Assembly (NCBI GenBank): GCA_022842205.1
Contig: JALHQA010000002.1
Span: forward strand, 124,001 to 188,000
Length of the DNA stretch: 64,000 nt
Reading direction: 5' to 3'
From: Hyphomicrobiales bacterium
GTDB taxonomy: Bacteria; Pseudomonadota; Alphaproteobacteria; Rhizobiales; Methylopilaceae
Positions 1 to 64,000 of this stretch are shown here, piece after piece (position 1 is the first letter of the stretch; every line of letters starts with the position of its first letter). Below the pieces are notes generated by a model. The model made no database searches. It saw only the letters and a list, made by a program, of their open reading frames with translations, and had not been told where the DNA came from. Made by a program: the position numbers and the translations under genes.

Positions 1-1224
1 CACGATCACCGCATCGGCCCTTTCATGGGCCACAGCCCCCATGAGCGGCCGTTTGCCGGGATCGCGGTCGCCGCCCGCCCCGAACACCACCACCAGTCTG
101 CCGGTCGCATAGGGGCGCAGCGCATCGAGTGCGTTGGCCAGCGCGTCCGGAGTGTGTGCGTAATCGACGATGACCACGGCCCCGTTGCGCTCGCCGACGC
201 GCTCCAGCCGGCCGCTGGCGCCCTTCAAATTCTCCAGTGCCGCGAATACCTTGACCGGCTTGCCTCCAGTCACGATGGCAAGGCCCGCCGCGACCAGCGC
301 GTTCTCGACCTGGAAACCGCCCGCCAGCGGCAGGGTCAGCAGATAGTCTTCGTCGCCATGGCGCAGCGTCAGCTTCTGCGCGAAGCCATCCCGCTCGGCA
401 CGCAGGAGGTGAATGTCCTGCCCGTGCTCGCCGACCGTGAATAGGTTCAATCCGCGCGCCTTCGCGGCCACGATGAAGGCCGCCGCTTCCGCGCTGTCGG
501 CGCAGATGACCGCGTGGGCCCTGTCCGGCAGCACGGCCGTGAACAGCTTCAGCTTGGCGTCGCGATAGGCCTCGAAGCTCGGGTGGTAGTCGAGGTGGTC
601 GCGCGTCAGATTGGTGAAGGCACCGGCGGAAAGACGGAGACCGTCAAGCCGGTGCTGGTCGAGACCGTGCGACGATGCCTCGAGCGCGAGATGCGTGACG
701 CCTTCGCCGGCCAGCCGGTCGACGATGCGATGCAGAACGACGGGGTCGGGTGTGGTGAGATTCGAATATTCCTCGCCCTTCGGCGAGACGAGCCCGACGG
801 TGCCAAGGCTGGCCGCCGGATAGCCGAGCGTGGTCCAGATCTGGCGCAGGAAACTGGCGACCGAGGTCTTGCCGTTGGTGCCGGTGACGGCGGCGATGAT
901 TTTCGGCTGGCGCGCATAAAACCGCGAAGCGATGCCGGCCAGCGCCACACGGGCATCCGGCACCAGCACGAACGGAACGCCGAGATCGTCCTCCGGCGTC
1001 CGCGCGCCGACCACGGCGACCGCGCCCTTCTCCACCGCCATCCTGGCGAAATTCATGCCGTCGGCTTTGACGCCCGGCATCGCGGCAAAGAGAAAACCGG
1101 GCTCGACGGCCCGGCTGTCGGCGGTGACACCGTGAACGGGGATTTCCCGCGCGTCGGCGCTCAGCCCGGCATCGGGCAGAAGCTCGCCGAGCGCGATCGC
1201 GCCCGGGCCGTCCTGTGCTGTCAC
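1..1224 (-). CDS. murE: UDP-N-acetylmuramoyl-tripeptide synthetase MurE (3' part runs off the window)
   Basis: Reverse-strand translation VTAQDGPGAIALGELL...AAVTGTNGKTSVASFLRQIW...TTPDPVVLHRIVDRL...FTNLTRDHLDYH: Mur ligase P-loop and murE motifs; GTG start overlaps the ftsI stop. Confidence 0.93.
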   Translation of the reverse strand, partial: MTAQDGPGAIALGELLPDAGLSADAREIPVHGVTADSRAVEPGFLFAAMPGVKADGMNFARMAVEKGAVAVVGARTPEDDLGVPFVLVPDARVALAGIASRFYARQPKIIAAVTGTNGKTSVASFLRQIWTTLGYPAASLGTVGLVSPKGEEYSNLTTPDPVVLHRIVDRLAGEGVTHLALEASSHGLDQHRLDGLRLSAGAFTNLTRDHLDYHPSFEAYRDAKLKLFTAVLPDRAHAVICADSAEAAAFIVAAKARGLNLFTVGEHGQDIHLLRAERDGFAQKLTLRHGDEDYLLTLPLAGGFQVENALVAAGLAIVTGGKPVKVFAALENLKGASGRLERVGERNGAVVIVDYAHTPDALANALDALRPYATGRLVVVFGAGGDRDPGKRPLMGAVAHERADAVIV

Positions 1225-2873
1225 CTGTTCTCCCCGAGCGACGCTGCGGTCATGCCCGGCGGAAGGTTCGGCGGCGCGTTGAAATCCGGCTCCACGCCGA
1301 GAAGCGGCGCGATCCGGGAGACGATTTTTCCCGTCACGGGCGCGGCGTTCCACCCGGAGGTGCGATAGCCGTGCGTGTCCTTTGTGGGCTTGGGTTCATC
1401 GAGCATGACGAGCAGAGCGTAGCGCGGTCTGTCCATCGGGAAAACAGCCGTGAAGGAGTTCATCACCTTCTCCGACGAATAGCGGCCGTCGACCACCTTC
1501 TCCGCCGTACCCGTCTTGCCGCCGACCCGGTAGCCCGGAATGTCGGCCTTCTTGGCCGACCCCTTCTCCGCGTTGAGGCGGAAAAGATAGCGCATCTGGT
1601 CGGATGTCCGGGGCTTGATGACCTGTGTCGCGACCGCGCTGGCCGCTTCCCTGTCGCGCTGCAGAAAGGTCGGCGGGATCAGTTTGCCGCCGTTCACCAG
1701 CGCCGCTGTCGCCATCAGCGCCTGCAGCGGCGCGACAGACAGTCCGTGGCCGAAGGATATCGTGACGGTGTTCAGTTCGCCCCAGTTTTTTGGAACGATG
1801 GGGTGCGCGCTTTCGGCAAGCTCGGTGTGCAGACGGTCGAGCTGCCCAAGCTTTTTCAGAAACGCCTTGTGTCCCTCGACACCGATCTCCAGCGCCATCT
1901 TTGCCGTGCCGATATTCGACGAGTAGGTGAACACTTCCGGCACCGTGAGCACACGCCGCTCGGGATGAAAGTCGTCAATCGTAAAACGTCCATATACCAG
2001 CGGCTTTGTGGCATCGAACCGGTCGTTCAGCTTCACGCGCCCGGAATCCAGCGCCATTGCCAGCGTCATGGCCTTGAAGGTCGAACCCATCTCGTAGACG
2101 CCGACCGCGACGCGGTTGATGTTGTTTGGCTTCAGCGCATCGGCCGGATTGTTCGGGTCGAAATCGGGCAGCGAGACGAAGCCGACGATCTCGCCGGTGT
2201 CGACGTCCATCACGACGCCCGACGCGGCGATGGCATCGAACTCCTGCTTCGCCTTCACCAGTTCGTCGCGCACCGCATGCTGGACATTGAGATCGAGCGC
2301 CAGCCAGACCGGCGGCAGCAGGCCCGTTCCATCCTTCGAAATATTGTCCTTACGGTCGAGATATTGCTCGATTCCGGCAATGCCCTTGTTGTCGACATCG
2401 ACCGCGCCGATCGCGTGCGACAGGACGTTGCCGTTCGGATAGACGCGGCGCTGTTCTTTCAGGAAGCCCACGCCCGGAATGCCGAGCCTGTGGACCTCGG
2501 CCTGCTCGCGCGGCGAGATTTCACGCTTCACCCACGCAAAGCCGGAATCCTTGTCGAACTTCTTGTGCAGATCTATGGGGTCGAGTTCCGGCAGAACCTT
2601 GATCAGGGCTTCCGCCGCTTCGTCGCCATCGATCATGCGGCGCGGTTCGGCGAAGATCGAATAGGTCTCGATATCGGTGGCGAGCTGGCGGCCGTGGCGG
2701 TCGACAATGTTCGGACGCTTGGTCGCGAGCGCCGCTTCGGCGTCAATACGCGCCTTGGCCTCGATGTTCGGCTCGAACCCGAGCCAGACAAGACGCGCGG
2801 CAATGGCTGCATACACCATGCAGAACGAGAGCATGGCAAGCCTTACGCGGCCTTTTGCGCGGCGCGGCGTCAT
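1221..2873 (-). CDS. ftsI: Peptidoglycan transpeptidase FtsI (PBP3)
   Basis: 550 aa ORF with GSTFKAMTLA (SxxK), SSN and KTGTAE motifs; dcw gene order. Confidence 0.93.
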   Translation of the reverse strand: MTPRRAKGRVRLAMLSFCMVYAAIAARLVWLGFEPNIEAKARIDAEAALATKRPNIVDRHGRQLATDIETYSIFAEPRRMIDGDEAAEALIKVLPELDPIDLHKKFDKDSGFAWVKREISPREQAEVHRLGIPGVGFLKEQRRVYPNGNVLSHAIGAVDVDNKGIAGIEQYLDRKDNISKDGTGLLPPVWLALDLNVQHAVRDELVKAKQEFDAIAASGVVMDVDTGEIVGFVSLPDFDPNNPADALKPNNINRVAVGVYEMGSTFKAMTLAMALDSGRVKLNDRFDATKPLVYGRFTIDDFHPERRVLTVPEVFTYSSNIGTAKMALEIGVEGHKAFLKKLGQLDRLHTELAESAHPIVPKNWGELNTVTISFGHGLSVAPLQALMATAALVNGGKLIPPTFLQRDREAASAVATQVIKPRTSDQMRYLFRLNAEKGSAKKADIPGYRVGGKTGTAEKVVDGRYSSEKVMNSFTAVFPMDRPRYALLVMLDEPKPTKDTHGYRTSGWNAAPVTGKIVSRIAPLLGVEPDFNAPPNLPPGMTAASLGENR

Positions 2874-3322
2874 TGCGGAAACTCGAGCGGCATGGGGTCG
2901 GACGACGGCACGGCGAGTCCCATGGATTCGATGGTGCGGCCGATCAGATCCTCGCCCGAACCGGCCGTCGGCTCGTCATGGATCGGCATGTCGGTCATCC
3001 CGAGCGAGGCGATGGTTTCGGCGATCGCATCCACCTGAACCGGCCGCATCGGCAGATCGGCCAGCGCAACGCGCTGATCCGCGGTTGAGGGCTTCAAGTC
3101 GAGATGTTTTTCGGCCAGCGCCTGAACACGGTCGGGCCGAGTGAGATGCGCCCACTCCGCGTCAAGGACGGTGATCGCCGCCTTCTCGCGCGCGATGGCG
3201 CGGTTCAGCTTGTCGATCTCCGCGGTCTGCCGCACCGCCTGGTATTTGATCTGATAGACCACCATGGCGGCGCCGACGAGAATGAGAACGGCAATGATGT
3301 TGATCGCCCGCGTCAGCTTCAT
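2870..3322 (-). CDS. ftsL: FtsL-like cell division protein
   Basis: 150 aa, one N-terminal TM segment plus coiled coil, between rsmH and ftsI with 4-nt overlaps. Confidence 0.75.
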
Positions 3323-4353
3323 CCGCGCGCCATGAAGTGATTGAGAGCCGCAAGCTGCGGCACGCCGTAAGCCAGGGGATCGCCGTCCGGACGCGCCGGA
3401 GCCTCTGTGCGTTCCGCCGCGCGCAGGCGGGCCGAGCGCGCCCGCGGGTTGCGCGCCATTTCATCGTCACCGGGAACAGCCGAGCGGACGATCGGAATGA
3501 AGGTCGGCGCCGCCGCGAAGGTTGCCGGCGCATGGCGCGAGACGTTCGGCGTCGTGCGCGACCGCTCGGCAAGGAACGTCTTGACGATGCGGTCTTCCAG
3601 CGAATGGAAGCTGACGACGGCAAGCCGTCCGCCCGGCGCGAGAATTTCCTCGGCCGCGAACAGCGCCTTCAGAAGCTCGCCGAGTTCATTGTTCACCGCG
3701 ATGCGCAGCGCCTGGAAGGTGCGCGTCGCCGGATGGATCATGTCCGGGTGCTTGCCGAGCACCGCCTCGCAGATCTTCGCAAGCTTGTCCGTCGTCTCGA
3801 TGCGCCCGTTGGCGCGCTCGGCGACGATGGCCTTGGCGATCCGGTTCGCCTGCCGGTCCTCGCCGAACGTGCGGATAAGGGCCGCGAGGTCCTTTTCCGC
3901 AAGTTCGTTTACGAGGTCCGCCGCATTCGGGCCGGACCGGCCCATTCGCATGTCCAGAGGTCCGTCGAAACGGAAGGAAAAGCCGCGTTCGGCCGTGTCG
4001 AGCTGCATGCTGGACACGCCGACATCGAGAACCACGCCCTCAACGCGCTCGATGCCGAGATCGTGGACAATGTCCCTGAGATCGCCGAACCGCCCCTCAA
4101 CAAGTGTAAGTCTGCCTTTGTAGGCTTCGACGAGCGCCGCACCGGAGGTGACGGCGTCCTGGTCGCGGTCGATGCCGACGACTTTCGTGTCCGCGATGTC
4201 GAGAATGGCACGGCTGTAGCCGCCGGCGCCGAAGGTGCCGTCAATGTAGGTACCGTTATCGACGGGGGCCAGCGCGGCCACCGCCTCGTCGCGCATCACC
4301 GAGAGATGGCGCGCGGCGCCGGCCGGGGTTGCGAGTTGCTGAAGCGCCATCAT
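3319..4353 (-). CDS. rsmH: 16S rRNA (cytosine1402-N4)-methyltransferase RsmH
   Basis: [13 protein letters not shown]...[16 protein letters not shown]...[10 protein letters not shown]-like motifs; dcw context. Confidence 0.95.
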
Positions 4354-4814
4354 TGCCGCGTCTCCGCGGCTTTTGCTCCGGCTGTGCGGCGCAGATCGCG
4401 CGCTTTTACGCGGGCGGCGTCGAGATGGGCGCGAAATGTCTCCGGCTCCCAGATCTGAAATTTGTGGCCGTGGCCAACGAAGGTGACCGAATCCGTGATG
4501 TCAGCATAGGACTTCAGGCTGTCGGTGAGAATGATGCGCCCTTCCGCATCCGACTTGAGAACCTCGCTTGTACCCAGAAGAGCGGACGACAGATGGTCGC
4601 GCTCTTCCGAATAAGGCGCGAAACCGTCGAGCAGACGGTCGATCTCGCCGAGCAGCGCGTTGCCGCCCGCGTCGAGCGATTTGGAATCCAGCGAAGGCAG
4701 GACAATCAGCCCTTCATGCCCGTCACGCGCCAGCACGGCGCGGAAGGACGCGGGTATTGAAACCCGCCCCTTGGCGTCGAGCCTGTTCGTGAAATTGGAC
4801 ACGAAGCGGTCCAT
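4350..4814 (-). CDS. mraZ: Transcriptional regulator MraZ
   Basis: [28 protein letters not shown]; internal ATG at 4814 preferred over ORF-track start 4934, which lies inside the promoter. Confidence 0.92.
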
Positions 4815-4923
4815 GGCACCCCTCGCACACACCCTCGGGGAAAATCGGACTCCGCCAATGCCTTCCAGCAGTCCCCCGACCGCCTTCCTGGCTACTCTGA
4901 CGAACGCCTTACGAGGGATGATT

Positions 4924-4953
4924 TGGGATAGCATGGGACAGTATGGGGGTCAA
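4924..4953 (-). promoter_or_regulatory. mraZ promoter overlapped by three TGGGN boxes with 10-bp periodicity
   Basis: Minus strand TTGACC-N17-TATCCC (4953..4925); plus strand TGGGA/TGGGA/TGGGG at 4924, 4934 and 4944. Confidence 0.7.
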
Positions 4954-4970
4954 ACCCAATTTAGCCACGA

Positions 4971-5043
4971 TTAACCATCCCGGCATGGGCCAAGCCCCTG
5001 TTATTCAACCGCTAAGGCCCTGATAGTTAACGATGTTAACCAT
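4971..5043. promoter_or_regulatory. Candidate CtrA half-sites (two TTAACCAT plus TTAAC)
   Basis: TTAACCAT at 4971-4978 and 5036-5043; TTAAC at 5027-5031. Confidence 0.4.
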
Positions 5044-5152
5044 AATGTCTGAACTGGGGTGCCGATCCCACGTGGTCCCATGCTGTTGCGGAATTGCCGC
5101 GCTTTCGGAGGATCAAACGCTTTCTTAAGCGGCGCCGGCTGAAGTGGCCGGC

Positions 5153-5653
5153 ATGAGCGACGCGTTCCGATATTCGCGCGGCGGGATCTTGCGGCCGGCA
5201 CGGCTGCTCGCGCCCCTGCCGCATGCCGGCCCGGTGCTGATCGTCGCGGCTCTGGTGGCTGTCTGGTTCGTGTTCGGAGAGAAGCCACAGGTCGGACGCG
5301 CCGCGGCCACCAATTTTTCGCTGTGCACCGCGCCGCCGCACATCAATTGCGTGATCGACGGCGACACGTTCTATCTCAAGAGCCAGCCGATCCGCATCGC
5401 GGACATCGACGCGCCGGAAACCCACCCTGCCCGCTGCAGCCGCGAGGCCGAGCTCGGCGAGCGCGCGACGCTTCGCCTGCGTGAGCTTCTGAATGCCCGG
5501 CCGTTCGAAATCCGCGCCTACGAGCGCGATACCGACAAGTATGGGCGCAAGCTGCGCATCATCGCGCGCAATGGCGAGTCGCTCGGCGGCATGCTGGTGA
5601 CGGAAGGCCTCGCCCGCCCGTGGGGCGGGAAACGCACGCCGTGGTGCGGGTAA
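5153..5653 (+). CDS. Thermonuclease (SNase)-like protein with N-terminal membrane segment
   Basis: NCVIDGDTFYLKSQPIRIADIDAPET...GERATLRLRELL...YERDTDKYGRKLR: SNase fold motifs. Confidence 0.85.
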   Translation: MSDAFRYSRGGILRPARLLAPLPHAGPVLIVAALVAVWFVFGEKPQVGRAAATNFSLCTAPPHINCVIDGDTFYLKSQPIRIADIDAPETHPARCSREAELGERATLRLRELLNARPFEIRAYERDTDKYGRKLRIIARNGESLGGMLVTEGLARPWGGKRTPWCG

Positions 5654-6850
5654 CTACTTCGTGCCGTCGATCAGATCCGCGAACCGCTTGAACAGGTAAT
5701 GGCTGTCCTGCGGGCCGGGGCTCGCTTCGGGATGATACTGCACCGAAAACGCCGGGCGGTCGGTGAGCTGGATGCCGCAGTTCGAACCGTCGAACAGCGA
5801 GACATGCGTTTCTTCCGCATTCTTCGGCAGTGTCGCGCGGTCCACCGCGAAGCCGTGGTTCATTGACGTGATCTCGACCTTGCCGGTGGTGTTGTCCTTC
5901 ACCGGATGGTTTGCGCCGTGATGGCCCTGATGCATCTTCGTCGTCTTCGCGCCGATGGCGAGGCCGAGAAGCTGGTGGCCGAGGCAGATGCCGAATGTCG
6001 GTACTTTCTTGTCGAGCACCGCGCGAATGACAGGCACCGCATATTCCCCGGTCGCGGCCGGATCGCCGGGGCCGTTGGACAGGAAAACGCCGTCCGGCTT
6101 CAGCGCCATGATTTCGTCGGCGGTCGCTGTCGCGGGCACAACGACGACCTCGTTGCCCTGCTCTGCCAGCAGGCGGAGAATGTTGCGCTTTGCGCCGTAG
6201 TCGATCGCGACCACGCGGCGCTTGCCGGTGCCGATCTTCTTGTAGCCGCCTTCGAAGGTCCAGCCGGCCTCGTCCCATTCGAAACGCTGGGCGCTGGTGA
6301 CGCCCGGCACGAGATCGACACCTTCCATGCTCGGAATCGCGGCGGCCGCCTTGCGCAGCGCCTCGACGTCGAAGCGGCCTTCGGCGCTGTGGACGATGAC
6401 CGCGTTCGGCATGCCTTTGTCGCGGATCAGCGCCGTCAGCGCCCGCGTGTCGATGCCGGAAATGCCGGAAATGCCGCGCGCCGTCAGCCAGGCGTCGAGG
6501 TCGCGGCTGGCGCGCCAGTTCGACGGCTCGGTGATGGGCGCGGCGAGCACGATGCCGCGCACGCCGGTCGAGGCGGCGGCGTTCACGGTCTCGATGTCGT
6601 CGTCGTTGACGCCGACATTGCCGATATGCGGGAAGGTGAAGGTGACGATCTGGCCGGCATACGACGGGTCGGTCAGGATTTCCTGATAGCCCGTCATTGC
6701 CGTGTTGAAACAGACCTCTCCGGTGGCCTGCCCCTCGGCGCCGATGCCCTGCCCCTCCAATATCGTGCCGTCGGCCAGCACCAATAATGCCGTCGGCCTG
6801 GGTTCGGTCCAGGCGTCGCCGGTTCCCCGGGGGGCTTGTTCGGTCGTCAT
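5654..6850 (-). CDS. carA: Carbamoyl-phosphate synthase small subunit
   Basis: GAMTGYQEILTDPSYAGQIVTFTFPHIGN-like segment; GICLGHQLLGLAIGAKTTKMHQGHHGANHPV glutaminase motif. Confidence 0.96.
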   Translation of the reverse strand: MTTEQAPRGTGDAWTEPRPTALLVLADGTILEGQGIGAEGQATGEVCFNTAMTGYQEILTDPSYAGQIVTFTFPHIGNVGVNDDDIETVNAAASTGVRGIVLAAPITEPSNWRASRDLDAWLTARGISGISGIDTRALTALIRDKGMPNAVIVHSAEGRFDVEALRKAAAAIPSMEGVDLVPGVTSAQRFEWDEAGWTFEGGYKKIGTGKRRVVAIDYGAKRNILRLLAEQGNEVVVVPATATADEIMALKPDGVFLSNGPGDPAATGEYAVPVIRAVLDKKVPTFGICLGHQLLGLAIGAKTTKMHQGHHGANHPVKDNTTGKVEITSMNHGFAVDRATLPKNAEETHVSLFDGSNCGIQLTDRPAFSVQYHPEASPGPQDSHYLFKRFADLIDGTK

Positions 6851-6955
6851 GTCTGCCTTAGGTCTGCGCGCAACTTTCTGCGGTCAGGGGGCTAGCTAAG
6901 CCCCGGCCGCGCGCGGGTCAACCGCACCCGCCCTATTCTCCGGAGCAAATCTGCC

Positions 6956-7414
6956 ATGACTGGCCTGCGCGAAGACATCAACACGGCCCTCAAGGATTCC
7001 ATGAAGGCGGGCGAGAAATGCCGCCTCGCCACGCTGCGTCTCATCAACGCCGCCATCAAGGATCGCGACATCGAGGCCCGCGGCAACGGCAAGGATCCCC
7101 TGTCCGACGACGAACTGCTCCAGCTCTTCCAGAAAATGGTCAAGCAGCGCCAGGAGTCCGCGAAGATCTACGAGGACAACGGCCGCGCCGAACTCGCCGC
7201 CCAGGAGCGCGAGGAAATCTCCCATATCCAGAGCTTCATGCCGAAGCAGATGGATGAGGCGGAAGCCAAGGCCGCCATCGAAAAGGTCGTCGCCGAACTC
7301 GGCGCCTCCGGCCTGAAGGACATGGGCAAGGTCATGGGCGAGCTGAAGGCGCGCCATGCCGGCACGATGGATTTCGGCAAGGCCAACGGCATCGTCAAAG
7401 CCGTCCTGAGCTGA
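6956..7414 (+). CDS. GatB/YqeY domain protein
   Basis: LREDINTALKDSMKAGEKCRLATLRLINAAIKDRDIEARG...SFMPKQMDEAEAKAAIEKV...MGKVMGELK. Confidence 0.93.
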   Translation: MTGLREDINTALKDSMKAGEKCRLATLRLINAAIKDRDIEARGNGKDPLSDDELLQLFQKMVKQRQESAKIYEDNGRAELAAQEREEISHIQSFMPKQMDEAEAKAAIEKVVAELGASGLKDMGKVMGELKARHAGTMDFGKANGIVKAVLS

Positions 7415-7470
7415 GGCCTCCCCTCAACGTCAACGCGCCGTTAAGGAATTGAGTCGCATTTTCGCGACCC

Positions 7471-8427
7471 ATGAGGACCAGGGTTGCGTACGGTCTCATG
7501 GGTGTCGCGTTGTGCGCGTCGGTCGCCGCCTGCGGAAAGCTCGATTTTTTCGGGCAGGACCGCGAGGCGTGGCGGGACGCGGAAGAAGCGCGTTGCCTGC
7601 GCGCCGGCGAACTCCGCCCTTCCCAATTTGCCGAGCCGCTGCCCGCCATTCGTCAGAAGGGCGTGTGCGGGCTTCAAAGTCCGTTCAAGGTGTCGGGGCT
7701 CGACGAAGGCCGCGTCTCGATCAATCCGCCCGCGCGCCTCGGCTGTCCGATGAACACGGCGCTCAACACATGGCTTCGCGAAGTCGTTCAGCCGGCGGCC
7801 TATGCGAATTTCGGCCAGCCCATCGTCGGCATCAAGAACATCGCCTCATACGGCTGCCGCACGCGTAACAACAAGCCGGGCGCTCCCCTGTCCGAGCACT
7901 CGTTCGGCAACGCGCTCGACATCAAGGCCTTCTTCCTTGCCGACGGGCGCACCGTCGATATCCGCGGCGCATGGTACAAGGGCACGCCGCAGGCGCAGGC
8001 GTTTCTGCGTCAGGTGCAGTCGGGCGCGTGCGGAACGTTCAAGACCGTTCTCGGCCCCGGCAGCGACGGCTTCCACGAAGATCATTTCCATATCGATCTC
8101 GCGCGCCACAAGTCCGGCCGCGCGGTCTGCAATCCGCGCCCGCAGTATGTGCCGACCGCGCCGCCACCGCCGCCGCAATACTATCCGCCGCAGCAGCAAT
8201 ATCAGCCTTATCCGTATTACGATCCGCCGGAAGTCTCGCAGCACCCCATGCCGCAGCCGCAGCAGTATCCCTACCCGCAGCAGCACTATCCGAACGATCC
8301 GGCGGTCACGCCGGACGATCAGTACACCGTCAATACACCGCTGTCCTATGCGCCCATGCCGAAGCAGTGGCCCATCGCACGGGTTCCCTCGCCCTACACC
8401 GGATCGATCGGCGCTAACGCCCGCTGA
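7471..8427 (+). CDS. Extensin-like C-terminal domain protein with Pro/Gln/Tyr-rich tail
   Basis: CPMNTALNTWL...SYGCRTRNN...LSEHSFGNALDIKAFFLADGR...FHEDHFHIDL. Confidence 0.85.
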   Translation: MRTRVAYGLMGVALCASVAACGKLDFFGQDREAWRDAEEARCLRAGELRPSQFAEPLPAIRQKGVCGLQSPFKVSGLDEGRVSINPPARLGCPMNTALNTWLREVVQPAAYANFGQPIVGIKNIASYGCRTRNNKPGAPLSEHSFGNALDIKAFFLADGRTVDIRGAWYKGTPQAQAFLRQVQSGACGTFKTVLGPGSDGFHEDHFHIDLARHKSGRAVCNPRPQYVPTAPPPPPQYYPPQQQYQPYPYYDPPEVSQHPMPQPQQYPYPQQHYPNDPAVTPDDQYTVNTPLSYAPMPKQWPIARVPSPYTGSIGANAR

Positions 8428-8902
8428 CGTCTATAGCCGACCCGCTGCCCATGATTGATTGCGTACCAAGCGATGAACCGCGCGGCGAAGCGCAATTGGT
8501 CGTCACGGAGCTTGTCGAACCCGATCCGGAACTCGACCGCGTGCCCGAGCCCGAACAATCGGTGCTGCTTGAGCGCTGCTCGGACTCGTTGATGGACTGT
8601 CCGATGCCGGAACTGTCCTGTGTGCCGTAAACCGGCACCGTGGCGCCGATACCGCTGCCCTGCGTGCCGGGCACCTGCGTTCCGCCGCCGGGAAGCCCCA
8701 CCGAACTCGGCGCGACCTGGTTGTTGGGACGGGTCACCGCGCTCGGAGATATCGCCGAAGGCGCCGGTGCCGTCGTGCTGCTGCGGGACGTGGACAGCGA
8801 ACGAATGGAACCGCCGGACGACCCGGAATCGACCTGAGCCGCAGCCGGTCCGGCAGCGGCGGCAATAAATAAGGCGGCACAGACAAAGGGGGTTCTGGCC
8901 AT
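8414..8902 (-). CDS. Small secreted Ser/Gly-rich hypothetical protein
   Basis: MARTPFVCAALFIAAAAGPAAAQ signal peptide followed by low-complexity S/G/T sequence. Confidence 0.5.
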   Translation of the reverse strand: MARTPFVCAALFIAAAAGPAAAQVDSGSSGGSIRSLSTSRSSTTAPAPSAISPSAVTRPNNQVAPSSVGLPGGGTQVPGTQGSGIGATVPVYGTQDSSGIGQSINESEQRSSSTDCSGSGTRSSSGSGSTSSVTTNCASPRGSSLGTQSIMGSGSAIDVSGR

Positions 8903-8994
8903 ATCAGCCTCCTCTATGTACGAACGCACGGATAGAGCAGCGCGTTCCGAATGCCGGGTTGCCCGTCCCCGGCGGCTGTGGCACCCGTTCAGGC

Positions 8995-9753
8995 ATGACC
9001 TTCCCCGCCGACAGCCCGCATGTGACCGAGGTACGCCCCTCGCCGAACCACGACGAGCGGGAAGCCGACGTCGATATCCTGCTCCTGCACTACACCGGCA
9101 TGGTGTCGGCTGAGGAAGCCGTCGCGCGGCTCTGCGATGCCGAAAGCAAGGTCTCCTGCCACTACCTCGTCCACGAGGACGGGCGGATCGTGCAGATGGT
9201 GCCGGAATCCGCGCGCGCCTGGCATGCCGGTCTGTCGAGCTGGGAGGGCGAGCCGGACGTCAATTCCCGCTCGATCGGCATCGAGATCCAGAACCCCGGC
9301 CACGAGCACGGCTATCGCGATTTTCCGGACGCGCAGATCGACGCCGTGATCCGTCTCGGCCTCGACATCTGCGAACGCCACGCCATCGCGCGCAACCGCG
9401 TGCTGGCGCATTCCGACGTCGCGCCGAAGCGTAAGGAAGACCCAGGGGAGAAATTCCCCTGGGACCGGCTTTATGCCGCCAAGCTCGGCCACTGGCAGAA
9501 GCCCGCGCCGCTGACCACGGAGGGCAATGACAGCTTCTTCGAAGGCGATACCGGCGAGCCGGTCGAGGAGATTCAGTCGCTGTTCTCGATTTATGGCTAC
9601 GGCATCGAGATCAACGGTACGTTCGACGCCCAGACCAAAGCCGTCACAACGGCTTTCCAGCGTCATTTCCGGCAGGAGAAGGTTGACGGAACAGTCGATC
9701 CCTCGACCGTCGCGACCCTGCGAAGACTACTGAAAGCTTTGCCGAAAGTATAA
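8995..9753 (+). CDS. N-acetylmuramoyl-L-alanine amidase (AmpD family) with PG-binding domain
   Basis: ILLLHYTGM...SCHYLVHEDGRIVQMVPE...AWHAG...SIGIEIQNPGH...VLAHSDVAPKRKEDPG. Confidence 0.9.
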   Translation: MTFPADSPHVTEVRPSPNHDEREADVDILLLHYTGMVSAEEAVARLCDAESKVSCHYLVHEDGRIVQMVPESARAWHAGLSSWEGEPDVNSRSIGIEIQNPGHEHGYRDFPDAQIDAVIRLGLDICERHAIARNRVLAHSDVAPKRKEDPGEKFPWDRLYAAKLGHWQKPAPLTTEGNDSFFEGDTGEPVEEIQSLFSIYGYGIEINGTFDAQTKAVTTAFQRHFRQEKVDGTVDPSTVATLRRLLKALPKV

Positions 9754-9871
9754 GAATTAACTTATAGCCCGCGAATGGCCTCAATCTCCCGCGCTTTTGG
9801 CCGGAGTCTGCCGCATCGAGGCCCGATTCTTTGGCGACTTGCCCCTCACGACTCATTTGAGGGGATATTCC

Positions 9872-10474
9872 ATGATCCGAGTTCTTCTTGCCGGCGCCGT
9901 CGCCGCCGCGTCTTTCGCCGCGCCCGCTTTCGCCGAAAGCCCGGTGGAATTCATCCAGAAGCAGGCTGAGCGCACCGGCAATGGTCCGGCGCTCAAGGAA
10001 GGCCGTTCCTCGACGAAGGGCGAAGCACGCGGCGAAGCTCCGCGCGGCGGCAACCTCGACTCGCTGGTCCAGCATTACGCCGCCAAGCACGGCGTGCCGC
10101 GCGATCTCGCGCATGGCGTCGTTATGGTCGAAAGCCGCTACCGCGCCAATGCCACCGGTCCTGGTGGCTATATCGGCCTCATGCAGATCGGCTACCGCAC
10201 CGCCAAGGGCATGGGTTATTCCGGCTCGCGCAAGGCGCTGTACAACCCGTCGACCAATCTCGATTACGGCATGCGCTATCTCGGCGAAGCCTACCGCCAG
10301 GCCGGCGGCGACTATTGCCGCACCGTGTCGAAATATCAGGGCGGCCATGGCGTGCGCGGCGTCACGCGCGCCGGCGCGGCCTATTGCGGCAAGGTGAAGA
10401 AGTACATGGCGCAGAACGTTCCGGCATGGGGTGGCGGAACGCAGGTCGCAAGCCTGAACGGCGAACGTTCGTAA
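9872..10474 (+). CDS. Lytic transglycosylase family protein
   Basis: Signal peptide; HGVVMVESRYRANATGPGGYIGLMQIGYRTAKGMGYSGS...NLDYGMRYLGEAYRQAGGD. Confidence 0.87.
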   Translation: MIRVLLAGAVAAASFAAPAFAESPVEFIQKQAERTGNGPALKEGRSSTKGEARGEAPRGGNLDSLVQHYAAKHGVPRDLAHGVVMVESRYRANATGPGGYIGLMQIGYRTAKGMGYSGSRKALYNPSTNLDYGMRYLGEAYRQAGGDYCRTVSKYQGGHGVRGVTRAGAAYCGKVKKYMAQNVPAWGGGTQVASLNGERS

Positions 10475-10494
10475 TTACCATTTAACGGGGCACC

Positions 10495-10523
10495 AAGGGC
10501 GAGCCACGGCTCGCCCTTTTTTA
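10495..10523 (+). terminator. Rho-independent terminator
   Basis: AAGGGCGAGCC-ACG-GCTCGCCCTTTTTTATT. Confidence 0.85.
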
Positions 10524-11414
10524 TTGCCGGGTCGCCAGCGCAACGCCGAAGGCCGCCAGCACCATCCCGCCGATCTGTACTGCGTTCATCGTCTCGCCGA
10601 AGAAAGCCCAGGCCATCAGCGCCGTCACGGCCGGAACGAGATACAGCAGGCTCGCCGTCTGTACGACCGCGCCGCGCTTGATCAGAAGCAGGAGAAGCAG
10701 GATCGCGCCGAAGGACAGGCCGAACACCGCCCACAGAAGGCCGATCCAGAGTTCGGGCGACAGATCGAACTTCCCCTCCTCTGTCAGCCACGCCACGATC
10801 GCCGTCGGTACGAGCGCGGCGGAAAACTGGATCACGTTGCCGGTCCTGAGATCCATCCGCCCGCCGGTCCGCTTCTGCCAGATCGTGCCGGCGGTGAAGG
10901 CCAGCACCGCGAGGAAGCCGACACCGAGCGCCGCAGGCGGAACCGCTTCGGCGCCCGTGCCGAGTTTCGGCAGCAGCACAAGGATCGCGCCCGCAAATCC
11001 GAGGCCGATGCCGCACCAGCGCAGAAGCCCGACCTTTTCGCCCAGCAGCGGCGCGGCCACCAGAGCTGTCAGCAGCGGCTGGAGCCCGGCCAGAAGCCCG
11101 GCGAAGCCCGCCGGCAGGCCGTGCCGTACCGACCAGAAAATACCGCCGAGATAGGCACCGTGCAGCAGCACGCCCGACACCATGTTGACGCCGACCTCGC
11201 GGCCGGTGCGCGGCCACGGCGCCCGCACGGCAAGGGCCACGACGAGCAGCACGGATATCGCCAGCGCATAGCGTGCGCAGAGGAAGGTCAGCGGGTCGGC
11301 ATGGGGCGCCACGAGACGCGCGACGATGAAGCCCGTTGCCCAGATGACGACGAACAGCAGCGGCGCTGCCCGGAAGAACAGGCTTGTGGCGGACGACTCG
11401 GCGGAGGGCGGCAT
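10521..11414 (-). CDS. DMT (EamA) family transporter
   Basis: 297 aa, multiple TM segments, two EamA-like halves. Confidence 0.85.
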   Translation of the reverse strand: MPPSAESSATSLFFRAAPLLFVVIWATGFIVARLVAPHADPLTFLCARYALAISVLLVVALAVRAPWPRTGREVGVNMVSGVLLHGAYLGGIFWSVRHGLPAGFAGLLAGLQPLLTALVAAPLLGEKVGLLRWCGIGLGFAGAILVLLPKLGTGAEAVPPAALGVGFLAVLAFTAGTIWQKRTGGRMDLRTGNVIQFSAALVPTAIVAWLTEEGKFDLSPELWIGLLWAVFGLSFGAILLLLLLIKRGAVVQTASLLYLVPAVTALMAWAFFGETMNAVQIGGMVLAAFGVALATRQ

Positions 11415-11468
11415 GGCATGCCTGCCTACTCCTTCGCCCGTTCTCCCTCAATCACACCAAAGCCGTGT

Positions 11469-11714
11469 TTAAAGCGGCGATTTTCCGGCGCGCTTGCGCG
11501 GGTCCATCTTTTCAAAGCTCTCCACGACACCTTCGGTATCGGCGGTTTCCTCTGGCATCGTGCCGCGTTCGTTGCGGACATTCGCCTGGTCATCGCCCTG
11601 CAGGCGATTCGTGCCCTGGATATCCTGGGCAAAGTCGCTGTGGCCGGTTTCCCGCTTTCGTTCGTCGCGTGACGACCCGGAGCCTTTCGGCCCACCTTTT
11701 GTTCCATCTGCCAT
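11469..11714 (-). CDS. Small acidic hypothetical protein (conserved-type in Rhizobiales)
   Basis: MADGTKGGPKGSGSSRDERKRETGHSDFAQDIQGTNRLQGDDQANVRNERGTMPEETADTEGVVESFEKMD. Confidence 0.6.
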   Translation of the reverse strand: MADGTKGGPKGSGSSRDERKRETGHSDFAQDIQGTNRLQGDDQANVRNERGTMPEETADTEGVVESFEKMDPRKRAGKSPL

Positions 11715-11741
11715 TGCGCTCTCCAATCCTTGCTCCCCATC

Positions 11742-11767
11742 AACGGAGAGCGCGGCGGAGAGGTTCA
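11742..11767 (-). promoter_or_regulatory. EcfG-like promoter of the small hypothetical gene
   Basis: Minus strand TGAAC-N17-CGTT, 28 nt upstream of the start codon. Confidence 0.4.
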
Positions 11768-11777
11768 CGCAACGGCA

Positions 11778-12920
11778 TCAATTCGCCGCCGGCGCCGCCC
11801 ATTGTCCCTGCGGCTGAGCCCCATTTCCGGCTGCACCGATCCCCGGCACCTCCAGCACCTTGCGGTCGATCGCAAAGCGCGTGCGCGGCAGGGCGTGCGG
11901 ATATTTGGCGCGCAGCCATTCGATCATCTTCTCCCGCACGTAACACCGCAGATCGAAGGCGCTGCCGGCATTCTTCGCACTCATCAGCGCGCGGATTTCG
12001 ACGGTGTGCTCGCGCAGGTCCGTGACCTGCAACGCGCAGGCGCGGCCATCCCACAGCTTGGTGCCCTTCAGGACACTCTGAAGCTGCGTACGCATTTCCT
12101 CGACCGGCACCGAATAATCGACATAGAACATCGACGTGCCGAGAATTTGCGGATTCTCGCGCGTCCAGTTCTGGAACGGCTTTTCGAGGAAATAGCTGAG
12201 CGGCACGATAAGCCGCCGCTGATCCCAGATGTTCACGACGACATAGGTCGAGGTAATTTCTTCGACCGTGCCCCATTCACCTTCGAGCACCACCTGGTCG
12301 CCGATGCGGATCGGCTCGTTGAAGGCGATCTGGATTCCGGCGAGAAGGTTGGAAATGGCAGGGCGTGCTGCAAGACCGACGGCAAGGCCGGCAACGCCGG
12401 CGGATGCGAAAAGACTGACACCGATGGTGCGCAGGGTCGGCAGCGACATGAAGACGATGGCGACGGTCGCCACCGCCACAAGAACGGTCGCAAGCCGCCG
12501 CAGAAGGTTGAGCCGTGTCTGGCGGCGACGTACATGCACATCCGACGACAGGTCCACCCCGTCGTGCTTGCGGGCATAGATGTCGAACGCCAGCTGCGTC
12601 AGCCGGTAGGCCGCGAGGCCGATCGCCACTGTACCGACAACTATGGCGGCGCGCACGAATCCGATCTGCACCTCCGCGCTGTAGGACGTGGCCGGTATCA
12701 TTGCCACAAACGCCACCGTTCCCCCGATCATCGCAGCGGAGGTGACAACCCTCCGCAGGACGAGGCGGACCATTGTTGTGCCGCGGACATGCTCGAGACG
12801 GCGAATCAGAAAATGCAGGACGCCGTGCGCCAGCCAGCCGGCAAGGAGCCCGACTGAAACGGCGACGCAAAGCCAGGCCCATGACGGCATGTCCTGAATC
12901 CAGGACGGAAGATCGTTCAT
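11778..12920 (-). CDS. Mechanosensitive ion channel (MscS family)
   Basis: AGVAGLAVGLAARPAISNLLAGIQIAFNEPIRIGDQVVLEGEWGTVEEITSTYVVVNIWDQRRLIVPLSYFLEKPFQNWTR. Confidence 0.93.
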   Translation of the reverse strand: MNDLPSWIQDMPSWAWLCVAVSVGLLAGWLAHGVLHFLIRRLEHVRGTTMVRLVLRRVVTSAAMIGGTVAFVAMIPATSYSAEVQIGFVRAAIVVGTVAIGLAAYRLTQLAFDIYARKHDGVDLSSDVHVRRRQTRLNLLRRLATVLVAVATVAIVFMSLPTLRTIGVSLFASAGVAGLAVGLAARPAISNLLAGIQIAFNEPIRIGDQVVLEGEWGTVEEITSTYVVVNIWDQRRLIVPLSYFLEKPFQNWTRENPQILGTSMFYVDYSVPVEEMRTQLQSVLKGTKLWDGRACALQVTDLREHTVEIRALMSAKNAGSAFDLRCYVREKMIEWLRAKYPHALPRTRFAIDRKVLEVPGIGAAGNGAQPQGQWAAPAAN

Positions 12921-13137
12921 GTCGATTCTCCGGATTTGCAGTTGGGGGAGGATGGAAGCCGAGCGCTTCCCATGAAGTGCAACGTTACCGCATGCGCTTG
13001 GTTCACTTAAGACCGCGCGGCGTAAACTCTCGGTGTGGTCTGGATGACCCGGCGCCCGGCCTGGACGCGCCTTTACCGTCCTTCCGGGCGGCTGGCCGTC
13101 CGTCCTTGCTTTCCGGGCCGTTGCCCCCCTAATGACA

Positions 13138-13518
<381 letters not shown>

Positions 13519-13523
13519 TTTCC

Positions 13524-14303
13524 TCAGGCGCCGACGCGGTGCAGCTTGCCGGAAATCTTGCGCGTCATCGCGCGGGGCGCGAAGCGGCTGAAGAAAATGC
13601 CGAGCTGGTTGAAGATGCCCGGAATGACGATCAGCCTGCCCGCGCGATAGCCGCGATAGCCGTCGAGCGCCACGGATTTCACATCGCGCGCGTTCTTGAA
13701 CAGCCGAGATCCCTCGATATCCGCGACTTCGGCGAACTCGGTCGCGACAGGACCGGGACACAGAACCGAGATCGTGACGCCGCGGCCAAGGGTCTCTTCG
13801 TGGATCGCTTCGGAAATCGACAGCACATAAGACTTCGTCGCGAAATAGACGCCCATATACGGGCCGGCCTGAAACGCCGCCATTGACGCGACGTTCAGGA
13901 TGCCGCCCTCGCCGCGCTCCAGCATGCCCGGCAGGAACATCCGCGAAAGACCGGTCACGGCCGAGACATTCACCCGGACCATCTCGTCGAGCAGGTCGGC
14001 CGGCAGGGTCGCGAAACGGCCGCGCGCACCGAAACCGGCATTGTTGACCAGCGTGTGAACCGCAATCCCCTGCTCCACCGTCCAGTTGAACACGGCCTCG
14101 GGAGCGGCGGGATCGGCCAGGTCGACATCGAGCGTCCGGACGTCGATCCCGTGCGCCGCTTCCAGCTCCTGTTCCAGTTCCAGGAGGCGGTCCTCGCGGC
14201 GGGCCAGAAGAATGAGATTGTCGCCGTCGGCAGCAAACAAACGCGCCAATTCACGGCCGATGCCGGACGAGGCCCCGGTCACCAGTGTCCAACGCCGACT
14301 CAT
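13524..14303 (-). CDS. SDR family NAD(P)-dependent oxidoreductase
   Basis: TGASSGIGRELARLFA, NNAGFG, YFATKSYV. Confidence 0.9.
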   Translation of the reverse strand: MSRRWTLVTGASSGIGRELARLFAADGDNLILLARREDRLLELEQELEAAHGIDVRTLDVDLADPAAPEAVFNWTVEQGIAVHTLVNNAGFGARGRFATLPADLLDEMVRVNVSAVTGLSRMFLPGMLERGEGGILNVASMAAFQAGPYMGVYFATKSYVLSISEAIHEETLGRGVTISVLCPGPVATEFAEVADIEGSRLFKNARDVKSVALDGYRGYRAGRLIVIPGIFNQLGIFFSRFAPRAMTRKISGKLHRVGA

Positions 14304-14583
14304 TCAGGAAATCCGTAAAATTGAGGGGCTTCGCAGACCCTTGTGGAGAATGCGCAGTGATATTGAATATCCAGAACACTTCCAAGTGGCAGTAATACGA
14401 GTATTCGACCTCCCGGACCTCCCGTTGGGCTGGCTGCCTGCGGGAAGGATCGAGGATGTTCGTTCGCAGGGCTTCCCCTTGCCCGACTCCCCGTGTAAAC
14501 GACCGCTTTAGCCTAGAGATTATCGAAATCGCCGCCCGCGCTGTGCCTGTTTCGGCACGGTGCGTGCCACGGAGCGCGCGCCC

Positions 14584-17994
<3,411 letters not shown>

Positions 17995-18090
17995 GCCAGG
18001 GTCCGATTCCGGACCTCACCCAGATGTTTCGAGCGGCGTGCCGGGTTCTTTGCCCGTGCGCCGAAATTTTTTGCGTTGAGAGAAGACACG

Positions 18091-18564
18091 ATGGACAAGA
18101 TTCCGATGACCGCCGCGGGCCACGTCCTCCTGGAGAGCGAGCTGAAACGCCGTGCCTCCGAGGAGCGTCCGCGCATCATCAGCGCGATCACCGAGGCGCG
18201 CAGCCATGGCGACCTCTCGGAGAACGCCGAATATCACGCCGCCAAGGAGCAGCAGAGCCTCAACGAGGGCCGCATCGCGGAACTGGAAAGCCTGCTCGCC
18301 CGCGCCGAGATCATCGACCCGTCGAAGCTGAAGGGCGACACCATCACCTTCGGCGCGACCGTGAAGCTGGTCGACGAGGACACCGACGAGGAAAAGACCT
18401 ACCAGATCGTGGGCGAAGTCGAGGCCGATGTGAAATCGGGCCGCGTCTCGATCACCTCGCCGATCGCGCGCGCGCTGGTCGGCAAGAAGGTCGGAGACCA
18501 GGTCGAGGTCACCGCGCCGGGCGGCGCGAAAAGCTATGAGATTCTCGACGTCCGCTTCGCCTGA
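18091..18564 (+). CDS. greA: Transcription elongation factor GreA
   Basis: [55 protein letters not shown]. Confidence 0.97.
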
Positions 18565-18714
18565 CGATTCAGGACTTGGCAAGATTCCACACGCTAGGGT
18601 CGCGTCCGTGACCCGGTGGGGGAGCGGCAACTCACAGGCGCAGCAACGTCTGATCAGCTCCGGTTCAACTCCGGAGCCGGGTCTCCACACACACAGCATC
18701 CTGGAGCGTGGCGC

Positions 18715-19794
18715 ATGAGCGCCCGTTCCTCGATTCCCGATATCGTCGCCCCGAATTTCAATCGCCGTCTGTCGGGCGTCACCTCGACGCTCGAACGCCT
18801 GTTGCCCGTACAGGCGCGCAAGTTCAGCATCGCCGCGCTCGGCGTCGGGCTGACGGCGGATGTGCCGCGCATCGGCTGGAGCGATCTTCCCGGCCTTCGC
18901 CGCAAGCCGGGCGGCAAGCCGTTCCGCATCTGGCATGCGCGCCGCAATATCGAGATGCTCGCGGGCCTCGTGCTGCGCGACGTTCTGCGCTTTCCGCTCA
19001 GGATCGTCTTTACATCGGCCTCGCAGCGCCGGCACACCGCCTGGAGCCGGTTTCTGATCTCGCGCATGGACGCGGTGATCTCGACCTCCGCCGCGACCGC
19101 CTCCTATCTCACGCGCCCTTCGACCGTCATCGGCCACGGCATCGACACATCGCTCTTCCGTCCGGCTGAAGACCGCGCCGCCGCGCGTGCCGCGCTGGGC
19201 CTACCAAACCTGCGCCTCGTCGGCTGCTTCGGCCGCGTCCGCGCGCAGAAGGGTACGGACGTCTTCGTCGACGCCATGCTGCGTGTTCTGGCGGAGCGTC
19301 CCGATGCCGGCGCCGTCGTCATGGGCCGCGCCACCGGCGCGCATTCGGCTTTCCTCGACGGCCTGATGGCAAAGGTGAACGACGCCGGGCTTGGCGATCG
19401 CATCCTGTTTCCGGGTGAGGTTTCGCCCTCGGCCATCGCCGACTGGTATCGCGCCCTCGATGGGTTTATCGCGCCGCAGCGCTGGGAAGGGTTCGGCGTC
19501 ACGCCGCTGGAAGCCATGGCCAGCGGCCTGCCCGTCATCGCGACGAAGGTCGGGGCTTTTCCGGATCTCGTGACGCCAGAGACCGGAGTTCTCATCGCTC
19601 CCGGCAGCGTCGACGACATGGCGGAAGCCGCCGCGCGCCTGCTCGACGAGCCCGGGCTTTCCGCCGCGATGGGCCGCGCGGGCCTTGCCCGCGCCCGCTC
19701 GGTATTTACGCTGGAAAGCGAAGCCGAACAGATCGGCGCCGTCTACGAGGCCCTCTGGCGCACGGCGAGTGAGTCCGAGAACAATTTGAGATAG
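18715..19794 (+). CDS. lpsB: GT4-family LPS core glycosyltransferase (LpsB/LpcC-like)
   Basis: GRVRAQKGTDVFVDAML...GFGVTPLEAMASGLPVIATKVGAFPDLV; immediately after greA. Confidence 0.8.
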   Translation: MSARSSIPDIVAPNFNRRLSGVTSTLERLLPVQARKFSIAALGVGLTADVPRIGWSDLPGLRRKPGGKPFRIWHARRNIEMLAGLVLRDVLRFPLRIVFTSASQRRHTAWSRFLISRMDAVISTSAATASYLTRPSTVIGHGIDTSLFRPAEDRAAARAALGLPNLRLVGCFGRVRAQKGTDVFVDAMLRVLAERPDAGAVVMGRATGAHSAFLDGLMAKVNDAGLGDRILFPGEVSPSAIADWYRALDGFIAPQRWEGFGVTPLEAMASGLPVIATKVGAFPDLVTPETGVLIAPGSVDDMAEAAARLLDEPGLSAAMGRAGLARARSVFTLESEAEQIGAVYEALWRTASESENNLR

Positions 19795-20786
19795 GCGTCG
19801 GTCACGCCCTCGACGGAAAACTGCGTGTCCAGTGTCGTGCGGCCGCCCGTCACCAGTGTTTGCGAAAGCCCCGGCGTGTCCTTGATCCGCCTGATCGCAT
19901 CCGCAAAGCCCGCAGCGTCCTCGATATCGGCCAATAGTCCGTTGCCGCCGTCCTGCATCATCCAGGACGGGCCTTCGGAGCGCGACGACACGATCGGCAC
20001 GCCCACTGACCACGCTTCGAGAATGACGTTGCCGAGCGGTTCGTGGCGCGACGGCATCACGAACACATCCGCCGCCGCCATGTAGGGCGCGGGATTGGCC
20101 TGCCATCCGGCGAAACGCGCGCGGTCCGCGATCCCGGCGTCCTGCACCTGCTTTTCCAGCGCCGCGCGTTCCTCGCCGTCGCCGACCAGCCAGAGCCATA
20201 CATCCGGCAGCCGCGCCACCGCGTCGATCAGCGTGTCGAACCCCTTGCGATGCACGAAGCGCCCGGCGCCGACGACCAGGAACGCATCCTCGGGCGTATC
20301 GAGCGCCGCGCGCGAGACGGGCGTGCATGGTCCAAAACGCGTGAAGTTGGAAATGACATCGACCGGCTTGTCCCAGCCGAGCGACAGCACGCGCTCGGCA
20401 ATGCCGGGCATGTTGACGATCATGCGGTCCGCTGCCGCGAACTGGCGGAGTTCGCGCGTGTAGTCGCCGAGCCGCACGACGCGCAGCACCTCCGGGAATG
20501 CCTTCATCAGGCGGCAGACGCGCGGCCGCCATGCCATCATCACGTCCGGACGGAACTCGGCGTTCACCCGGCGGATCTTCGCGGCGAGCGTAAAGCGCGA
20601 CAGCGAGACGTGCCGTACATGGCTCTCATACACCGGGCCGAACGGCTCGAGGTCCTTCTTCCATGTCCGGTCCGGACGCAGAAAGAACTGCTGCTCCACG
20701 CCGCGCTGATGAAACGAGCTTGCGAGATTGACGAAAAAGCGCTCGGCCCCGCCGTCCGTGCCGTAATGGAAATGCACAATTCTCAT
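19743..20786 (-). CDS. GT4-family glycosyltransferase (LpsE-like)
   Basis: FHYGTDGGAERFFVNLASSFHQRGVEQ...GRFVHRKGFDTLIDAVARL...EPLGNVILEAWSVGVPIVSSRSEGP. Confidence 0.87.
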   Translation of the reverse strand: MRIVHFHYGTDGGAERFFVNLASSFHQRGVEQQFFLRPDRTWKKDLEPFGPVYESHVRHVSLSRFTLAAKIRRVNAEFRPDVMMAWRPRVCRLMKAFPEVLRVVRLGDYTRELRQFAAADRMIVNMPGIAERVLSLGWDKPVDVISNFTRFGPCTPVSRAALDTPEDAFLVVGAGRFVHRKGFDTLIDAVARLPDVWLWLVGDGEERAALEKQVQDAGIADRARFAGWQANPAPYMAAADVFVMPSRHEPLGNVILEAWSVGVPIVSSRSEGPSWMMQDGGNGLLADIEDAAGFADAIRRIKDTPGLSQTLVTGGRTTLDTQFSVEGVTDAYLKLFSDSLAVRQRAS

Positions 20787-20787
20787 G

Positions 20788-21603
20788 TCAGCTCTGAACT
20801 CCGGAACGCACCGAACGTCGGGTTGCTTCCTTGATGGCGCGGTTACGTTCCACTTCCTGCGCCGCGGCGTATGGCCGGTCGTGATCGAGATGCAGCGCGC
20901 GAATGCGGTGGCGCACGCGGATCGGCTTCACGCCCGCCGCCTCCAGCCGGATTCCGAATTCGACATCTTCCGAGCCGTATCCCATCGCCTCGTTGAAGCC
21001 GCCGACCTTCGCCCAGTCCGCCTTCCAGCACGACGCGTTGAGGCCGTTGAACGTGCGCTTCACCGGGATGACGATATCCATCACGCGCCGCGCCGGCGCG
21101 GGTGCGAACATGCGGGCGAATTTGAAACGTCCCGGCTGGCCGATCGCCTTGAGCCTGTTCCATTGAAAGATGCCGGTCTCGTCCGCGCCCCCGCCAAGTA
21201 TGGACGATGTCGCCGGCGGCGACAGCCGCACCGCGCCGGCCGACAGGAAATGGCCCGGCCTTCGCAGCGAAAGATGCAGCGCCACGAAATCCGGAAACGG
21301 AATGCAGTCGCCGTCGGTGAAGATCAGATAGTCCGCGCGCGTCTGGGCAACAGCCTTGTTCAGGATGGCGGTTTTCCGGAATCCGTCGTCCTCGTGCCAT
21401 ACGCGGCGCCAGAGAAGATCGCTGCCCTGCAGCCAGGCATCGACGGCGGCGCGCGATTCCTCGCTCGAACCGTCATCCGCCAGAACGATCTCGAAATCGG
21501 TCCGCGTCTGGCGCGCAAAGCCGCGCAGGGAACCGATCAGATAGTCCGGCCGGTTGTAGGCTGAAACCACCACGCTGGCGCTGGGCGCATCAGGCATCGT
21601 CAC
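20788..21603 (-). CDS. GT2-family glycosyltransferase (LpsD-like)
   Basis: SVVVSAYNRPDYLIGSLRGFARQTRTDFEIVLADDGSSEESR...YLIFTDGDCIP...GGFNEAMGYGSEDVEFGIRL. Confidence 0.87.
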   Translation of the reverse strand: MTMPDAPSASVVVSAYNRPDYLIGSLRGFARQTRTDFEIVLADDGSSEESRAAVDAWLQGSDLLWRRVWHEDDGFRKTAILNKAVAQTRADYLIFTDGDCIPFPDFVALHLSLRRPGHFLSAGAVRLSPPATSSILGGGADETGIFQWNRLKAIGQPGRFKFARMFAPAPARRVMDIVIPVKRTFNGLNASCWKADWAKVGGFNEAMGYGSEDVEFGIRLEAAGVKPIRVRHRIRALHLDHDRPYAAAQEVERNRAIKEATRRSVRSGVQS

Positions 21604-22414
21604 GCTTCGTTTCGGCGGGAGGCATTTTTGCCGCCAGCTCGCGCTGCAGGATCTTGGCTTCCGTCATGAAGGCATAAACGGCGCCCGTCCCCGCTTCTAT
21701 AAATCCCGGCCAGCCGCAGCGATACAGGCGATGGCCGACATAGAGCCGCAGGAAATACAGAACCGGGCTGACGGCGATCTTCCACGGCCGCGCCTTCTTG
21801 CCGGCCTTGGCCGCCTGCTCGGCCTTGAGGCTCGAATAGGCGTTCTCCTTCAGGATCTGCTCGCCGAGGAACAGCGGCCGGAAATGCAGCAGCGTGCCCT
21901 TCGGCGCTTTCCGCACCTCGCCGTCCACCAGCATCGTCTCATGGACCAGCTGCGCCGGGTCGAACCGCGCTTTGCCCCGGCGCGCCAGCCGCAGCAGATG
22001 GTGCTCGCGGGCATTGTCGGCCGGATAGCCATAGCCGATCAGATAGTTGCGTCGGCGTATGCCCCAGCCGGCCACCTCCGCCGGCGCGGCGACAAGCTCG
22101 GGCAGCGCCGCCTTCAGCTCGTCGTCCAGCCGTTCGTCGGCGTCGATGTTGAGGCACCAGTCCTGTGTGCAGCGCTCCAGCGCGAACTGCTTCTGCGCCG
22201 CATAGCCCGGCCAGTCATTGTGCAGAACCGTCAGCGGAAACCCCTCGCCCTTCAGCCGCTCCAGCAGCTCGAGCGTGCCGTCCGTCGAGCCTGAATCGAC
22301 AACCACAATCTCCGAACAGACATCCAGGCTGCGGATGCAGCTCTCGATATACAAGGCTTCATCCTTGCAGATGACAAAGGCGGAGATGGGAAGGCGGGCG
22401 GAAGCCATAGGCAT
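21590..22414 (-). CDS. GT2-family glycosyltransferase (LpsC / WaaE-KdtX-like)
   Basis: ISAFVICKDEALYIESCIRSLDVCSEIVVVDSGSTDGTLELLERL...LNIDADERL. Confidence 0.85.
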   Translation of the reverse strand: MPMASARLPISAFVICKDEALYIESCIRSLDVCSEIVVVDSGSTDGTLELLERLKGEGFPLTVLHNDWPGYAAQKQFALERCTQDWCLNIDADERLDDELKAALPELVAAPAEVAGWGIRRRNYLIGYGYPADNAREHHLLRLARRGKARFDPAQLVHETMLVDGEVRKAPKGTLLHFRPLFLGEQILKENAYSSLKAEQAAKAGKKARPWKIAVSPVLYFLRLYVGHRLYRCGWPGFIEAGTGAVYAFMTEAKILQRELAAKMPPAETKRDDA

Positions 22415-22495
22415 TTTTGACTACAGATTGCCGCCCCGGGGGACAAGTGCTAGCAAACGCCGCCGGTCGCGGAGCCGATCCAGAAGAGTACCGAG

Positions 22496-23509
22496 ATGCG
22501 CACCTGGGTCAGCGTCCCCTATCCCTGCCCTGACGGATTCCCGACAATTCCCGCGCGGGAACGGATCGGACCTATCGCGCGCAGCTTTCGCGATCTGCTC
22601 GCGCCGATGAAGAGCGACGGCATCGACCTGAACACCGCGACGGAAACAAGGCCTCTGTCCGCCTCCGACATCCCGGCGATCCTGATCACCCACAACGACA
22701 TGCGCCTGATCCGCGCGTTCCTGAAGCACTACCGCGACCTCGGAATAGCGCGCTTCCTGATTATCGACGACCAGTCGTCCGACGGCACGGCCGAATATCT
22801 GGCCACCCAGCCGGATGTCGATCTGCATATCTCGAACCGCCGCTACAAGGATGCCTATCGCGGCCGACTGTGGCGCCGCATGCTTGTCGACAAATACGGC
22901 AGGAACAGGTGGTATCTTTACGTCGATCCCGACGAGTTTCTCGTTTTCCCCGGACAGGAGGCTGGCCTCGCGCGGCTGATCAGCGGCCTTGAAGCGGCCG
23001 GCATCTATCACATGCCCGCGCCCATGCTCGACATGTATCCGCCAGGCAATGTCGCGGATGCCGTCTATGACGGCGCCGACGGGCGCATGCCGTGGGAAGT
23101 CGCCAGTATGTACGACGCGACCGGCTACACGCTCACGGGCGACGAACGCTCATGGAAGATCACCGGCGGCGTCCGCAAGCGCGTCTTCGGCGTCGATGCA
23201 CAGCTTATCAAATATCCGCTTGTCTATTGGGGCGCGTTCACCAGCCTCAACAAGAACATCCACTCACCCGGCCCCTACTGGCGCAACTTCACACCCCCGC
23301 TCGGCATGCTGCTGCATTTCAAGTTCTTCTCGGATTTTCGCGAGGAGTTTCAGGCCGTGGTGGATGAGGGGCAACATTTTCACGGAGGCATATTTTACAA
23401 GTCGATGCTCGATAATGCCTCGGATTTAGCGGAGATCAAATTAGAAGGGGCGTCTTCGATATCGTATGTTACTTCAGATGATCTTCTGACCCGAGGCTTT
23501 CATTACTGA
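22496..23509 (+). CDS. Glycosyltransferase family 2-like (Glyco_tranf_2_4 type)
   Basis: ILITHNDMRLIRAFLKHYRDLGIARFLIIDDQSSDGTAEYLATQ...YLYVDPDEFLVFPG. Confidence 0.78.
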   Translation: MRTWVSVPYPCPDGFPTIPARERIGPIARSFRDLLAPMKSDGIDLNTATETRPLSASDIPAILITHNDMRLIRAFLKHYRDLGIARFLIIDDQSSDGTAEYLATQPDVDLHISNRRYKDAYRGRLWRRMLVDKYGRNRWYLYVDPDEFLVFPGQEAGLARLISGLEAAGIYHMPAPMLDMYPPGNVADAVYDGADGRMPWEVASMYDATGYTLTGDERSWKITGGVRKRVFGVDAQLIKYPLVYWGAFTSLNKNIHSPGPYWRNFTPPLGMLLHFKFFSDFREEFQAVVDEGQHFHGGIFYKSMLDNASDLAEIKLEGASSISYVTSDDLLTRGFHY

Positions 23510-23525
23510 ACCGCAATCTCGAAAA

Positions 23526-24272
23526 GTGCAGACAATGGTTGCTATCACACGCCCCCTGAAACAGTTCGCCAAATACTTTGTCCGGGATTGGATGGACAGA
23601 GGCATAGCAAGTCTTGACGGCATAAATATTCTCACTGATGAAAATCTTATCGGAAGAGAAGCGCGTCGACTCATTCTTCTTGAAACTTACGAAAAGCCTG
23701 AACGCAATATTGTGAAGCAAGCCATCTCATCAGATGATCGTGTACTAGAGTTCGGCGGATGCCTCGGCCTTTTGAGTCTCCTATGTGCTCGCATCGTCGG
23801 TAGCGCAAACGTTCTGTGTTATGAGCCCAACCCGATTGCGTGCCAGATTATTAAACGTAACTACGATCTCAATACACTTTATCCAGAACTACGAGAAAAA
23901 GCTTTAACCGCTAACGGTGGTCAAGTCGAATTCTTTCAAACTGAAAATCTGTTTTCGTCTAGTATTTACGAGAGGTCGACACCAGGAAACCGCATCTCCG
24001 TTCCTAGTGATTGTTTTGCGGAAGTGGTAATGGGCTGGAAGCCGACAGTGCTCGTCGTTGATGCTGAAGGTGCCGAGTGCGAACTTCTCCCGTCAAGCGA
24101 GTTACAAAGCGTAAGGGCTATCATTCTTGAGACCCATGAAAAGATCGTAGGCAGGAAAAAAAACGAGGATCTTCTATCCCATCTTCAAAATACGGGTTTC
24201 ACGATCCAAACCAGCCTTCATGGACGAATGCACTTTGTACGTCAGCACGATTATCGGCCTGCACATCAATGA
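23526..24272 (+). CDS. FkbM family methyltransferase
   Basis: VLEFGGCLGLLSLLCARIVGSANVLCYEPNPIACQIIKRNYDLN...WKPTVLVVDAEGAECELL. Confidence 0.8.
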   Translation: MQTMVAITRPLKQFAKYFVRDWMDRGIASLDGINILTDENLIGREARRLILLETYEKPERNIVKQAISSDDRVLEFGGCLGLLSLLCARIVGSANVLCYEPNPIACQIIKRNYDLNTLYPELREKALTANGGQVEFFQTENLFSSSIYERSTPGNRISVPSDCFAEVVMGWKPTVLVVDAEGAECELLPSSELQSVRAIILETHEKIVGRKKNEDLLSHLQNTGFTIQTSLHGRMHFVRQHDYRPAHQ

Positions 24273-24321
24273 CTGCCATCTCGGGGTAGCCCACGAGATG
24301 ATCGCCAGGGATGCAACCTCT

Positions 24322-25134
24322 CTATAGGAAATCCGGAAATGCCTTGAGCAGTGCCTCCCGAGCCTGAGGCAGAATCTCACCCGCAGTAGCACTCTTCAAC
24401 CGTTCAGGCTCTTTAAGGAGACGCTCGAACGTCTCCGGCTTGATATCGTGCCTACCAACAAAGGCAAAATGGTCAGCGAACTTAAAGCCGTCCCCTTTGA
24501 TCTTTCCGTGCGGCTCGATCCAGATCGAAGGAACACCATAAGCGTCGGCAACGATCAGCCCATGAAGGCTACTCGAAACAACCATTTCCGCGCTCGCGAT
24601 TTGCATCGTAACTTTGTATGTATCATCCAGTAAATTTACAGTTGTCCAATCCGGCGGCAGGATTGGAGTGTATTTTTCAGCAAAGGTATTCATCGTTGCG
24701 AAGTGTGGAACAACAGCAACCTTCGACCGAACTTCAGCGGGTTTTTGCCAGATTAACGGCAGCAGAATCGCGGGATCGCCAAGCGCAATGTCCGGCAGAG
24801 CCATCTTCCTTTGACTTAGCGGCCCGCGAACAGCATGAACTGAAAGCTTCTGCGGCCAGACTGCATCCGCATCAGCAAACATGAACCCCGAGCCCCAAAC
24901 GTGGAGAGTACGCCAAGGCCGCCGGCCAAAGAACGATACGCGTCGCTTCCGCCGCTGGTAAACATCAAGAATACTTCCGACTCCGATTAGTTCCGCTCTC
25001 GACAGGGACGTATAAGCTGGGTCAACGTCGAACAGCGTTCGCAACAGCGGCGTCATAAGCGCGTCTCCATAGTTCTCGCCGGAACCCTGAAATGACTTTC
25101 CTATGGATGCGGCGTATACTTTTACTGTACGCAT
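24322..25134 (-). CDS. Polysaccharide pyruvyl transferase family protein
   Basis: NYGDALMTPLL...IGVGSIL...VWGSGFMF...AVRGPLSQRKM...LGDPAILLPL...VVSSSLHGLIVADAYGVPSIW. Confidence 0.8.
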   Translation of the reverse strand: MRTVKVYAASIGKSFQGSGENYGDALMTPLLRTLFDVDPAYTSLSRAELIGVGSILDVYQRRKRRVSFFGRRPWRTLHVWGSGFMFADADAVWPQKLSVHAVRGPLSQRKMALPDIALGDPAILLPLIWQKPAEVRSKVAVVPHFATMNTFAEKYTPILPPDWTTVNLLDDTYKVTMQIASAEMVVSSSLHGLIVADAYGVPSIWIEPHGKIKGDGFKFADHFAFVGRHDIKPETFERLLKEPERLKSATAGEILPQAREALLKAFPDFL

Positions 25135-25177
25135 CGCTCTCAAAGTCCTCCGCACATCGAACTGGTCCTTTTTTAGC

Positions 25178-25858
25178 ATGCACCCCATCGATGTAACCAT
25201 CACGGCCTGTCGTCGTCCCGCTTTAATTGCCCGGACACTTGAAAGCTTTTCCAAGCATTTTTTTTCCGTGGTTCCTCCGGGGACTGCCTATGTGAACATC
25301 GACCCGCTTTGGGGTGACGAACTCGCAGGAGCAGGCGTCGAAGCCCTCTGCAAGGAGTACTTTGAGCATGTAGTCGTGCGACAACCCAATACTCCTTCGT
25401 TTGGTGCCGCGGTGAAGTGGCTTTGGGCCCAACCGCGGACTGAATGGTTCCTCCATTTGGAGGACGACTGGGTTATGAAACGGCCTATTTCCGAGAAAAG
25501 AATTCAGGAGCTAATAGGCCGTCCTTCGCTAGGACAAATCCGGCTTGTAGCAGGGGAACACCCCCTCCGACGTCCGTTTAAAGCGCGACGCGTCGCCTTC
25601 ACTACAAGCCCCAGCCTTGTTCGTCGGCCATATGCAATAATTGCCTCGAACCATATGAATCCAGACCTGGACCCCGAGAAGCAATACAGCCGCAAAATCA
25701 ATAAAGCCGGCATAAATGAACTCTCTCGTTATGAACTTCTTTTCTATTCTAGCCGATGGACCTTTCCGCTACTAATCGACATCGGCCGCGACTGGCGTGA
25801 GCGTCGAGCCATACGCAAAGAGCTTACCGCCGACGGAAAGTCTGTATGGACATCGTGA
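25178..25858 (+). CDS. Glycosyltransferase-like hypothetical protein
   Basis: MHPIDVTITACRRPALIARTLESFSKHF...NTPSFGAAVKWLWAQPRTEWFLHLEDDWVM: GT-A-like N-terminus with an EDDW motif. Confidence 0.55.
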   Translation: MHPIDVTITACRRPALIARTLESFSKHFFSVVPPGTAYVNIDPLWGDELAGAGVEALCKEYFEHVVVRQPNTPSFGAAVKWLWAQPRTEWFLHLEDDWVMKRPISEKRIQELIGRPSLGQIRLVAGEHPLRRPFKARRVAFTTSPSLVRRPYAIIASNHMNPDLDPEKQYSRKINKAGINELSRYELLFYSSRWTFPLLIDIGRDWRERRAIRKELTADGKSVWTS

Positions 25859-25903
25859 GAAGTAGCACGAAATCTGCAAACACCTACTAATCATTGGCTG
25901 TAC

Positions 25904-26569
25904 ATGCGCCAAAGCGCCATCACGCTCGAATCCGAAACAACGCCCGCTGAACGACGGGCGGTAATCGAGACGTTGAGTTCGGCCGCCTTGTCAGGCCCCC
26001 ACCTCGAAATCGGCACCGCCGCCGGCGGGACGCTGAAGGAGCTGATGAAGATTTATCGGGACGACGCGCGTCCGCGTTTCGTCGTGGTCGATCCCTTCAC
26101 CTACTACGCGGACCAGCGCGGCATCGTGGAGCGCAATCTCCGCGAGTCCGGGCTCGATCCCGCGAGCGTCGATTTCCGTCAGGGCTACAGCTGGCCGCTG
26201 CTCGCGTCCGCGCTTGCCGCCAAGGAACGCTTCTCCTTCATCTTTATCGACGGCAATCACGGCGCCGAGCATGTGATGCAGGATCTGGCCTGGACGCGGC
26301 TGCTCGAACCCGGCGGACTTGTGGCCCTGCACGACCACAACGACAAATTCCCCGGCGTGGTCTGGGCGACCGGGCGCTTTCTTCGGAAGCACCCGAACTA
26401 CGAAAAGATCGCCCACGCGGACAGCCTTGTCATTCTCCGCAAGAACGCCGCCTCGCCTGTGCCGGAGGTTCCAGAATTCGACCTTCGCCTTGCGCGCTGG
26501 ATGGTTGCGCCCCTCCGCTGGCGCCGCAGCCTGAGGAAACGGACTGCAAAACGAAATCGCGGCTCCTGA
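25904..26569 (+). CDS. Class I SAM-dependent methyltransferase
   Basis: PHLEIGTAAGGTLKELMKIY...FSFIFIDGNHGAEHVMQDLAWTRLLEPGGLVALHDH. Confidence 0.78.
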   Translation: MRQSAITLESETTPAERRAVIETLSSAALSGPHLEIGTAAGGTLKELMKIYRDDARPRFVVVDPFTYYADQRGIVERNLRESGLDPASVDFRQGYSWPLLASALAAKERFSFIFIDGNHGAEHVMQDLAWTRLLEPGGLVALHDHNDKFPGVVWATGRFLRKHPNYEKIAHADSLVILRKNAASPVPEVPEFDLRLARWMVAPLRWRRSLRKRTAKRNRGS

Positions 26570-26578
26570 AAATAATCC

Positions 26579-26607
26579 TTGACTTTATTCCTATAGTGTG
26601 TTTTACT
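26579..26607 (+). promoter_or_regulatory. Housekeeping-type promoter of ncRNA copy 1
   Basis: TTGACT-N17-TTTACT; same TTGACTTTATTCCTAT string as copy 2. Confidence 0.6.
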
Positions 26608-26612
26608 GCGCG

Positions 26613-27040
26613 TACTTTCGGTCACGGAGGGCGCTCTCGCGAGGCGTCGTTTGGGTGGATCGGGAGTGCGGTGGCCGGTTGGGGTTCGCAAGCCCTGGCC
26701 GGAGGCCCAAGGCCGATGGTCCTGCTCCCTCCTGCGAGGGCGCGAGGCCTCCCTTGGTGACCTGATGTGGGACCCGTACCAACGGGACACGCAGGTCGAT
26801 GAGGCCGCCAATGGAGGAGAACAAGCCACTGTCCTCCAGGGGCCCTCGGCAGCAAGCCTCACACACCGCGCGCGGGATGCCGGGAGACGGCTTCCCCGAG
26901 GTGAGTAGACCAATTGGTTCGGTGCTTTTGCACGTTCACCGAACCGCCGAGGGAGCGGTCAATCTCCCGGCGTCCCGCGCGCCCCCTCCGGAGGGCAGAG
27001 GTGGTGACAGCCGAGCTCCCAAACACGGGAGCGGATTTCG
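26613..27040 (+). ncRNA. Candidate novel structured RNA, copy 1
   Basis: Shares ordered blocks with 62599-63062 (TTTCGGTCACGGAGGGCGC; GCAGCAAGCC; GGCTTCCCCGAGGTGAGTA; GCCGAGGGAGCGG-CAATCTCCCGGCGTCCCGCGCG); 18-bp long-range stem 26870-26887/26963-26980; stems covary between copies. Confidence 0.7.
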
Positions 27041-27068
27041 CGCGCGCGTATTCCATCGGCACCCACCG

Positions 27069-27177
27069 TCCTCATCCTGAGGAGCCGCCAAAGGCGGCGT
27101 CTCGAAGGATGGGCCGAGATTTCGGTGCCCTGACGCCCATCCTTCGAGACGGCGCTCCGCGCCTCCTCAGGATGAGG
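27069..27177. repeat. RIME-like palindromic intergenic element
   Basis: CCTCATCCTGAGGA/TCCTCAGGATGAGG 14-bp ends; GTCTCGAAGGATGGGC/GCCCATCCTTCGAGAC 16-bp inner arms; two side hairpins. Confidence 0.85.
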
Positions 27178-27298
27178 TTCGCGTCATCCGCCCCGCCAAC
27201 CCTGTGGCCAGCGCCGCTTCCGCTTGCCCGGCCCCGCGCCGCTCCCTACATTAGCGCACGCCTCGGGGCCGGGTGACCGGCGCTTTCCGCATGGCTGA

Positions 27299-28270
<972 letters not shown>

Positions 28271-29170
28271 ATGTCATCGCCGCTCGACTGGGACAAACTC
28301 CGGATATTCCACGCAGCGGCGGAAGCGAAAAGCTTCACCCATGGCGGCGACAAGCTCGGCCTGTCGCAATCCGCCGTCAGCCGTCAGGTCTCCGCGCTCG
28401 AACATGAATTGAAGGTGCCGCTGTTCCATCGCCACGCGCGCGGCCTTCTTCTCACCGAACAGGGCGAGCTGCTCTACCGCACCACGCAGGAACTGTTCGC
28501 CAAGCTTGAATCCACCAAGGCCCTGCTGACCGACAGCCGCGAACGCCCGCACGGCATTCTGCGCGTCACGACGTCGGTCGGCCTCGGCGGCGGCTGGCTC
28601 GCGCCGCTGATCGGCGAGTTTCTCGATCTTTATCCGGAAATCTCCGTCACGCTGCTGCTCAGCGACGATGAGCTCGATCTTGCGATGCGCGAGGCCGATG
28701 TCGGCATCCGCCTGCGCCAGCCGACCCAGTCGGAGCTTATCCAGCGCAAGCTGTTTCCCGTTCACTACCACGTCTTCGCGTCGCCGGATTACATCACGCG
28801 CTTCGGCCGCCCGCGCGATGTCCACGACCTCGATGCCCACCGCATCGTCGGCTTTGCCGGCCTTGTGCCGAGTTTCCTGCAGCCGCTGAACTGGCTCGCC
28901 CATGCCGGCCGCGAACACACCGAGCCGCGCCAGCCGAACCTGTCCGTCAACAACATGCTGGCGATGAAGAAGGCGATCGAGGGCGGCGTCGGCATCGGCA
29001 TCCTGCCGCAATATCTCGTCGAGGACGGCTCGCCGATGGTGCGCCTGCTGCCGCAGGCGGCAACGCCGGAGCTCGAGTCTTATCTCGCTTATCCCGAAGA
29101 ACTCAGGAATGTGCGGCGCATCCAGGTGTTTCGCGACTTCCTGCTCAGCAAGACGCAGGGGTGGGACTGA
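28271..29170 (+). CDS. LysR family transcriptional regulator
   Basis: LRIFHAAAEAKSFTHGGDKLGLSQSAVSRQVSALEHELKVPLFHRHARGLLLTEQG. Confidence 0.93.
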   Translation: MSSPLDWDKLRIFHAAAEAKSFTHGGDKLGLSQSAVSRQVSALEHELKVPLFHRHARGLLLTEQGELLYRTTQELFAKLESTKALLTDSRERPHGILRVTTSVGLGGGWLAPLIGEFLDLYPEISVTLLLSDDELDLAMREADVGIRLRQPTQSELIQRKLFPVHYHVFASPDYITRFGRPRDVHDLDAHRIVGFAGLVPSFLQPLNWLAHAGREHTEPRQPNLSVNNMLAMKKAIEGGVGIGILPQYLVEDGSPMVRLLPQAATPELESYLAYPEELRNVRRIQVFRDFLLSKTQGWD

Positions 29171-29189
29171 CCCACCCCCGCGCCCCGGG

Positions 29190-31232
29190 TCATTCCGCGG
29201 CCACCCTCCCCGCGATGACCTGATCGGCGGCCCGGCCGGACAGCTCGGCCATGTGGTCGAACTGCCTTGTGAATGTACCGACACCGGCCGAAGCGGAACG
29301 GATTTCGACGATCAGATCGCCCACTTCCGCTTCCGGCATCAGCGCCTGCAACACATCCCATCCCGGCCAGCCGTCGCGGGCATCGAAGCCCAGTATCTGG
29401 CCGCGCCGCCCGGAGACGATGGCATTCGCCTTGGCCGTTGCATCGCTCGGCATGAAGATGTCGACCTTCAGGATCGGCTCCAGCAGAACCGGCTGACACT
29501 GCGGTAGGCCTTCGCTCATCGCCAGCCGTCCGGCGGCCTGGAATGCCGCGTCCGACGAGTCCACCGCATGCGACGACCCGTCGATGAGGCGCACTTCGAG
29601 ATCGGTCACCGGAAAGCCGAGCGGGCCGGCCTTCAGCGCCTCGCGCACGCCTTTCTCGACGGACGCGATGAACTGGCGCGGCACCACGCCGCCGGTGATC
29701 TTGTCGACGAAGCGAAATCCTTCCCCGCGCGCAAGCGGCGCGATTTCCAGAACGACATCGCCGAACTGGCCGTGGCCGCCGGTCTGTTTCTTGTGCCGGC
29801 CGCGCACCGTCGCCGATGTCCTGATGGTCTCAAGATAGCCGACGCGCGGCGCGCGCGTGGCCACGGACACGCCGTAACGGCCCTGCAGCCGCTCGACGGC
29901 GACGCGCAGATGCATTTCGCCCTGCCCGTCGAGCCGCGCCTCGCCCTCTCCGGTCTCGACACGGTAGGATGGATCTTCCTCGATCAGCTTTGTCAGGGCG
30001 GCGGAGACTTTCACCTCGTCCTTGCGCTCATTCGTCACGAGACAGACCGACATCACCGGCTCGGGGGTGGGCACGGAGACCAGCCGTTTCACCGGCTTCT
30101 TTCCCGTCGTGACCGCCTCTCCTGTCTGTACGGTGTCGAGCCGCGAGAAGGCCACGGTCTCGCCAAGCGTCGCGCCCGGCAGCTTCACGGAAGCCGCGCC
30201 GGTCATGCGCTGCACGGCCGCAATCCGCGCCGTCTCGCCGGAGGACGCGACAAGGCTGGCGCCGTCCGCCACCTCGCCGCGCAGCACCCGCGCAATCGAC
30301 AGTTTGCCGCCATGCGGCGTGTGGACGGTCTTCAGAACATAGGCGGCGGTCTCTCCGGCCTCGTCGAGATTGTTGCGGCGCGCGGTCGCCGAAATCGTCG
30401 GCGCTTCGTGCCGCAACGCCTTCAGCAGCCGCAATACGCCGTTGCCGCGCAGTGCCGAACCCAGAAGAACCGGCACCACCATGCCCTGCTTGAGCTCCTT
30501 GGCCAGGCCGTCGAACACGCGGTCCTTCGGCGGCTCAAGATCGTCGAGCAGAACCTCCAGCAGTTCGTCGTCGTGGTCGGCGAGCTTTTCCAGCATTTTG
30601 AAACGCTGCTCGCGTTGGCGGATGCGCTCGCCCTCGGCGATATCGATCACATTCGACTCCGCATGCTCGCGATAGACGAACGCACGCTCCAGCGCGAGAT
30701 CGATGAAGCCGGTGATGATGTCGTTTTCCCAAACCGGAATCTGGCGCACAAGCAGCGGCGTCCGCGAGGCAGGCTGCAGCATTTCGAGCGCATCGCGCAC
30801 GCGCGCCTCGGCCTTGTCGATCTTGTTGAGGAAAAGAAAGCGCGGAATTTTCTGCTCTTCGAGCGTGCGCATGATCTGCTGCAGCGCGGGCAGCTTGCGC
30901 TCGTCGGGTTCGCACACGACGACCGCCGCATCGATCGCCGGCAGCGCGCGGCGCATGTCTTCGAGAAATTCGATCGAGCCGGGGCAATCGAGAAACGTAT
31001 AGGCGTCGCCGAAGAAATCGATCGTCGCGACATTCATTTCGGTGCTCATGCCGTGCGCACGGGCTTCGGCGCTGGCATCGCCTACGGTGTTGCCCGCTTC
31101 GACCGTACCGACCCGCTGGATCGCGCCGGAATGCGCGAGCATCGCCTCCAAGAGACTCGTCTTGCCGCTCTGGAACGGGCCCACGAGCGCAATGCATCGT
31201 GGACCGTGTTCTGGTCTGCCGTCCTGGCCCAT
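29190..31232 (-). CDS. Elongation factor G-like GTPase paralogue
   Basis: 680 aa, GPFQSGKTSLL (G1), DCPGSIEF (G3), NKID (G4), EF-G domains II-V. Confidence 0.88.
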   Translation of the reverse strand: MGQDGRPEHGPRCIALVGPFQSGKTSLLEAMLAHSGAIQRVGTVEAGNTVGDASAEARAHGMSTEMNVATIDFFGDAYTFLDCPGSIEFLEDMRRALPAIDAAVVVCEPDERKLPALQQIMRTLEEQKIPRFLFLNKIDKAEARVRDALEMLQPASRTPLLVRQIPVWENDIITGFIDLALERAFVYREHAESNVIDIAEGERIRQREQRFKMLEKLADHDDELLEVLLDDLEPPKDRVFDGLAKELKQGMVVPVLLGSALRGNGVLRLLKALRHEAPTISATARRNNLDEAGETAAYVLKTVHTPHGGKLSIARVLRGEVADGASLVASSGETARIAAVQRMTGAASVKLPGATLGETVAFSRLDTVQTGEAVTTGKKPVKRLVSVPTPEPVMSVCLVTNERKDEVKVSAALTKLIEEDPSYRVETGEGEARLDGQGEMHLRVAVERLQGRYGVSVATRAPRVGYLETIRTSATVRGRHKKQTGGHGQFGDVVLEIAPLARGEGFRFVDKITGGVVPRQFIASVEKGVREALKAGPLGFPVTDLEVRLIDGSSHAVDSSDAAFQAAGRLAMSEGLPQCQPVLLEPILKVDIFMPSDATAKANAIVSGRRGQILGFDARDGWPGWDVLQALMPEAEVGDLIVEIRSASAGVGTFTRQFDHMAELSGRAADQVIAGRVAAE

Positions 31233-31369
31233 TGGGTAGCCTCCCTACCCGGGCGTCTCGTCAGCGGCCGTTTTGCAGCGGGCTCCCCAGCCCACGCACC
31301 CGCGGCGCGCGGCCTCTCGCGCCCGGTCCGCTCATGCTTGCGCGCTATGGCCCTGCTTGCAAGCGGCAA

Positions 31370-31397
31370 ATAAAAGGCGGCCGTACGGCCGCCTTTT
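31370..31397 (-). terminator. Rho-independent terminator after the DUF992 gene
   Basis: Minus strand AAAAGGCGGCCGTACGGCCGCCTTTTATTT. Confidence 0.8.
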
Positions 31398-31417
31398 ATC
31401 GAAGATTTGGCAAGTAT

Positions 31418-31888
31418 TTACCGCGCCATCGACACAAGCGCGATGGAACTGATGCCGGCCGCGACGTTCAGTCCGGCCTGCGCGCCCACCGAAAGGGGCT
31501 GCAGCGAAATCGTCTTGTCCGATCCGCCGATCAGCGCGTTGGCCTTCGCGCCGACACCGACCGTGGCTTCGGCGCCCACGCCGGTATAGGTGCCTTCCAG
31601 CGCGCCGGGACGCAGGCTCGTCGTCGGAGCCACGACCTGCCAGATGATGACGCTTTCACCGGTCACGCCGATATCGATGCCCAGCTTGCTGACACGCCCT
31701 TCATAAAGCTCGACGATCTGGCCGTCTGCGGACGAATAGCGGCACTCCATTCCCTTGGAAGAGCCGACGATCAGGCCGATGCCGGGATCGACCTTGCATT
31801 CCAGCGTGCCGACCTCCGCCGCACCGTGTGCCGCGCCGGCGACGCCGAGCGAGGCAAGAACAGCAGTTACAGCAACCAGTTTGCGCAT
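31418..31888 (-). CDS. DUF992 family secreted protein
   Basis: MRKLVAVTAVLASLGVAGAAHGAAEVGTLECKVDPGIGLIVGSSKGMECRYSSADG. Confidence 0.8.
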   Translation of the reverse strand: MRKLVAVTAVLASLGVAGAAHGAAEVGTLECKVDPGIGLIVGSSKGMECRYSSADGQIVELYEGRVSKLGIDIGVTGESVIIWQVVAPTTSLRPGALEGTYTGVGAEATVGVGAKANALIGGSDKTISLQPLSVGAQAGLNVAAGISSIALVSMAR

Positions 31889-31892
31889 AAGA

Positions 31893-31941
31893 AACCCTCC
31901 TGAAACCTAAAGACGTAAAACGTCCCGGCTTCAGGAGGGTT
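31893..31941 (-). promoter_or_regulatory. 5'-UTR hairpin sequestering the Shine-Dalgarno of the DUF992 gene
   Basis: AACCCTCCTGAA (31893-31904) and TTCAGGAGGGTT (31930-31941) form a perfect 12-bp stem; the SD lies in the arm just before the ATG; inner GACGT-AAA-ACGTC hairpin. Confidence 0.6.
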
Positions 31942-31974
31942 CCGAAATTGAGGCGGTTTACCGCAGTCCGCCGC

Positions 31975-33965
<1,991 letters not shown>

Positions 33966-33969
<4 letters not shown>

Positions 33970-34937
33970 ACGCCGTAGTAGTTACGATACCACGCGACGA
34001 ATTTCGGGATGCCGACACTGATCGGCGTCGTGGGCTCGAAGCCGAAATCGCGCCGTGTCGCCTCGATGTCGGCATAGGTCGACACCACGTCGCCGGGCTG
34101 CATCGGCAGCAGCTTCATCTCCGCTTTCTGGCCGAGCGCATCCTCAAGGACAGTTATGAAATCCGTCAGCTTTTCCGAACGGTTGTTGCCGATATTGTAA
34201 AGCCGGTGCGCGTCCACGGGGCCGGGCCGGTCGAGCGCGCTGACGACGCCCTTGGTAATATCGTCGATATAGGTGAAGTCCCGCCACATCTCGCCGTGAT
34301 TGAACACGGGGATGGGCTCGCCCTTCAGGATCGCGCGGGTGAAGATGAAGGCCGCCATGTCTGGCCGGCCCCACGGGCCGTACACCGTGAAGAACCGCAG
34401 TCCCGTAGTCGGGATTTTGTAAAGGCTGACATAGGCGGCCGAGATCAGTTCGTCCGCGCGCTTGGTCGCGGCGTAGAGCGAACGCGGCTCGTCCACCCGG
34501 TCTTCGATCGCGAACGGCAGCTTGGCGTTGCCGCCATAGACCGAGGACGAACTGGCGTACACGAAGTGCTGCAGCTTCGGCAGTTTCCGCGCCGCCTCCA
34601 GCAGCACCACCTGCCCCATCACATTCGCCGTCACATAGGCGTAGGGATCGGTCAGCGAGTAGCGGACGCCGGCCTGCGCCGCGAGGTGCACGATTCCGGT
34701 GATGTCGGGATAGCGCGCGAACAGGCTGTCCATCGCCGCCCGGTCCGAGATGTCCGCTTTCACGAACCGGAAGCGCTGCTGGGCCGACGTCAGGCTCTCG
34801 ACCCGCGCTTCCTTCAGCGCCACCTCGTAATAATCGTTGAGGTTATCGACGCCGACAACATCGCGCCCCTCCTCAAGCAGTGCCCGCGCCACGTGGAAGC
34901 CGATAAACCCGGCCGCGCCGGTGACCAGAATCGTCAC
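33966..34937 (-). CDS. NAD-dependent epimerase (UDP-glucuronate 4-epimerase-like)
   Basis: TGAAGFIGFHVARALLEEGRDVVGVDNLNDYYEVALKEARV...YAATKRADE...TVYGPWGRPDMA. Confidence 0.9.
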
Positions 34938-35103
34938 AGCGTCACCGGATGCGCGGTCTGGGAAGGCAGGGCTAAGATCATGCCTGAGCTAAAATTCTGG
35001 TAGAAAAGCGCGTCAGCTACTGGCATGGGGTCTGTGCGGCGTCAATCTGTGGCTGGACAGTGCCAATTGCACCCGCAGGTCATTCACCTACATTAGCAGC
35101 ATC

Positions 35104-35937
35104 ATGTCCTATATCGACGCCGCCCAGGCCGCGAACCGCAAGAACGGCCAGATCCGCCTGCATCCGCCGGAGGATTTCGAAGGGATGCGCCGCGCCGGCA
35201 GGCTGGTGGCACAGGCGCTCGACTTCATCGCGCCATACGTCGCCCCGGGCGTGACCACGGCGCGGCTCGATGCGCTCATTTTCACCTTCATCCGCGACCA
35301 CGGCGCCTGGCCGGCGACATTGATGTATCGCGGCTATACGCATTCGAGCTGCATTTCGATCAACCATGTCGTCTGCCACGGCATCCCGGCGGACAAGCCG
35401 CTGCGCGATGGCGATATTCTCAACATCGACGTGACGCTGATCCTTGACGGCTGGCACGGCGACAGTTCGCGTATGTACGCAGCGGGCGATATCCCGCGCC
35501 GTGCCGAACGCCTGATCGAAGTCACCCACGAAGCCATGATGCGCGGTATCAACGCCATCCGGCCGGGCGGCACGACCGGCGACATCGGTGCCGCCATCCA
35601 GTCCTATGCCGAGGGCGAGGAGCGCATGAGCGTCGTGCGCGATTTCTGCGGCCACGGCCTTGGCCGGCTGTTCCACGACGAGCCCAACATCCTGCATTAC
35701 GGCCGTCCCGGCGAAGGCGTGCTGCTGAAGCCCGGAATGTTCTTCACCGTCGAGCCGATGATCAATCTCGGCCGCCCGCATGTGAAGGTTCTGGCGGATG
35801 GCTGGACGGCGGTCACGCGCGACCGCTCGCTCTCCGCGCAGTTCGAGCACATGGTCGGCGTCACCGAAACCGGTGTCGAGGTCTTTACCTATTCGCCGAA
35901 CGGGCTCGACAACCCGGTGGCGCAACGGGCCGCATGA
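35104..35937 (+). CDS. map: Type I methionine aminopeptidase
   Basis: [44 protein letters not shown]...[14 protein letters not shown]...TVEPMINLG. Confidence 0.96.
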
Positions 35938-36650
35938 AGGACGCCGAGGAGCCCTCTCCGGAAGGCTTCGCGGACAGCGCGCCGCATTATCTCGGTCATC
36001 GTGAACGTCTGCGCGCCCGTTTTCTCGAAGGCGGGCCGAATGCCCTGCCCGATTACGAGCTTCTTGAACTCGTGCTGTTCCGCGCCATTCCGCGCCGCGA
36101 TGTGAAGGGGCTGGCCAAGGATCTCATCAAGCGCTTCGGCTCATTCGCCGAAGTCGTCGCCGCGCCGCCAGCGTTGCTGATGGAAGTGCCCGGCATCAAG
36201 GATGCCGTTGTCACCGAGATCAAGCTGGTCGAAGCCGCGGCGCAGCGTTTCGCCAAAGGCCAGATCGCGCAGAAGCCCGTCCTCGGGTCATGGACGAAGG
36301 TTCTCGACTATTGCCGCACCGCAATGGCATTCGCTGACCGCGAACAGTTCCGCATCCTCTTCCTCGACAATCGCAACGGCCTCATTGCCGACGAGGTGCA
36401 GCAGACCGGTACGGTCGACCATACGCCGGTCTATCCCCGCGAAGTCGTGCGCCGCGCGCTGGAGCTGTCGGCCACAGCGATCATTCTCGTGCACAATCAC
36501 CCGTCGGGCGATCCGGAGCCCTCGCGCGCCGATATCGCGATGACGCAAACGATCATCGAGGTCGCAAAGCCGCTCGGCATCGAGGTCCACGATCATGTCA
36601 TTGTCGGGCGGAAGGGGCATGCCAGCCTGAAAGGGCTTGGACTGATCTGA
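35934..36650 (+). CDS. radC: RadC family JAB domain protein
   Basis: [25 protein letters not shown]...[21 protein letters not shown]...[15 protein letters not shown]. Confidence 0.94.
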
Positions 36651-37319
36651 TTACGCCTTGCGTACGGCGGCCGCGGGCAGCTCGGCCAACGACGCGACGA
36701 GATCGGCGAACCGGTCGCCCTGCACCAGCACGTGATCGCGCAGCAGGCGCTCGGCCTCTTCCGCATCATGGGCAAAGATCGCGGCGAGGATCGCATCGTG
36801 CTCCGCGAAGGACGCACCGACGCGGTTGTGCGTACGGAGCTGCAGCCGGCGATAGGGCTTCAGGCGGCGGCGCAGCGCCGTCAGCTGCTCCTGCAGGAAG
36901 CCGCTATGGCTCGCCGCTGCGATGGCCTCGTGAAAGACCTCGTTCTCGTAATAATAGGCGTCGGCATCGCCGGCTTCGGCCTTGCGGCGGCAGGCGGCGT
37001 GCACGGCGAGCAACTGCTTGTTGTCGGCTTCGGTCCAGCGTCGCGCGGCCAGCCGCGCCGCCATGCCTTCCATCTCCGCCGCGACCTCGAACATCTCCAT
37101 AAGCCGCTGCGCGTCCGGCACCACCGCCACCGCGCCGCGACGGGGCCGCATCTCGACCAGTCCGGCGGCCGAGAGCTGCATCAACGCCTCGCGGATGGGC
37201 GTGCGCGAGGTGCCATAGCGCCGAGCAAGTTCCTGCTCGTCCAGCCGGACTCCCTTCCCGAACACGCCGTTGACGATCTCTTCCTCGAGAGCGTCCCGCA
37301 ATTGCGACCTCTGGACCAT
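36651..37319 (-). CDS. GntR/FCD family transcriptional regulator (MatR/MdcY-like)
   Basis: MVQRSQLRDALEEEIVNGVFGKGVRLDEQELARRYGTSRTPIREALMQLSAAGLVEMRPRRGAVA; divergent from the mat fusion gene. Confidence 0.85.
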   Translation of the reverse strand: MVQRSQLRDALEEEIVNGVFGKGVRLDEQELARRYGTSRTPIREALMQLSAAGLVEMRPRRGAVAVVPDAQRLMEMFEVAAEMEGMAARLAARRWTEADNKQLLAVHAACRRKAEAGDADAYYYENEVFHEAIAAASHSGFLQEQLTALRRRLKPYRRLQLRTHNRVGASFAEHDAILAAIFAHDAEEAERLLRDHVLVQGDRFADLVASLAELPAAAVRKA

Positions 37320-37337
37320 TCCAAATCCTCGCTCTAG

Positions 37338-37351
37338 TCTTGTATACAAGA
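37338..37351. promoter_or_regulatory. Palindromic GntR/MatR-type operator
   Basis: TCTTGTATACAAGA perfect 14-bp palindrome in the divergent intergenic region. Confidence 0.7.
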
Positions 37352-37398
37352 TCAGACCTCTTGCGTACAGAAGCAGGAGCAGCAGGGAGCGTAACGCG

Positions 37399-40260
37399 GT
37401 GAACAGGCAGTCTTTTCTGGCCGATCTTCTCCAGACGATTTCCGATCGCGGGCGGCAGTTCATCGAGCTTGTCCGCCCCGGAGCCCCTGCGGAACAGGTC
37501 GATTTCGCGGCCCTCTGCAACGCCCTCCTCAAGGGCCAGGGCGAGGCTTCCGGCCTCGCGCTCGCCCAGGACATTCTGGCGGAATGGCGCACGGCCGGCC
37601 GCGAGCAGCGTCTCGACTACCTGCTGACGCTCGCCCGCCAGTTCGGACCGGATCTCGCGCGGCTGGAGAAGGCCGTCGAGGCATGGCAACGCGACCGCTC
37701 GCCGGAGAACGCCATCCGCCTGCACGAAGCGGCCGAGCCGAAGCGTCAGGAACTGATCCGCCGGCTCAACATGGCGCCGGGCGCGACCGCGACCATTCTC
37801 GATATCCGTACCGAGACGCTGGCGCAGATGGGCGAACACAAGGAGCTGAAGGCAGCCGACGCCGACCTGCTCCATCTCATTGCGTCATGGTTCAACCGCG
37901 GCTTCCTCGTCATGCGCCCCGTCGATTGGGGCACGTCCGCCAACGTGCTCGAGAAAATCATGCGGTACGAAGCCGTACATGCGATCGCGAGCTGGGACGA
38001 CCTCCGGCGGCGCCTCGCGCCCACGGACCGGCGGATGTTCGCCTTCTTCCATCCCCGGCTGCCCGACGAGCCGCTGATCTTCGTCGAAGTCGCGCTGATG
38101 GATCATGCGCCGGCCGCCATCGCCGAGGTGCTGGCCGAAGACCGCGCGGAGGTGGATGTGTCGAAAGCCATGACCGCCGTGTTCTATTCGATCTCGAATT
38201 GCCAGGTCGGCCTGCGCGGCGTGTCCTTCGGCAACTTCCTGCTCAAACAGGTCGTCGAGGAACTGCAGCGCGAATATCCGTCTCTTCGGGATTTCGTCAC
38301 GCTGTCGCCTGTACCGGGATTCGCCGCGTGGCTGCGCGATCAGGATTCTGTAAATACCGAACTCGGAACCGGCGAAACGCTCGGCGGCGCCCTTGCCCGT
38401 CCGGACTGGCACACCGATCCGCAACGCGCCGATGCCGTCTCGAAAGCTCTCGAGCCGCTCGTCGCGACCTATCTTCTCGGCGCGCGCGGTCGCGGCAACC
38501 AGCCGCTCGATCCCGTCGCGCGGTTTCATCTTGGCAACGGCGCTTCGCTCGACCGGCTGAACATGCTCGGCGACCTGTCGCCGCGCGGCCTGAAGAACGC
38601 GCACGGCGCCATGGTCAACTACCGCTACAATCTCAAGGACCTCGAAAGGAACCACGAGCTCTATGCCACGGAGCAGGAGCTGGTCGCCGCGCCTGCTATC
38701 CGCAAGCTCGTGCAAACGCCGAAGGCGAACGGAAAGCCCGCACCTGCCGGCAATCATTTCTTCGACCAGATTCGCGCGCGCGTGCCCGGCACTGGCAGAC
38801 CGTTCATCGAAACCGCCGACGGCCGCGTCATCACCTATGGCGACATGCTCCGACGGTCGTCGGAGCTGGCGCACGCACTCGTCGCGCTCGGCGTGAAGCC
38901 CGGCGATCGTGTCGCCTTGCAGACCGAAAAATGTACCGACGCCCTGATGCTTTACATCGCCTGCATTCGCGCCGGTGCTGTGCTGCTACCGCTCAACACC
39001 GCCTACACGTTGCCGGAACTCGAATATTTCTTCGCGGATGCAACGCCTGCTCTCGTCGTGTGCGCGCCGGAAGCGAAGGCCGGCATCAAGAACATCGCCG
39101 GGAAGGCGCGGATCGCGACCCTCGGCGCCGATGGCGGCACTCTCTGCGACGCGGTGCCGAAGGACGCGGCCGAATTTTCGTCCGTGCCGCGCGGACCGGA
39201 CGATCTCGCCGCCATTCTCTACACATCGGGCACGACCGGCAGATCAAAAGGCGCGATGCTGACGCACGAAAACCTCGCGTCGAATGCGCGCGTGCTTGCC
39301 GAAACGTGGCACTACACCCCGGACGACGTCCTGATCCACGCGCTGCCGATCTTCCACATCCACGGCCTGTTCGTCGCGACGAATGTCATCCTCGTCTCCG
39401 GCGCGTCCATGCTGTTCTTTGAAAAATTCGATCCGGCGCAGATCGTCGGCGCGATGGATCGCGCGACAACTCTGATGGGCGTACCGACATTCTATGTCCG
39501 GCTGCTCGGCCATCCGGGACTGACAAAGCAAGCCACGTCGAGGATGCGCCTTTTCATCTCCGGCTCAGCTCCTCTCCTGCCCGAAACCTTCCACGCCTGG
39601 AAAGAACGCACCGGCCACGCCATCCTCGAACGCTACGGCATGACCGAGACCGGCATGAACACCTCCAATCCCTATGACGGCGAACGCATCGCGGAGACCG
39701 TCGGCATGGCGCTGAAGGGAACCGAAATCCGCATCGCCGACCCCGAGTCCGGCAAGCTTCTCCCCGCCGGCGAGATCGGCGTGATCGAGGTACGCGGGCC
39801 GAACGTCTTCAAGGGTTACTGGAACATGCCGGAAAAAACCGCGTCGGAGTTCCGGCCGGACGGGTTCTTCATCACCGGCGATCTCGGCACGATCGACGAA
39901 CGCGGCTATGTACGTATCCTCGGCCGCGGCAAGGATCTCGTGATTTCCGGCGGCTTCAACGTCTACCCGAAGGAAGTCGAGTCCGAGATCGACGGCATTG
40001 ACGGTGTCGTCGAAAGCGCCGTCATCGGCCTGCCGCATCCGGATTTCGGCGAAGGTGTCACGGCGGTCGTGGTCCTTGAGCCCTCGAGTGAGGTGGATGA
40101 GAAGAAGCTCATCTCCGTGCTCGAATCCCGCCTCGCGAAGTTCAAGCAGCCGAAGAAAATCATGTTCGTGGACGAGCTGCCGCGCAACACCATGGGCAAG
40201 GTGCAGAAAGCGGTACTGCGCGAGCAGTACCGCGATCTCTACAGGCTCGAGAAAGTCTGA
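37399..40260 (+). CDS. Fused malonyl-CoA decarboxylase / malonyl-CoA synthetase (MatA-MatB)
   Basis: N-terminal MCD (PVDWGTSANVLEKIMRYEAVHAI...NCQVGLRGVSFGNFLLKQV...SPVPGFAAWL), short linker, then AMP-forming synthetase (ILYTSGTTGRSKGAMLTHENL...ERYGMTETGMNTSNPYDGERIAETVG); GTG start at 37399. Confidence 0.88.
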   Translation: MNRQSFLADLLQTISDRGRQFIELVRPGAPAEQVDFAALCNALLKGQGEASGLALAQDILAEWRTAGREQRLDYLLTLARQFGPDLARLEKAVEAWQRDRSPENAIRLHEAAEPKRQELIRRLNMAPGATATILDIRTETLAQMGEHKELKAADADLLHLIASWFNRGFLVMRPVDWGTSANVLEKIMRYEAVHAIASWDDLRRRLAPTDRRMFAFFHPRLPDEPLIFVEVALMDHAPAAIAEVLAEDRAEVDVSKAMTAVFYSISNCQVGLRGVSFGNFLLKQVVEELQREYPSLRDFVTLSPVPGFAAWLRDQDSVNTELGTGETLGGALARPDWHTDPQRADAVSKALEPLVATYLLGARGRGNQPLDPVARFHLGNGASLDRLNMLGDLSPRGLKNAHGAMVNYRYNLKDLERNHELYATEQELVAAPAIRKLVQTPKANGKPAPAGNHFFDQIRARVPGTGRPFIETADGRVITYGDMLRRSSELAHALVALGVKPGDRVALQTEKCTDALMLYIACIRAGAVLLPLNTAYTLPELEYFFADATPALVVCAPEAKAGIKNIAGKARIATLGADGGTLCDAVPKDAAEFSSVPRGPDDLAAILYTSGTTGRSKGAMLTHENLASNARVLAETWHYTPDDVLIHALPIFHIHGLFVATNVILVSGASMLFFEKFDPAQIVGAMDRATTLMGVPTFYVRLLGHPGLTKQATSRMRLFISGSAPLLPETFHAWKERTGHAILERYGMTETGMNTSNPYDGERIAETVGMALKGTEIRIADPESGKLLPAGEIGVIEVRGPNVFKGYWNMPEKTASEFRPDGFFITGDLGTIDERGYVRILGRGKDLVISGGFNVYPKEVESEIDGIDGVVESAVIGLPHPDFGEGVTAVVVLEPSSEVDEKKLISVLESRLAKFKQPKKIMFVDELPRNTMGKVQKAVLREQYRDLYRLEKV

Positions 40261-40280
40261 GCCTCGGTGCGTCTGTCCTG

Positions 40281-41102
40281 TCAGCTGGTTTTCGTAACGA
40301 CGACCTCGAGATATTCCGCGGGCGCAACGAGAGTGCCGTCCTTCGCTGTATTGCACTCGTGAAGCAGTGCGAGAATGTCCTTGCGAAGCGCACCCTGCTT
40401 GTCGGCATCCAGTGCGCCAAGCGCCTTGTGCACCGGCCCGTAGTAGTTCTGAAAGATCTCCAGCCAGTGCTGGGGTGAGCGATAGCGGAAAACGAAGTGC
40501 CGCGAGGTCGTGGCGACGTGGTTGCCCTTGAACAGCAAATCGAGATGCGCCGTCGTTCCCCACAGCGAGGGTGGTTTCACGCCCGCCGGCGGCGGCAGGT
40601 AACCGCCAAGGATCTTGAACAGACGTCCGATCATGCTGTCCGGGGTCCAGTTCGCCATCCCTATTTTCCCGCCCCTCCTGCAGACGCGCAGCATTTCCCC
40701 CGCGGCCTGCTCCTGGTTTGGCGTGAACATGACTCCGAACGTGGACAGGACCGCGTCGAAATTGCCATCGGCAAAAGGCAGGTTCTCCGCGTCGGCCTCC
40801 TGGAATGTGACCAGCAGGCCTTCGGCCTCCGCGCGCGCGCGCCCGCGCTCGAGCAGCGAACCGACATAGTCGGTCGAGACCACATCGGCCCAGCGGCGTG
40901 CTGCGGCCAGCGTGGCATTGCCATTTCCGGCCGCGACATCGAGCACTTTCTGGCCGCCGCGAATATCGGCTGCTTCGCATAGCGTTTCACCAACGATCTG
41001 CAGCGTAGAGCCGACAACGGCGTAATCACCGGAGCCCCACGCCGTCTGCTGGCGGTTTTTGATGGACGTGAAATCGGGTTGGGCAAGGGTCTGGACGTTC
41101 AT
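40281..41102 (-). CDS. Class I SAM-dependent methyltransferase
   Basis: QKVLDVAAGNGNATLAAARRWADVVSTDY...DAENLPFADGNFDAVLSTFGVMF. Confidence 0.87.
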   Translation of the reverse strand: MNVQTLAQPDFTSIKNRQQTAWGSGDYAVVGSTLQIVGETLCEAADIRGGQKVLDVAAGNGNATLAAARRWADVVSTDYVGSLLERGRARAEAEGLLVTFQEADAENLPFADGNFDAVLSTFGVMFTPNQEQAAGEMLRVCRRGGKIGMANWTPDSMIGRLFKILGGYLPPPAGVKPPSLWGTTAHLDLLFKGNHVATTSRHFVFRYRSPQHWLEIFQNYYGPVHKALGALDADKQGALRKDILALLHECNTAKDGTLVAPAEYLEVVVTKTS

Positions 41103-41251
41103 TAGGACCTCCCTGGGCCGTCCGCCTGAGGACGGGCATGCGCCCGGCAGTCCCGCGAGTTGCTCGCTCTGGCCACCGTCAGCTACTATCGCGCGCGCTG
41201 AAATTGCACGCCTATGGTCAGTTCAAGTACGCGCCGGAGGCCGTACCCTCA

Positions 41252-42277
41252 ATGACCGCAACGCCGCCTTCATTTGCCAGAACGCCGGACGCGGCGGGGA
41301 ACGGCCGCGACCTGCTGGCGGATATGCTGCGTACGGTGCGTCTCAGCGGCTCCGTCTTCCTGAACGCGCGGTTTACCGAGCCTTTCGGTGTCATCAGTCC
41401 GAGCCGGTTCGACGATCGCGTGCCGTTTGCCCATCTCCGTCACACCAGTATCTTCCATCTTATTGCCAGCGGCTTCTGTACGGTCGAACTCCCAGGCGAG
41501 AGTCCCCTTGCCTGCTCCGCGGGAGATATTCTTCTCGTACCCTTCGCCGACGATCATAAAATCTGGAACGGGGCCTACTCCGAACTGCCGCGCGGTGACG
41601 ATCTGGTGCGTCCGGGCCCGATTGACGGGATGTGGAGGATCGAACATGGCGGGGGCGGCGAGACGACCCGTATGGTATGCGGCTTCATCGAGTCATCCGA
41701 GTTCCTGTTCGCGCCGGTTTTTCGCTCGCTTCCGCCGCTTATCAGGTACAAGTCGCAGGCCGACCGTGTCGGGGCTGTCATTACGTCGACTGTCTGCCAG
41801 ATTCTGGATCTCGCGGACACCTCAACGCCGGGAGCGGAACTCATGCTCAGCCACCTTATGGAACTTTTGTTTGTCGAAGTCCTGCGGCGCTATGCGGCGG
41901 AACAACCTGCGGGGGCCAAGGGGTGGTTCCCAGCGCTCGGAGATCCGCTTGTCAGCCGGGTACTACGGCTTGTCCATGACGACCCCTCGCGGCGCTGGAC
42001 TGTCGAGGATTTGGCAAAGAAAGCCGGCACGTCGCGCACCGTTCTTGCCGGACGCTTCAACACACTGATGGGGCAGTCGCCAATGGAATATGTAACGGCA
42101 TGGCGGATGCAGATCGCCGCCGCGCGCCTGCGCGAGAGCACGGATTCCCTCGCGGCGATCGCGGTCGATGTGGGATACGAGTCCGAGGCCGCGTTCAACC
42201 GCGCGTTCAAACGCGTCACTGGCATAACGCCCGGTCGCTGGCGCGAAGGTTCGCAAACCGGGCCCGCCGTAGGCTAG
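41252..42277 (+). CDS. AraC family transcriptional regulator with cupin (AraC_binding_2/cupin_6-type) domain
   Basis: LVPFADDHKIWNG; C-terminal AraC HTH SPMEYVTAWRMQIAAARLRESTDSLAAIAVDVGYESEAAFNRAFKRVTGITPGRWR. Confidence 0.9.
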   Translation: MTATPPSFARTPDAAGNGRDLLADMLRTVRLSGSVFLNARFTEPFGVISPSRFDDRVPFAHLRHTSIFHLIASGFCTVELPGESPLACSAGDILLVPFADDHKIWNGAYSELPRGDDLVRPGPIDGMWRIEHGGGGETTRMVCGFIESSEFLFAPVFRSLPPLIRYKSQADRVGAVITSTVCQILDLADTSTPGAELMLSHLMELLFVEVLRRYAAEQPAGAKGWFPALGDPLVSRVLRLVHDDPSRRWTVEDLAKKAGTSRTVLAGRFNTLMGQSPMEYVTAWRMQIAAARLRESTDSLAAIAVDVGYESEAAFNRAFKRVTGITPGRWREGSQTGPAVG

Positions 42278-42286
42278 CTACATTCC

Positions 42287-42700
42287 CTATGCAGCGCTTG
42301 AGCGCTTTTTTTCGCTGTCCCCGGCAATGTCATCGAGGATGGGACACTCCTCGCGCGAGTCGCCCTTGCAGCTCTCGACCAGGTGGGCGAGCGCATCGCG
42401 GATGGAGGCAAGATCGGCCAGCCGGCGGTCGATTTCCTTGACGCGGCTTTCTGCCAGCGCACGCACCTCTGCGTTCGACCGGTCGGTCTCGTGATAGAGA
42501 GCGAGAAGCGCCCGGCATTCCTCGACGGAAAAACCGAGATCCCGCGCTCTTTTGAGGAATTTTAGGGTATGTACATCGGCATCGCCGAACGCGCGATAGC
42601 CGTTCGCCGAGCGCGTCGGCTTCAGGAGGCCCTGGGCCTCGTAGAAGCGGATTGCCTTGGGCGTTAGCCCGGCCCGTCTTGCGGCCTCTGCAATGTTCAT
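42287..42700 (-). CDS. MerR family regulator (CueR-like)
   Basis: MNIAEAARRAGLTPKAIRFYEAQGLLKPTRSANGYRAF...ESCKGDSREECPIL: two-Cys metal loop like CueR. Confidence 0.85.
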   Translation of the reverse strand: MNIAEAARRAGLTPKAIRFYEAQGLLKPTRSANGYRAFGDADVHTLKFLKRARDLGFSVEECRALLALYHETDRSNAEVRALAESRVKEIDRRLADLASIRDALAHLVESCKGDSREECPILDDIAGDSEKKRSSAA

Positions 42701-42718
42701 GCGTCGGTCCTCTTGGAG

Positions 42719-42742
42719 GAAAAAACCCGCCCGCAGTGCGGG
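42719..42742 (-). terminator. Terminator of microprotein gene copy 1
   Basis: Minus strand CCCGCACTGCGGGCGGGTTTTTTCC. Confidence 0.75.
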
Positions 42743-42743
42743 A

Positions 42744-42815
42744 TCAGAACAGAAGATAGATAAGAATGATGATCGGAATCGGGATGCCGATCAGCCACAG
42801 CAAAATGCCCTTCAT
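42744..42815 (-). CDS. 23-aa hydrophobic microprotein MKGILLWLIGIPIPIIILIYLLF
   Basis: 72-nt ORF, SD GGGAGG upstream, near-identical paralogue at 59486-59557, terminator just downstream. Confidence 0.8.
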   Translation of the reverse strand: MKGILLWLIGIPIPIIILIYLLF

Positions 42816-42841
42816 GCGGTTTCCTCCCTTTCGGAAAACAG

Positions 42842-42866
42842 AACACTTCGGGGGCGGGTTGGTTCC
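42842..42866 (-). promoter_or_regulatory. EcfG-like promoter of microprotein copy 1
   Basis: Minus strand GGAAC-N16-TGTT, 27 nt before the ATG. Confidence 0.45.
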
Positions 42867-42869
42867 AAC

Positions 42870-43754
42870 TCAGGGCAAGGCTCGGGAGGCGGATTCCAGC
42901 TGGAGAAACAGCGCCGCGTGATCCAGTCCGCCGCCGTCCAGCCGGTCGCGCAAATCGAGGTAACGGCGGTAAACCTCTGCTGTTAAAGGCATATCCAGAC
43001 CAACCTCTTTGGCGGTGGCGAGAATGGTCTCGAGATCCTTGATCTGCGTCGTGACCTTGGCGCCGGGCGTGAATTCGCGGTCCACCATGCGCTTTCCGTG
43101 CAGGTCAAGGATGCGGCTTTCCGCGAAGCCGCCGCGAATGGCGTCCCTCACGGCTCCCGGGTCCGCGCCGCCTTTCTCGGCCAGCAAAAGGGCTTCCGCG
43201 ACCGCGCCGATGGTAATGCCGACGATCGTCTGGTTGGCGAGCTTTGAGATTTGTCCGGCGCCCGACGGCCCGACCCGGATCGCCCGGCCCAAGGGCGCAA
43301 ACACAGTCTGCGCCTTCGCGAAAACGTCTTCCGGCCCGCCGGCCATGATCGCCAGCGTCCCGGCCTCCGCGCCCGCGGTCCCGCCCGAGACCGGGGCATC
43401 GAGATGGTGCCGGCCCGCGCCCGCGAGTTTCGCGGCATGGTCCCGCGCGACCGACGGCGGGATCGAACTCATGTCGATCAGCACCGCCCCTTGCGGAAGA
43501 GCGTCAGCGACTCCTTGGCCAAACACGACCTCGGTCACGACCGGGCCGGAGTCCAGCATGGTGACGACAAAATCGGCTTCCGCCGCCGCTTCGCGGGCAC
43601 TGTCGGCCACCTTGGCACCGAAGGGGGCAATGGCCTCGGCCTTGTCCCTGCTCCGGTTCCAGACGGTGACGGGCAATCCCGCCCTCAGCAGACGCCGCGC
43701 CATGGGGCCGCCCATAAGGCCGGTGCCGAGCAGTGCAATCTTGGAAATGGACAC
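42870..43754 (-). CDS. NAD(P)-dependent beta-hydroxyacid dehydrogenase (GlxR/MmsB-like)
   Basis: KIALLGTGLMGGPMARRLLRAGLPVTVWNRSRDKA...DAPVSGGTAGAEAGTLAIMAGG; GTG start at 43754. Confidence 0.88.
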   Translation of the reverse strand: MSISKIALLGTGLMGGPMARRLLRAGLPVTVWNRSRDKAEAIAPFGAKVADSAREAAAEADFVVTMLDSGPVVTEVVFGQGVADALPQGAVLIDMSSIPPSVARDHAAKLAGAGRHHLDAPVSGGTAGAEAGTLAIMAGGPEDVFAKAQTVFAPLGRAIRVGPSGAGQISKLANQTIVGITIGAVAEALLLAEKGGADPGAVRDAIRGGFAESRILDLHGKRMVDREFTPGAKVTTQIKDLETILATAKEVGLDMPLTAEVYRRYLDLRDRLDGGGLDHAALFLQLESASRALP

Positions 43755-43755
43755 G

Positions 43756-43779
43756 AAAAACCCTCCCTGTTCGGGAGGG
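43756..43779 (-). terminator. Terminator-like hairpin carrying the SD of the downstream dehydrogenase gene
   Basis: Minus strand CCCTCCC-GAACA-GGGAGGGTTTTTC then GTG start. Confidence 0.6.
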
Positions 43780-43817
43780 CTAAACCCTGGCCGGGCTGTC
43801 GGCAAGCAGGCCGAAAG

Positions 43818-44420
43818 TCAGAAGAAGAAGGCGATGCTTTCCCAGATCAGCCAGGTCGCGAACGCGGTGATGCCAAGCGCCACGAGCGAACTGACATGAC
43901 CGATCAGCACGAGCAGCCCGTCGCGCTCGACAAGGCCAAGGCCGAGAATACAGGCCGCGGCGCCCGGTGGAATATTGCCGAGAAACGGAAAGGGCATCAG
44001 CAGCACCAGGCCGAGCACGAACACCACGGCACCCACCACCCGCGCACCGGTTTGGGTCGTGAAGGAATCCAGCCGCGGCTTGGACAGTTTTTCAAACTTC
44101 TGGATCCACGGCACCGCGCGGTCGGCGATCCGCCGCAGCGTCTCGCGCGGGATGGAACGGTTTTTCAGCCGCTTCGGCAGCCAGATCGTGTCGTAGCCCA
44201 GCGCCAGCTGGCCGCCGAGCAGCATCAGCACCGCGCCCATAGTGGCGGGCACGCCCGGGGGCATGGGGAAGATATTGGGGATAGCAAAAAGTAGAATGCC
44301 GATACCGAACACCCGCGAGCGCAGGGCTCTGACGAGTTCGCCGATGGTCAGCGTTTCACCAACAAAACTGTCCGGCAGTGCCGCAATAAGTTCTGATGTT
44401 CGCGGCGCGCGGTGATCCAA
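43818..44420 (-). CDS. ExoD family exopolysaccharide synthesis protein
   Basis: LTIGELVRALRSRVFGIGILLFAIPNIFPMPPGVPATMGAVLMLLGGQLALGYDTIWLPKRL. Confidence 0.87.
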   Translation of the reverse strand: MDHRAPRTSELIAALPDSFVGETLTIGELVRALRSRVFGIGILLFAIPNIFPMPPGVPATMGAVLMLLGGQLALGYDTIWLPKRLKNRSIPRETLRRIADRAVPWIQKFEKLSKPRLDSFTTQTGARVVGAVVFVLGLVLLMPFPFLGNIPPGAAACILGLGLVERDGLLVLIGHVSSLVALGITAFATWLIWESIAFFF

Positions 44421-44545
44421 AACCCAACTCCCAAATCCGGTTCTCGGCAGCAGTGTAGCTGCCGAAGATTACGAGCATGTTTCGCCCTGCCCGCTAACCG
44501 ATCCGGCCCGGGAACACAATAAACGGCCCGTGAACTTTCCACCAA

Positions 44546-44563
44546 AGGTCACGCAACTGTCAT
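44546..44563. promoter_or_regulatory. Candidate Pho box
   Basis: AGGTCAC-GCAA-CTGTCAT (7-4-7 architecture) upstream of the phytase-like gene. Confidence 0.4.
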
Positions 44564-44613
44564 CGAGTGCGCATTTAAGGACGTCATCCGACAAATTTAA
44601 GGGGACCATCCCA

Positions 44614-46815
44614 GTGCGCGCTTCATACCTTCTTCCGGTCGCGCTTCTCGGCGCGACGGCTCTCACGCCCGCCTCCGCTGCCGAAGTGTTCAACCGCATC
44701 GCCACCTTTCCAGTCGTGCAGAACCTTCCGAAGGACGCCGATCAGGCCGACGAGACAGTTTCCGAGATCATCAGCGCGACCGAGGACGGCAATCTCCTGG
44801 TCTACACCGACAGCCCGCGCGAGCAGCTTGGCCTCGTCGATATCACCGACCCCAAGGCTCCTAAGGCCGGCGGCGTGATCGCGCTCGACGGCGAGCCGAC
44901 CTCGGTGAAGGTCCTCGGCAATTTTGCATTCGCCGCGGTCAATACGTCGGAGAGCTACGAGAAGCCCGGCGGCCATCTCGCGGTCATCGACATTGCGGCG
45001 AAGAAGGTCGTGTCGAAATGCGAACTCGGCGGACAGCCGGATTCCATCGCGACAAGCCCCGACAAGGCGTTCCTCGCCATCGTGCTCGAGAACGAGCGCG
45101 ATGAGGACAAGAACGACGGCGCCATTCCTCAGCTTCCGTCGGGCAATCTCTCGATCGTTCCGCTGAAGAATGGCGAAGCCGATTGCAGCGGCTTCAAGGT
45201 CGTCGATCTCGCCGGCATTGCTGAAACCGCGCCGGAAGACGCCGAGCCGGAATTTGTCGACGTCAATGCCGCGAACGAAGCGGTCGTGACGCTGCAGGAG
45301 AACAACCACATCGCCATCGTCGACCTCGCCTCCGGCAAGGTCACCGCCAATTTCTCCGCCGGCGCCGTCACGCTGGAAAATGTCGACACGAAGAAGGACA
45401 AGATCATCTCGCTGACCGGCACGGTCGAGAACGCGCTGCGCGAACCCGACGCCGTGAAATGGCTGGACGACACCCGTTTCGTCACCGCCAATGAAGGCGA
45501 CTGGAAAGGCGGCTCGCGCGGCTTCACCGTCTTTACGAAGGACGGCAAGGTCGATTTCGAGGCCGGCGCGACCTTCGAGCACGAGATCGTGCGCATCGGC
45601 CATTATCCCGACAAGCGCAACAAGAAGGGCGCCGAGGTCGAGGGCATGGAAGTCGGCACGTTCGGTTCCGACAGCTTGATCTTCGTCGGCTCCGAGCGCG
45701 CGTCCGTGGTCGGCATCTACAAGGACAATGGCGCGGGCAACGCGCCGGTCCTGCTGCAGATCGTTCCCGGCGGCGGCGTTGGCCCCGAGGGCCTGCTCGC
45801 CATTCCGTCGCGCAATCTGTTCGTCACCGCCAGCGAAACCGATCTTCGCGAAGACGGCGGCGCCGGCTCGATGGTGACGATCTTCCAGCGCGCCGAGGGC
45901 GAACCCGCCTATCCGGCGCTGGTATCCGCCGACAAGGACGGCAAGCCGCAGCCCTGGGGCGCGATTTCCGGCACGGTCGCCGACGCCAGCGAGCCCGGCA
46001 AGCTCTATGCCGTCTCCGACAGCGCCTACGCCAACGGCACCATCTTCACCATCGACGCCACCAAGACCCCCGCTGTCATTACGGACGCGGTCGCTGTCAC
46101 TCGCGATGGCGAGCCGTCGACCGGCCTCGACCTCGAAGGCATCGCCCTGGCGTCCAATGGCGGCTTCTGGCTCGCTTCGGAGGGAAATCCGGAGAACAAG
46201 GAAGAAGCCAAGCGCACCAACTCGCAGCTCATCCGCGCTTCCGCCAAGGGTGAGGTCGAAGAGATCGTCGAACTCCCGGCCGAACTCAAGGACCAGGCGA
46301 CCCGCTACGGCTTCGAAGGCGTCACCGTCACTGGTGCCGGCGCGGACGAAACCGTCTGGATCGCCGTCCAGCGCGAATGGAAGGACGACGAGAAGGGCTT
46401 CGCCAAGATTCTTGTCTACAAGCCGGCTTCCAAGACCTGGGGCGCGGTTCTCTACCCGCTCGACAAGACGGAAGACGGCTGGGTCGGCCTCTCCGAAGTC
46501 ACGGCCTCCGGCGACGATCTCATTTTCATCGAGCGCGACAATCTCATCGGCGATGCCGCAAAGCTCAAGAAGCTGACGCGCGTCTCGCTGAAGGGCGTCA
46601 CGCCCGGCGCGCTCGGCGGGAAGGATCTTCCGGTTCTGAAAAAGGAAGATGCGAAGGATTTGCTGCCGCTGCTCAAGGCCGCGCACGGCTATGTCCTCGA
46701 CAAGATCGAGAGCTTCGCGGTCGACGCGGACGGTCAGGCCTTTGCCATCACGGACAATGACGGCGTCGACGACGCCTCGGGCGAAACACAGTTTCTACGC
46801 CTCGGCAAGCTTTAA
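44614..46815 (+). CDS. Secreted esterase-like activity of phytase family protein
   Basis: VRASYLLPVALLGATALTPASAAEVF signal; beta-propeller-like repeats; GLDLEGIALASNGGFWLASEGNPE. Confidence 0.75.
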   Translation: MRASYLLPVALLGATALTPASAAEVFNRIATFPVVQNLPKDADQADETVSEIISATEDGNLLVYTDSPREQLGLVDITDPKAPKAGGVIALDGEPTSVKVLGNFAFAAVNTSESYEKPGGHLAVIDIAAKKVVSKCELGGQPDSIATSPDKAFLAIVLENERDEDKNDGAIPQLPSGNLSIVPLKNGEADCSGFKVVDLAGIAETAPEDAEPEFVDVNAANEAVVTLQENNHIAIVDLASGKVTANFSAGAVTLENVDTKKDKIISLTGTVENALREPDAVKWLDDTRFVTANEGDWKGGSRGFTVFTKDGKVDFEAGATFEHEIVRIGHYPDKRNKKGAEVEGMEVGTFGSDSLIFVGSERASVVGIYKDNGAGNAPVLLQIVPGGGVGPEGLLAIPSRNLFVTASETDLREDGGAGSMVTIFQRAEGEPAYPALVSADKDGKPQPWGAISGTVADASEPGKLYAVSDSAYANGTIFTIDATKTPAVITDAVAVTRDGEPSTGLDLEGIALASNGGFWLASEGNPENKEEAKRTNSQLIRASAKGEVEEIVELPAELKDQATRYGFEGVTVTGAGADETVWIAVQREWKDDEKGFAKILVYKPASKTWGAVLYPLDKTEDGWVGLSEVTASGDDLIFIERDNLIGDAAKLKKLTRVSLKGVTPGALGGKDLPVLKKEDAKDLLPLLKAAHGYVLDKIESFAVDADGQAFAITDNDGVDDASGETQFLRLGKL

Positions 46816-46839
46816 CCTCCAAAATCTCTTGCCCGCCTG

Positions 46840-46871
46840 TGCCCCCGGTGAATACCGGGGGCATTTTTTTA
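46840..46871 (+). terminator. Rho-independent terminator
   Basis: TGCCCCCGGT-GAAT-ACCGGGGGCATTTTTTTAT. Confidence 0.85.
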
Positions 46872-46935
46872 TCCGCGATTGACCGCCTTCCGCTGCGAAC
46901 CTTCAATTTTCACGAAAGCTGCGGAAGGCGGATGC

Positions 46936-47649
46936 ATGCCACGAAAAATGTTCGCGGCAGTCTGCGTATGGCTCGGCGCATGCGTGCTGCCGGCAACGGC
47001 GGAGGAGTCCGCGAACGCCCGCCGGCTTCTCTTCTTCTCCGGCGCCGATCTGTCGAGCATCTCGGTTTTCAGTTGGGGCGGCGTCGAAGCCCCGCTGTCA
47101 CGGGCGCCCCACGGCGCGGGCCCCCTCATCCGCATCATGGGCGGCGCCGGCCGCTACGATTACGGCAAGGAGGATGCGCCGGATGGCGAGGTTGTCGGCG
47201 ATGTCATGCTCGGCGAGGCCATGCTCGGCTGGCGTTTTCTCAGCGGGCAGCTCTGCATCACGACGCTCGTCGGCTTCGCGATCGAGGACCACGAACTCGA
47301 CGTCCCGGACCCTGAGAACGAGGTCGAGGGCACCGAAAAAGGCGTGAAGATCGCCGCCGAACTGTTCTGGCGTCCCGCAGACGACATTCAGGTCGAGGCC
47401 TCGGCGGCCTATGCCTCCACCTTCGATTTCTGGCGCGTGCGGCTCGCCGCCGGCCACGCGGTCGCCGGTTTAGTTCTTGGCGCCGAAGCCGAGGCCTTCG
47501 GAAATATCGGATCGGACCAGGTACGGGGCGGTCTCTTCATCTCCGGCATCGACTGGCGGCGCTATGAATTCAAGCTGTCCGCCGGCGTCCTCGACGATGG
47601 CGAAAACACCGGCGCGTATGGACGCCTCGGCATGGATGCGCGCTTCTGA
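46936..47649 (+). CDS. bcsS: Cellulose biosynthesis protein BcsS-like
   Basis: Signal peptide; LFFSGADLSSISVFSWGGVEAPLSR...; beta-barrel-like pattern; C-terminal Phe. Confidence 0.65.
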   Translation: MPRKMFAAVCVWLGACVLPATAEESANARRLLFFSGADLSSISVFSWGGVEAPLSRAPHGAGPLIRIMGGAGRYDYGKEDAPDGEVVGDVMLGEAMLGWRFLSGQLCITTLVGFAIEDHELDVPDPENEVEGTEKGVKIAAELFWRPADDIQVEASAAYASTFDFWRVRLAAGHAVAGLVLGAEAEAFGNIGSDQVRGGLFISGIDWRRYEFKLSAGVLDDGENTGAYGRLGMDARF

Positions 47650-47652
47650 CCG

Positions 47653-47916
47653 TTATTTGATCTTCCCCGCCGCTCGCAGAACGAAGCCCAGCACTTCCGC
47701 GACGGCCCGGTAAAGCTCTTCCGGGATTTCGGTGTCGATCTCCACCTGCGACAGCGCTTCCGCCAGCGCCGGATTTTCCTCGATCGGAATATTGTGTTCG
47801 CGCGCCGCCGCAAGAATGGCTTCCGCCACCGCCCCGCGCCCGGACGCCGTGACGCGCGGAACCCCAGGGCTGTCATATTGCAGCGCGACGGCGAGCGATC
47901 TCTGTTCGTCGTTCAT
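47653..47916 (-). CDS. Orphan FlhB C-terminal-domain homologue (FhlB/YlqH-like)
   Basis: RSLAVALQYDSPGVPRVTASGRGAVAEAILAAAREHNIPIEENPALAEALSQVEIDTEIPEELYRAVAEVLGFVLR. Confidence 0.88.
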   Translation of the reverse strand: MNDEQRSLAVALQYDSPGVPRVTASGRGAVAEAILAAAREHNIPIEENPALAEALSQVEIDTEIPEELYRAVAEVLGFVLRAAGKIK

Positions 47917-50012
47917 GTCTTGCGGTCCACGAAATGGCGCATCGGCCGCTGCTCCTGCGCGCCGCGACCGAGACGCACATACAGGCTCTCGACCTCGAAA
48001 CCCGCCGCCGTCAACCCGTCGCGCAGCAGCGGCAAAGCGTCTTCGAGCATCCGCACGGTCTCGCCGCGTTCCGCCAGAATGACTGCGCTCACCGCCTCGC
48101 CCTGAAGCCGCACATCGGCCTCGACCGCGCCGGTATCCTCAAGATCGAGAGCAGCGCGCACGCGCCATTTCTTCTTGTCCTTGTCCTGTTGCGCGTGACG
48201 GCCGTCGCGCTCGATGACGAAGCCGAACATCGCCGTCCGTCCGTCGACATTCACCGGGATTTCGCACGACCAGCGCGCGTCCGGCGCATCGCCGCGCGCC
48301 GCCGCCGCGCGGTCGTCCGGCAGGGAGGCGATCTGGTGCAGATTGATGCGCGCGATGGCGGAGTCCGTCTCGCTCATGACACGCGGCACGAATTCGTCCG
48401 GCGGCATCTGCGCCGCGGCGCGCACCTGCGCGGGATCGGACGGCGGCTGCGCCGCCGGCGGCGCGCCGGGTGCGGGTGGCGGCAGATGCGGCCCGGTCCG
48501 CAACGGCGCGTCGGCATGGGAAGACGACCACGAACCGAGAGCGCTGCGCAGCACGAACAGCGCCAGCTTCAGATCGGGCGGCACATTTTGCACGGGCGGC
48601 AGCCCCGCAAGCATGCGTTCGGCAAACAGGCCGGAGCTTGCGATGGCCTTTGACAGCAGTTCCGGTTTCGCCACGAATTCCAGCGGCAGGCGATGGTCGA
48701 GAACGCGCTCCGCCGCATTCTGTACGGGCATCGGCACGCTGAGCTTGAAGGGCAGCTTTTCGATGTCGGCGAACAGATTGCCAAGCCCCGCCTGTTTCGA
48801 CACCGCCTGCCCCACGGTCTGGCGCACGGCATCGGCGGGCGTCTGGGATGGTACGGCGGCGCGCGGCGCGGCTGTTTCCGGAGCGTCGGGCAGCGGCACG
48901 ACGGTCATGCCGCCATTGGCCTGCGGCAGCACGCGCACCACCATTCCAGACGGCAAGGGCCGCGCCATCGGAAGATCGAAATCGCCGGACGGAGCGGTGA
49001 ACCGCACCATGCCGTTCGGCGCCGGCTGCGCTGAAACGCGGGCGTCGACAGGCTGTCCTGCCGGAAAGGACGGCAATCCCGGCGCGGGCTTTATGCTGAT
49101 CGCCGCAGGTATCTGCGGCGCCGGGGCCCCCGGCTGCGACGGCGAGAGGGACGGCTGAACGGCCGGAGACGATACCGCTGCACCCGGACGCGCGGGCGCG
49201 GCCGATGGCTCCGGCCGCATGGTCACGACAAAGCTTCCATTCGGCTGCGCCACAATGCGCGCCTGGGCGCCTGGCGGAAAGGCCTTCGGCATCGGCAGAT
49301 CGATCTCGCCGTCCGCCGTTGCGAACCGCACGATATTTCCGGGCAGCGTTGCCGTCACGCGCGCCTCGACCACCTGCCCGGCAGGCAATTGCGGCGGCGT
49401 CCCTTCCGGCTTGACAGTGAAGACGGAGGGGTGCACCGCCGGCTGCGGCGCGGGCGCCGCCGGCGTGGTTACAGCTCCTCCGGCGAACACCGATGACGGC
49501 AAGCTCACCTGAACCGTCCCGTTGCTCTGCGGCACGATACGCAGCACGGTCCCTTCCGGAAGCGCGCGCGGCAGCGGCAGGTCGAACTCCCCGGTCCCGA
49601 CCGCAACGCGCACCGTGCCGGACGCAGGATTGGAAACCACCCGTGCCTCGACCGGGCGGCCCGGCGACAATTGCGGCGCCAACGGGGTCTTCGGATGAAC
49701 AAACAGATTGGCTGGAAGTGGAACAGGCTGCCCCGGGCGCGTCACAGGCGCCGGCAGCGCCATCTCGTTCAGGATCGTCATCTTGAACGTGCCGTCCGGC
49801 TGCTTCTCGATCTGCACCTGTGTTCCGGGCGGCAGGTTGCGCGGCAGCGGCAGGTCGAATTCGTTCTCCGCGCTCGTGAACCGGAAAACCCCGTCGCCGA
49901 GCGCCATCATGAGGCGCGCCTCTATTACCTTGCCCGCAAGCGCGGCCGTCAGCCCCCCGGCGGTGCTGGCCGAGGATGAAACAGGCCGGATATCTGACGG
50001 GCCGAGGATCAC
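47913..50012 (-). CDS. FliK/YlqG-like hook-length control-type protein with internal repeats
   Basis: C-terminal Flg_hook-like region (AALDLEDTGAVEADVRLQGEAVSAVILAERGETVRMLEDALPLLRDGLTAAGFEVES); 4-nt overlap with the flhB-like gene. Confidence 0.72.
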   Translation of the reverse strand: MILGPSDIRPVSSSASTAGGLTAALAGKVIEARLMMALGDGVFRFTSAENEFDLPLPRNLPPGTQVQIEKQPDGTFKMTILNEMALPAPVTRPGQPVPLPANLFVHPKTPLAPQLSPGRPVEARVVSNPASGTVRVAVGTGEFDLPLPRALPEGTVLRIVPQSNGTVQVSLPSSVFAGGAVTTPAAPAPQPAVHPSVFTVKPEGTPPQLPAGQVVEARVTATLPGNIVRFATADGEIDLPMPKAFPPGAQARIVAQPNGSFVVTMRPEPSAAPARPGAAVSSPAVQPSLSPSQPGAPAPQIPAAISIKPAPGLPSFPAGQPVDARVSAQPAPNGMVRFTAPSGDFDLPMARPLPSGMVVRVLPQANGGMTVVPLPDAPETAAPRAAVPSQTPADAVRQTVGQAVSKQAGLGNLFADIEKLPFKLSVPMPVQNAAERVLDHRLPLEFVAKPELLSKAIASSGLFAERMLAGLPPVQNVPPDLKLALFVLRSALGSWSSSHADAPLRTGPHLPPPAPGAPPAAQPPSDPAQVRAAAQMPPDEFVPRVMSETDSAIARINLHQIASLPDDRAAAARGDAPDARWSCEIPVNVDGRTAMFGFVIERDGRHAQQDKDKKKWRVRAALDLEDTGAVEADVRLQGEAVSAVILAERGETVRMLEDALPLLRDGLTAAGFEVESLYVRLGRGAQEQRPMRHFVDRKT

Positions 50013-50172
50013 GGCGCGATTCTCTCCTTATCCCTTGAGAGAACCCCGTTAGCCTTTCAAATGTCTTGCAAAGGCGTGTTGCCTTGTCGGATTGTTCGGC
50101 TTGGCGGCCTCCGGGCGGCCCAAAAAGGCAACGGCACAGGCCCTGGGGCCTGCGAGACAGAAGCAGAGGCGC

Positions 50173-51087
50173 ATGGAGTATTTCCTCCAGCAGTTGATCA
50201 ACGGCGTCGCACTGGGGTCCATCTACGGCCTGATCGCCATCGGATACACGATGGTCTACGGCATCATCGGCATGATCAATTTCGCCCACGGCGACATCTT
50301 CATGGTCTCGACGATGATCTCCCTGGTGCTGCTCATCGCCCTGTTTTCCCTCGGCGTCACCGCCGTTCCCATCGTCCTCCTCGTCATTCTCCTCGGCGCC
50401 GTCTTTCTCACCGCGCTTTACGGCTGGACGGTCGAGCGCATGGCCTATCGGCCGCTTCGCGGGTCGTTCCGCCTCGCGCCGCTGATCTCGGCAATCGGCA
50501 TGTCGATCGTGCTGCAGAACTACATCCAGAACGCGCAAGGAGCCGACAAGAAGGCCTTCACCCAGCTCATTCCGGGCGGCATCGAGTTCTTCAAGGAAGC
50601 GGATTTCTCGGTGTGGCTGCAGTATTCCCAGATCGCGCTGTTCACCACGACCATCGTCGTGCTCGCGGTCTTCACCTTCATCGTCACGAAGACGCCGCTT
50701 GGACGTGCCCAAAGGGCATGTGAGCAGGACATCAAGATGGCGTCCCTGCTCGGCATCGACGTCGACAAGACGATCTCGCTGACCTTCGTCATGGGCGCGT
50801 CGCTCGCCGCTGTCGCGGGACTGATGCACCTGCTCTATTACGGCTCGACCGATTTCTACGCCGGCTTCGTTGTCGGCATCAAAGCCTTCACCGCGGCCGT
50901 GCTCGGCGGCATCGGCTCGCTGCCCGGCGCCGTCCTCGGCGGCATCACCATCGGCCTGATCGAAGTGTTCTTCGCCGGCTATGTCTCCGTCGATTACAAG
51001 GACGTCGCCGCGTTCTCGATTCTGTCCATCGTCCTCATCTTCCTGCCGACCGGCATTCTCGGGCGGCCCGAAGTCGAGAAAGTGTGA
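50173..51087 (+). CDS. livH: Branched-chain amino acid ABC transporter permease LivH
   Basis: MEYFLQQLINGVALGSIYGLIAIGYTMVYGIIGMINFAHGDIFM. Confidence 0.95.
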   Translation: MEYFLQQLINGVALGSIYGLIAIGYTMVYGIIGMINFAHGDIFMVSTMISLVLLIALFSLGVTAVPIVLLVILLGAVFLTALYGWTVERMAYRPLRGSFRLAPLISAIGMSIVLQNYIQNAQGADKKAFTQLIPGGIEFFKEADFSVWLQYSQIALFTTTIVVLAVFTFIVTKTPLGRAQRACEQDIKMASLLGIDVDKTISLTFVMGASLAAVAGLMHLLYYGSTDFYAGFVVGIKAFTAAVLGGIGSLPGAVLGGITIGLIEVFFAGYVSVDYKDVAAFSILSIVLIFLPTGILGRPEVEKV

Positions 51088-52520
51088 ACATGGCGAGTAC
51101 AGATACCGCGGCCCCTGTACAGACACCTCCGGGAGCGGCTCCGGTCGAGCCCTCGCCGGTGCGGCAGCCGCATCCCGCAATCGCGCTGCTGAAGGATGCC
51201 GCGATGTGGGCGGCCGTCACCTTCATCCTCACGTTCCCGATCGTCGGCTTCAAAACGGTGGCGCGCGGCGGCCGTTATGTCTTCGACAACAATGTGGACG
51301 TGGTACTCGGCCTCACGGCCTTCGTGTTCCTCGGCCGTATCCTTCTGAACCTCACGATCTGGCGGAAGCCGAAGACCGCGACCGCGCGCGCAGCTTCCGG
51401 CACGGTGCTCGACACCGGCTGGGCCGCCAAGGCCCGCCGCCTGCTCGTGCCGGTCATGCTGGTCGTCGCCGTCACCTACCCGTTCCTCGCCGTATGGGCG
51501 TCGGGCGGCCTCGTTACGGGGCGCTACTGGGTCGATCTCGGTGTGCTGGTGATGACCTATGTCCTGCTGGGATGGGGCCTGAACATCGTTGTCGGCCTCG
51601 CCGGCCTGCTCGACCTCGGCTATGTCGCCTTCTATGCCGTCGGCGCCTACACCTTCGCGCTGCTGACCATGAATTTCGGCCTGTCCTTCTGGATGTGCCT
51701 GCCCATCGCGGGCATCATAGCCGCCCTGTTCGGCGTGGTGCTTGGATTCCCGGTGCTGCGGCTGCGCGGTGACTATCTGGCCATCGTCACTTTGGCTTTC
51801 GGCGAGATCATCCGCCTCGTGCTGATCAACTGGCGCGAATTCACTGGCGGCGCCAGCGGCATCAACCAGATCCCGCGGCCGAGTTTCTTCGGCCTCGAAT
51901 TCATTCCGTCCGGGCCGACCAGCTTCGCCGAATTTTTCGGCATCGCCTTCTCGCCGGTCCATCGCCTGATCTTCTTCTATTACGTCATTCTCGCGCTGGC
52001 GCTTGTCGTGCTCGTCGTCACCATCCGCCTGCGCCGCCTGCCCATCGGCCGCGCCTGGGAAGCGCTGCGCGAGGACGAAATCGCCTGCCGCTCGCTCGGC
52101 ATCTCGGTCGTCAATACCAAGCTGACCGCGTTCGCGCTCGGCGCGATGTTCGGCGGTTTCGCCGGCACGGTGTTCGCCGCCCGCCAGGGCTATATCTCGC
52201 CGACGGACTTCACCTTCATCCAGTCGGCCTTTATCGTCGCCATCGTCGTGCTCGGCGGGCTCGGCTCGAATCTCGGCATCGTCCTGTCCTCGCTCGTCCT
52301 GATCGGCGGCATCGAGATGCTGCGCAATCTCGGCTTCGTCAAAGCGATCTTCGGCTCCGGCTTCGACCCCGTTCAGTACCGCATGCTGATATTCGGCATC
52401 GTCATGGTCATCATCATGGTGTGGAAGCCGCGCGGCCTTATCTCGTCGCGCGCACCGACGGTGTTCCTGAAGGAGAAGAAGCGCGTCGGCGCCGACATGA
52501 TCTCGGAGGGCCACGGCTAA
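51084..52520 (+). CDS. livM: Branched-chain amino acid ABC transporter permease LivM
   Basis: NIVVGLAGLLDLGYVAFYAVGAYTFALL...RAWEALREDEIACRSLGISVVNTKLTAFALGAMFGGFAGTVFAARQGYISPTDF. Confidence 0.95.
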   Translation: MNMASTDTAAPVQTPPGAAPVEPSPVRQPHPAIALLKDAAMWAAVTFILTFPIVGFKTVARGGRYVFDNNVDVVLGLTAFVFLGRILLNLTIWRKPKTATARAASGTVLDTGWAAKARRLLVPVMLVVAVTYPFLAVWASGGLVTGRYWVDLGVLVMTYVLLGWGLNIVVGLAGLLDLGYVAFYAVGAYTFALLTMNFGLSFWMCLPIAGIIAALFGVVLGFPVLRLRGDYLAIVTLAFGEIIRLVLINWREFTGGASGINQIPRPSFFGLEFIPSGPTSFAEFFGIAFSPVHRLIFFYYVILALALVVLVVTIRLRRLPIGRAWEALREDEIACRSLGISVVNTKLTAFALGAMFGGFAGTVFAARQGYISPTDFTFIQSAFIVAIVVLGGLGSNLGIVLSSLVLIGGIEMLRNLGFVKAIFGSGFDPVQYRMLIFGIVMVIIMVWKPRGLISSRAPTVFLKEKKRVGADMISEGHG

Positions 52521-53425
52521 TGGCTCGGCAAGAGACCATTCTCCGCGTCGAGCATCTGTCGATGAAGTTCGGCGGCCTCGTCGCCGTGGACGATCTGTCG
52601 TTCGAGGCGAAGAAGGGCGACATCACCGCCATCATCGGCCCCAACGGGGCCGGCAAGACAACCGTCTTCAACTGCATCACCGGTTTCTACAAGCCGACCG
52701 AAGGCCGCATCGCGCTGGTTCACGGCGACGACTCGATCCTGACGCGGATCGACAACGTCACCGCCACCGGCAAGCAGTGGGTACGCACCCGGCAAGGTGC
52801 GCTGTTCCTTCTCGAGCGCCTGCAGGACTTCAAGGTTTCCGAACTCGCGCGCGTTGCCCGCACCTTCCAGAACATCCGCCTGTTCGGCGGCATGACGCTG
52901 CTGGAGAACCTGCTGATCGCGCAGCACAACAAGCTGATGCGCGCGTCGGGCTACACGTTCGGCGGCCTGCTCGGCCTCGGCGGCTATGGCAAGGCCGAGC
53001 GGGCCGCGATCGACAAGGCGCGCTACTGGCTCGACAAGACCGGCCTGCTCGACCGCGCGGACGACGCCGCGGCAAGCCTGCCCTACGGCGCCCAGCGCCG
53101 CCTCGAGATTGCGCGCGCCATGTGTTCGGACCCCGTGCTGCTCTGCCTCGACGAGCCGGCGGCCGGCCTCAACGCGCGCGAGGGCGAGGAACTGAACGAG
53201 CTTCTGCTCTCGATCCGCAAGGAGCACGACGTTTCGATCCTTCTCATCGAGCACGACATGGGCGTCGTGATGCAGATTTCGGATCGCATCGTCGTGCTCG
53301 ATTACGGCCGCAAGATCGCCGACGGATCGCCGGCCGCGGTCCGCTCCGATCCGAAAGTCATCGCTGCCTATCTCGGCGTCGAGGAGGAAGAGACGGACGA
53401 AGTCGCCAAGGAGCTGTCGGCATGA
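52520..53425 (+). CDS. livG: Branched-chain amino acid ABC transporter ATP-binding protein LivG
   Basis: MARQETILRVEHLSMKFGGLVAVDDLSFEAKKGDITAIIGPNGAGKTTVFNCITGFYKPTEG. Confidence 0.95.
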   Translation: MARQETILRVEHLSMKFGGLVAVDDLSFEAKKGDITAIIGPNGAGKTTVFNCITGFYKPTEGRIALVHGDDSILTRIDNVTATGKQWVRTRQGALFLLERLQDFKVSELARVARTFQNIRLFGGMTLLENLLIAQHNKLMRASGYTFGGLLGLGGYGKAERAAIDKARYWLDKTGLLDRADDAAASLPYGAQRRLEIARAMCSDPVLLCLDEPAAGLNAREGEELNELLLSIRKEHDVSILLIEHDMGVVMQISDRIVVLDYGRKIADGSPAAVRSDPKVIAAYLGVEEEETDEVAKELSA

Positions 53426-54141
53426 GCGCTCCACTTCTCACTGTCAACGACGTACATACTTATTACGGCAACATCCGCGCCCTTGAGGGCGTCGACGTCG
53501 AGGTACGCGAGGGCGAGATCGTCGCGCTGATCGGCTCGAACGGCGCCGGCAAGTCGACGCTGATGATGACGATCTGCGGCAATCCCCGCGCCCGTTCGGG
53601 CAGCATTGTCTTCGACGGCCGTGACATCACCAACATGCCGACGCACCAGATCGCGCGCCTGCGCATCGCGCAGTCGCCGGAGGGCCGCCGCATCTTCCCG
53701 CGCATGACCGTTCTGGAAAACCTGCAGATGGGTTCGGTCGTCGCCGGAGAGCAGCATTTCGACGGAGATCTCGAACGCGTGTTTTCGCTGTTTCCCCGTC
53801 TCAGAGAGCGCATAGGCCAGCGCGGCGGCACCTTGTCCGGCGGCGAGCAGCAGATGCTCGCCATCGCCCGCGCGCTGATGGCCCGTCCGCGCCTTTTGTT
53901 GCTGGACGAGCCCTCGCTCGGCCTTGCGCCGCTGATCGTGAAGCAGATCTTCGATGCCATCCGCGAACTGAACAAAAAAGAAGGCCTCACCGTCTTCCTC
54001 GTCGAGCAGAACGCGTTTCATGCGCTCAAGCTCGCCCACCGCGGCTATGTCATGGTCAACGGCCGCATCACGCTGTCGGGCCCGTCGAAGGAACTGCTGT
54101 CGCGCGAGGAAGTCCGCGCCGCCTATCTGGAAGGAGCCTGA
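53422..54141 (+). CDS. livF: Branched-chain amino acid ABC transporter ATP-binding protein LivF
   Basis: MSAPLLTVNDVHTYYGNIRALEGVDVEVREGEIVALIGSNGAGKSTLMMTICG...GTLSGGEQQMLAIARALMARPRLLLLDEPSLGLAP. Confidence 0.95.
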   Translation: MSAPLLTVNDVHTYYGNIRALEGVDVEVREGEIVALIGSNGAGKSTLMMTICGNPRARSGSIVFDGRDITNMPTHQIARLRIAQSPEGRRIFPRMTVLENLQMGSVVAGEQHFDGDLERVFSLFPRLRERIGQRGGTLSGGEQQMLAIARALMARPRLLLLDEPSLGLAPLIVKQIFDAIRELNKKEGLTVFLVEQNAFHALKLAHRGYVMVNGRITLSGPSKELLSREEVRAAYLEGA

Positions 54142-54143
54142 TC

Positions 54144-54485
54144 ATGGGCGTTCTCTGGGAAGTCGGCCTCGCGGATTTCATCATCGTCACTTTGGTGCTC
54201 GGTGGCGGCGCGGCCTTCATGACGGGGCGCGCGGTCGCCCGTTCCTGGGAGCCGGTCGCCAAGGCCATTGCGTGGATCGTGCTGCTCACCTGCGCCGTGC
54301 GCTTCATCCATTTCGCGCTGTTCCACGGCACCTTGCTGTCAATGCATTATTACCTGGTCGATTTTGTCCTTCTCGCGCTGGCGGCGGTGCTCGGCCATCG
54401 CCTGACCCGTTTCCGGCAGATGACCCGCCGCTACGCCTGGGCCATCGAGCCGTCCGGTCTGTTATCCTGGAGACAGCGCGGCTGA
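54144..54485 (+). CDS. Small membrane protein linked to the liv operon (DUF6867-like)
   Basis: 113 aa, TM segments, between livF and the SBP gene, start just after the livF stop. Confidence 0.6.
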   Translation: MGVLWEVGLADFIIVTLVLGGGAAFMTGRAVARSWEPVAKAIAWIVLLTCAVRFIHFALFHGTLLSMHYYLVDFVLLALAAVLGHRLTRFRQMTRRYAWAIEPSGLLSWRQRG

Positions 54486-54595
54486 GGAACCGGGCTTCCC
54501 CTTTGGCAAAAGGCATGCAGAATGGGCAACCGAGCGGACTGACCGCCGAAGTTGCAAGACTTCAAAAACTACATCTGATGAAGGAGTGATGGGGC

Positions 54596-55819
54596 ATGAA
54601 CCACAAGATGCTCGCGGGACTGCTGCTTTGCAGCACGCTCGCCCTGGCCGGTTGCGGCGAACAGCAGAGCTCGGAAAGCGAAGCTCCGGCGACGCCGCCC
54701 GCAACCAGCGAAATGGCCCCTCCGGCCTCGACCCCTGCGGCTGAAGCGCCGGCCGCGCCTGCCGCTTCCGGCGGCACCGTGAAGATCGCGCTCCAGGGTC
54801 CGATCACGGGCTCCGAAGCGACCTTCGGCAAGCAGATGCTCGACGGCGCCAAAGCCGCCGTGGCTGACATCAACGCCGCCGGCGGTGTCAACGGCCAGCA
54901 GATCGAACTGCTGATCGAGGACGACAAGTGCGACGGCACGGAAGCGACGTCGGTCGCCAACCGTGTCGCCGGCTCCGGCGCCGTGTTCGTTGCCGGTTCC
55001 TACTGCTCGGGCGCCTCGATCCCGGCGTCGGCCGTCTACGCCGAGTCGAACATCGTTCAGATCTCGCCGGCCTCGACCAACCCGAAATTCACCGACCAGC
55101 GCCCCGGCCCCGGCATCTATCGCGTCTGCGGCCGTGACGACCAGCAGGGCCCGACGGCGGCGAAGTACATCATCGACAACTTCGCCGGCAAGAACGTCGC
55201 CGTGCTGCACGACAAGTCGCCCTACGGTGAAGGCCTCGCGCTCGAAACGCAGAAGGCGCTCGAAGCCGGCGGCCTCACGCCGGTCCTGTCCGACAGCTTC
55301 AACAAGGGCGACACCGACTTCTCGGCGCTGGTCTCGAAGCTCAAGCAGGCAAATGTCGATCTCGTCTATACCGGCACCTACCACACCGAAGCCGGCAACC
55401 TCGTGAAGCAACTGCGTCAGCAGGGTGTGCAGGCTCCGATCATGGCGGGCGACGCGCTCGTTTCGCAGGAGTTCTGGACGATCGCCGGCAATGACGGCGA
55501 AGGCACGCTGATGACGTTCTCGCCCGATCCGGCGAAGGACGCGGACAACGCCGAGATCGTGAAGAAGTTCACCGATGCGGGCGTGAAGCCGGAAGGCTAC
55601 GTACTCTACACCTACGCCGCGATCCAGGCCTGGGCCGATGCCGCCAAGAAGGCGGGCTCGACCGATCACGCCGCGGTCGTGAAGGCGCTCGACGAAGGCA
55701 CGTTCCCGACGGTCATCGGCGACATCGACTTCGACGACAAGGGCGACGTCACCCTTCCGGGCTATGTCGTCTACAAGTGGTCGAACGGCTCCTACGACTA
55801 CGTCACGCCGACCAACTGA
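54596..55819 (+). CDS. Branched-chain amino acid ABC transporter substrate-binding lipoprotein
   Basis: MNHKMLAGLLLCSTLALAGCGEQQ lipobox; VKIALQGPITGSEATFGKQMLDGAKAAVADINAAGGVNGQQIELLIEDDKCD. Confidence 0.92.
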   Translation: MNHKMLAGLLLCSTLALAGCGEQQSSESEAPATPPATSEMAPPASTPAAEAPAAPAASGGTVKIALQGPITGSEATFGKQMLDGAKAAVADINAAGGVNGQQIELLIEDDKCDGTEATSVANRVAGSGAVFVAGSYCSGASIPASAVYAESNIVQISPASTNPKFTDQRPGPGIYRVCGRDDQQGPTAAKYIIDNFAGKNVAVLHDKSPYGEGLALETQKALEAGGLTPVLSDSFNKGDTDFSALVSKLKQANVDLVYTGTYHTEAGNLVKQLRQQGVQAPIMAGDALVSQEFWTIAGNDGEGTLMTFSPDPAKDADNAEIVKKFTDAGVKPEGYVLYTYAAIQAWADAAKKAGSTDHAAVVKALDEGTFPTVIGDIDFDDKGDVTLPGYVVYKWSNGSYDYVTPTN

Positions 55820-55850
55820 TCTCCGTACGCACCTCGCGTACCAACAGCAG

Positions 55851-55885
55851 CACCCGCTCCGGTCTCCGGGGCGGGTGTTTTTTAT
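55851..55885 (+). terminator. Rho-independent terminator of the liv operon
   Basis: CACCCGCTCCGG-TCT-CCGGGGCGGGTGTTTTTTAT. Confidence 0.85.
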
Positions 55886-55887
55886 CT

Positions 55888-55969
55888 GTCATCCCGGGCG
55901 CGCGTAGCGCGGTCCGGGATCTTTGCCGGGTGAGATCTCGGATAATCGCTTCGCGATTTCAGGGACGAC
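55888..55969. repeat. Palindromic extragenic repeat (GTCATCCCGGGC... type)
   Basis: GTCATCCC...GGGACGAC ends; CCCGGGCGCGCGTAGCGCGGTCCGGG and AATCGCTTCGCGATT hairpins. Confidence 0.65.
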
Positions 55970-55971
55970 GC

Positions 55972-56703
55972 CTACCCCAGCTTCCCGAATACCGGAAAAG
56001 TCTCCAGCAGCCAGAAGCTCATCCGCGACAGCCAGCCGGTCAGAAAGGCGATGCCGACAAGCACCAGCAGCACGCCGATGATCTTCTCCACCCGCCCGAG
56101 ATGCTTGCGGAAGCGCGAAAGGAAATGCGTGAACGGCCCCATCGCGAAGGCGGCCAGAATGAACGGCAGGCCGAGCCCGGCGGCATAGAGCGCCAGAAGC
56201 CCCGCCCCGCGCGTCACCGTCGCCTCGCCTGCGGCAAGCGTAAGTACGGTGGCCAGCACCGGCCCGATGCAGGGCGTCCAGCCGAAGGCGAAAGCGAGGC
56301 CCATCACATAGCCGCCCCAGATGCCGACCGGCTTCGCGGGATTGAAGCGCTTTTCGCGGTAAAGGAAGGCGAGCTTGAAGAGGCCGATGAAGTGCAGACC
56401 CATGACGATGATCGCGGCCCCGGCGAGCACCGTCAGCCATTCCAGATGCTGGCGCAGCACCGCGCCGAACACCGACGCCGTCGCGCCGAGCAGCACGAAC
56501 ACCGTGCCGAAGCCGAGCACGAAGAGGCTTGCGGTCGCCAGCGCGCGCCGCACCACCACGCGGTCCGGCTGCCGCTCCTGCAGCTCGTCGAGCGTGGTTC
56601 CGGCGAGGAAGCTCAGATAGGCCGGCACCAGCGGCAGCACGCAGGGCGTCAGGAAGCTCAGCATCCCGGCAAGGAAAACGAGTGGAAGGTTGATTTCGGC
56701 CAT
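55972..56703 (-). CDS. ccdA: Cytochrome c biogenesis protein CcdA
   Basis: VFLAGMLSFLTPCVLPLVPAYLSFLAGTTL...GLAFAFGWTPCIGPVLATVLTLA. Confidence 0.93.
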   Translation of the reverse strand: MAEINLPLVFLAGMLSFLTPCVLPLVPAYLSFLAGTTLDELQERQPDRVVVRRALATASLFVLGFGTVFVLLGATASVFGAVLRQHLEWLTVLAGAAIIVMGLHFIGLFKLAFLYREKRFNPAKPVGIWGGYVMGLAFAFGWTPCIGPVLATVLTLAAGEATVTRGAGLLALYAAGLGLPFILAAFAMGPFTHFLSRFRKHLGRVEKIIGVLLVLVGIAFLTGWLSRMSFWLLETFPVFGKLG

Positions 56704-56899
56704 GAAGGGGCTGGTTCCGGCGGGCGGCAAAGTCTCCGGAGCTTGTATCCGCTCTCTCCGGCAGAAACCAAATAGCTCCGGCTTCAACTCGCCGTGACAC
56801 CCGATGCGGCGGACTGCCGCTTCCGTGGGCCGGCGCCGCCTGAGCGGTCCGCATTGGTCCGAAATCGTGGCTGCGGCGTCTAGTCGTTTGATTCAGTGG

Positions 56900-57038
56900 T
56901 CTCATTTAGCTAAACGGAACCATCGAACGGACCCGGTGAGAATCCGGGTGGCTCTTCCGGCCGCCAATCCGCCGGACCACGCAAAAGATCATGATGTGCC
57001 GATGGCGTCCTGCGCCGCGCCGTCATGCTGCGGTTTCC
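56900..57038 (+). promoter_or_regulatory. Candidate structured leader of the sulP gene
   Basis: ACCCGGTGAGAATCCGGGT hairpin followed by GGCTCTTCCGGCCGCC; palindrome TTTAGCTAAA. Confidence 0.3.
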
Positions 57039-58526
57039 ATGAACTTCATGTCTTCCTACGCCCGTGAATGGGCGCCCAATGTCACGCGCGAACTGTTGGC
57101 GGGCACCGTCGTCGCGCTTGCGCTTATTCCCGAAGCCATCGCTTTTTCCATTATCGCCGGCGTCGATCCGAAGGTCGGCCTTTATGCGTCATTCTGCATA
57201 GCCGTCGTCACGGCCTTCGCGGGCGGCCGTCCCGCGATGATCTCGGCCGCCACAGGCGCCATGGCCCTCGCGATGGTCACCCTGGTGAAGGATCACGGCG
57301 TCGGCTATCTGTTCGCGGCCACGATCCTCACCGGCATTATCCAGATCATCGCCAGTGTCATCCGGCTGGGAGACCTCATGCGCTTCGTGTCGCGCTCGGT
57401 CGTCACCGGTTTCGTCAACGCGCTGGCAATCCTGATCTTCCTCGCGCAGATGCCCCAGCTGATCGGTCAGGGCACGACCGTCTATGTAATGACGGCGGCA
57501 GGACTGGCCATCATCTACGTTTTTCCGTTCCTTACGAAGGCAGTGCCTTCGCCGCTGATCTGCATTGCGGTCCTCACGGCTGTCTCGATGTATCTCGGGC
57601 TCGGCGTGAACAAGGTCGGCGACATGGGCGCCCTTCCAAGCGAGTTGCCATGGATCGCGCTGCCCCAGGTCCCGCTGACGCTCGAAACGCTCATGATCAT
57701 CCTGCCTTATGCGCTGACGCTTGCGATGATCGGGCTTCTGGAAAGCCTTATGACCGCGGCGATCATCGACGAGATGACCGACACGACGTCGAACAAGAAC
57801 AGGGAATGCGCGGGTCAGGGACTGGCAAACGTAACTGCCGGCTTTTTCGGCGGCATGGCCGGCTGCGCGATGATCGGCCAGTCGGTCATCAACGTCACCT
57901 CGGGCGGGCGTGGCCGGCTTTCCACGTTCTGGGCCGGGGCGTTTCTGCTCTTCCTGATCGTCGTTCTCGGCCCTTACGTTTCGCAAATCCCGATGGCCGC
58001 GCTCGTCGCGGTCATGATCATGGTGTCCATCAGCACGTTCCAGTGGCGTTCCCTGAAAGCCTTGATGACGAACCCGCGGAGCTCAAGCTTTGTGATGCTT
58101 GGCACGGTCGCGGTCGTCGTCTTCACCCACGATCTGGCCAAGGGGGTCTTGTTCGGCGTCATCCTGAGCGGTCTGTTCTTCGCCCATAAAGTCACGCGAT
58201 TCTTCGGCGTCGCATCGGACCTCGATGCCGAATCCGGCGTGCGCACATATCGCGTCACAGGCCAGATCTTCTTCGCGACCGCCGAAGCTTTCCACTCGGC
58301 CTTCGACTTCCGCGAGGAAGAGCTGAAAGCCGTCGTCATCGATCTGCACGCCTCTCATTTCTGGGACATAACCAGCATAAGCGCGCTGGACCGCGTGGTC
58401 CTGAAGTTTCGCCATCACGACATTCCCGTCGAGATTGTCGGCATGAACGAGGCGACCGCAAGTATGGTCGAACGTCTGGCGACCTACACGGACGAGTCGG
58501 TGACGCTGATGCCGCTCGGGCATTAG
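57039..58526 (+). CDS. SulP family inorganic anion transporter with STAS domain
   Basis: [40 protein letters not shown]-terminal STAS-like [30 protein letters not shown]. Confidence 0.93.
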
Positions 58527-58540
58527 CGAATTAACGCAAT

Positions 58541-59377
58541 TCAGAGCGGCGTGCCGCCGTTCACATGCACGACCTGTCCGGTGATGTAGGAGGCCTCCTC
58601 CGTCGCCAGGAACAGGAACGCCGAGGCAACCTCGTTGGGCTGCCCGGCGCGCCCCATCGGCGTGTCCGTACCGAATTTCGCGACCTGCTCCTCGTCGAAG
58701 CTCGCCGGGATCAGCGGCGTCCAGATCGGCCCCGGCGCCACCGCATTGACGCGGATGCCCTTGTCGGCGAGCTGCTGCGACAGCGACCGCGTGAACGTCA
58801 CGGCGGCGCCGCGCGTCGCCGAATAATCGACGAGAATTTTATGTCCCTCGAACGCCGTGATCGACGCGGTGTTGAGGATCACCCCGCCTTTCTTGATGTG
58901 CTTCAGCGCCGCGCGCGTCACGAAAAGATAGGAGAAGATGTTGCTGCGGAAGGTGCGCTCGATCTGTTCGGGCGAAATGTCGGCAAAATCCTCGACGACA
59001 TGCTGCTCTGCGCAGTTGTTCATGAGGATGTCGATCTTGCCGAATGTCCTGACGGTCTCCTCGACCGCGCGATCCGCCTGCTCGGCGAAGCCCAGATCGC
59101 CCGTGATCGCCAGCGCCTTGCGCCCGCGTTTTTCGATCAGGCTCTTCGTTTCCTCGGCGTCCTTGTGTTCCTCGAGATAGACAAAGGCGATGTCCGCGCC
59201 CTCCTCCGCGAAGGCCAGCGCGGTCGCGCGCCCGATTCCGGAGTCGCCGCCCGTTATCAGCGCGACCTTGTTCTTGAGACGGTCGGTGCCCTTGAAGCGT
59301 GGCTCGAAATCCGGCGGCGGCACCATCTTGTATTCACGGCCGGGCTGGTGGTCCTGTTTCTGCGCGGGCTGGCCCAT
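58541..59377 (-). CDS. SDR family oxidoreductase (YghA-like)
   Basis: MGQPAQKQDHQPGREYKMVPPPDFEPRFKGTDRLKNKVALITGGDSGIGRATALAFAEEGADIAFVYL. Confidence 0.92.
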   Translation of the reverse strand: MGQPAQKQDHQPGREYKMVPPPDFEPRFKGTDRLKNKVALITGGDSGIGRATALAFAEEGADIAFVYLEEHKDAEETKSLIEKRGRKALAITGDLGFAEQADRAVEETVRTFGKIDILMNNCAEQHVVEDFADISPEQIERTFRSNIFSYLFVTRAALKHIKKGGVILNTASITAFEGHKILVDYSATRGAAVTFTRSLSQQLADKGIRVNAVAPGPIWTPLIPASFDEEQVAKFGTDTPMGRAGQPNEVASAFLFLATEEASYITGQVVHVNGGTPL

Positions 59378-59439
59378 CTCTGTTCTCCCTTTGCGGGTCA
59401 ATCAAGGGATCAGCCTTTTGTTCCCCGCGCGCATTTTCG

Positions 59440-59464
59440 GGAACCAGGACGGCCTGGCGCCATT
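59440..59464 (+). promoter_or_regulatory. EcfG-like promoter of microprotein copy 2
   Basis: GGAAC-N16-CATT, 22 nt before the ATG. Confidence 0.35.
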
Positions 59465-59485
59465 GGTCTTATGAAGGAGAAAGCG

Positions 59486-59557
59486 ATGCCTGGTATTTTG
59501 ATGTGGCTGATCGGGATTCCCATTCCCATTATCATTTTGCTCTACCTCCTCTTTTGA
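59486..59557 (+). CDS. 23-aa hydrophobic microprotein MPGILMWLIGIPIPIIILLYLLF
   Basis: SD AAGGAGA; 20/23 identical to the 42744-42815 product; own terminator. Confidence 0.8.
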   Translation: MPGILMWLIGIPIPIIILLYLLF

Positions 59558-59562
59558 GGAGC

Positions 59563-59600
59563 GTCCCCGCCTCGATCTTGGAGGCGGGGACTTTGTATTT
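59563..59600 (+). terminator. Terminator of microprotein gene copy 2
   Basis: GTCCCCGCCTC-GATCTTG-GAGGCGGGGACTTTGTATTT. Confidence 0.8.
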
Positions 59601-59649
59601 ATGTCAGTGAAGGACCATGATATTCCGCAGGGCAATCCGCACCCCGGGA

Positions 59650-61050
59650 CTACTCCTTCCCCACTGGCGGCGGGGTCCATGAACCATCGATAATCGAAGT
59701 TTGCGGCCAATACGCCCGCAGGTAGAGCGAGAAGTCAGTTTGGGGAGCGGGCAGCCAGTTGGCCACCTTGTCATTTGAGGGGCGGGCCGCCTGGACATAA
59801 ATGGTAAGCGATCCGTCGTCGTTGTATTTGAGCGTCTTGTTCTTGGTGCCGAGTGAATAGCGGTTGATGTCGTTTGGAACGAAGAAGTGATGCGCGTCAT
59901 AAAGGGTCAGCGACCAGAAGCCATATACTGGAGGCGTCTGATCTTTCGGGAACGTGATGGTGTATACGTTGCTGCCGTTCAGGCGCGCGCCGGAATCGTC
60001 GAGATCCTGATAAAGATATTTCGTCTCGGCTGGCGCATTTACCAAGATATTGGACTTCGCGACTGCGGTACGCGCAAAATAATCCGTCCCGAACGCCGCA
60101 TTATTCGATGTGGTGCTCCAGTTGTTGGCAAGTTGGATGCCCCAATTGCGAAATTGCAGCAGTGGACTAATCAGTTCCTTTTCGGCCTTTTGTGCTTCGT
60201 CCGTCATCGCCGCCCTCAGGCTGGGGTTGTTCTGAGCCGCCGCCAGCACCGCGTTGATTTGTGCGTATCTCGCTTCTTCGCCGGGCAGAGGCGGTGCGTC
60301 TTTCAGCACGGCTGGAAGCTCGCCGAAGAATTTCTCGGGAAATACCCAGCGCGCTTCCTCGGAGCCGCCTTCGCCGGAAGGATTTCCGAGATTGGGCATC
60401 GTCCGCCAGTCATGTGTCTTCATTTTTCCGTCGAACTCCGCGAGCGGATAAATATCGATTTCAGATAGAACCTTTTGGATTGCCTCCCTGTCTTCCGGCG
60501 TATCGTCAAGAAACACGCGGGGAACAACAAAAGCGGTTCCTGTCCGCGTGCGGAAGACTTGTGTAATCCCTTTTGGAACCTCGCCGCGCCAGTCGTCGCG
60601 TGCAAGCAAGTAGAAGCCCGGCTGTGTCCCGTACATCTTTCCGATCGTCGCGAACCCATCCGTACGAAGATCAACGACCTGATACACCCAAAAGCGGTCA
60701 CCGAAATCCGGCACCTGAACCACGACGGGAGTTTCGTCCAATGCAGCGATACCAGCGCCATATGCGACGTCTTGGTTCGGGCATGCGACCCAACGTTGAT
60801 CCGGTTTCACATAGTCGCTGAGCATTACCATCATGTTCAGTGGCGCGAAGGGCAGCACACCATTCATCAGCCCGGGTTTGGATGCTTCGTTGAAAGCAAG
60901 CCGACGGTTATAGATGTTCATCATCGGCCATGCCCAGAAGTACGTGTCGCGCGCGACCATCCGGGCATAACCCTCCGTTATCTTTACGTCCGGGTCTGGT
61001 GCTGGTGGCATCGCAGCGGACCAATTCGGTGATGGCGCGACGGCTTTCAT
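59650..61050 (-). CDS. DUF1254/DUF1214 domain protein
   Basis: MVARDTYFWAWPMMNIYNRRLAF...PNQDVAYGAGIAALDETPVVVQVPDFGDRFWVYQVVDLRTDGFA...YGFWSLTLYDAHHFFVPN. Confidence 0.87.
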   Translation of the reverse strand: MKAVAPSPNWSAAMPPAPDPDVKITEGYARMVARDTYFWAWPMMNIYNRRLAFNEASKPGLMNGVLPFAPLNMMVMLSDYVKPDQRWVACPNQDVAYGAGIAALDETPVVVQVPDFGDRFWVYQVVDLRTDGFATIGKMYGTQPGFYLLARDDWRGEVPKGITQVFRTRTGTAFVVPRVFLDDTPEDREAIQKVLSEIDIYPLAEFDGKMKTHDWRTMPNLGNPSGEGGSEEARWVFPEKFFGELPAVLKDAPPLPGEEARYAQINAVLAAAQNNPSLRAAMTDEAQKAEKELISPLLQFRNWGIQLANNWSTTSNNAAFGTDYFARTAVAKSNILVNAPAETKYLYQDLDDSGARLNGSNVYTITFPKDQTPPVYGFWSLTLYDAHHFFVPNDINRYSLGTKNKTLKYNDDGSLTIYVQAARPSNDKVANWLPAPQTDFSLYLRAYWPQTSIIDGSWTPPPVGKE

Positions 61051-61061
61051 TTCCTGCCTCC

Positions 61062-62477
61062 TTACTGGGCGGCGAATTCTTCTGCGTCCGGCAATACCCA
61101 TTTCTTCTCGAAGAAGTCCGGCTTCGGCCCATACGCACGAAACATCAATTCGAATTTCCGCAACGGATCGGTCGGAACCCAGTTTGCTTCCTTGCCGGCG
61201 GGCGCTTTCGGTCCGAAATAGAGGTCGACGGAACCGTCTGGATTTTTTTGCACCTCGGCGGCGTTCGAGGCGCGGCTTGCACGGTCCATGTTCCGAACAA
61301 GCCCATGCGTCTGCCGGTCATAGACGGTGACCGACCAGTACTGATCGACCGGCGCGTTCGGCGGCACGGTCAGCTTGTAGGTATTGGCACCGTCGAGCGT
61401 CTCACCGTCCTTGTCCTTGGGCGTGAGCAGATAGAACTGCCCGGTACCGAGACGCTTGAGCCCGATATAGCCGAGCGTGTAAATCACGCCGCGCAGATCG
61501 GTCGGATATGTATCGGGGTCGGCGTAGCCTGAAGAAACGGCCTTCGCCAGCTCAGGCACTCCGCCTGGCCGCCAATGCGTTCCCGCGAAAAACGGGTCCC
61601 AGCCGGCCTCATACCGCGCGTCCAGCCATGCCTTCGCCTCCACCGCCGCGGCATCGAACAGAAGGCGCGTCTCGGTGTCCGGCTTGAACGGTTTTCCCTT
61701 CTCGATTCCAAGCGTGCGGAGCGGATCGATCATCGCCCGGTCGCGCGCGATCCACGGCTCCGTCTGCACGATCCGGTTCAGATGCTCGAAAAATGTCGAG
61801 TCGAAGCGGATTGTGGAATCGAACAGCACGTCCTTTGCATCGGTAAATACAGTAGCTGGCGGATTGGCTGCCGCAGATAACGGATAGACCTTGACTGTCT
61901 TACCGTATTCGATGGACTCCGCTACATCGGCGTCGCTGTGGCTCGCCATGTTGGAGCGGATTAAGGCGTACCCTGAATAGGTATCCGACTGAAGCGGCGT
62001 AAAGCCGTCGGGGACGGAACCCGAAAATCCGGGTGGAAGGACTACGAACTTGCCGCCCGCCCCCTTGTCGGCGCCCAGCAGCCCCACATCTTCCAGCGGC
62101 ATCTGCCATAGCGTCACGATATTGCCGTTGAGCGAACCACTGTCCCCCGCGGGCGGAACGTCGATAACGAACGGTCCCTCGCGCGTATCGAAGAACGTCA
62201 TGAAGTAGATCGTGTCGGGGTTCGGCGTCAGCGTCTGGTTTTTCCAGTCGAGCGCGCGGCCCCAATAGACCACCTGGCCGATCTTGCCGTCGGTCTGCGT
62301 CAGCATTTCCTGCAGCATCAGGTCGTAATTGACCGCCGGCATCCCCCAGATCACCGCTTCCACCGCGCGGCGCTCGATAGCACGCCAGTTCAGGTCGTCG
62401 GGTTCGAAACTCTGGGCCAATGCAGTGGACGCCGCGAGCGCAAGGGCAAGCGCACCGCCAAACAACGCGCGTTTCAT
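61062..62477 (-). CDS. Secreted DUF1254/DUF1214 domain protein (paralogue)
   Basis: Signal MKRALFGGALALALAASTALAQ; AVEAVIWGMPAVNYDLMLQEM...NPDTIYFMTFFDTREGPFVIDVPPA...DQYWSVTVYDRQTHGLVRN. Confidence 0.87.
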   Translation of the reverse strand: MKRALFGGALALALAASTALAQSFEPDDLNWRAIERRAVEAVIWGMPAVNYDLMLQEMLTQTDGKIGQVVYWGRALDWKNQTLTPNPDTIYFMTFFDTREGPFVIDVPPAGDSGSLNGNIVTLWQMPLEDVGLLGADKGAGGKFVVLPPGFSGSVPDGFTPLQSDTYSGYALIRSNMASHSDADVAESIEYGKTVKVYPLSAAANPPATVFTDAKDVLFDSTIRFDSTFFEHLNRIVQTEPWIARDRAMIDPLRTLGIEKGKPFKPDTETRLLFDAAAVEAKAWLDARYEAGWDPFFAGTHWRPGGVPELAKAVSSGYADPDTYPTDLRGVIYTLGYIGLKRLGTGQFYLLTPKDKDGETLDGANTYKLTVPPNAPVDQYWSVTVYDRQTHGLVRNMDRASRASNAAEVQKNPDGSVDLYFGPKAPAGKEANWVPTDPLRKFELMFRAYGPKPDFFEKKWVLPDAEEFAAQ

Positions 62478-62564
62478 GGGATTCTCCGGGACATGGCGTG
62501 ACGGGACACTGTAGACGCGGCGATTGGGTAAGGCCGTTACGTAACAGTTACAGAACTTCTTTTC

Positions 62565-62593
62565 TTGACTTTATTCCTATGACCTGCTACACA
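62565..62593 (+). promoter_or_regulatory. Housekeeping-type promoter of ncRNA copy 2
   Basis: TTGACT-N17-TACACA; same -35/spacer string as copy 1. Confidence 0.6.
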
Positions 62594-62598
62594 GGGCG

Positions 62599-63062
62599 TG
62601 CTTTCGGTCACGGAGGGCGCGGTCATGAGGCGTTCTGGTTGCGGATCGGAAGTGCGGTGTTCGGCGAGGGGGTCGCTCCCTGAACCGAACGGCCCAAGGC
62701 GTGCGGTCCCGGCGGGCTCAGTACACCCGCCACAGGAGACCCCTGCGGTCGGCCGGCCCGTTAACCTCCAAACCGGGAGGCTAGAGGCTGGCACGGGGTC
62801 CCGTTAGTGGAGGCTACAAAGCTAAGCCTCCAGGGGCGAGCACGCAGCAAGCCGAAAAGACACCGTGCGCGGGACGCCGGAAGAACGGCTTCCCCGAGGT
62901 GAGTACCCAATTGATGTGGTCTTTCACTCTCTGACCACATCGCCGAGGGAGCGGCCAATCTCCCGGCGTCCCGCGCGCCCCTCCATTTCGGAGGGTGACG
63001 AGAGGACGAGGACCCGCCGGGGCGCAGAGCCCCGCGCATCGCATCCCTCCCAAACCGGAGAA
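62599..63062 (+). ncRNA. Candidate novel structured RNA, copy 2
   Basis: Paralogue of 26613-27040; 14-bp perfect stem 62867-62880/62963-62976; covarying hairpin 62913-62921/62933-62941. Confidence 0.7.
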
Positions 63063-63163
63063 CAACGTCGTGCACGCATGCCTAGAGGAGACGTTCCCAG
63101 AACTACCATCTTGCGTACCCCCCTCCACCGGCCCACATTTCCTGCTGGATCGGAGGAATCGCG

Positions 63164-63604
63164 ATGAGTTACACGGGCGCTGCGGGCTATGACATGTCTC
63201 GGCTGGACGGTGTGCGCCGCAAGCGCATCATCGCTTTCCTGATCGATTTCACTCTGGTGCTGCTCATCAGCTTCGGCGTCGGCATCGTGGTGTTCTTCCT
63301 CGGCATCATCACGCTCGGCCTCGGCTGGGCGCTCTATGGCGGCATCATTCCCGCCGTCGCCATCTTCTATTCGGGGTTGTCCATCGGCAGCCGCGCCGCC
63401 ACGCCCGGCATGCGGACCGCAGGCCTCGTCTTCCGGCTCGACACGGGGGAGAAGCCCGGTTTCCTGCAGGGCGCGTTCCACGTCATCCTGTTCTATGTGA
63501 CGGTCAGCTTCACCGGCGGCCTGATCCTGCTCGTCACCTTCTTCAATTCCCGCAAGCGCCTGCTTCACGACATGCTGATCGGCGCCACGGTTGAGAATGA
63601 GTGA
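63164..63604 (+). CDS. RDD family membrane protein
   Basis: LDGVRRKRIIAFLIDFTLVLLISFGVG...GSRAATPGMRTAGLVF. Confidence 0.88.
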   Translation: MSYTGAAGYDMSRLDGVRRKRIIAFLIDFTLVLLISFGVGIVVFFLGIITLGLGWALYGGIIPAVAIFYSGLSIGSRAATPGMRTAGLVFRLDTGEKPGFLQGAFHVILFYVTVSFTGGLILLVTFFNSRKRLLHDMLIGATVENE

Positions 63605-63672
63605 CCGGACGATTGGGCAATCAATATTCCGATGCTACCCTTCCGTCAGTATTGGAGCTGTAATCTAGCGTC

Positions 63673-64000
63673 GTGACAGAACATCCGCGCGATACGCCAC
63701 AATTCTACCTGACGGCGCCTTCGCCGTGCCCCTATATTGCGGGGCAGACGGAACGTAAGGTATTTACGCATCTCGTCGGCGACCGCGCCATCGGCCTGAA
63801 CGACCTCCTCAGTCATGGCGGTTTCCGCCGCAGCCAGACCATCGCCTACCGTCCGGCCTGCGAGGGCTGCCAGGCCTGCGTCTCGGTTCGCGTGCTCGTC
63901 AACGAGTTCGACTGGTCGAAGGGCTTCCGTCGCATCCGCGATCAGAATTCCGATCTTGTCGGCGACATGCGCGCGGCCGTCCCCTCCGCCGACCAATATG
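63673..64000 (+). CDS. Arginyl/leucyl-tRNA--protein transferase (N-terminal part, runs off window)
   Basis: GTG start; [28 protein letters not shown]...[30 protein letters not shown]. Confidence 0.93.

What the first reader, a model, noticed from the sequence alone, without database searches (positions are those of the whole stretch)
62565..63062. Candidate structured RNA, copy 2, with compensatory changes relative to copy 1
The promoter string CTTGACTTTATTCCTAT and the 5' block TTTCGGTCACGGAGGGCGC are identical to copy 1. At the same place in the architecture, between GGTGAGTA...CAATT and GCCGAGGGAGCGG, copy 1 has GGTTCGGTG/CACCGAACC and copy 2 has GATGTGGTC/GACCACATC: a 9-bp stem rewritten at several positions while staying fully paired. 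Likewise TGGAGGA/TCCTCCA becomes TGGAGGC/GCCTCCA, GGCCGG/CTGGCC becomes GTTCGG/CCGAAC, and the long stem's T.G becomes C-G. This is direct covariation evidence for a selected RNA (or ssDNA) fold rather than a chance repeat.
Basis: seen in the sequence. Interest (0 to 1): 0.9.

Follow-up and report, generated by a model that had tools for sequence, protein, structure and literature searches.

The report
Multicopy pseudoknotted RNA of Hyphomicrobiales
The sequence is one of about 16 dispersed copies, in one bacterial genome, of an apparently undescribed RNA gene family about 430-500 bases long, whose elaborate fold is preserved by compensatory mutations across several families of bacteria; its job is unknown.

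Summary
The two window copies (RNA about 26614-27047 and 62600-63075, + strand) are two of about 16 in this 2.8-Mb genome. Homologues occur in four families of Hyphomicrobiales, from 0 to at least 25 copies per genome. No Rfam 15 family matches at its gathering score.

The fold is conserved: a 5' hairpin (P1), hairpin P2, a branched centre, a 3' hairpin (P7; about 125 nt in this genus), and a long-range pseudoknot joining the P1 interior to the bases just after P7. Covariation supports P1 and P7; for the pseudoknot, own-partner pairing beats shuffled partners (2 of 20,000). A sigma-70-like promoter is placed so that transcription would start at the base of P1.

It is also a dispersed element. 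Neighbouring genes are unrelated, modules are reassorted between copies, one site is filled in one species and empty in its close sister, and one genome holds 15 copies averaging 97% identity. No reverse-transcriptase gene was found in the own genome or seven of eight relatives.

Best explanation: a stand-alone, trans-acting structural RNA, multiplied and dispersed at the DNA level (about 0.55). Main rival: a selfish element whose RNA drives its own mobility (about 0.3). Expression and function are untested.

The parts
62564..62593 (+). copy 2 promoter: -35 TTGACT 62565-62570, 17-nt spacer, -10-like TACACA 62588-62593; predicted start about 62600, the first base of P1
   Evidence: sequence; string nearly invariant in own copies and present in sister-genus copies L049-L051. 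The generic promoter scan did not report it, so this is inference from conservation
62600..62653 (+). copy 2 5' hairpin P1: 62600-62609 pairs with 62644-62653
   Evidence: model R3 match 62600-62661, 71.6 bits; covariation
62612..62620 (+). copy 2 pseudoknot 5' strand GGAGGGCGC, inside P1
62659..62690 (+). copy 2 hairpin P2, GTTCGG/CCGAAC (copy 1: GGCCGG/CTGGCC, 26673-26700)
62691..62853 (+). copy 2 branched centre closed by P3 (GGCCCAAGGC... / ...GCAGCAAGCC), with three internal helices including TGGAGGC/GCCTCCA 62808-62832
   Evidence: separate folds of the two copies give the same layout although the two middle types are only about 53% identical
62861..62984 (+). copy 2 3' hairpin P7, including the 9-bp stem 62913-62921/62933-62941
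   Evidence: model R1 134.6 bits; covariation
62973..62984 (+). copy 2 pseudoknot 3' strand GCGCGCCCCTCC (its first bases overlap the foot of P7)
62985..63075 (+). copy 2 3' tail with a terminal stem-loop; exact 3' end not determined
   Evidence: fold; no terminator by the strict scan
26578..26607 (+). copy 1 promoter
26614..26667 (+). copy 1 P1: 26614-26623 pairs with 26658-26667; pseudoknot 5' strand 26626-26634
   Evidence: model R3 76.4 bits
26668..26863 (+). copy 1 P2 and branched centre (other module type), with TGGAGGA/TCCTCCA 26812-26838
26864..26988 (+). copy 1 P7 with 26916-26924/26937-26945; pseudoknot 3' strand 26977-26989
   Evidence: model R1 119.7 bits
26990..27047 (+). copy 1 3' tail: GCTCCC-AAACAC-GGGAGC stem then GGATTTCGCGCGC

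Best explanation
Each copy is a stand-alone RNA gene. A sigma-70-like promoter starts transcription at the base of P1 and yields a 430-500-nt untranslated RNA. The RNA folds into P1, P2, a branched centre and a long P7 hairpin; the loop side of P1 pairs with the bases after P7 and closes the molecule into a compact pseudoknotted body. The ends are constant and the centre varies in modules, so the likeliest role is a trans-acting structural RNA, either the scaffold of a ribonucleoprotein or self-assembling like OLE, ROOL and GOLLD, made in quantity from many loci. Copies multiply and move at the DNA level, probably by duplication and gene conversion together with neighbouring intergenic palindromes, because promoters travel with the copies. 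Shown here: multicopy state, conserved fold, pseudoknot pairing, promoter conservation, site turnover, module exchange. Inferred: transcription, exact ends, trans action, particle formation.
For: P7 covariation: 97.2% of cells paired, 7 pairs and 28 cells changed on both sides (cells: 0 of 500 shuffles reached it); slid controls 36-49% paired. P1: 6 of 12 pairs and 18 cells changed on both sides (cells: 0 of 500). Pseudoknot: own-partner pairing 423.5 against 365.3 +/- 14.7 with shuffled partners, 2 of 20,000, over 21 divergent copies. Homologues in families f1, f3, f5 and f16 share P1, the GCGGYG motif and a 3' hairpin. The centres of the two copies fold alike at about 53% identity. Promoter conserved within and between genera. 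Neighbours unrelated: RDD, TPR_21, dnaX, gyrB/parE type, parB, PNPOx, S41 peptidase, ABC type, and trxB by eye, so cis regulation is unlikely. One copy at a shared site in G008, G009 and G013 shows it can persist as a single gene.
Against: No transcript data. Patchy: G001 has none by the searches made. Copy number 0 to at least 25 and site turnover look like a mobile element. No protein partner found. The shuffle tests do not fully remove relatedness among copies.
Confidence: 0.55

Rival explanations
1. A selfish, non-autonomous mobile element. The conserved RNA is needed for its own mobility, for example as a guide or scaffold for a nuclease or recombinase encoded elsewhere, and selection keeps the fold because only copies making good RNA move.
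For: At least 25 copies in G012, 15 of them averaging 96.6% identity with unrelated 3' flanks; about 16 in G000; none in G001. Site of copy 1 empty in three congeners. The L166 site is filled in G016 and empty in G011, with flanks 92-93% identical. Elements 92-94% identical lie in unmatched flanks in G011 and G016.
Against: No reverse transcriptase in G000, G001, G002, G003, G004, G012, G019 or G021. The promoter moves with the copy, so it is not retrotransposed from its transcript. No terminal inverted repeat or target duplication seen at the one empty site, and G012 is filled there in the same orientation, so that case may be a loss in G011. Divergent old copies keep intact folds.
Confidence: 0.3
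2. A passive structured DNA repeat of the REP/BIME kind, with RNA folding a by-product of palindromes.
For: Copies often lie beside REP-like palindromes; in G012 eleven of 15 near-identical copies share the full ordered array upstream and the other four most of it.
Against: Covariation on one strand with G-U pairs, a non-palindromic pseudoknot, a conserved promoter, and a 430-500-nt body across four families.
Confidence: 0.07
3. A cis-acting leader or attenuator (riboswitch-like) for the downstream gene.
For: Copy 2 lies about 90 nt upstream of the RDD gene in the same direction, and G002 also has a copy there.
Against: Fourteen copies have unrelated neighbours, in both orientations.
Confidence: 0.04
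4. A diverged member of a known class: HEARO or other omega RNA, retron, group II intron, RNase P, tmRNA, OLE, ROOL or GOLLD.
For: Size and ornateness resemble OLE, ROOL and GOLLD (PMC12286853).
Against: No Rfam match at gathering score over the element in the window or in 14 other loci and only hits far below gathering scores at relaxed threshold; no reverse transcriptase.
Confidence: 0.04

Closest known systems
OLE, ROOL and GOLLD RNAs (large ornate bacterial RNAs)
   Same: Large, non-coding, elaborately folded, function poorly understood (PMC12286853)
   Different: No Rfam match; present in many dispersed chromosomal copies with reassorted modules; oligomerisation untested; no homologue in the phage set or IMG/VR by the searches made
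HEARO / omega RNAs of IS200/IS605-type elements
   Same: Structured RNA linked to mobile DNA, possible stand-alone copies (own knowledge)
   Different: No Rfam match, no nuclease gene of that kind among the neighbours scanned; such nuclease families were not searched genome-wide
REP/BIME palindromic repeats (PMC2817692) and Bradyrhizobium Br-REP1/2 (PMC5082802)
   Same: Dispersed intergenic repeats; REP-like palindromes are often adjacent to this element
   Different: REPs are short palindromes; this is a promoter-bearing 430-500-nt fold with a pseudoknot
Bradyrhizobium sRNAs present in 2-4 imperfect copies, BjsR5, 6, 7 and 10 (PMC5082802)
   Same: Multicopy alphaproteobacterial RNAs

Membership tests
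Any Rfam 15 family | covariance-model score at or above the gathering score | tested here: not met
   relaxed hits are far below gathering scores
Retron ncRNA or reverse-transcriptase-borne group II intron | reverse transcriptase in the same genome | tested here: not met
   PF00078 absent from 8 of 9 genomes, including G000, G002, G003 and G012; single hit in G008
OLE / ROOL / GOLLD-like ornate RNAs | large intricate fold supported by covariation | tested here: met
OLE / ROOL / GOLLD-like ornate RNAs | ordered RNA-only homo-oligomer | not testable with these tools
   needs mass photometry or cryo-EM
OLE / ROOL / GOLLD-like ornate RNAs | homology to one of the existing Rfam models | tested here: not met
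REP/BIME repeat | short palindromic unit without a conserved promoter | tested here: not met
Transposable element | presence/absence at orthologous sites between close relatives | tested here: met
   filled in G016, empty in G011; loss in G011 not excluded
Transposable element | target-site duplication or terminal inverted repeats | tested here: inconclusive
   none visible at the single site aligned; the spacer DNA differs there
HEARO / omega RNA | companion IscB/IsrB/TnpB gene in the genome | not tested
Stand-alone ncRNA gene | discrete transcript from its own promoter | not testable with these tools
   no transcriptome held

The most novel reading that the evidence does not exclude
A new kind of RNA-based genetic element: a DNA-mobile gene whose only product is a large pseudoknotted RNA with constant ends and exchangeable central modules, acting in trans as an RNA or RNP particle and persisting because that RNA promotes its own spread or gives the host a dosage-dependent benefit.
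Probability: 0.25. Interest if true: 0.92.

Novelty: new variant of a known kind. Interest (0 to 1): 0.76.

Why it matters
Large structured bacterial RNAs are few and their functions are mostly open. This one occurs naturally in one, five or 25 copies, or none, in related bacteria, so deletion, expression and structural work are direct. Its mixture of strong RNA-level selection with mobile-element behaviour bears on how selfish or multicopy RNAs arise and persist.

Tried and rejected
Retron or group II intron: end complementarity and a long hairpin suggested it, but no reverse transcriptase is present. Genus-only repeat: suggested by blastn, overturned by covariance models. Phage or plasmid origin: no matches; the single IMG/VR hit L165 shows no further resemblance on reading. 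Riboswitch: rejected by unrelated neighbours. Clean transposon insertion at the G011/G016 site: the flanks match but the spacers differ, so no target duplication could be read. Alignment A5 contained one 22-nt row that I mistyped and that belongs to no locus; it was discarded and redone as A6, and nothing rests on A5. The first pseudoknot script failed and was corrected. Generic promoter and terminator scans found nothing.

Full report
1. Observation. In the 9-bp stem four of nine pairs changed on both sides. The RNA of copy 2 most likely runs from 62600 to about 63075, slightly beyond the given end.

2. Copy number. A blastn search of the own genome found 14 long matches plus fragments, and the 5' model found 16 5' domains in G000, 19 in G002 and 3 in G003 (two of the G000 hits belong to a second subfamily with promoter CTTGACAATATTCCTATTTCATG). 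Several contigs begin or end in a copy, so counts are lower bounds. G001 has exactly the chromosome length reported there for strain IZ6, 3,114,641 bp, and has no copy by these searches.

3. Distribution. By sequence alone the element looked limited to one genus. Covariance models of the 3' and 5' hairpins found relatives in the sister genus g2 and in three further families (G019, G021, G032), so four families in all, with the same order of parts: promoter region, P1, GCGGYG motif, variable centre, 3' hairpin. Sister-genus copies L049-L051 even keep CTTGACTTTATTCCTAT. Most other families sampled gave no match; the searches were not exhaustive, and with many genomes only a few candidates per genome were scored.

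4. Fold. P7 (3' hairpin): eight copies fold with z -5.7 to -9.2; on 19 copies 97.2% of cells pair, with 28 double changes. P1: 6 of 12 pairs show double changes. Pseudoknot: GGAGGG within P1 pairs with CCCTCC after P7; in relatives the same positions read GGAAGGCG/CGCCTTCC, GAGGGG/CCCCTC, GTGAGGG/CCCTCAC, ATGGAGGCG/CGCCTCCAT and TCAGGAG/CTCCTGA. Over 21 divergent copies own partners beat shuffled partners (2 of 20,000). Relatedness is not fully removed by these shuffles, but the independent rewrites in different families are hard to explain otherwise. The centres of the two window copies are of different module types, about 53% identical, yet fold to the same layout with a conserved CCAA/AGCAA internal loop. 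The + strand is favoured by G-U pairs and scores.

5. Promoter and ends. -35 TTGACT and -10-like TACACA are 17 nt apart, and the expected start falls on the first base of P1. This is inference; a generic scan did not report it. The 3' tail usually has a stem-loop, but no strict terminator.

6. Mosaic copies. In G000 the 5' module and the centre each come in two main types and all four combinations occur: L001-L005, L006-L007, L010, and L011/L012/L014. This implies recombination or gene conversion between copies.

7. Position. Neighbours are unrelated, mostly housekeeping genes. The copy-1 site before trxB is empty in G001, G002 and G003; the copy-2 site before RDD is occupied in G002 but not in G001 or G003. 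At the parE-type site the downstream DNA is collinear between G000 and G002 but the upstream DNA is not. G008, G009 and G013 hold a single detected copy at a shared site. The close pair G011/G016 hold five each, several in non-matching flanks; one site is filled in G016 and empty in G011, though G012 is filled there too, so loss is possible. G012 holds at least 25 copies; 15 average 96.6% identity, and they share an upstream array of REP-like palindromes.

8. Interpretation. The promoter is copied along with the RNA, so spread is at the DNA level and not by copying the transcript; no reverse transcriptase was found. Old, divergent copies keep P1, P7 and the pseudoknot, so the RNA itself is selected. 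I favour a trans-acting structural RNA gene family that is also dispersed; a selfish element using its RNA is the chief rival. Nothing here shows expression, partners or function.

9. Novelty. No Rfam 15 family matches at gathering score, and literature searches found no description, within an open-licence library only. It belongs with the large ornate RNAs in kind, but is unusual in being multicopy, modular and dispersed.

Noticed in passing
window 27070-27178: A separate palindromic repeat of about 108 bp (CCTCATCCTGAGGAGC...) lies directly after copy 1; it has many copies in G001 and G002 and often sits near the RNA elements.
   Followed up: partly
G012 loci L202-L216, upstream of the element: An ordered array of several different REP-like palindromes precedes the near-identical copies, as though the whole composite had been multiplied.
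   Followed up: partly
L003 1472-2276: One own-genome copy lies just upstream of the SRP RNA gene and dnaX; G002 has a copy at the same place.
   Followed up: partly
G008:C1:4109060-4109647 (L149): A reverse-transcriptase gene lies about 2 kb from the single RNA copy of G008; the other genomes tested lack one.
   Followed up: no
window 56926-56981: Rfam sul1 RNA (RF03058), 74.9 bits.
   Followed up: no
window 13143-13516: RNase P RNA, class A (RF00010).
   Followed up: no
L011 2060-2506 and L013 1056-1313: DUF559 endonuclease-like genes flank two of the copies.
   Followed up: no
L131/L133 and L144/L135: The same neighbouring gene lies on opposite sides of the element in two species, suggesting independent arrival or rearrangement.
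   Followed up: partly
L214 (G012:C1:2120800-2123300): One G012 copy has its 3' hairpin interrupted by unrelated sequence, a rare damaged copy.
   Followed up: no
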